Under the pieces are notes generated by a model. That model had not been told where the DNA came from and did not search any database. It was given only the letters and a program-made list of their open reading frames with translations. Of a stretch of DNA of 28,651 nt, positions 1 through 28,651 are shown piece after piece; position 1 is the first letter of the stretch; every line of letters starts with the position of its first letter. Source of the DNA: a virus; the IMG/VR virus record IMGVR_UViG_3300048592_000809, positions 1-28,651 of that record. The stretch is one strand, 5' to 3'. Position numbers and translations under genes: made by a program.

Positions 1-1
1 A

Positions 2-433
2 ATGATGCTTTTTGTAAATGCTTTTTTGTTTTATATTTTGATGCGCGTTATTAAGCTTACTAAACAAGCTAAGGAGATGAGTGTATTTACTGATCAACCA
101 GCTATTCCAGACTGTAAAAGACACGAATGGTCTAAAACCTATGTATATGAAAATAATACATCAGACAAAGTAATGTATTGTAAAGAATGTGGCTATATAT
201 CAGATGATAAAAACAGATATTTTAAGGCTCCGATGCTAGCCAAATTAAGAAAACAAAGTGATTTATCTGCTGCTTTTTATTTAATAGATAAAAGTATAAA
301 AGAAGAATTCCTTCAAGGACTTAAAACTAGAACAGATATAGAAAATTCAGTTGCGTTAGAAAAGTTGATATTAGACTTAGAGAATAGCAAACAACGTATG
401 CTATCTGAGAAGTTTGAACTTATGAAAATGTAG
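2..433 (+). CDS. Membrane-anchored zinc-binding hypothetical protein (possibly cut at 5' end)
   Basis: I do not recognise the family. The first ~18 residues are strongly hydrophobic and would make a membrane anchor or uncleaved signal. After that come Cys38-x2-His41 and Cys60-x2-Cys63, spaced like a small zinc ribbon, and then a charged, probably helical C-terminal half (residues 80-143). Two ATG codons stand in tandem at 2 and 5. The ribosome binding site would lie outside the window, so the true start may be further upstream. The stop codon sits four bases before the next ATG, and the TAGGA around the stop can serve as the next gene's ribosome binding site, so the two are probably translationally coupled. 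The zinc site is read from residue spacing only. Confidence 0.6.
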   Translation: MMLFVNAFLFYILMRVIKLTKQAKEMSVFTDQPAIPDCKRHEWSKTYVYENNTSDKVMYCKECGYISDDKNRYFKAPMLAKLRKQSDLSAAFYLIDKSIKEEFLQGLKTRTDIENSVALEKLILDLENSKQRMLSEKFELMKM

Positions 434-437
434 GATT

Positions 438-1046
438 ATGGAAGAAGAGAAACTAAACGAATACACTGAATTTGAAAGCAAGTATCGCACAACTGCTGAT
501 ATGGAAACTCGCTTTAAGCGATTGGCTATGACAGATTGTGGCATGAAAGAATTTATATATGTTGAAGGGCCAGATGTATATTTTGTTAAATCAGGCACAG
601 ATGACTTTAAGCGTTATCGAAAAGCATCTTGGGAACCAGTTTCTGGTAGAGCAGAAGTAACCACTAAACGCAAACCAACTGGTGCTAAAAATAATGTAAA
701 CCGTATTGAAAAAAATCTTAGAGTAGATGGCAATGAACCAGCATTGGTTAGACAAACTATAGAAGACGATGGGTTTGAGTATAATTTTGAAATTTGGAAG
801 TCTTGTCATATATACTCTAATGAAGAAGCAACTCTAGTTTTTTATTGTGTAGTAGAAACAACTCCTGGGGTTAAATATAAAGAAGACTATTTTATTGAGA
901 TTGAGTTAGCTGAAAGTACTATACACAATCACACAGAAGAGGAAGCTTGGGCTATTTTAATGAAATATGAAAAAATGCTTGAACCATTAGGCATTCACGC
1001 TCAAAAGCGACTTAGAAAAAGTCTGTTTGAAATGTATAGGCGCTAA
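438..1046 (+). CDS. CYTH-domain (triphosphate tunnel) protein
   Basis: This 202-residue protein carries the ordered charged motifs of the CYTH superfamily, which includes class IV adenylate cyclase, thiamine triphosphatase and inorganic triphosphatase. Near the N-terminus is TEFESKYR, with the ExExK signature at Glu11, Glu13 and Lys15. Next come DVYF (46-49) and KRYRK (Arg59, Arg61), TKRKP (76-80), NRIEK (Arg89, Glu91), Lys121 and the late strand FIEIEL (Glu154, Glu156). Family members use these residues to line a tunnel that binds a triphosphate and two metal ions. The whole domain is present. Which reaction it performs (nucleotide, thiamine or inorganic triphosphate hydrolysis, or cyclisation) cannot be told from the sequence. 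It lies directly upstream of a 35-codon membrane peptide and an aminotransferase, all apparently co-transcribed. Confidence 0.72.
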   Translation: MEEEKLNEYTEFESKYRTTADMETRFKRLAMTDCGMKEFIYVEGPDVYFVKSGTDDFKRYRKASWEPVSGRAEVTTKRKPTGAKNNVNRIEKNLRVDGNEPALVRQTIEDDGFEYNFEIWKSCHIYSNEEATLVFYCVVETTPGVKYKEDYFIEIELAESTIHNHTEEEAWAILMKYEKMLEPLGIHAQKRLRKSLFEMYRR

Positions 1047-1047
1047 T

Positions 1048-1155
1048 ATGTCAGCTAGTTTATATATTTTTATTCTAATGCTCTTTGTAAATTCTAAGAC
1101 CGCTGGATTAGTATTTTTATTTTGGCTAATTAGTTTGTTTATTGACTTTACTTGA
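1048..1155 (+). CDS. 35-residue single-pass membrane peptide
   Basis: A short open frame begins with ATG one base after the preceding stop codon and fills the otherwise empty gap before the aminotransferase. Its product is almost entirely hydrophobic, starting MSASLYIFILMLF, with one central polar turn (NSKT) and a second hydrophobic run rich in Leu, Phe and Trp. It would form one or two membrane segments. Its TGA stop overlaps the GAAGG ribosome binding site of the next gene, which suggests coupling. No family is recognised. Support comes from its exact fit in the gap and its composition, so it remains a prediction. Confidence 0.5.
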   Translation: MSASLYIFILMLFVNSKTAGLVFLFWLISLFIDFT

Positions 1156-1162
1156 AGGTAAC

Positions 1163-2128
1163 ATGTACGATTTTGGCTTTGGCGACTCATTTGCTATTAG
1201 AGAATCTTTATCTAATTTTATTTCTACTCAATCTTTAATGGATTGCACACCGTATTTGGGTTATGCTTCTAAACATGATTATTCTAATTTAGAAAAGCGT
1301 ATCCTTCAAATAGTTAAAAATAGTACAGGAACAGACTATAAATACTGTATATTAGTTTCAGGCGCTCAAATGGGCGTAGCCGCTGGACTTAAAGCATTAG
1401 AAAAAAACTTTGGAGAATGGGTTTTTCATGATGATTTATACTTCTTACGTTATCCACAATTAATCAAAACATTGGGCTTGACTAGAATGAATAGACAGTG
1501 GTTTGATCACGATGGAGGTATACTTTTAACAGCTTCTCCATCAAACCCGACTGGAGAAATTGATAAAGAGTTTGTTTATAGAGCAGAAAGCACTATTTGG
1601 GACGCAGCGTACCACAATGAGATATATACTTCTCCAGTAACTTCGGCTTATTTGCCTAGACCTAATCACAGTATGATGGTTGGCTCATTAGGTAAGCTTA
1701 CTGGCATTAATGGCTTACGATTAGGTTGGGTAGCTACTAATGACGCATTATTGGCTGAAGAAGTAAAGCTGCAGCACTACAATCTGACTCTTGGAGTATC
1801 TACTACTAGTTTAGGCATACTAGAAAATTTGCTTAATAAAGTAAATCTAACAGACTTCTTTATTAACGCAAACCACGCTCTAAACGATAATCGGTCTGAA
1901 CTATCTAAATTAGAATACTTGTTTGCTAGGCCAGTGCCTAAGTATGGAATGTTCTGGTTTACTGAAGCTGATAGTGCAGCAAAAAAGTTATTAGAAAAAG
2001 CTAAAGTTACTTACGTAGAAGGAAAAGAGTGCGGTGGAAACGCTGATACATTAAGAATAACTATGGGCCAAACTCGATCTTTGACTAAAGATATGGTTAA
2101 GACTGTTTTAAAAGAGGACAAAAAATGA
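1163..2128 (+). CDS. PLP-dependent aminotransferase, class I/II fold
   Basis: This 321-residue protein carries the hallmarks of fold-type I aminotransferases (class I/II). SGAQMGV at 66-72 matches the cofactor-phosphate loop. SPSNPTGEI contains the NPTG signature (128-131). Asp147-Ala-Ala-Tyr150 gives the Asp that pairs with the pyridine nitrogen. GSLGK ends in Lys178, the expected Schiff-base lysine, followed by GLRLGW with Arg186. LRIT contains Arg298, the expected substrate-carboxylate arginine. All catalytic positions look intact. The protein is shorter than the usual ~390 residues, mostly at the N-terminus. I chose ATG 1163 over TTG 1142 because GAAGG lies four bases before it. The substrate is unknown; an amino acid or keto acid is likely. 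It overlaps the next gene by ATGA. Confidence 0.85.
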   Translation: MYDFGFGDSFAIRESLSNFISTQSLMDCTPYLGYASKHDYSNLEKRILQIVKNSTGTDYKYCILVSGAQMGVAAGLKALEKNFGEWVFHDDLYFLRYPQLIKTLGLTRMNRQWFDHDGGILLTASPSNPTGEIDKEFVYRAESTIWDAAYHNEIYTSPVTSAYLPRPNHSMMVGSLGKLTGINGLRLGWVATNDALLAEEVKLQHYNLTLGVSTTSLGILENLLNKVNLTDFFINANHALNDNRSELSKLEYLFARPVPKYGMFWFTEADSAAKKLLEKAKVTYVEGKECGGNADTLRITMGQTRSLTKDMVKTVLKEDKK

Positions 2129-2433
2129 AAACTAAACTAAATAAAAAGAAAACTGAAATTAAAATCTCTGTAACTAAAGGCATGTTTAAAACTAAAAACA
2201 GAAAGCTAGATAAAGCAGCTAATGAAGTGATGAAAGAGATTGAAGCACACTTTAAAGCTGAAGGTAAAAAAGCTTGGCCATTGTCTGCTAGACACTATAT
2301 TACTGACATTTTTTATAAAGCTTATGGTGAACAGTTAGAAAACTATCTATTCAAAGCTTTATTTAAAACAGGCAAATATATGCTTAAGTCAGGTAAGAAT
2401 GGTGGATTGGTCATTGATAGGGCTAAAAAATGA
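2125..2433 (+). CDS. Lysine-rich hypothetical protein
   Basis: This 102-residue, very basic protein has no recognised family. The first ~30 residues are dominated by Lys, followed by a predicted helical segment (about 28-50) and a C-terminal half with aromatic-rich helices (YKAYGEQLENYLFKALF). The charge suggests nucleic-acid or membrane-surface binding, but that is inference. It starts at the ATGA overlap with the aminotransferase, with AGAGGA upstream, and overlaps the next gene by another ATGA. It is therefore part of the same tightly coupled transcript. Confidence 0.6.
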   Translation: MKTKLNKKKTEIKISVTKGMFKTKNRKLDKAANEVMKEIEAHFKAEGKKAWPLSARHYITDIFYKAYGEQLENYLFKALFKTGKYMLKSGKNGGLVIDRAKK

Positions 2434-2633
2434 AAATCATTCCTGAGTATGGTTTGTTAGCTATGTTAGGCGCACTACTAGGTACTTTTGGTTTATGCTT
2501 CATTATGGAAAAATTGTTGGGCCAGTATGGAGCTATACCAAGCCTGATTGGTGGATTAATCTTAGGTATGGAAGCTAAAAAATTAGCTATAAAGTACAGC
2601 AATGATAAAGAAAACAGTAACAAAGATAATTGA
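2430..2633 (+). CDS. Small two-helix membrane protein (holin-like topology)
   Basis: This 67-residue protein has two hydrophobic segments, roughly residues 7-26 and 34-50, separated by a short Gly/Gln turn. It ends in a polar, charged tail (KYSNDKENSNKDN). That layout is seen in small class II holins but is not diagnostic. The endolysin gene lies about 570 bp away on the opposite strand, so a lysis role is possible but unproven. The start is at the ATGA overlap with the gene before. Its 3' end overlaps a further small membrane-protein frame at 2602. Confidence 0.6.
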   Translation: MKIIPEYGLLAMLGALLGTFGLCFIMEKLLGQYGAIPSLIGGLILGMEAKKLAIKYSNDKENSNKDN

Positions 2634-2781
2634 CACAGTTAAAGAAAATCCTATAAAGACTGCTATAATAGTTTTTGTACCCTTTGGTATACCTTTAGTA
2701 AGCGCCTATATATTGTACGATAAAATAAAGAATGAACACAAAAAAGTATCTAAGAAAGTCGATGGCTCCAAAGAACCATAA
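2602..2781 (+). CDS. 59-residue single-pass membrane protein in an overlapping frame
   Basis: An open frame from ATG 2602 to TAA 2779-2781 encodes a basic N-terminus (MIKKTVTKIIDTVKENPIK), one hydrophobic segment at about 21-39 (AIIVFVPFGIPLVSAYILY) and a lysine-rich C-terminal tail. It bridges the 98-base gap between its neighbours. It overlaps the preceding gene by 32 bases and the next by 50. The ribosome binding site is weak. The clear membrane segment and the gap-filling position favour a real gene. The single-pass topology with a charged tail resembles spanin inner-membrane subunits, but no coiled coil is evident, so no function is assigned. Confidence 0.5.
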   Translation: MIKKTVTKIIDTVKENPIKTAIIVFVPFGIPLVSAYILYDKIKNEHKKVSKKVDGSKEP

Positions 2782-2986
2782 ATTGGCCAAAGAAGCTTTT
2801 GAGTTAGGTAAATATACTGTTGACGAAAGAGGCGCTATCAATCTTGGCTCATGGTCTAACGTAGTTAAACTAGCTAGGTCTACTGGACTCAAGTCTAGAA
2901 AAGCCAGAGTCATCCGAAAGCGAGCAAAGCAGTGCATCCATTATCTTATAACACTAGGAATGATCAATGACCCAGAAAAGGTTTAG
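2732..2986 (+). CDS. Basic hypothetical protein, possibly DNA-binding
   Basis: This 84-residue basic protein has no family I recognise. The central part (about 40-75) contains SWSNVVKLARSTGLKSRKARVIRKR in total, which reads as helix, turn, basic helix and could be a helix-turn-helix-like nucleic-acid binder; this is inference. A second ATG at 2762 (MAPKNHKL) would give 74 residues and shorten the overlap with the upstream frame from 50 to 20 bases. Neither start has a strong ribosome binding site, so the choice is open. It overlaps the next gene by 20 bases. Confidence 0.5.
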   Translation: MNTKKYLRKSMAPKNHKLAKEAFELGKYTVDERGAINLGSWSNVVKLARSTGLKSRKARVIRKRAKQCIHYLITLGMINDPEKV

Positions 2987-3209
2987 ATATAATTTATTAT
3001 TAGCTGTTAAGCTTTTGCTGTTGGTTCTTAGAAATCCGCATCTGCGTTTCGGTCAAATATTGGTTGTGTTCGAATATGTAAAGCACACTCGACCAGTAAG
3101 GCAAGAAACAGCCGACGCGCACAGGGTAGAGTGGAAAGACGAATTCTACCTTGAGCCGAAAGAACTCTCTGAGAGAGTATCGAAACGCTGGAATAATATT
3201 AAGGCTTAA
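2967..3209 (+). CDS. Hypothetical protein, last gene of the plus-strand block
   Basis: This 80-residue protein is not recognised. The N-terminal half is hydrophobic with interspersed arginines (YNLLLAVKLLLLVLRNP), more like an amphipathic or membrane-associated helix than a clean transmembrane span. The C-terminal half is polar and charged. AGGA lies six to nine bases before ATG 2967. Its 3' end overlaps the end of the oppositely oriented endolysin gene by 11 bases, so the two transcripts converge with no terminator-sized gap. Confidence 0.5.
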   Translation: MTQKRFRYNLLLAVKLLLLVLRNPHLRFGQILVVFEYVKHTRPVRQETADAHRVEWKDEFYLEPKELSERVSKRWNNIKA

Positions 3210-3618
3210 ACCAACGCTTACCCGATGCTGGAGCTACGGTTTGAAAATGACACCAATTACTTGTAGCTGAAAAATCTTCCATCCACAAGCCAACTTCTTC
3301 TAACAAAGTTTCATTCTCAGTACACCATTTTTGTAAATCTTGTTTAGGGTCTGCTATATCTACAGCTTGGCCAAACAAATGTTTACTCTTTTTTGGAACT
3401 TTGGACTCATCAAAAGGTAGCCCTTTTCTTTCAGCTATTTGACGGTAAATTCTTAAATGATCTTCCATAGTTCTTAGGCCACTAGTCACTGTCATAGGTT
3501 TGCCGTAAGCTTTTCTAATTTTATTTATACGTTCTAATAAAATATTAAGCTCAACTTGAATTTCTTCTGATTGATCTTCTAATTTTTTACCTTTAAGCAA
3601 TTCAGACATAGATAGCAT
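3199..3618 (-). CDS. M15-family peptidase, probable endolysin
   Basis: This 139-residue protein matches zinc-dependent M15 peptidases (VanY / L-Ala-D-Glu endopeptidase type), which cut peptidoglycan cross-links or stems. The zinc ligands are in SKHLFGQAVD (His80, Asp87) and NWCHFQ (His124). Glu114 in LWMEDF is a candidate catalytic acid, and TSGLR (45-49) gives the conserved Arg49. There is no signal peptide or wall-binding domain, so release would need a holin or similar. I start at ATG 3618 because GAGG lies five bases upstream and this leaves the preceding zinc-ribbon gene free of overlap; an in-frame extension to 3798 would run through that gene. It is the last gene of the fibre operon and converges with the plus-strand block. 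Confidence 0.8.
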   Translation of the reverse strand: MLSMSELLKGKKLEDQSEEIQVELNILLERINKIRKAYGKPMTVTSGLRTMEDHLRIYRQIAERKGLPFDESKVPKKSKHLFGQAVDIADPKQDLQKWCTENETLLEEVGLWMEDFSATSNWCHFQTVAPASGKRWFKP

Positions 3619-3649
3619 ATAAACCTCTTCTTTGGGTAAAGATTGAGAA

Positions 3650-3835
3650 TTACTTTGTTTTGGACTTTTTTGGAAAAATTGGAATAGGTTTTTCAAGATG
3701 CTTATTAAGTTCATTTTTACAGTCCTTATCGTGACAGTATCCACACGAAGGACACTTTTTATATCCAAGAATAGCCAATTTGGGCTCCAACATATCAAGC
3801 ATATAAGCTATGCAAATCGGACAAATATTATTCAT
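3650..3835 (-). CDS. Small zinc-ribbon-like protein
   Basis: This 61-residue protein has a CPIC knuckle near the N-terminus (Cys5, Cys8) and a cluster CPSCGYCHDKDC at 28-39, enough cysteines for one or two zinc sites. The C-terminus is basic and proline-rich. No specific family is recognised. Its ATG overlaps the stop of the upstream HNH gene by eight bases. It ends 31 bases before the endolysin start, in the minus-strand operon. Its role is unknown. Confidence 0.5.
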   Translation of the reverse strand: MNNICPICIAYMLDMLEPKLAILGYKKCPSCGYCHDKDCKNELNKHLEKPIPIFPKKSKTK

Positions 3836-4295
3836 TTTTACTCAAATATTCTAAGGCTGAAAGCACTAAATCCTTACTGTCTTTTAGGCAGCCTATACCT
3901 TTATTGCAATTATCGCAAAGGAGACCTCTAATCTTGCCAGTAGAGTGATTATGATCTATACAAAACCTTTTTTTGTGCTTATTTACTGGATTGTTTGTTT
4001 TACAAATAGCACATAAGCCACCTTGTTCCACAAGAAGTTTTTCATATATTTCTAATGAAGCACCGTATCGCCATCTTAATTTATAATCTTTTCTTTTATC
4101 TGGATTTTTTCGTTGATATGATAAAGCCTTTATTTTCAGGACTTCTTTGTTGGATTTCTTATATAAGCTTTGAACCTTTTTGTCACAGCCTTTACATCGG
4201 CTTCTTTTTCTAAAGGGTTTACTTTTTGTTGGATTTGCATTAAAGCTTTCAATAGGAAGTTCTACTGCACAACAAGTACAAATTTTTGTTTCCAT
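3828..4295 (-). CDS. HNH endonuclease, endonuclease VII type
   Basis: This 155-residue protein belongs to the recombination endonuclease VII-like HNH group. The core has CAIC (Cys95, Cys98), CIDHNHSTGKIRGLLC with the Asp114-His115-Asn116-His117 catalytic block, and CDNC (Cys127, Cys130), so the zinc-binding beta-beta-alpha metal fold is intact. An additional N-terminal zinc finger is formed by CTCC (6-9) and CKGC (34-37), which would help bind DNA. Proteins with this layout are common as free-standing homing endonucleases in phage genomes. It sits between the tail-fibre assembly genes and the lysis end of the operon. A strong GGAGGG lies just upstream of ATG 4295. I favour a mobile homing gene over a packaging resolvase because of the finger and position, but both are possible. 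Confidence 0.85.
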   Translation of the reverse strand: METKICTCCAVELPIESFNANPTKSKPFRKRSRCKGCDKKVQSLYKKSNKEVLKIKALSYQRKNPDKRKDYKLRWRYGASLEIYEKLLVEQGGLCAICKTNNPVNKHKKRFCIDHNHSTGKIRGLLCDNCNKGIGCLKDSKDLVLSALEYLSKNE

Positions 4296-4339
4296 TATAA
4301 ACCCTCCACTAAACAGATATTGACACTTTAAAGACTAGT

Positions 4340-4702
4340 TTAAGGCCTTCTTTTTCTTAAGCTCTTAACTGTCTCAAAGACAGGCACTTCAATATAAGTT
4401 TGTAACTCAACTTGATTGCCAGAAGCGTCCATTATGGGATTTCCTTCTGAGTCGAAAGCTTGCTTCTTTATTGGTTGACCTTGATCACATAAACAAGGCT
4501 GCCTAACCGTGCCGACCTGGACTTGAACCATCTCTGGAACAAGGTCGTAAGCCAATTCGTCGGCCAGATCGTTAGGCACCGGAATGTGCTCTACTTGGCC
4601 TGGGTTGCCCCATGGGCCTCCAAACTTAGAGATGTTTGGCTCGTTTGACTCATAGATATGAAGAGTGGCTCCGGTATTTTTGTCTACTATGGCTATCTTC
4701 AT
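4340..4702 (-). CDS. Hypothetical protein, possible tail-fibre assembly partner
   Basis: This 120-residue, mildly acidic protein has no family I can name. It starts MKIAIVDKNTGATLHIYES, a beta-rich segment, and has a CLCDQGQPIKK segment and a basic end (LRKRRP). It begins at a TAATG overlap with the preceding gene. It lies directly behind the long fibre gene and the chaperone-like gene, the usual place for fibre assembly factors. Base composition is unlike the AT-rich surroundings: bases 4501-4560 are 53% GC by hand count. That suggests it arrived together with the upstream fibre gene. Confidence 0.5.
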   Translation of the reverse strand: MKIAIVDKNTGATLHIYESNEPNISKFGGPWGNPGQVEHIPVPNDLADELAYDLVPEMVQVQVGTVRQPCLCDQGQPIKKQAFDSEGNPIMDASGNQVELQTYIEVPVFETVKSLRKRRP

Positions 4703-5067
4703 TACTCATAATCCTGAGACAGTTCTAGTTCGGCAAAGGCGTCAAAATCTCTTATGCTTTCTACAGACTCTAGTCCGTCAATCTCTGTCTGAGCCGCTTC
4801 GGGAAGGTCTCTTAATATATTTGCATCGGCCTTGATCGCCGTAGTAGAGGCACTGGTTTTCTGAGCTATAAGGAAAGCAACGTCATTTTTCTGAAGCATG
4901 GCGTTTCTTCTGGCTCTAATCTCGGCCATCTTGTTTCTTCGAGCAAGGTTCAGTTCCTCGGCGGCAACCTCTTCGGCGGCCACTTCGGTATACCCTGGAG
5001 GAATAGAGCCGTTAAGAGAGATCAATTCCATCACATTGTTTTCAGAATCCTTGATTAACTTTTTCAT
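4702..5067 (-). CDS. Putative phage tail assembly chaperone-like protein
   Basis: This 121-residue acidic protein has a central helical stretch with IRARRNAMLQKND (about 50-62), followed by IKADANILRDLPE. This resembles the pattern of tail-fibre assembly proteins of the Phage_tail_APC / DUF4376 kind, where an arginine-rich helix is followed by a short LRDLPE-like segment. A small internal repeat, AAEEVAAEE, sits at about 30-38. It directly follows a long fibre gene, sharing the junction TAATG-style with its neighbours, which supports a chaperone role for that fibre's tip. Family assignment rests on remembered pattern similarity and is tentative. Confidence 0.5.
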   Translation of the reverse strand: MKKLIKDSENNVMELISLNGSIPPGYTEVAAEEVAAEELNLARRNKMAEIRARRNAMLQKNDVAFLIAQKTSASTTAIKADANILRDLPEAAQTEIDGLESVESIRDFDAFAELELSQDYE

Positions 5068-7265
5068 TATTCAGACTCCTCTTCATCGGCAAGCTCTCCA
5101 TAAAACGCTAAGCAAAAAGATCCAGTCACCTGAGCACCAGATACGTTATATGTAATAATTTCGACCATATTTGATCTTTGTGTATCTATTCTAATGCCAG
5201 ACACTCCAGCATTTCCACCAAATAAATTTATTGAAGAAACAGCTATATATTTATTAGTTTTAAATGGTTTTTCAAAAAATATATCTTTTACAGCAGCAGA
5301 GATTGATAAAACCGAACTTATATTATAAGAATCTTCTATTCTATTATTAAAAGCATCAAATAATACCCAAGCTTTGGCCTTGCTCAAGTCTATGCCGCTT
5401 TGGCTGGTTTCTTTTTGAAGCTTGATTGCTGGGCCAACCGACAGAGAGCCAGCCTTATCATTGGGAAAGTGAATTTTAGAATCTATGAAAGCGCCAGTGA
5501 TCTCTAGTCCGCCAGTGCCAGCGGTTTTTGTAATCTTAATTGTGTGTTGGCCAAGGCCGAGGCCAGAAAACTCGATTCTTACTGGCTCATTGTTTGCTGT
5601 GCCAGCTGCGGTGTAGCTGCCTCCGCCTCCGTTGGTCACGTTGCCTCGCACTACGCCGGAGGCGTTCAGCGCTCCGTCGATCTCGACTGAAAATGTAACT
5701 GATGCAGTACTTTCCTGCAACACAGCGACTACGCTGTCTCCGAAAAAGGTTAATTCTGAAGACTGGGTTGCTGTAGTAGTAAAGAAAACAAAGCCAGCCA
5801 AGCTATTTACAGAAGAGGCGTCTAAGGACGTAGTCCAGCCTCCGCCGAGATACAGCCACTCTCTGGTATTGGCCTTAAATAACGAGCCTCTAGGAGTCTG
5901 AAATGCGTCAGCGGCCAATTCTCCAGCGGCGGTGCTTGCGTCAAAGTCGGCCATCAAATAGTATTCGCACACCTCAACGGCCCCATCGGGAATTGACGGC
6001 TTCTTAGGGCCGTAAACGATGAAGTCAGAAATTGCTATAGCAGCTGCACCAGATATATACAGTATTTGTACCGTATGAGTGCCATACGGAAGCCCAGAGA
6101 CCAGCTTAACAAACCTTTGCGAACCTGCATTTAGAGGGCCATTACTTAGTATTACATTTCCGTCCACTAGTATGGTATAGTTGGAGCTATCTGACACAGT
6201 CCTAGAATTAAATATATCTAGCCCAGTTCCTACAAAAGTTAAAGTTATGGAATCATTTGCCAAAGCGTGTACGACTCCATTGTCAAGTACCAATACGTCA
6301 TTTCCAACTAATGTGGTAGTTCCATCATTTAGAGTAAAAGCTCTATTTGACGACACTCCGGCCAGTGTGCCGAAGTCGTCCGCTCTGACTGCGCCGAACT
6401 CCCTGAAATTGTACTTTCTAATAACCTCTTCGTTGGCGTGGTTGGCCGACGATAGATTAAGTTGAGAGCCGTCGGTTTGCTGAATGACCTTGCCCATCTG
6501 GCCGTCTTTGGAGTATATCACTACCCTTCCGCCACGACCATTTAAAACCGGATTGTCGTCAAAGCCAGAGTTGTAGTCTAATATTTGTAATTCAGGATTA
6601 GTATATTTCAATCCACCAACAAAAGCTTCGCCTTGGGGGATTCTGATTTGGCTAGACTGATTCAGTACCTCGAAGCCGCTGACTCTGAGTCCGGCCACCG
6701 CCGCGTTGCGAACCCTGACTGTGTGAGTGCCTAGAGTGAGACCAGCCGCAACCTTTAGTATTTGGTTCGGGCTGTAGTTTCTAGCTCTAAGAATGGTGGA
6801 GTAGGCCAAGGTCAGGTTTGCCCCTTCGGTGCCGTTGTCCACCACGGCCCTGACGTCCATGCTCGCCGCAGGAACGATGAGTAAATTTAAACCAGTGCCG
6901 TAGAAAGTCACTTCTAAGTAGTCGTTTACTAGAGTCGTTATGGAGTAGCTTCCGTTGGTGTCGGACAGCTGGTTCCACGTACCCACGAAGCGAAGCCTGT
7001 CGTCCGACGACTTGTAGACAAGCTCGCCGTTAGGGCCTTTCTCATCGCTGGATGGCTTAATAGTGGTTACGTGAACCCTTTCGACGCCCATGACTGGCTT
7101 GAGGGTCTGCTCTGGGTCTGACAGGCGCCTGGGGTTGCCCTGAAGATCGACAATGTTGCTGAACGGCGCGGACATCTTCGGTGGATTCAGAAAGGTAAAC
7201 TCACTAGCTTTTAACCCAAGAGACTGGCCTACGTTCGCTATGCTTGATTTAGTTTTTAGTGCCAT
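5067..7265 (-). CDS. Long tail-fibre / receptor-binding protein with three carbohydrate-binding-like modules
   Basis: This 732-residue protein has three similar beta-sandwich modules, at about 90-205, 280-420 and 455-590. Each has a F.GTGL-type strand, a middle VDG-like strand and a LGTHTV / YGTHTV / LGQHTI strand, like the non-catalytic sandwich modules of many carbohydrate-active proteins. The last ~105 residues (AWVLFDAFNNRIEDSYNISS onward) resemble a C-terminal domain found in many phage fibres and spikes (AW-V-F and YN-S motifs). The body is clearly homologous to the C-terminal third of the 2005-residue fibre encoded upstream, but the C-terminal tip differs. It probably contacts a surface glycan. 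Base composition swings sharply inside the gene: 67% GC at 7081-7140 and 15% at 5221-5280. Confidence 0.75.
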   Translation of the reverse strand: MALKTKSSIANVGQSLGLKASEFTFLNPPKMSAPFSNIVDLQGNPRRLSDPEQTLKPVMGVERVHVTTIKPSSDEKGPNGELVYKSSDDRLRFVGTWNQLSDTNGSYSITTLVNDYLEVTFYGTGLNLLIVPAASMDVRAVVDNGTEGANLTLAYSTILRARNYSPNQILKVAAGLTLGTHTVRVRNAAVAGLRVSGFEVLNQSSQIRIPQGEAFVGGLKYTNPELQILDYNSGFDDNPVLNGRGGRVVIYSKDGQMGKVIQQTDGSQLNLSSANHANEEVIRKYNFREFGAVRADDFGTLAGVSSNRAFTLNDGTTTLVGNDVLVLDNGVVHALANDSITLTFVGTGLDIFNSRTVSDSSNYTILVDGNVILSNGPLNAGSQRFVKLVSGLPYGTHTVQILYISGAAAIAISDFIVYGPKKPSIPDGAVEVCEYYLMADFDASTAAGELAADAFQTPRGSLFKANTREWLYLGGGWTTSLDASSVNSLAGFVFFTTTATQSSELTFFGDSVVAVLQESTASVTFSVEIDGALNASGVVRGNVTNGGGGSYTAAGTANNEPVRIEFSGLGLGQHTIKITKTAGTGGLEITGAFIDSKIHFPNDKAGSLSVGPAIKLQKETSQSGIDLSKAKAWVLFDAFNNRIEDSYNISSVLSISAAVKDIFFEKPFKTNKYIAVSSINLFGGNAGVSGIRIDTQRSNMVEIITYNVSGAQVTGSFCLAFYGELADEEESE

Positions 7266-7287
7266 AATTTATCCTATCGTCTCCATA

Positions 7288-8376
7288 TTAAAATCTAGCG
7301 TCCGATACCCATTGGCCTGAGTGTCCGTTAACTGCGTTAGTAATGGCCGTATTTGCTACGTTAAATCCACTTACTCCGTTAGAGCCTGCGGAAATAGCAA
7401 AAGAAACAGGAGTTCCACCTCTATCAAAAGTTCCAACCGCTCCTGTTACTGTATTGTAAAAAGTTACCGTTGGTGTGGCCCTTTTTGAAGTCTTATAATG
7501 AACTTGAACCACAGCATTGCCTGATACAGTACTTATAGATATAACAAAAAGTGTTCCAGCCGTAGCGGCAGGCGTTCCTGGGGTTACGTCTAAATCGTAA
7601 CTCTTCTCGTAGTATCTCTGACTCATAGCCAATTCATCTTGAAAATTCTTACCAGCTCTAACAAAGTTATATCCAGCAGCAGTCAGAGCAGACCAGTCTC
7701 CAGGCAGAACCATTACTCCAGTAATATTAAAATCATGAGTAGTTCCAGTAAGCCAAGAAGTATCTTCACCTATACCGCTAGAAAAGTTACCTGCTACCCA
7801 TTGATTTAATGATGATGTTTGATAAGTAGTTCCAGTGACTATGTCCCAACCAATGACTGCGCCTGCTCCGTTGGTTCTTTCTACAGTGCCTGGGCAAGAG
7901 GATATAGCTGGAAAAGATAAAACTTTTAATTCCCAAGTGTTTGCTGAAGCTATATTATATTGCTGAACGTATGAGTGACTAAAAGAAGCGTTTCTAACTG
8001 AGCAGCTTCTGTTAGAAGCTACAGAAGATTTAACCCAAAATATAAGTGACCATTCATTGTTGTATATTCTATTAAGGTCATAACCTTCTACGTGATAATG
8101 CATAATTTGTCTAGTGCCAGCAGCTAACGTACCAGCAGCAGTTTTAGATACTTGGTTTGAGTAAATCAAATTAGTGCCAGATGGAGTAGAAGATTGTCTA
8201 GAGTTAGTCATAGTTACTCCAGACGAGATGTTGTTATACTGGAATAACACTCCACCATAGGCTGAAGTATTATTTGCTACGGAACGGGAAGTTCCTTCAG
8301 GCCAAAGTTCCATACCGCCATCAATTACAAGATTGGATTCAAGACGATTTATACGTGGACTAAGATTTTGCTTCAT
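7288..8376 (-). CDS. Tail fibre/spike protein with carbohydrate-binding-like sandwich
   Basis: This 362-residue protein begins with a short coiled region (SPRINRLESNLVIDGGMELWP) and then reads as a beta-sandwich domain. The opening pattern, an asparagine-rich start followed by DGGMELWPEGTS, is common in phage structural proteins. Around residue 253 it has RYYEKSYDLDVTPG, which in phage fibres marks the border to a C-terminal beta-rich receptor-binding domain. It is probably an adhesin attached to the baseplate or to another fibre. Its gene lies two bases after the collar gene and 22 bases before the next fibre gene, all in one operon. The host receptor cannot be inferred. Confidence 0.65.
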   Translation of the reverse strand: MKQNLSPRINRLESNLVIDGGMELWPEGTSRSVANNTSAYGGVLFQYNNISSGVTMTNSRQSSTPSGTNLIYSNQVSKTAAGTLAAGTRQIMHYHVEGYDLNRIYNNEWSLIFWVKSSVASNRSCSVRNASFSHSYVQQYNIASANTWELKVLSFPAISSCPGTVERTNGAGAVIGWDIVTGTTYQTSSLNQWVAGNFSSGIGEDTSWLTGTTHDFNITGVMVLPGDWSALTAAGYNFVRAGKNFQDELAMSQRYYEKSYDLDVTPGTPAATAGTLFVISISTVSGNAVVQVHYKTSKRATPTVTFYNTVTGAVGTFDRGGTPVSFAISAGSNGVSGFNVANTAITNAVNGHSGQWVSDARF

Positions 8377-8378
8377 AG

Positions 8379-8894
8379 TTAGTTAATCCTTATAAAAATA
8401 TTTACAGCAATATTTTTAGGTCTAGTTTCTGTAGATGTTCTTGCTCCGACAGAATTGCTTGCATTAAAAGTAACATCTGATCCGGCATTGCCTCCAGATG
8501 CTATACCATTATTGCCAGCAGCAGACGCTGTTCTAGTGAGCGCTCCTGACGCTACATGAGTTCCAGCAGTAGAAATAGTGCCAACATTTGTTATTGATCC
8601 AATTATATTTTGAAGAGCATCGTTTTGAAAATGACCCAAAGCTCTTTCGCCAGCAGCATCCTCATTGCCATCTGCTCTACCATTGTTTTTACCACGCAGA
8701 AATTGTCCACGAGCATCGGGCACATTAGATATTCCAAATTGAGTAGCTAATTTGCTTCCTGCAACAGATCTACCATCACATAGAACCCAATTAGATCCTC
8801 TGAGTGCTTGAAACTGCGCTTCGCTTAAAATAGAATGCACTATATCGCCTACCGTAGAAACATCGTTATTACTTTGTCGTCTTGATTTTGCCAT
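8379..8894 (-). CDS. Phage tail collar-domain protein
   Basis: This 171-residue protein has the tail collar signature found in short tail fibres such as T4 gp12 and in microcystin-dependent-protein relatives. It reads WVLCDGRSV (36-44), NVPDARGQFLRGKN (57-70), then GERALGHFQNDALQNI (82-97), and ends with ETRPKNIAVNIFIRIN, a C-terminal strand that closes the fold. The 50 residues before that end are low-complexity Ala/Gly/Ser/Thr, probably an elongated shaft or a variable surface loop. The protein lacks the long N-terminal shaft of gp12, so it likely acts as a short fibre or a tip subunit. It is encoded one base after the upstream fibre gene. Confidence 0.8.
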   Translation of the reverse strand: MAKSRRQSNNDVSTVGDIVHSILSEAQFQALRGSNWVLCDGRSVAGSKLATQFGISNVPDARGQFLRGKNNGRADGNEDAAGERALGHFQNDALQNIIGSITNVGTISTAGTHVASGALTRTASAAGNNGIASGGNAGSDVTFNASNSVGARTSTETRPKNIAVNIFIRIN

Positions 8895-8895
8895 A

Positions 8896-10257
8896 TTATA
8901 ATCCTAACCATTCGCGAATAGTTTTCTTTTCGATTTTGGTGATTTTTACTTGAGTAAAAATTTCATTATCACCAAAAGTTACTGCTGCTCCGCCAATAGC
9001 TGCACCTGAAGCTCTCATTTGTATTTCAAATATAGTTGGGCCATTTGTAGAAAATGCGCCCATTATTACGCTAGAGTCTCCATCAGTATTTCCAGCAGCT
9101 GCTACGTTTTGATCATTAACGGCGCGACCTATTAATACATCAGTTCCACTGGTTATATTTCTTAATTTAGCTTTGCCAGCAGAACCAGAAGTGTTTGTTA
9201 CAAATGGACAATCTGCTTCTATAATATAATTTCCTTCTTGAAGAGTAAACTGATTAGAGCTTAAACTACAAAAAGTTAAATCGCCTTCTTGAGTATTTAA
9301 AGTTCTAGCAGCATAAGATCCTACAGACAAAGCCCCTGCTGCCGTTCCAGAAGGCCTTACATCTTTTAAATAAGTAGTTTTTCTAATTTCTAATTCTTGA
9401 TCTAAAATATTTTCTAAATCTAAAACTCTGTCACCAAATGCTTTCAAATCTACGTTGTTCGGAGCGGCTTGAAAGTCCGTCTCTTCTACGTCGGCCAAAG
9501 CAGCCACAGTGGGCACTAATGCGTCGATCTGGCCTTGCAATGCTTCAATCAAGGCAAGCTGAGAGCCATTCGGTCTCTCAACCAAGGCCCCAACTGGAAT
9601 GGCCGAAACTGCTCTGTCATTGATCAGGTCTACGTTGTTAAATCGGATTAAGGTGCCTAGTCCAGCTCCAGCGTGGACCTCGTAGTAGTCGCCTGTCACA
9701 CCTGGGCCTGGAGGATTGTTGCCTGTGTTTCTGAACACAAGTTGTCCGTCAACAAGAATCATATATACGCCATGCTGAGCAATAGCAGAAAATTTACCTA
9801 CTTCAAAAGGTACACCGATGTTGAAGTCTGATTGAGTGGCAGCTAGTGTACCTGAGATAGGTTGACTAGAAGCATCTACTAAATTTACAGAAGTCCTAGC
9901 ATTATGGTCAATGATAATTTCAAATACTTCATTTGCTTCTGCTTCAAAGAGTAGCTTAATCGTAGATGCTCCGTTAGCTATCCACGCTAGATTTTTTATA
10001 AGTGGTCCACGAAGAGAAGAAGCTAATCGAACGTTGTCTTGATAAAACTGAATATTAGTCGAAGTCAATTCAGAAGGACTTGGAGCAGCATAGTTTACGG
10101 CTGTAGAAGGAGTGGTGAGTGAGCCAAGCTGAATAAGAGTGTCTCCTTCAGCGGCTTCGTGAAGAGCGCGAGCAACCTTGAAGCCGGTGTTGGTCAATAA
10201 GGACTGAGCTACCGGAAGTTTGCGAATTGATTTTGAGCCTTTGCCTGTTACTGACAT
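8896..10257 (-). CDS. Tail fibre protein, two-part
   Basis: This 453-residue protein has an N-terminal portion (1-270) that is probably the attachment and shaft part. It includes a beta region with GVYMILVDGQLVFRN and a later helical linker (about 230-300) likely to form a trimeric coiled coil. The C-terminal portion (310-453) has a compact jelly-roll-like pattern (LQEGNYIIEADCPF, FEIQMRAS, FTQVKITKI), similar to C1q/TNF-like fibre knobs. The gene has a sharp base-composition switch near 9420-9480, between these parts: 57% GC at 9481-9540 and 17% at 9361-9420. It starts at ATG 10257, one base after the preceding stop codon. Confidence 0.65.
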   Translation of the reverse strand: MSVTGKGSKSIRKLPVAQSLLTNTGFKVARALHEAAEGDTLIQLGSLTTPSTAVNYAAPSPSELTSTNIQFYQDNVRLASSLRGPLIKNLAWIANGASTIKLLFEAEANEVFEIIIDHNARTSVNLVDASSQPISGTLAATQSDFNIGVPFEVGKFSAIAQHGVYMILVDGQLVFRNTGNNPPGPGVTGDYYEVHAGAGLGTLIRFNNVDLINDRAVSAIPVGALVERPNGSQLALIEALQGQIDALVPTVAALADVEETDFQAAPNNVDLKAFGDRVLDLENILDQELEIRKTTYLKDVRPSGTAAGALSVGSYAARTLNTQEGDLTFCSLSSNQFTLQEGNYIIEADCPFVTNTSGSAGKAKLRNITSGTDVLIGRAVNDQNVAAAGNTDGDSSVIMGAFSTNGPTIFEIQMRASGAAIGGAAVTFGDNEIFTQVKITKIEKKTIREWLGL

Positions 10258-10258
10258 A

Positions 10259-11017
10259 CTATAAATCCTCTATCGGAGTGTTAGAAAATCCTTGAATCGG
10301 AACGCGAGCGTCCACCGACCATGGACAGTTTACTGGAATATTGCCGTTTACGCCTTGCAATTTTCCACCGAAACTTGCCCCCGAAAAGCTGGGGAATAGT
10401 TCAGTCGCGCCAGCTATAGATATAAGCCCTCCGTCACTGGCCGATGCTGTAAGAAAGGCATGTTGCCCGAAGCAAACCCCTGTGGTGATTCTGCTAGCTA
10501 CAACCAAGTTAGTTGGAAGCGAAATGCTGCACTGAGCCGCCGCTCCGCCTGTTTTGGTATATCTACCCAATACATGAATGAACTCGCCGTCTAAAGTGTA
10601 GCTAAAGTGATCGGTCACGCTGATAGTCATATTGGTGTATATTGGCGTATAGTTAATTACCGAGCCGCCCGAAAATCTTGGCTTTCCCTTAATTTCGATA
10701 AACGCACCAAAGCCAGAACCTGTAGCGTTGGCCATCAAAGATCCAACAAGCTTCCACCTTGAATAGCCAGTTGGGCCAGTAGAATTTTGATTTAAACTAA
10801 TGACTAAAGAAACCACTCCGGCGGACTGAACGGCGAACACCTGATAACGAGTGTTAGCCGTCACAGCTGGAAGAGCTACTGATAATTGAGTGGTTACTTT
10901 AAACTGTTGTCCACCAATAGTCAAGTAAACTGGACTAGAGACAGAAGCAGCCATCAAGATGTTACCAGCAGAGTGAGACAGTGTTCCAATTTTATCGTCC
11001 CGTAGTTTTTGTCCCAT
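10259..11017 (-). CDS. Tail fibre / receptor-binding protein
   Basis: This 252-residue protein is beta-rich. Its N-terminal half looks like a small sandwich with a Gly/Ala-rich middle. The C-terminal third ends in SVDARVPIQGFSNT, a pattern similar to the ends of several phage fibre proteins (a Val-Pro-Ile/Val-x-Gly-Phe/Trp-Ser motif). The N-terminal motif MGQKLRDDKIGTLSHSAGN may attach to the baseplate or the preceding fibre. It overlaps the stop of the giant fibre gene by one base. Function is inferred from context and the terminal motif. Confidence 0.55.
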   Translation of the reverse strand: MGQKLRDDKIGTLSHSAGNILMAASVSSPVYLTIGGQQFKVTTQLSVALPAVTANTRYQVFAVQSAGVVSLVISLNQNSTGPTGYSRWKLVGSLMANATGSGFGAFIEIKGKPRFSGGSVINYTPIYTNMTISVTDHFSYTLDGEFIHVLGRYTKTGGAAAQCSISLPTNLVVASRITTGVCFGQHAFLTASASDGGLISIAGATELFPSFSGASFGGKLQGVNGNIPVNCPWSVDARVPIQGFSNTPIEDL

Positions 11018-14000
11018 TAGTCAAGCTCCCTGACTGATAAAATTCTATTATTGGCAACAAGCCCTGTGGCTGCACTTACACGCCAATATACGTCTATTTT
11101 ATGATATCCTGGACTAACTTGAAGTCTATATAAAATTGTAAAACTTGCTGAAGCTACAGCTGAACCAGTATAAGCACTAGCCACTGGAGTTACCATTTTG
11201 CCATCTACATATATGAAAAATTCATTACCATTTCCAGTTGTATTATTATTATGTTGACCTGATGTTGATAATTCTATTATACTTTTAGTAGTTTTAATTG
11301 TCAAACTTAATTCTGATAATGGTACAGCTGTAGTTGAAGTAGTAGATGTATTTCCTGATATACCTACAGCATTGCCCAAAACATTAGGCTGATTTACATC
11401 TTTCTTACTGAACTTTCTAAAATCAGCTACACCTTGAGAGCCAACAGCTAAGGTGTTTTGTAATACAAATGGGCCATTGTCTTGATGAGAGTGTATTGGA
11501 GTGATAATATCTAAACATTCATTTTCAATTTTTAAATTAGCTGTTCCATTGTTAAATCTGATTGTATGCTTTCCAAGAGCTAATCCAGTTACAACAAAGC
11601 CGCAACCAGGAGTAACAGATACAGTTGCCTGTTGATCTAAAATACCAGTTGCTGAAGTAAAAGTGATACCGCCGCCATAAACAGTAGCTGCTGCTGCTTG
11701 AGATGGATAATTAGTTGTGTTAAAAGTTAATCCATCAACAGTAACAGTAATATTATTAGAAGAGTTAGTGTCACCCATAAATCTAAAATCAAAACCTGTT
11801 CCATAAAAAGTATATTCAATATAAGCATTAAGTCTATTGCTAGAAATTTCAAATCCACAAATATTGTTTGCAGGCGTTACTCCAGGAATGCTCCAATCTA
11901 CTGTTCCACCAGTACCATTTACATAAGTAAATTCTCTGGTTGCAAACTTTCTCAGCGTTCCAGTTGAAATAGTACTTATTCCAGCAGTAGAATTTGGTGC
12001 AAAGTTAGCCAAAATATTATATGCGCCAATCTCTACCGCTCCATTTGGAAGAGTAGGAGTCTTTGGCTGATAAACTATAAATTTAGTAAAATAAAAAGAT
12101 CCACTAGTATATGCAGATAATGTTAACCTTAATGTATGTGTTCCATACGGAAGACCAGAAGCTATTTTAGTATTTGCAATACCAGTAGGTGTTAAGTTAG
12201 TTATTGTAGCAGGCGTTGAACCATCAATAGAATATTGCACAGTACCCACTAAAGCTGAACCACTAGTTTCTATATCTATGCCAGTTCCAACAAAAGTAAA
12301 TGTTATAGTTTGTGGTACTACTCCAGCCCAACCTACTCCTTCTATTCCATTTAGTGAATTTATAATCGAGCTGGTGGCTATTAAAGTAGTACTTCCATCA
12401 TCTAAGGTAAAAACTGGTGTTGTAGGGGTACTTCCAAATCTACTAAAATCATCTGCTCTACCAGCTCCAAATTCTCTTGGAAAATATATTCTAGCTATTT
12501 CTTCATTTGAGTGATTAGCAGAAGCTAAATTTAGTTGAGAAGCATCTGTCGGCGTAACAGCTTTAGCTACTGAACCATCAGCTTTTTGATAAACTAAAAC
12601 TCTTCCACCACGAGTGCCAAGAGTGCCTGTTTCAAAGCCAGAATTATAAGCAGTAGTTTCTAAAATAGTATGAGTGCGCTTTTTGCCTTTATAAAGCTGA
12701 GCGCCTGGAGGTAATTGAATAAGTCCTGAAGTATTTTCATTTAGAACTTCAAAACCATAGATATTTATTCCACCAGTTACATTATCATTTCTAATTTTAA
12801 TTGTATGAATACCTAAAGTTAAACCAGACGCTACAGGTATAATATTATTAGGATTGTAATTTCTAACATTTAGAACAACACTAGCTGTTGCTCCAGGCAA
12901 TAGATTTGCTGAATCTGCTCCTCCATCAACGTTAGCTATATTTGATCTAACATCATTACCTAAAGCAGTTATAAAATTCAAGCCAGTACCATAAAAAGTT
13001 ATTTCTACGTAAGCACCTACAGTAGTTGACAGTGGCCTAACTCCTGTTGTATCACTACTATTAATCCAATTACCAACAAATCTAATTTGATTAAATTTAT
13101 CATTTACTGCGCCAAAAACCTGTTCACCATTTGGCCCAAATTCATCTTGAAGCTGGTAAATCTGCTGAGTCATAATTCGATCAACTGCAAAGCGAGGCTT
13201 TAAATCTTGGCTTAGATCAGGAATTTGTGCTCGATTTTGAATTGCAGTGTTTGGTACTACAATCTTAGGCAAAATCATTGAGTCAGAAATTGAAGCTAAC
13301 TCATCACCAATGTCAATCAAGTTAGATTGAATTTCAGAAATGGCTGCTGCGTTAGAGTCTGAATTGTCAATGACAGAAGCTTTAGTTTGTCTAAAGATAA
13401 GAACTATGTCTTCACCTGGAAAGTCAAAAGTGTCAGGCTCAAACTTAACTGTCTGGCCTTCAATACGAGCAACACCCTCTTCAATCGCATACATTTGACC
13501 ACGATAAGGGTCAAGAATATCAAGCAATTCAGGGTCTGGAGTAAACGTCAACAAAAAGTCTGTCTTATTCTCGTCGCCTGTGAAGTAGAATTTTTGGAAA
13601 CGCTTTTCACCTGTAACTGAAGTTACACCGTTAGTTAAGCCGTAGTATAATCCATAACCTTCAGCGTGAGCCAAAGCTACGCTAGAAGTTACTCGAATAA
13701 TTAAGTCATGTGCGCGACCGGAAACTACAGCCGCTTTAGTTGAAGCTGCTCCAGTCCAAACTGAACCATCAAAAGTAGCGCCATTAGTTCCTGCGCCGTT
13801 TCTCCAAGATAAGTCTAATGTGCCAGCTTTATATCCAGCATCAGTAACCAAAACTAAGTGGTATGTTCCAGCAGTCAGAACTACGTCTGGAAGATCAAAG
13901 GTAACTGTTATGTCGCCTGTTCCACCTAAAGAAGCGGCTGAAATAATTTTAGCATCAGACTCAGAAAGAATATCTGCTACTGCTGTGCTTGGTACGCCTG

Positions 14001-17000
14001 CGTTATTTTTAACTAAACGCAAAGTAACTAAGCCAGTACCTACTCCACCATAATTCAAATTCAAGTCAACAGTCTTGACTACAGAAGTAGTTGACAATGC
14101 TAATTGAGAAGAAAGTTCTTGTTGAGTAGTAGCATTAAGGGCTTGTCCAGCGCCTGAAGCTGCAACAGTTTGAAGAGCTTGGTTAGATACTTCTTCAGAG
14201 AATACATGGTACCCTCTAAAAGCATTTAAACCAATTTGCTCCATAGTCATTGTTTGCCAGTTTGTTCCACCGTCACGAGAAATCTCGTAAGTAGCAGCTG
14301 CGTCAACAAAGCCAGTTAAGTAGTTTAAATATAGTTCGGCTTCAGTAATGTCTACGCCTTCATCTAAGAAAGACTGATCTAAGACATCTTGAGAAACCAT
14401 TGTTTGGCCAATAGCAGTCCAAGCGAAAGTTCGCTTAGCTGGGCTATAAGCTCCAGTAGAAACAACGTCAATTTTGGTGGCTTTGTCGCGTCTAAAAATA
14501 TTTTGGTCCATTAACTCAAAAGAGTTAACTGCAAAACGGTCTCTCAAAAGAGTATCTAAAGAAGATGCGTCTCCTGAACCGCCGCCTGAACCTGAACCAA
14601 CTCCGAGCCTACGAGTTTGAACAACAGTGATTGTTCCAGCAATGTTTTGTACTTGGATTGCTCCAAGCTTAATGTCTCCTGTAATAACTGGTAGTGGAGC
14701 AGAAGCTTGAACAGCGTTAGCTGAATCACCAAAATCGATTTGAACTTGTGCTTCTTGGCGATTGTCAGCCAGTACGTTTCCTGGAATGAGAGATACACCG
14801 TACCAGTAATAGTGACCAACAGGAATAGTAAAAGGAGTAAAGTTAATGCCTAAAGCTGTTACGTCATCTTCTTTTAAGATAGCTCCAGTAGAGAAGTTAA
14901 TTACTGCGCCTGTAAAGCTAAGGATGAATTCACCAACAACTTGGCTAAGAATATCTTGATCTAGTTGAGTAAAGTCTGCGCCAAGAATAGTTGCTTTGCT
15001 TACGTTAGAAGCGTGTTTATGTAATTTAAGTTGAGTAAGTCTGCGATTAATTTCTGCTAAAGCTCCATCAAGCTCAAGATATTCTCCAGGCTTAATTAAG
15101 AAGCTCTTCATACCTACAGTTACGCCTGTAGACACTCTGCGAGCAATAATAACTGTATTGTCTGTAGCTACTACTGCGTCAACGTCAGCAACGTTAACTG
15201 TTAAGTTTGTTGCTACGCCTGCTGTGCGAACTAGCTCTACGTATGCTACGCTAGAAGCGTTTGGAAGCATGATAGTCTGAGCTAAAATAGTATTTCGAAC
15301 GTTAGTTAAACCAGGAATTTGAACGTATGCGTTAGCGCTAAGAGTTAACTCATAAGTGCCAGCATTATCAACTAAACTCCACGTTCCACCTTCAATAACT
15401 TTTGAAGATCGATCTTGTCTGTCAGCAGCAGCAAAAGCTCCAGCAGCTGCATCTAAATCAGAAATAGCTGTAGTTAGTGGGTCGCCATCAGTAACATAAT
15501 TGTTTGAAGCAAATTGTGGACTATTATCGGCCTCAGAAGTCGAACCAATAAACTGTAAAAGCTCTAAAGAAGTATTGTCAGAAACTTGTTGGCTTTCACC
15601 TTGCTCTAACTCGCCTGATTTAAAGCGAGTATAGATTTTTGGTACTGAGCCGCCGTTATCATCTCGGAAATAAAACCAATACATGTCAGCAGTAATTGGT
15701 GTTTCTTCTCTTAAAGCAAAGCGTAAATGTCTATCAGTTGATGGAGCACCAACAACGTTATATACGCCAAAAGCGTATTTAGCATTAATACCAGAAGGGC
15801 CAGTAGAAGCTCCAGCGTATGGAGTAGTTAAAGTAACTTGAGAAGCAGAATCTACTGAAAGAATTTCGTAATAACCTTCGTCACCTATACCGTCAATTTT
15901 AATATAGTCACCAGCGACTAAATCAACTGTCCAAGCTATTGCTCCAACAGAGTTAACTATGGCTGAACCATTAGTAAAAATAAGGGCTGGAATAACAACT
16001 TGATCACGAACTAAATTGATGTAAGCTACTTGACCATCAGCTAAAGTAACGTCTGTTCCAGCAGCATAAGCAGAAATAGTATAAGTTAAGCGACTTCCAA
16101 TAACTCTATTTCTAAGAGGAAAGTCCCAATTAAGTTTACCAGGAACTAGATCATCGTGGACTATTGTTGCGCGACCAGTAACTACTGTATTAACGCCGTC
16201 AGAACGAATACCAGAGATTGAACCTCCAGTACCTAACGAATACCAATAAATTCCACCTGTAATCTCTTGAATGATGGACATAACAGCGTCCATCCATTCT
16301 TTTTGAGATTTAATCTGTTTGTCTCCACCATGAAAAGGGTTTTGACTAGAAGTTGATGTAGGTGGGTTTTCAGTTCGGCCTTCTGGCTGATTAGTCCAAG
16401 GATAAGCGTAGCTTGGATTTGGTGCTGAAAAACCAGCAGTACCAAGTCTGAATAACATTGGTCTGCGATCAGTAATAGAAGTTACGTTGTTTGCTGCGTC
16501 CGTTTGAACAATAGCCAAAGGCAGAGTGTCAGCAGCAAAACCAGTAGTCGTGACTTTAAAAATATAAGTCATTAACTGAGCTACTGGAAGAACCTTAGAC
16601 GTTTCGATCTTATTGGTTGGATCCCATATAGCTCTTGGAGCTTGAGTAGAAGCGTCTGCTGCTCGATTAAAATCAATGCTTACATAGTTAGTAGAAGATG
16701 GAGCAAAAGAACCAATAACTTTATTATTAATAGTTGAGCTAAGAATTTCTACTGGAGTACCAGCAGCTACTTTAAAAATAGTACCAGAAACTAAACTCGT
16801 AGTATGTAAAATAGCAGAGTCAGAAACTATGACAGATAGACCATTGGCTGAGTTACCAACCGCGCCAACCATATTGAGTTCAAAGCCACGAATTACGTAA
16901 CCAAGGTTTTCACCTGTAACTAAGGCTTCGACTGCTTCATCAAAATCAGATCGAACTGCACTCTCAATAGAGCGCATGTCGCTAACATCAACTCTTAGCT

Positions 17001-17034
17001 GACTAACCCAATGACCTGAACGTCTAATTGCCAT
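11017..17034 (-). CDS. Giant multidomain tail fibre protein
   Basis: This 2005-residue protein is the first gene of the fibre operon. Its N-terminus (1-260) is probably the baseplate-attachment region. The middle has beta-module stretches, including VAGDYIKIDGIGDEGYYEI near 370-395, related to modules in the baseplate proteins encoded upstream. Three sandwich modules follow at about 1308-1431, 1515-1658 and 1691-1845, each with F/YGTG and LG.HTI or YGTHT strands. They are homologous to the 732-residue fibre encoded at 5067-7265. The last ~125 residues (about 1880-2005) form a separate jelly-roll-like tip. ATG 17034 is preceded by AGGAG and a leader shared with the other tail operon. The substrate or receptor is unknown. 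Confidence 0.75.
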   Translation of the reverse strand: MAIRRSGHWVSQLRVDVSDMRSIESAVRSDFDEAVEALVTGENLGYVIRGFELNMVGAVGNSANGLSVIVSDSAILHTTSLVSGTIFKVAAGTPVEILSSTINNKVIGSFAPSSTNYVSIDFNRAADASTQAPRAIWDPTNKIETSKVLPVAQLMTYIFKVTTTGFAADTLPLAIVQTDAANNVTSITDRRPMLFRLGTAGFSAPNPSYAYPWTNQPEGRTENPPTSTSSQNPFHGGDKQIKSQKEWMDAVMSIIQEITGGIYWYSLGTGGSISGIRSDGVNTVVTGRATIVHDDLVPGKLNWDFPLRNRVIGSRLTYTISAYAAGTDVTLADGQVAYINLVRDQVVIPALIFTNGSAIVNSVGAIAWTVDLVAGDYIKIDGIGDEGYYEILSVDSASQVTLTTPYAGASTGPSGINAKYAFGVYNVVGAPSTDRHLRFALREETPITADMYWFYFRDDNGGSVPKIYTRFKSGELEQGESQQVSDNTSLELLQFIGSTSEADNSPQFASNNYVTDGDPLTTAISDLDAAAGAFAAADRQDRSSKVIEGGTWSLVDNAGTYELTLSANAYVQIPGLTNVRNTILAQTIMLPNASSVAYVELVRTAGVATNLTVNVADVDAVVATDNTVIIARRVSTGVTVGMKSFLIKPGEYLELDGALAEINRRLTQLKLHKHASNVSKATILGADFTQLDQDILSQVVGEFILSFTGAVINFSTGAILKEDDVTALGINFTPFTIPVGHYYWYGVSLIPGNVLADNRQEAQVQIDFGDSANAVQASAPLPVITGDIKLGAIQVQNIAGTITVVQTRRLGVGSGSGGGSGDASSLDTLLRDRFAVNSFELMDQNIFRRDKATKIDVVSTGAYSPAKRTFAWTAIGQTMVSQDVLDQSFLDEGVDITEAELYLNYLTGFVDAAATYEISRDGGTNWQTMTMEQIGLNAFRGYHVFSEEVSNQALQTVAASGAGQALNATTQQELSSQLALSTTSVVKTVDLNLNYGGVGTGLVTLRLVKNNAGVPSTAVADILSESDAKIISAASLGGTGDITVTFDLPDVVLTAGTYHLVLVTDAGYKAGTLDLSWRNGAGTNGATFDGSVWTGAASTKAAVVSGRAHDLIIRVTSSVALAHAEGYGLYYGLTNGVTSVTGEKRFQKFYFTGDENKTDFLLTFTPDPELLDILDPYRGQMYAIEEGVARIEGQTVKFEPDTFDFPGEDIVLIFRQTKASVIDNSDSNAAAISEIQSNLIDIGDELASISDSMILPKIVVPNTAIQNRAQIPDLSQDLKPRFAVDRIMTQQIYQLQDEFGPNGEQVFGAVNDKFNQIRFVGNWINSSDTTGVRPLSTTVGAYVEITFYGTGLNFITALGNDVRSNIANVDGGADSANLLPGATASVVLNVRNYNPNNIIPVASGLTLGIHTIKIRNDNVTGGINIYGFEVLNENTSGLIQLPPGAQLYKGKKRTHTILETTAYNSGFETGTLGTRGGRVLVYQKADGSVAKAVTPTDASQLNLASANHSNEEIARIYFPREFGAGRADDFSRFGSTPTTPVFTLDDGSTTLIATSSIINSLNGIEGVGWAGVVPQTITFTFVGTGIDIETSGSALVGTVQYSIDGSTPATITNLTPTGIANTKIASGLPYGTHTLRLTLSAYTSGSFYFTKFIVYQPKTPTLPNGAVEIGAYNILANFAPNSTAGISTISTGTLRKFATREFTYVNGTGGTVDWSIPGVTPANNICGFEISSNRLNAYIEYTFYGTGFDFRFMGDTNSSNNITVTVDGLTFNTTNYPSQAAAATVYGGGITFTSATGILDQQATVSVTPGCGFVVTGLALGKHTIRFNNGTANLKIENECLDIITPIHSHQDNGPFVLQNTLAVGSQGVADFRKFSKKDVNQPNVLGNAVGISGNTSTTSTTAVPLSELSLTIKTTKSIIELSTSGQHNNNTTGNGNEFFIYVDGKMVTPVASAYTGSAVASASFTILYRLQVSPGYHKIDVYWRVSAATGLVANNRILSVRELD

Positions 17035-17040
17035 TACTTA

Positions 17041-17094
17041 CTCCTGAATCCATATTTAAAAGATTTGGTCTTGGCAGATTTCTTTATATCGTGT
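17041..17094 (-). promoter_or_regulatory. Putative late promoter and ribosome binding site of the fibre operon
   Basis: On the minus strand this leader reads ACACGATAT (17094-17086), about ten bases to GCCA, five bases to AAATCTTT (17066-17059), then an AT-rich box TTTAAATAT and AGGAG before ATG 17034. The same ordered elements precede the baseplate operon at 28136-28185, with 19 and 18 bases between the first box and AAATCTTT. Two copies in front of two tail operons suggest a phage-specific promoter. Which box is the core element is not known. Confidence 0.55.
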
Positions 17095-17120
17095 TAATTC
17101 ATATATTTATTTTTAAAATT

Positions 17121-17141
17121 TTTTACCCTATTTTGGTAAAA
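17121..17141. repeat. Inverted repeat in the divergent intergenic region
   Basis: TTTTACC at 17121-17127 is repeated as its reverse complement GGTAAAA at 17135-17141, separated by seven bases. It lies between the divergent starts at 17034 and 17170. A short palindrome here could be an operator for a repressor or activator, or an RNA hairpin. It is not followed by a clear T run, so a terminator is unlikely. Confidence 0.35.
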
Positions 17142-17169
17142 TCGATATATACTAAAAGTAGGAGGTTTT

Positions 17170-17430
17170 ATGAAAAAACTAGCAATTTTACTATTTCTTG
17201 TATCTTTTCAAGCATTTGGATATAATACGGATAAGGTTGACATTGATATTATTCAAGCTGAAAAAGGTAAGGTGTTTGGTAAACAAACTATGATAGTTTA
17301 TTATGGAAAATGCCAAAGTGAAAGAACTTTTGAATGGGCTGAAATGCAAGCTTACAATGAAGGTAAGCCTAGTACTATTAAAGACTGGGTTTTTGAGTCT
17401 ATTGATCAAATGAGCGAAAAATGCGACTAA
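17170..17430 (+). CDS. Small secreted protein
   Basis: This 86-residue protein starts with a clear Sec-type signal peptide (MKKLAILLFLVSFQAFG, then YNTDK), with a likely cleavage site after residue 17. The mature part is ~69 residues, mostly polar, with two cysteines (in YGKCQSER and SEKCD) that could form a disulphide in the periplasm or outside the cell. An excellent AGGAGG lies 4-5 bases before the ATG. It is the first gene of the plus-strand island. Its function is unknown. Secreted phage proteins of this size sometimes act in superinfection exclusion or lysis, but nothing in the sequence shows that here. Confidence 0.65.
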   Translation: MKKLAILLFLVSFQAFGYNTDKVDIDIIQAEKGKVFGKQTMIVYYGKCQSERTFEWAEMQAYNEGKPSTIKDWVFESIDQMSEKCD

Positions 17431-17624
17431 AAGTAGGCGATTTAATAGAGCACGATGGCATAAGAGGCCATGTTCAGTCTATAGTTAATAAAGAAGCTAT
17501 AGTTTGGACAAGAAATGGTCACTTACAAATCTTTAATATATACGGCAAGTACGTTAGGACGCATACAAAGCGAGGCATTTCTGGGAAAGTCAGGCAGAAT
17601 AAACAAGGGCGACAAGGAATATGA
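17421..17624 (+). CDS. Small beta-rich protein, paralogue of the product at 17987
   Basis: This 67-residue protein has residues 1-50 that align with the protein encoded at 17987-18235: M(R/K)LKxGD, then D, Q(S/T)I, V, GxLxxxNxY and V fall at matching places. The pattern suggests a small beta-barrel of SH3 or KOW type, which is inference. It starts inside the end of the preceding gene (ATGCGACTAA, 10 bases overlap). Its 3' third overlaps the start of the next frame by 110 bases. The overlapped tail, GISGKVRQNKQGRQGI, is basic and outside the conserved core. Function unknown. Confidence 0.6.
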   Translation: MRLKVGDLIEHDGIRGHVQSIVNKEAIVWTRNGHLQIFNIYGKYVRTHTKRGISGKVRQNKQGRQGI

Positions 17625-17997
17625 TGAATTACAAAGGGCTAGGCATGAAAACCAAAGGCTTAAGAAAGAAATCAGCGCTCTTAGAAAGCAATTAGCTAGA
17701 ATAGATTTTACTCGTTTTCAGAATTTAAGAGAATTAGTAAATAAGCAGCAAAAAGAAGAAGTACAAGAGCGTAAAGAGCAAAGCCTTGAAAAGCTTAAGA
17801 AAAAATGGATGTGTCGAGAATGTGGAAAAGACTATTTACGATTAATGATATACGAGCATCCGATAAAAGGTATATGTTACTATAGAAAATGTGTCACTCC
17901 AATGTGTGGGCACAGAACTGCTATGAAACCCTATACTCCAGAAGTAACTGGTATTACTGAGTCTGGAGAAGTAAAGGATGGAAAAGATGAAACTTAA
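17515..17997 (+). CDS. Coiled-coil zinc-ribbon protein
   Basis: This 160-residue protein has a long charged helical region (34-98) with heptad character, rich in Lys, Glu and Arg. It is followed by a zinc-ribbon-like domain with CREC (Cys100, Cys103) and later Cys126 and Cys131 in KCVTPMCGHRT. It may bind nucleic acid or a partner protein. The only ordinary start in this frame is ATG 17515, which overlaps the preceding gene by 110 bases in another frame. The recognisable part begins around residue 32, so a non-standard start nearer 17600 is possible. Neighbouring genes on both sides are paralogues of each other. No family is recognised. Confidence 0.6.
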   Translation: MVTYKSLIYTASTLGRIQSEAFLGKSGRINKGDKEYDELQRARHENQRLKKEISALRKQLARIDFTRFQNLRELVNKQQKEEVQERKEQSLEKLKKKWMCRECGKDYLRLMIYEHPIKGICYYRKCVTPMCGHRTAMKPYTPEVTGITESGEVKDGKDET

Positions 17998-18235
17998 GCA
18001 AGGTGACCCATTAGTAGTAGATAATAAGATGTATTACTTTCAGACTATTCTTCAGGATGGCTCAGTAGTCATGCTTTCTGAAGATGGGAAGCTCCATTCA
18101 GCCAATATGTATACTGTACAAGTAGTCAAAAGAGACCAAAAAGAAAATATCCTTAGAGAGTTTGTTGGCTACGCCGCCGAAAATCAGGTTGCTCCAACAG
18201 ACTTAGTTAATTTAGCCTTGAAAGAGTTGCAGTGA
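17987..18235 (+). CDS. Small beta-rich protein, paralogue of the product at 17421
   Basis: This protein (82 residues from ATG 17987; 85 from ATG 17978) has an N-terminal half, MKLKQGDPLVVDNKMYYFQT onward, that aligns with the product at 17421 through LK-GD, D, QTI, V, GKL and N-Y. I prefer the 17987 start because it matches the paralogue's first residue and AAGGA lies eight bases upstream. The C-terminal half is helical (LREFVGYAAENQVAPTDLVN). It overlaps the preceding gene's end. Its TGA stop overlaps the next gene's GTG start. Function unknown. Confidence 0.6.
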   Translation: MKLKQGDPLVVDNKMYYFQTILQDGSVVMLSEDGKLHSANMYTVQVVKRDQKENILREFVGYAAENQVAPTDLVNLALKELQ

Positions 18236-19572
18236 ACAAAAAGTATATTTTTGTATACAAAACCACAAATTTAAAATCTAATAGGTTTTATATTGGTGTT
18301 CACGAAACTAATAATTTAGAGGACGGTTATTTAGGTAGTGGCGTTATTCTTGAAAGGGCAATTAAAAAGCATGGAAAAGAAAACTTTAAAAGAGAAATTT
18401 TAAGCTTTTTTAATACAAAAGAAGAAGCTTATAAACATGAAGCTCTTTTAATTACTCCTGAACTTGTTAAAAGTGGCGACTGTTACAATATAGCCCTTGG
18501 TGGAGCAGGCGGATATACCATTGCAGGCTATTCTGAAGAAGAAAAAATAATTCATGAACGAAAAAGAAATAAGGCCTTTAAAGATAGTGGGGCAAATCAA
18601 GGCACTAGAAATTTCATGTATGGAAAAAGCCCAAAAGAAGTTTATTCTCCAGAAGTTTATGAGCAATGGAGATTAAAAAATATAGAAAATAAAAAAGGTG
18701 AATTAAATGGTATGTATGGCATCGCACCTTGGCTTCATCCATCTGTTAATGAAAGAACCCAAAATATTTGGTCAAACGCTGATGTGCTTTATAATATTTG
18801 GAAAAATAATAAAGTTAAAGGACATAAATTAGCATCATTAAATAATGATGAATATAATTCTTGTTACAGTAGAATTGCAGCTAAATTTTTTGAAGATTGG
18901 ATACCACAAAACGACAGTGAATGGATTAATTTTAAAAGAAAAATAGAAGGCAAAATTCCAATCTTTTTTACTTCCGATCTTCATTTATTTCACGAAAATG
19001 TAATTAAATATAGTAATCGGCCCTTTAAAAATTGTGAAGAAATGCATGAATCTCTCATAAAAAGATGGAACGCTACAGTTCCCAGTTACGGAATAGTTTA
19101 TGTACTTGGAGATGTTGGGTTTGCTAAAGGTGATTTAATTAAATCAGTGCTTTCTAGAATGAATGGTACTAAAATTTTAATTTTAGGAAATCACGATGGC
19201 TCAGTAGGAAAAATGTACGATTCTGGATTTACTTTAGTATTAAATGGAACAACATTATATTTAGGCAATCATAGATTAGAACTAACACATTGTCCACCCA
19301 GAGGTGTGTGGAGAGAAAATACTGCTGGTATGCGCGGTAGTGATGGTACAGAAAATTGGCATGGCGAAAGACGACATCATAAATTTTCTAAGCAGTATGA
19401 CCCCAATAGTTTTTGGCTGCATGGCCACACTCACAAAAAACCAACAGAAAGAACCTTAAACAGAATGTTTGATGTTGGTATAGATGCTAATCATTATACA
19501 CCTGTTAGTATGGGCACTATAGAATCTTGGATAGCTTTGATGTCTAAATCTAACGGTCAGAAGCCTGAATAG
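18232..19572 (+). CDS. GIY-YIG endonuclease fused to a metallophosphoesterase
   Basis: This 446-residue protein has two unrelated parts in one frame. Residues 1-90 are a GIY-YIG nuclease domain: YIFVYKTTN, then FYIG (19-22), DGYLGSG (31-37), KHGKENFKREIL, and Glu70 as the probable metal-binding acid. Residues 118-165 carry two NUMOD3-like DNA-binding repeats (NFMYGK and GELNGMYG). Residues 241-446 are a complete calcineurin-like phosphoesterase: SDLH (Asp249, His251), GD (294), GNHD (319-322), THC (His353) and GHTH (398-401). All ligand positions are present, so both enzymes look active. The start is GTG 18232, overlapping the preceding TGA. No ordinary internal start lies just before the phosphoesterase. 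The 3' end overlaps a minus-strand gene by 23 bases. Confidence 0.85.
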   Translation: MNKKYIFVYKTTNLKSNRFYIGVHETNNLEDGYLGSGVILERAIKKHGKENFKREILSFFNTKEEAYKHEALLITPELVKSGDCYNIALGGAGGYTIAGYSEEEKIIHERKRNKAFKDSGANQGTRNFMYGKSPKEVYSPEVYEQWRLKNIENKKGELNGMYGIAPWLHPSVNERTQNIWSNADVLYNIWKNNKVKGHKLASLNNDEYNSCYSRIAAKFFEDWIPQNDSEWINFKRKIEGKIPIFFTSDLHLFHENVIKYSNRPFKNCEEMHESLIKRWNATVPSYGIVYVLGDVGFAKGDLIKSVLSRMNGTKILILGNHDGSVGKMYDSGFTLVLNGTTLYLGNHRLELTHCPPRGVWRENTAGMRGSDGTENWHGERRHHKFSKQYDPNSFWLHGHTHKKPTERTLNRMFDVGIDANHYTPVSMGTIESWIALMSKSNGQKPE

Positions 19573-19969
19573 CTACTATACCTTTAAAAGAGAAGCTTAA
19601 TTTCCATGTCCCCTTTGTAGCGACTTGGTTCTGCTCATTAGTGATTTTTGCTTGCTGAATAAAGAGAATATCTTCTCCAGTAGACCTATCTCTAATGCGT
19701 ATAGATACATAAGTGCCTGATAAAGGACTGTCAGCCCTAGGTCTCAAACCAAGAGCCACTAAGCCGCCTGAGTTTCTCACTCTGAGGCCAGAAATTGAGC
19801 CGCTAACCGAGCCCCTGACAGGAGAAATCTCTTGAGGATAAAAAGCATCTACGCCGTAAATCTCGGCGTCTTGGCTGTCAATAGTGTATGACACAGACTG
19901 GGCTGGGCCATACAATTTGTTGTTTAGGTAAATAAAGATGTCTGCGCCTCTTAAAACAGAATTAGCCAT
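19550..19969 (-). CDS. Tail-tube-like structural protein
   Basis: This 139-residue, beta-rich protein starts MANSVLRGADIFIYLNNKLY and contains GSVSGSISGLRVRNSGGLVA followed by SIRIRDRSTGEDILFIQQAK and a final strand WKLSFSFKGIVA. This strand order and length resemble tail-tube-fold proteins, including tube subunits, baseplate hub rings and terminators of contractile phages. It is the third gene of the baseplate operon, which supports an internal tail or baseplate ring. I cannot decide between tube and baseplate ring. Its 3' end overlaps the phosphoesterase fusion gene by 23 bases on the opposite strand. Confidence 0.55.
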   Translation of the reverse strand: MANSVLRGADIFIYLNNKLYGPAQSVSYTIDSQDAEIYGVDAFYPQEISPVRGSVSGSISGLRVRNSGGLVALGLRPRADSPLSGTYVSIRIRDRSTGEDILFIQQAKITNEQNQVATKGTWKLSFSFKGIVAIQASDR

Positions 19970-21583
19970 TTACACGCCCCAAACTTGTGTTTTTTCAGAA
20001 CCAGCTGTTCCAAAAGAACCAAGGCCTTCATCGTTAGGATACAAAATATAAATGATTACGTTTATTCCTGTAGCTGCTACTTCATTAATTAAGCTTTCAG
20101 CATATAACCGACCACTAACTGTGTCAGTTATATACATAGGATAATCTAAACCAATTTTGCTTGGTTGAAAAGGAAAATTATTGCCTACTAGAGCAATATC
20201 TGTTCCAACATCGTGAGAATTTTTAAATCTGTAGCTTGGACTAATTTGAATGGTATTTGTTGAAGGAACCGCTATGTAAGGTACTGGGCCTTCTTCTTTA
20301 GCTGTTCCAAAACCTACAACTAAAAACCCTTGGCTATCTGGAAAAGGCGTGCTATTATCAACAAAAATTAAACTTTCTGTTGAGCCATCTATAGGCTGAG
20401 TGTTTAAACAACTATCTTTAGTTATAGTATACCCTTTAGTTATGTCCCACACATAAAAGCCGCCGTCTTCTGCTGGATTTCCTAAAGGCAAAGCGTCTTC
20501 TTTTAAATGCGCTGCGCCTTCAGCATTTCTTCGAACAACCCTAGTCACTGCTGGCATGTATACTTCTAATGTACCGCTTTTTGTTTGATAAGCAGCAGCA
20601 TAATTTAAATTGCTGTTAAGAGTAAATCTAGTTGGTTCAAAAAACAATACGTTATCTGTAGCGCCTTGAAGAACCACTTCAGATACACCTAAAGGGTTTA
20701 AAAACTCTACATAAGCAGCGCCAACTAATCCACCAACAGCTTTAGTAATAGTAAATGTTCCACGATTGTTTGTATTAAAACCTGAACCAGTAATTACTGC
20801 ATAGTCCCCTGTTTTAATTTTACCAGTTGATGGGTTGCTTCCAGCGGTCCACGTTGCTCGAATAACTCCACCATTGCCTAACGAGAGAGTCCATTGAGTA
20901 GAAGCGTCACCAGTGGTCGGTCGAATAGAAGGAAATTTTAAATAGCGCTGAGCGCGTCCACCTTTAACTCTTACTGTAGAAGATGGGCCAGTGGTTGGAG
21001 AAAAAATAACTACGTAATTTCCTGCTCCATCGTTTCTTGGGTTAGCTGAACCAGCTATACCTTTCTTTTTTAATTCTCGAACTATAGCATCAGAAACTTC
21101 TTGAGCTGTAGCTGCTGAAATATTTACAAACTGTGAAGAATCAAAGTTTATAGATATAGTAGTTCCATCATCCAGCTGCATTATTAAATCATCACCATTA
21201 TTTAAAGCATAAGGTTCTAACTCAGTAGAAGCTACGCTTCCACGAGTATACTCTACTCCGTAAATAACTTCTAATATACCGTTAATTAAATCTCTAACTT
21301 GTTTTCTATTTGTAACTGCTATACCTAATTCTCTAAAAACTTCATCATCTAGACCAACCAATCCTGGTCGAATAAAATCTCTGTCTGCCAATCTCTGATC
21401 AAGATAGCGACCTTCAGCAGTAACAATATACATAGAATCATTGACTGCTTGAACATTTTTAATAAGATGAGCGCCTGGTTGAGCTAACCCTTCAAGAACA
21501 GCATCGACATTTTTACCAGTAATTTCTTTATTAAGAAATTTTCTAAGTAATTTTTTTGCTTCATCTTTTGGATCTTGGCTCAT
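19970..21583 (-). CDS. Baseplate protein sharing modules with the giant baseplate J-like protein
   Basis: This 537-residue protein follows the giant baseplate gene after three bases. The first ~125 residues are helical and may bind the baseplate. At 130-220 is a module with DGTTISINFD and ATAQEVSDAIV that resembles modules inside the neighbouring protein. At about 226-304 is a second module with KTGDYAVITGSGFNTNNRGTF that matches several repeats there. The C-terminal part (about 380-537) is beta-rich without recognised motifs. It is likely a peripheral baseplate or wedge component. GGGAG lies before ATG 21583. Confidence 0.6.
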   Translation of the reverse strand: MSQDPKDEAKKLLRKFLNKEITGKNVDAVLEGLAQPGAHLIKNVQAVNDSMYIVTAEGRYLDQRLADRDFIRPGLVGLDDEVFRELGIAVTNRKQVRDLINGILEVIYGVEYTRGSVASTELEPYALNNGDDLIMQLDDGTTISINFDSSQFVNISAATAQEVSDAIVRELKKKGIAGSANPRNDGAGNYVVIFSPTTGPSSTVRVKGGRAQRYLKFPSIRPTTGDASTQWTLSLGNGGVIRATWTAGSNPSTGKIKTGDYAVITGSGFNTNNRGTFTITKAVGGLVGAAYVEFLNPLGVSEVVLQGATDNVLFFEPTRFTLNSNLNYAAAYQTKSGTLEVYMPAVTRVVRRNAEGAAHLKEDALPLGNPAEDGGFYVWDITKGYTITKDSCLNTQPIDGSTESLIFVDNSTPFPDSQGFLVVGFGTAKEEGPVPYIAVPSTNTIQISPSYRFKNSHDVGTDIALVGNNFPFQPSKIGLDYPMYITDTVSGRLYAESLINEVAATGINVIIYILYPNDEGLGSFGTAGSEKTQVWGV

Positions 21584-21586
21584 TTA

Positions 21587-24500
21587 TTAGCTCCCAATTT
21601 GGCTTACGCTAATATCTGTTGCTGGGTCAATAACCAAGCTCTTTTCGCTAGGCTGAATAACTATAACGTCATTGGCTGAGTTGTACAATGGGCTACTAAT
21701 AGCTACGGCTCTAACGCCTGGAATAGCATCAACAGTAGCTACTATTTCGCTTATAGCTATAGATTGGCCAATAGGGTTAGAATTAATTAAAGCAGCTACA
21801 GCTGAACGTACTTGTTCAGTAATTTGAACAAAAGGTACACCTGTATTTACTCGTACATCAATACCAATAAGAACTCTACGCACTAAAGGTGGATCAATAA
21901 AAATTTCTGCTCCAGCAGCAGCTACACCTGGATAAGTTACTGAATCTCGTGGATCACCATAAGTGATTCTGTTTGTTTCAGCAAGCATACCAATATCATA
22001 GCGGTAACTATCTAAACCACTCTTAGCTATTACTGGATAAGAAAGTTTATTTAGAGTAGATACTGTGACTGCTCCGCTATTGTTAATTTTGTCTGCTTGT
22101 TCAGCAGTATCAAAAATCAAAACTAATTGTTCATCATTAGATGGCTCAACGGCTACTTGACGAATTACTTTATAGCCATAATACTTTTGGCCTTCTTCTA
22201 AGAACATAGCATTTTCATTTGCTCCTAGAAGAGCAAAATCAAACAAGTTTAAAGAAGTATCTATAACAACAGTTTCTCTGTCTAAAACTTCAGAAATTAA
22301 ATGTGTGCCTTGATTATTTGTTCCAAGGAAATTACCATTTATTCTTACTTTATCTCCAGCAGTAGCGCTATCATAGTCATAAAATAAAATAGTTGGCCTG
22401 TCAACTGTAACTGTTACAGGAGTAACGTTTGAAGCTGTTACTGAATTAGCATTAGCATATTCAACAAAAGTATTTTGACCTGATTGATAAACTGATATAG
22501 AGAATCCTATACCCATGTTTCCATTGGCTGCTGAAGCTACAGGACCAAAAGAAGCGTCTGTAATTCTTACTTTAGTTCCATTTACAGTAGCAACAAAGTC
22601 ACCTAAAGCATCAATAGCTAATTGAGTAGCCAGAACGTTTTGAGCCGCCGTATCTGTAGCACCAACAGCTACAGGTATAGCTGTGCGTCCAACAATCAGT
22701 GGGTCTCCACCGCCGCCTGCTTTATTATACCACACGTAGTACAGTGAACCATCAGCAGCGTCAAGCAACCAATAATCTCCAGTAGTGATATCTTGGCTTC
22801 TAATTATAGTAACATCTGTAATTTGTTTACGTTTCTCTTGAGCGCCTAAAACTTTAAATGTACCATTATTTGAACCAGCTCCAGCAATAGTTAAATCATC
22901 ACCTTGCTTAATTAAATTTAAACTAGGCTCAGTGCCAACTTGGTTCCAATACATTCTGGTATATTCTGATTTAACAAAATTATATTCAGTAGTTCCATCT
23001 CCAAGAGTAGCTATATTGTTTGCTGGTAAAGCAATTTCTTCATCAACAGCCCTATCATTTTCAATATAAAAACTGTCATTAAAAGTTCTGATTAGTTTAA
23101 AAGTGCCTTGGTTTAATACATTAAATGGAGATTTTACAATAACAGAGTCGCCTTCTTTTAAACTTAAAGCTGAAGACATTGTGCCTCCACCAATAGTTTC
23201 ACCAACAAAGTCAGTTATTGTAGCTCCAGATGTTCCACCGTCAGTATAAGTTAAAGTATAAATACTTCCATCTGATTCTCTAGTAATAGTTACTAAAGTT
23301 CCAACTGCTGAAGCGCTATAACCAGCTACAGCTGAAATAGCTGCTGCTAAATTAGTAGCTGTAATGGCTTCTGAGCCGCCAACAACAAACTCTACACCTT
23401 CAGTAAGAATTGTACTAGTTATTCCATTAGACAGTGTAAAAGAGTCACCAGCTAAGTTAGCATTGCTAGTTATATTAATTGTAGCTGTAAAATCATTAGA
23501 CTTACCTAAAGAGTTCAACACTCGAATAGTTTTTGAATCAACGCTTTTTCCAGTAACTAAAAAGTCACCGTTATTGCCATAATAAGCAAAGCCAGCAAAA
23601 GTAATTCTGTCTCCAATATTTACTTCTTGAAAGTTTGCTGCTCCACCAACAATTTTATAATCTGTATTATCTGAGCCAAAAACTCTGATTATAGACATAG
23701 AGGTACTAGCTATAGAACCAAAAGAGGCATTTTTATATAGCAATGGGCTAGAACCAACTCCAGTCCAAGATACACAAACTAGTTTTCCTTGTTTTTCAAC
23801 TTTCCATGTTCTAGAGTTGATTAAAGAAACTAGTCTAGGGCTACCGAAAAGTCTTTGATCAATTTGTCTATTGCTAATTTGTATAACGCTTTTTCCAGCG
23901 CTTGGATAATTTGGAATTACTCTAGCTGTAGTTAAAGCACTTATACCTGTATTCTTTTCTTGGAAATTTTCAGCAGCCAGTCTGAGCAATTGTCCACTAA
24001 TAAATGGTGTACCTTGACTAGCTGAAATATTTGTATGAGTATAAAAATCGTTTACAACATAAGAACTAGAAATTACGTCTGCTTCTAACGAAGAGGCTGA
24101 TCCACCAGCCACTTGCACAGAACCATCTGAGCCTAAAACTGAAGTCGAAACTTGTAAGTGTCTTTCTCTACGAGAAGCATTTACTGTACCTAGAGTTGAG
24201 ATACCACTAACAGCCAATACATTTACCAATTCAGCAATATGTTTAGCTGTAGTTGGAATTAAACGAATTTCTTCTCCACTGTTGATAGCGTAACCAGTAC
24301 CTGTTGGATAAGTTAAAGTTCGTTTCCAAACAAACTGTGGTGAAGCACCTAAAGAAGTAGTAGCTATCCAATTTAAACCGTCTCTTAAATATTCACCAAC
24401 AGAAATTTGGTTTGTAGCATCTGCTGTAGAAAGAGAAATAATACCTGAGCCTGTTAGGCCTCCATCATTTACTATAGTAGAAGTAATCCAACTAGTTAAG

Positions 24501-27500
24501 TTAGCATTTACATAAGTATTTATTTCAGCAGCTGTAGTGTCATCTTTATCAAAGAAAATAACTGTATTAGGTATTAAGCTTGCTACATCATTTTGAGCAA
24601 AAGCTGAACCGTTTTTACGTGCTACAGTGAAGCTTGTAGCTGTGGGCAAAAATCCACCTAAAGTACTAACTCTATAAGTGCCTGTATTACGTAAATCAAA
24701 CTCAGAATCTTTTCCAATAGTAACATATTCTCCACCAGAAAGAGCGCCTAAAGCAGGAGCAGTACCAGTGCCAGACCATGTATAAGTAACTTGATCAACT
24801 CCAGCTACAGGAGTGTTAGCGGTAATAGTTACGTTCCATTCAGTAGTTCCATCTGCTGAAGTTACTATTGCTGAACCGCTTTTTAAGCTAATTCTAATAT
24901 TAGCGTCTTTGTCTACTACTACTGTATGACTAATGCCTTGATTTGGTTGTGTAGGATAAATATAACCTACATTATAACGTTCTCCGCTTTTACCCCAAAC
25001 GGCTGCTCTAAAAAGCAAAGCGTCTTGAGCTGCTGCTGGGTCTAAAACAAATTTAGCTTTCATTAAAGCTTTATAATTGTCAAATTTAAAGCCTGAACCA
25101 AAAGCTGAAGAAAAAGCGGCTGTTGGACCACTGTCAGAATCATAAGCATTAAAGCTAGTAGAGTTAGCAGCTATAGTAGAATTTGTTGTTGCTTTTCTAT
25201 ACATAGGTACAGTAAAAGTTCTTTCGCTTGGATTTTGATCTAATACAACAACCATATTATCTTGATAACCAAAATCGAAGGGGTAAGCCAAGAAATAGCG
25301 ATCATCATTACGTATTCTTTTAAAGAAAACGCTATTTTCTAAAGTAACCGCTGTGCCAACCATATCAGACAATTGAACAACTTGTTCTTTTGCTGCTTGA
25401 GCATCATCTATATTTCCGTATGGGTGTAAAGGTCTAACAATAAGGTTAGGGTCATATCCAAGAGCTTCTAAATCATCTGTGCTAGTCAAAGTAGGCAAGA
25501 AAGAATCGGAAGGATTTGCTGTTGCTTCAGAAGCAAAAGAAGAATGAGCAAAAGCAGGATATTCACCTAATGAAGCTGAACTCTCATAACTAGCTGTATG
25601 ATTTACTTTAGTATAATCTGATTGACCAGCATTGAAAGAAATCGCTGTTGCCTCTTCTTCAAGAGTAACAATAAGCAAAGCGCCTTTATTTTCTTCAAGA
25701 GATTTTGTAGTTAAAACAAAACGCAAATCCTCTTCTATAGAAAGCTCAGCGCCAACTATTTGTTCATTTAAAAGAGTAGCCAAAGTGTTTATGTTATAAT
25801 TTCCTGCTGTAATTTTAATTCTTTGAGGAACTTCGGTTGTTCTAACAACAATAAATCCATCTAATATAGGAATGTTTACTTCAACAGAAGCAGCAGCATA
25901 TTCAGCGGCGGTAACGGCAATGTCAAGAGTAGTAGCTGTTTTGGCGTGTACTCGGCCTTCTATTCTATTATTTGTAAGTAACTCTTTGCACCAATTAATT
26001 ACATAATCGCCTACTTGAACATCATCAAAGGCTGTAACTATATTAGAAGTATAGCGCACTATATTAGCTACTGGTTTAGAAACAGAAAGTTCTGTACCAG
26101 ACACTGCGCCTGTAGGAATAAGAGAAGCAGCAATATCATCAACTAAAATCCAAAAATTTCCATCGGTAGCAAAACTAACTGTGGCTCCAACAATGTCATC
26201 TGAAAAAAGTCGAGCAGCTGAAAAATTACTTCCAGCAGTTAATGAGTCGCCTGGGTCAAGAGGCTTAGTTAATTTAATTTGTCCAGTGTTTCTGCTAAAT
26301 TCAAAATCAGATTCTAAACCAGTAGCATTTAAACCTAAAGCAGCCGTAAACATTCCTTTAGAAACTAAAGTAGAGGCTAATGAAATTGAAATCATTGCTC
26401 GATTGCTTACGCCAATATTTGACGTAAGTCGAATAGATTGGCCTTCAACAGAAGCTGTTAAACCAGTAAGCTTAGCATTCATTACTGCAACCCAAGAAGC
26501 TAAATCATTATTAGGGCTCACAGTTGGAAAGGCAGTATTATCAATAAAATCTTGATTAGTAAAAGTAAAAGTTATTGGAGCAGTATTGTCAATTTCAATT
26601 ATAAGAGTGTCTCCTGAAGCAATTGAAGGAGACCAATCAGATTGTTGAGCGCTAATTACAAAAGCTTCTCGACCATTTTTAGATAAAGGTAAACTATTTC
26701 TATATAAACGAAGAGTTTGAACTTCATTTGCTGGGAAGCCTAAATTTTCAGAAGCGTTTGTTCCAATAGTCGGTTCTACGGCTTGTATATCTTCATTAAT
26801 TTCTTCTTTAGCAGAAATTGTTACTCGCGTACCATTATCTGCTGTAGCTGCTGAAAAATTTAAAGCATAATTACTATTAATTGAAGCAACAATCTCATAA
26901 GCGCTAGCTGCGCCTGGAGCTTGAAAGTCTGAAGCATCAAAAGTATGTTCAGATAAATCACCGCCAACTTTAACAGCTAGCTTTTCTCCACCATAGATAA
27001 CAAAAGGTTGAATATTTGCAGTTTCTAAATAAGCTTTTGCTACGCCTGTTTGTCTTCCACCAGTAGCTAATTGAAAACTGTTTTCTCCACCAAGGGCTGA
27101 GTCAACAATAAACTCTAAGCCTACGCCTTCAGTTTTTCTTTCATAACCTGTGCCATCGTTTACATATAAACGAGTGAGTCCACCAGTAGTTATAATTTCG
27201 TTAGAAGTAACAGAAGAAGCTTCATCAAAAGCTGTTGCGCCTAATACTGCGTTTTTAACTGCTAATGCGCTACCTAGTCCACGAGTAAGTTTTGCTCTTT
27301 TAATACGAGCGCGTAGTTCATCATCGGTTTCTTCATCTTGACCATTTTTGAATGGGCCAGGATTGGTTACTGAAGCGCCTGGAAAGGGTTCAACAGTGAA
27401 TTCTTTAATAGCTAATCTAGGTACATTTCCTGATGTACCAACTTGTTGAGCAGTAACTCGTACTCCTTCAACTACATTTTCTCCATCAAGCAGAATGGCT

Positions 27501-28129
27501 GTTTCACTGGTAGCAAAAGAAATATCTTCTGCTCCACCAGCTGAAGGGGCTTTAACTAGAGTGCTTCCTGGAATGGTTCTATTTCCACCTTGAGCTAAAA
27601 TAACCGATTCACTCACATTATGAAACTTAACTGTAGGAGCAACAAGGGTAATTTCAAAATATCCACCGACTGGATTAATAGCACTATAAGCTATAGGGCC
27701 TTCGATGTTTGGCGTATTTCTACCTACATAGATAGAGCCAGTACCAGGCCAACCAGTAGTGTTGCTAACTTTTAATATTGTTGAGCCAATATTTGGTGCT
27801 GGAGCTCCAGCATAGATTTTAGTAGCTAATTTTTCAAAACTAGTATCAGTAACAGTAACTACATCAGAAGCTGGAGTGGCTGATCTAAGCTTTACACCCT
27901 CTTCGATAGCTAGATTTTTAAGCAAGTCGCCTGAAGCTCTATCAATAGAAAGGTCTTTAAGAATCTGAAGGACAGAAGCTGTAGCCCTATAAGTCATTTG
28001 AGCATTAGCAGAAAATAAACTTACAGTAGTAGAGTTAGGATTTAAATCATTTACGCCAATTTTGGCCATAAAAGCCGCTAATGCTTCACCTAACAGCTGA
28101 TCATAACTTTTAACTTCCGGTTTCGCCAA
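21587..28129 (-). CDS. Giant baseplate J-like protein with long modular insert
   Basis: This 2180-residue protein has the J-type baseplate wedge signature (P2 gpJ / T4 gp6 related). At the N-terminus are LKDLSIDRASGDLLKNLAI, then GVRVTAQQVGTSGNVPRLAI, GASVTNPGPFKNG and DEETDDELRARIKRAKLTRG (about 263-282). The C-terminal ~130 residues (from ~2050; RVLIGIDVRVNTG, then IVATVDAIPGVRAVAISSP) match the usual J C-terminus. J proteins are normally 350-480 residues; here about 1650 residues of repeated beta modules lie between the two parts. The start is TTG 28129: an in-frame TGA directly precedes it, and AGGAG lies six bases upstream. It is the first gene behind the conserved leader. Confidence 0.85.
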   Translation of the reverse strand: MAKPEVKSYDQLLGEALAAFMAKIGVNDLNPNSTTVSLFSANAQMTYRATASVLQILKDLSIDRASGDLLKNLAIEEGVKLRSATPASDVVTVTDTSFEKLATKIYAGAPAPNIGSTILKVSNTTGWPGTGSIYVGRNTPNIEGPIAYSAINPVGGYFEITLVAPTVKFHNVSESVILAQGGNRTIPGSTLVKAPSAGGAEDISFATSETAILLDGENVVEGVRVTAQQVGTSGNVPRLAIKEFTVEPFPGASVTNPGPFKNGQDEETDDELRARIKRAKLTRGLGSALAVKNAVLGATAFDEASSVTSNEIITTGGLTRLYVNDGTGYERKTEGVGLEFIVDSALGGENSFQLATGGRQTGVAKAYLETANIQPFVIYGGEKLAVKVGGDLSEHTFDASDFQAPGAASAYEIVASINSNYALNFSAATADNGTRVTISAKEEINEDIQAVEPTIGTNASENLGFPANEVQTLRLYRNSLPLSKNGREAFVISAQQSDWSPSIASGDTLIIEIDNTAPITFTFTNQDFIDNTAFPTVSPNNDLASWVAVMNAKLTGLTASVEGQSIRLTSNIGVSNRAMISISLASTLVSKGMFTAALGLNATGLESDFEFSRNTGQIKLTKPLDPGDSLTAGSNFSAARLFSDDIVGATVSFATDGNFWILVDDIAASLIPTGAVSGTELSVSKPVANIVRYTSNIVTAFDDVQVGDYVINWCKELLTNNRIEGRVHAKTATTLDIAVTAAEYAAASVEVNIPILDGFIVVRTTEVPQRIKITAGNYNINTLATLLNEQIVGAELSIEEDLRFVLTTKSLEENKGALLIVTLEEEATAISFNAGQSDYTKVNHTASYESSASLGEYPAFAHSSFASEATANPSDSFLPTLTSTDDLEALGYDPNLIVRPLHPYGNIDDAQAAKEQVVQLSDMVGTAVTLENSVFFKRIRNDDRYFLAYPFDFGYQDNMVVVLDQNPSERTFTVPMYRKATTNSTIAANSTSFNAYDSDSGPTAAFSSAFGSGFKFDNYKALMKAKFVLDPAAAQDALLFRAAVWGKSGERYNVGYIYPTQPNQGISHTVVVDKDANIRISLKSGSAIVTSADGTTEWNVTITANTPVAGVDQVTYTWSGTGTAPALGALSGGEYVTIGKDSEFDLRNTGTYRVSTLGGFLPTATSFTVARKNGSAFAQNDVASLIPNTVIFFDKDDTTAAEINTYVNANLTSWITSTIVNDGGLTGSGIISLSTADATNQISVGEYLRDGLNWIATTSLGASPQFVWKRTLTYPTGTGYAINSGEEIRLIPTTAKHIAELVNVLAVSGISTLGTVNASRRERHLQVSTSVLGSDGSVQVAGGSASSLEADVISSSYVVNDFYTHTNISASQGTPFISGQLLRLAAENFQEKNTGISALTTARVIPNYPSAGKSVIQISNRQIDQRLFGSPRLVSLINSRTWKVEKQGKLVCVSWTGVGSSPLLYKNASFGSIASTSMSIIRVFGSDNTDYKIVGGAANFQEVNIGDRITFAGFAYYGNNGDFLVTGKSVDSKTIRVLNSLGKSNDFTATINITSNANLAGDSFTLSNGITSTILTEGVEFVVGGSEAITATNLAAAISAVAGYSASAVGTLVTITRESDGSIYTLTYTDGGTSGATITDFVGETIGGGTMSSALSLKEGDSVIVKSPFNVLNQGTFKLIRTFNDSFYIENDRAVDEEIALPANNIATLGDGTTEYNFVKSEYTRMYWNQVGTEPSLNLIKQGDDLTIAGAGSNNGTFKVLGAQEKRKQITDVTIIRSQDITTGDYWLLDAADGSLYYVWYNKAGGGGDPLIVGRTAIPVAVGATDTAAQNVLATQLAIDALGDFVATVNGTKVRITDASFGPVASAANGNMGIGFSISVYQSGQNTFVEYANANSVTASNVTPVTVTVDRPTILFYDYDSATAGDKVRINGNFLGTNNQGTHLISEVLDRETVVIDTSLNLFDFALLGANENAMFLEEGQKYYGYKVIRQVAVEPSNDEQLVLIFDTAEQADKINNSGAVTVSTLNKLSYPVIAKSGLDSYRYDIGMLAETNRITYGDPRDSVTYPGVAAAGAEIFIDPPLVRRVLIGIDVRVNTGVPFVQITEQVRSAVAALINSNPIGQSIAISEIVATVDAIPGVRAVAISSPLYNSANDVIVIQPSEKSLVIDPATDISVSQIGS

Positions 28130-28135
28130 TCAATA

Positions 28136-28185
28136 CTCCTGCTATATTATAAAGATTTAGGCGTGGCGAAGACGTAATATCGTGT
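28136..28185 (-). promoter_or_regulatory. Putative late promoter and ribosome binding site of the baseplate operon
   Basis: On the minus strand this leader has ACACGATAT (28185-28177), nine bases to GCCA, five bases to AAATCTTT (28158-28151), an overlapping TATAAT (28151-28146) and AGGAG (28140-28136) before TTG 28129. The same elements occur before the fibre operon at 17041-17094. The TATAAT could act as a sigma70-type -10, but ACACGATAT is too far upstream to be a normal -35, so an activator or phage factor may be involved. Confidence 0.55.
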
Positions 28186-28195
28186 AAGTTATTGA

Positions 28196-28651
28196 TTACC
28201 TATTATGTTTCTTTATATTTAAACTTCTAGGTAATATCTGTAAATTCCATGGTACATGGAGACCGCATGAGTTTTTGCCTTGCAGAGGCATAATATGGTC
28301 AACCTGTAATGGATCATTAGGGTCAGATAGCCATTGCAACTCTTTACATAATGTATAAAATTCTTCAATTTCTAATAATTGTTCTTTAGTTAACCAATTT
28401 GGGGTTGCTTTAAGTTTTGAAGCTCTTCTTTTAGCTTCATGAGCGTTTCTTTTGTCTTGATTGCTTTTGCTCCACAAAGCCTTGTCTTTTTTGTCTTTTT
28501 CAAGGTTTTTTAAACGCCACAAACGTCTAGTTTCTTTTTCTTTTTCAATATTTTCTTGATACCTATATTTTCGACCTTTATTCCACAGTTCTTTATTAAG
28601 GATATGATTTCTTTTGTTATTTTCTAATCTTTGTTCTCTATTTTTCCAATA
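28196..28651 (-). CDS. HNH endonuclease, 5' end outside window
   Basis: The frame is open from the window end down to a TAA at 28198-28196, giving 151 visible residues without any ATG, so the gene begins outside. A TTG at 28522 could be taken as a start but lies mid-domain and is not needed. The visible part has a highly charged N-terminal region (Lys/Arg/Glu-rich, probably helical and DNA-binding). The C-terminal HNH core is VDHIMPLQGKNSCGLHVPWN, followed by LQILPRSLNIKKHN, giving the catalytic Asp-His, the middle His and Asn, and the final His. This is the form seen in many phage free-standing homing endonucleases. It ends 10 bases before the conserved leader of the baseplate operon. Confidence 0.8.
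   Translation of the reverse strand, partial: YWKNREQRLENNKRNHILNKELWNKGRKYRYQENIEKEKETRRLWRLKNLEKDKKDKALWSKSNQDKRNAHEAKRRASKLKATPNWLTKEQLLEIEEFYTLCKELQWLSDPNDPLQVDHIMPLQGKNSCGLHVPWNLQILPRSLNIKKHNR

Follow-up and report, generated by a model that had tools for sequence, protein, structure and literature searches.

This study focused on an open reading frame (ORF) in a viral sequence of 28,651 bases, which is an entire IMG/VR virus record and is referred to here as the window. The ORF joins a GIY-YIG homing endonuclease to a calcineurin-like metallophosphoesterase. A homing gene has been inserted ahead of the phosphoesterase gene, as seen from the occupied site in the window and the empty site in a related contig, L003 (IMGVR 3300031772_003777); both parts are complete, and they are read as a single open frame. 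The explanation that we favor, with a probability of about 0.7, is that the two genes became fused through the loss of a stop/start overlap, giving two independent enzymes on one chain, and that the fusion is incidental and tolerated. The fusion is also present in a second, longer contig, L002 (IMGVR 3300048839_001124; 58,385 bases). The features of the locus are as follows.

17978-18235, plus strand: small phage gene (85 aa), the TGA stop of which overlaps the GTG of the fusion ORF (GTGA, 18232-18235); it also precedes the free phosphoesterase in L003
18232-19572, plus strand: fusion ORF (446 aa), an open frame with a GTG start and a stop at 19570-19572; identical in L002
18232-18516, plus strand: GIY-YIG nuclease domain of SegE type, residues 1-95 (PF19835/PF01541), with conserved residues kept, model pLDDT 92-98 and an I-TevI-like fold
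18559-18948, plus strand: C-terminal nuclease module, residues 110-239 (NUMOD3-like motifs, DNA-binding region; phrog_314, phrog_26163, phrog_25551), alignable with the free-standing ST2 and Maynard nucleases up to their last residues
18946-18957, plus strand: junction E239-G240-K241-I242, without an ATG, GTG or TTG start
18949-19569, plus strand: metallophosphoesterase, residues 240-446, complete apart from its start codon (phrog_547, PF00149; relatives L003 and L015-L028; model pLDDT 92)
19550-19969, minus strand: virion structural gene, the 3' end of which overlaps the end of the phosphoesterase; a flank marker common to L003 (85%) and L024 (40%)

Nuclease and phosphoesterase parts in one open frame

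The nuclease and phosphoesterase parts are separated by no stop codon, and families of both kinds matched the one ORF. Residues 2-239 matched a homing endonuclease family (phrog_314, 1.8e-38) and residues 235-434 a phosphoesterase family (phrog_547, 8.3e-40) in PHROGs, while Pfam returned SegE_GIY-YIG (PF19835, 5.6e-7) and Metallophos (PF00149, 8.7e-7); a chance match was dismissed because both Pfam matches exceed their cut-offs. An earlier, sequence-only reading of this DNA had described a one-frame join with its junction (KIEG/KIPIFF) near residue 240 and catalytic residues retained on both sides. The family matches bear out the join, alignments to nuclease and phosphoesterase relatives place the junction where it had been put, and the residues are indeed there, as set out below.

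In the nuclease part, all 16 columns that are conserved in at least 95% of 87 relatives are intact (Y9, Y20, G22, H24, T26, D31, Y33, G35, S36, G37, G48, E70, N86, G90, G91 and G93), among them the tyrosine pair, glutamate and asparagine that mark a GIY-YIG domain (Y9, Y20, E70, N86). The model of this domain (pLDDT 92-98) was closest to the catalytic domain of I-TevI (1mk0, 1ln0). A counterpart of the basic residue Arg27 of I-TevI was not identified in the fusion nuclease, the candidates being the invariant His24 and the near-invariant Lys46. Further along, residues 152-234 matched a family of homing-endonuclease C-termini (phrog_26163, 1.4e-9). The same reading had also proposed NUMOD3-like repeats: two such motifs (NFMYGK and NGMYG) can be seen by eye, but Pfam NUMOD3 gave no match to the fusion protein at E≤1. 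The GC content of the nuclease part is 0.30, compared with 0.36-0.44 in the flanking genes.

The phosphoesterase part keeps 44 of the 48 columns that are invariant in 10 relatives, and every metal-ligand motif of the calcineurin-like enzymes (D-x-H, GD, GNHD, H and GHxH) is present, as D249/H251, G293-D294, G319-N320-H321-D322, H353 and G398-H399-x-H401. Four changed residues is the upper end of the set; the other members lose between none and four, so there is no clear decay in the window copy. The model of the whole protein was confident for residues 1-90 only (mean pLDDT 59), and the phosphoesterase was modeled on its own (mean pLDDT 92). Its closest structural match was the small, stand-alone protein aq_1665 (1xm7, E 5.6e-12), followed by LpxH and YfcE. 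A DNA-end nuclease of Mre11/SbcD type was considered and rejected, the structural matches, which ranked behind these three, being too distant (E 4e-3 to 1e-2, TM about 0.4). No second phosphoesterase that could make the fused one dispensable was found in the 58-kb L002 contig, which is possibly incomplete.

Two related phosphoesterases also carry additional N-terminal sequence. One, in an archaeal MAG contig (JAGVOV010000096.1; L153:661-1911), is preceded by a 2'-5' RNA ligase domain (2H phosphoesterase, PF13563), a pairing which hints that some of the family may act on RNA ends. A second (L152:3104-4651) has an extension of about 290 aa that is nucleotidyltransferase-like by eye, with no Pfam match in that region.

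The insertion site and a proposed origin of the joint

Gene order in L003 is the same as in the window, with protein identities of 83-85% for the virion genes on one side of the fusion and for the gene at 17515-17997 on the other. At the syntenic site, L003 carries a free-standing phosphoesterase of 214 aa and no nuclease; the gene starts nine bases past the stop of the same upstream gene, at a Met six residues ahead of the FFTSD motif. In the more distant L024 (flanking proteins 40-48%), the phosphoesterase is likewise free-standing at the same place, and the other close relatives (L015-L028, 43-52% identical) are all unfused, with starts, where these are on the contig, a few residues ahead of the motif matching PIFFTSD. 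The check proposed earlier, whether homologues of residues 241-446 begin near residue 241 without a nuclease, thus has a positive answer; similarly, the suggestion that a mobile gene had taken over the phosphoesterase start is supported by the lone phosphoesterase behind the same upstream gene in L003. The nuclease is a present/absent polymorphism, known from a single occupied allele and a single close empty one. Other modes of residence were searched for and rejected: an intein, as there was no intein/Hint family match and no host sequence ahead of the nuclease, and a group I intron, as a search of 17500-20000 against Rfam gave no intron at E values up to 1.

Free-standing relatives of the nuclease indicate where it ends. 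Salmonella phage ST2 and Klebsiella phage Menlow carry 241-aa nucleases with the same C-terminal module, the ends of which align to residue 239 or 237 of the window protein; that of ST2 finishes with DLDWIIFKRKQE and a stop codon, while the window reads DSEWINFKRKIE and then continues with GK. Since the free-standing relatives end at the same point, the window nuclease is complete to its last residue. In both ST2 and Menlow, the nuclease stop overlaps the start of an exonuclease gene by four bases (ATGA), and the nuclease start overlaps the preceding gene. The same module is found behind HNH-like heads in DSL-LC02, with a 20-base overlap into nrdB, and in Maynard, with an 11-base overlap with the next gene. 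Present with GIY-YIG heads in ST2 and Menlow and with HNH-like heads in DSL-LC02 and Maynard, the module has clearly been exchanged between different classes of nuclease (L161, L162, L163, L164).

The most plausible history begins with a SegE-type GIY-YIG homing gene inserting between the small phage gene and the calcineurin-like phosphoesterase gene, in an island of the tail region. The ancestral nuclease stop codon would have overlapped the start of the next gene, as judged from the arrangement at other loci in other phages. Because stops and starts overlap by a few bases in the relatives, a small indel could fuse such ORFs, and one at this overlap may have erased both the stop and the start, joining the frames.

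The phosphoesterase of the window is only 49% identical to that of L003, and the small upstream gene 52%, vs 83-85% in the outer flanks. In the small gene (17978-18235), it is the first half that diverges from L003, while the last ~28 residues are conserved (ILREFVxYAAENxVAPTxLVNxALKEL). The phosphoesterase tree placed the window outside the set containing L003 (support 98/83), and a clade of the window and L003 was not rejected (AU p 0.19 and 0.10). At fourfold sites, identity in the flanks falls to only about 52%, which puts the window phage and L003 already far apart in silent positions. The local divergence and the placement in the tree are suggestive of co-conversion, in which the resident phosphoesterase allele would have been replaced during homing, but the unrejected clade and the distance at silent positions weaken that reading. 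Co-conversion during homing is known in T-even phages (PMC2988022), host alleles are replaced in this way by the WHO elements of yeast (PMC7282813), and phage nuclease genes occur at boundaries of genetic exchange (PMC10448857).

Nucleases were also seen near phosphoesterases elsewhere. Streptomyces phage Gilson has an HNH endonuclease gene directly upstream of its phosphoesterase, overlapping the start of the latter by one base (L014:788-1201); the related Emma1919 has no annotated nuclease at the corresponding place, and L024 has an HNH-like ORF near its phosphoesterase. The idea that the phosphoesterase is a recurrent homing target was not retained, as only single homing-nuclease family matches were found among 87 neighboring ORFs, and no enrichment is claimed.

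Probable expression and significance of the fusion

The GTG start of the fusion ORF overlaps the stop of the upstream gene, which suggests that translation from this GTG is coupled to the upstream stop codon. Homing genes of T4 commonly overlap the gene upstream, coupling has been proposed for several of them, and mobA starts with GUG (PMC2988022). The earlier claim that no ordinary start lies just ahead of the phosphoesterase is correct: there is no in-frame ATG, GTG or TTG between residues 185 and 271, the last start before the junction being a GTG at residue 185, and the next ATG, at residue 271, lying beyond the D-x-H motif. Given this gap, an intact phosphoesterase can arise only as a portion of a longer protein, by initiation at a rare non-canonical codon (ATT242 or ATC244), or by proteolysis, and one polypeptide probably carries both predicted activities. 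The nuclease would still cut allelic sites in co-infecting phages, copying itself together with the attached phosphoesterase, and the phosphoesterase would retain its normal role in the phage. The nuclease would be expressed 1:1 with the phosphoesterase, and any mutation that breaks the nuclease frame would come at a cost to the phosphoesterase.

This last consequence raises the question of whether the arrangement is of benefit to the nuclease. In the absence of selection, homing genes are expected to decay once they have become fixed. A nuclease that holds the start of a needed gene, together with a cleavage-resistant allele of it, would be protected from such loss, as an ordinary frameshift or nonsense mutation in the nuclease would also disable the needed gene. 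We regard such an adaptive lock-in as unlikely in the present case, but if true it would represent a new escape for homing genes from the usual cycle of fixation and decay. More generally, an in-frame nuclease upstream of a phage enzyme would be shielded from the commonest inactivating mutations, which offers a testable path from parasite to resident domain. The occupied and empty pair of the window and L003, along with the unfused relatives in ST2 and Menlow, define the steps and provide a concrete test system.

That the phosphoesterase is effectively a separate protein, released by a protease or initiated internally at ATT242 or ATC244, seems rather unlikely. SD-like AAGG sequences do lie 4 and 10 bases ahead of these two codons, respectively, and proteolysis removes the nuclease-exon fusions of fungi (PMC7487136), but there is no ordinary start in the region, initiation at ATG 271 would drop the D-x-H motif, and non-canonical starts are generally very weak.

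It is quite improbable that the protein is a composite enzyme under selection, either one in which the nuclease makes cuts and the phosphoesterase acts on ends or nucleotides, or one in which the phosphoesterase is brought to DNA by the nuclease module, a co-option like that of Odn. Catalytic residues are kept in both parts, fusions of related phosphoesterases with other enzymes of nucleic acids exist, such as that with the RNA ligase domain in L153, and there is precedent for a chimeric phage nuclease that has taken on a new role (PMC8263062). Against this, the fold of the phosphoesterase is not Mre11-like, its close relatives work without a nuclease partner, and the two parts did not occur together in any of 50,697 phage records (2,060 match part of the fusion, and none covers 80% of it). 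Nor was a widespread fusion family found in the phage records or among 80 nuclease loci; the matches listed for the C-terminal module (60 of 96 records) included no fusion, nearly all being annotated as nuclease or hypothetical protein. As the fusion was found in one phage type only, selection for the combination is unsupported. The sequence-only reading had raised the prospect of a new DNA-end enzyme that cuts and then trims, and with aq_1665 as the nearest structure, Mre11/SbcD far down the list and a single phage type, that proposal is not upheld.

It is very improbable that the nuclease is dead weight, having lost homing and persisting just as an N-terminal extension on a working phosphoesterase. 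Homing genes do usually decay after fixation, with frequent frameshifts and deletions (PMC10448857), and the fused nuclease is known as a single allele, the window and L002 being identical; however, all 16 of its highly conserved residues are intact, and it is absent from L003 and is therefore no old, fixed relic. Finally, an assembly chimera or sequencing error that brought two separate ORFs together can be set aside as extremely improbable: the contigs are metagenome-derived, with one sequence type known, and a one-base joint error could be common to both assemblies if reads were shared, but L002 is 100% identical to the window over the 16 kb compared (11515-27583), which likewise makes unlikely the frameshift that had been named as a possible refutation, and both flanks are syntenic with L003. 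L002 may share a sample with the window or come from a related one, and counts as a second assembly rather than as proof from an independent source.

Comparison with known systems

The searches made of the open-access literature found no earlier description of a complete phage enzyme with a homing endonuclease joined in front of it. The closest relatives of the nuclease are T4 SegE and other free-standing seg GIY-YIG endonucleases (PF19835, phrog_314), with which it shares ~40% identity over residues 2-175, the same invariant residues, a place between phage genes, and patchy presence. The seg genes own a stop codon, whereas the fusion ORF runs on for 207 residues into the next gene. The nucleases of the Ackermannviridae (ST2, Menlow) resemble it in length, in a C-terminal module ending W-I-x-F-K-R-K, and in start/stop overlaps with their neighbors, which are uvsY and an exonuclease gene, but their four-base overlap is in another frame and there is no fusion. 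The free-standing phrog_547 phosphoesterases (L003, L015-L028, and gp221 of Streptomyces phage Annadreamy) are matched by the fused enzyme at 44 of 48 invariant residues, and those of L003 and L024 are syntenic, but each begins at a start codon of its own and lacks an N-terminal nuclease.

A chimeric nuclease of the GIY-YIG superfamily, Odn from Vibrio phage ICP1, is similar in that a homing-type domain is joined to an unrelated domain in a phage protein; in Odn, the second domain binds DNA and redirects the nuclease, whereas the partner in the fusion is a second enzyme (PMC8263062). Like the fused nuclease, the WHO elements of yeast adjoin a host gene with an unusually divergent allele, but they are separate ORFs downstream of FBA1 for which cleavage and resistance have been demonstrated (PMC7282813). 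In fungal mitochondrial introns, GIY-YIG ORFs are fused to the upstream exon, so that the nuclease is in frame with host coding sequence and has expression signals in common with it; these ORFs are intronic and lie downstream of the host segment, whereas the fusion nuclease lies upstream and no intron was found (PMC7487136).

For annotation, the present example is a warning that a phage gene labeled 'homing endonuclease' or 'phosphoesterase' may contain two genes. Elsewhere in the window, a class I/II aminotransferase-like gene (PF00155, 7e-14) was found at 1142-2128, and two very large minus-strand proteins of 2005 and 2180 aa (11017-17034 and 21587-28129) lie in the tail/virion region, adjoined by a 537-aa protein that is distantly related to one of Myxococcus phage Mx1 (36%).
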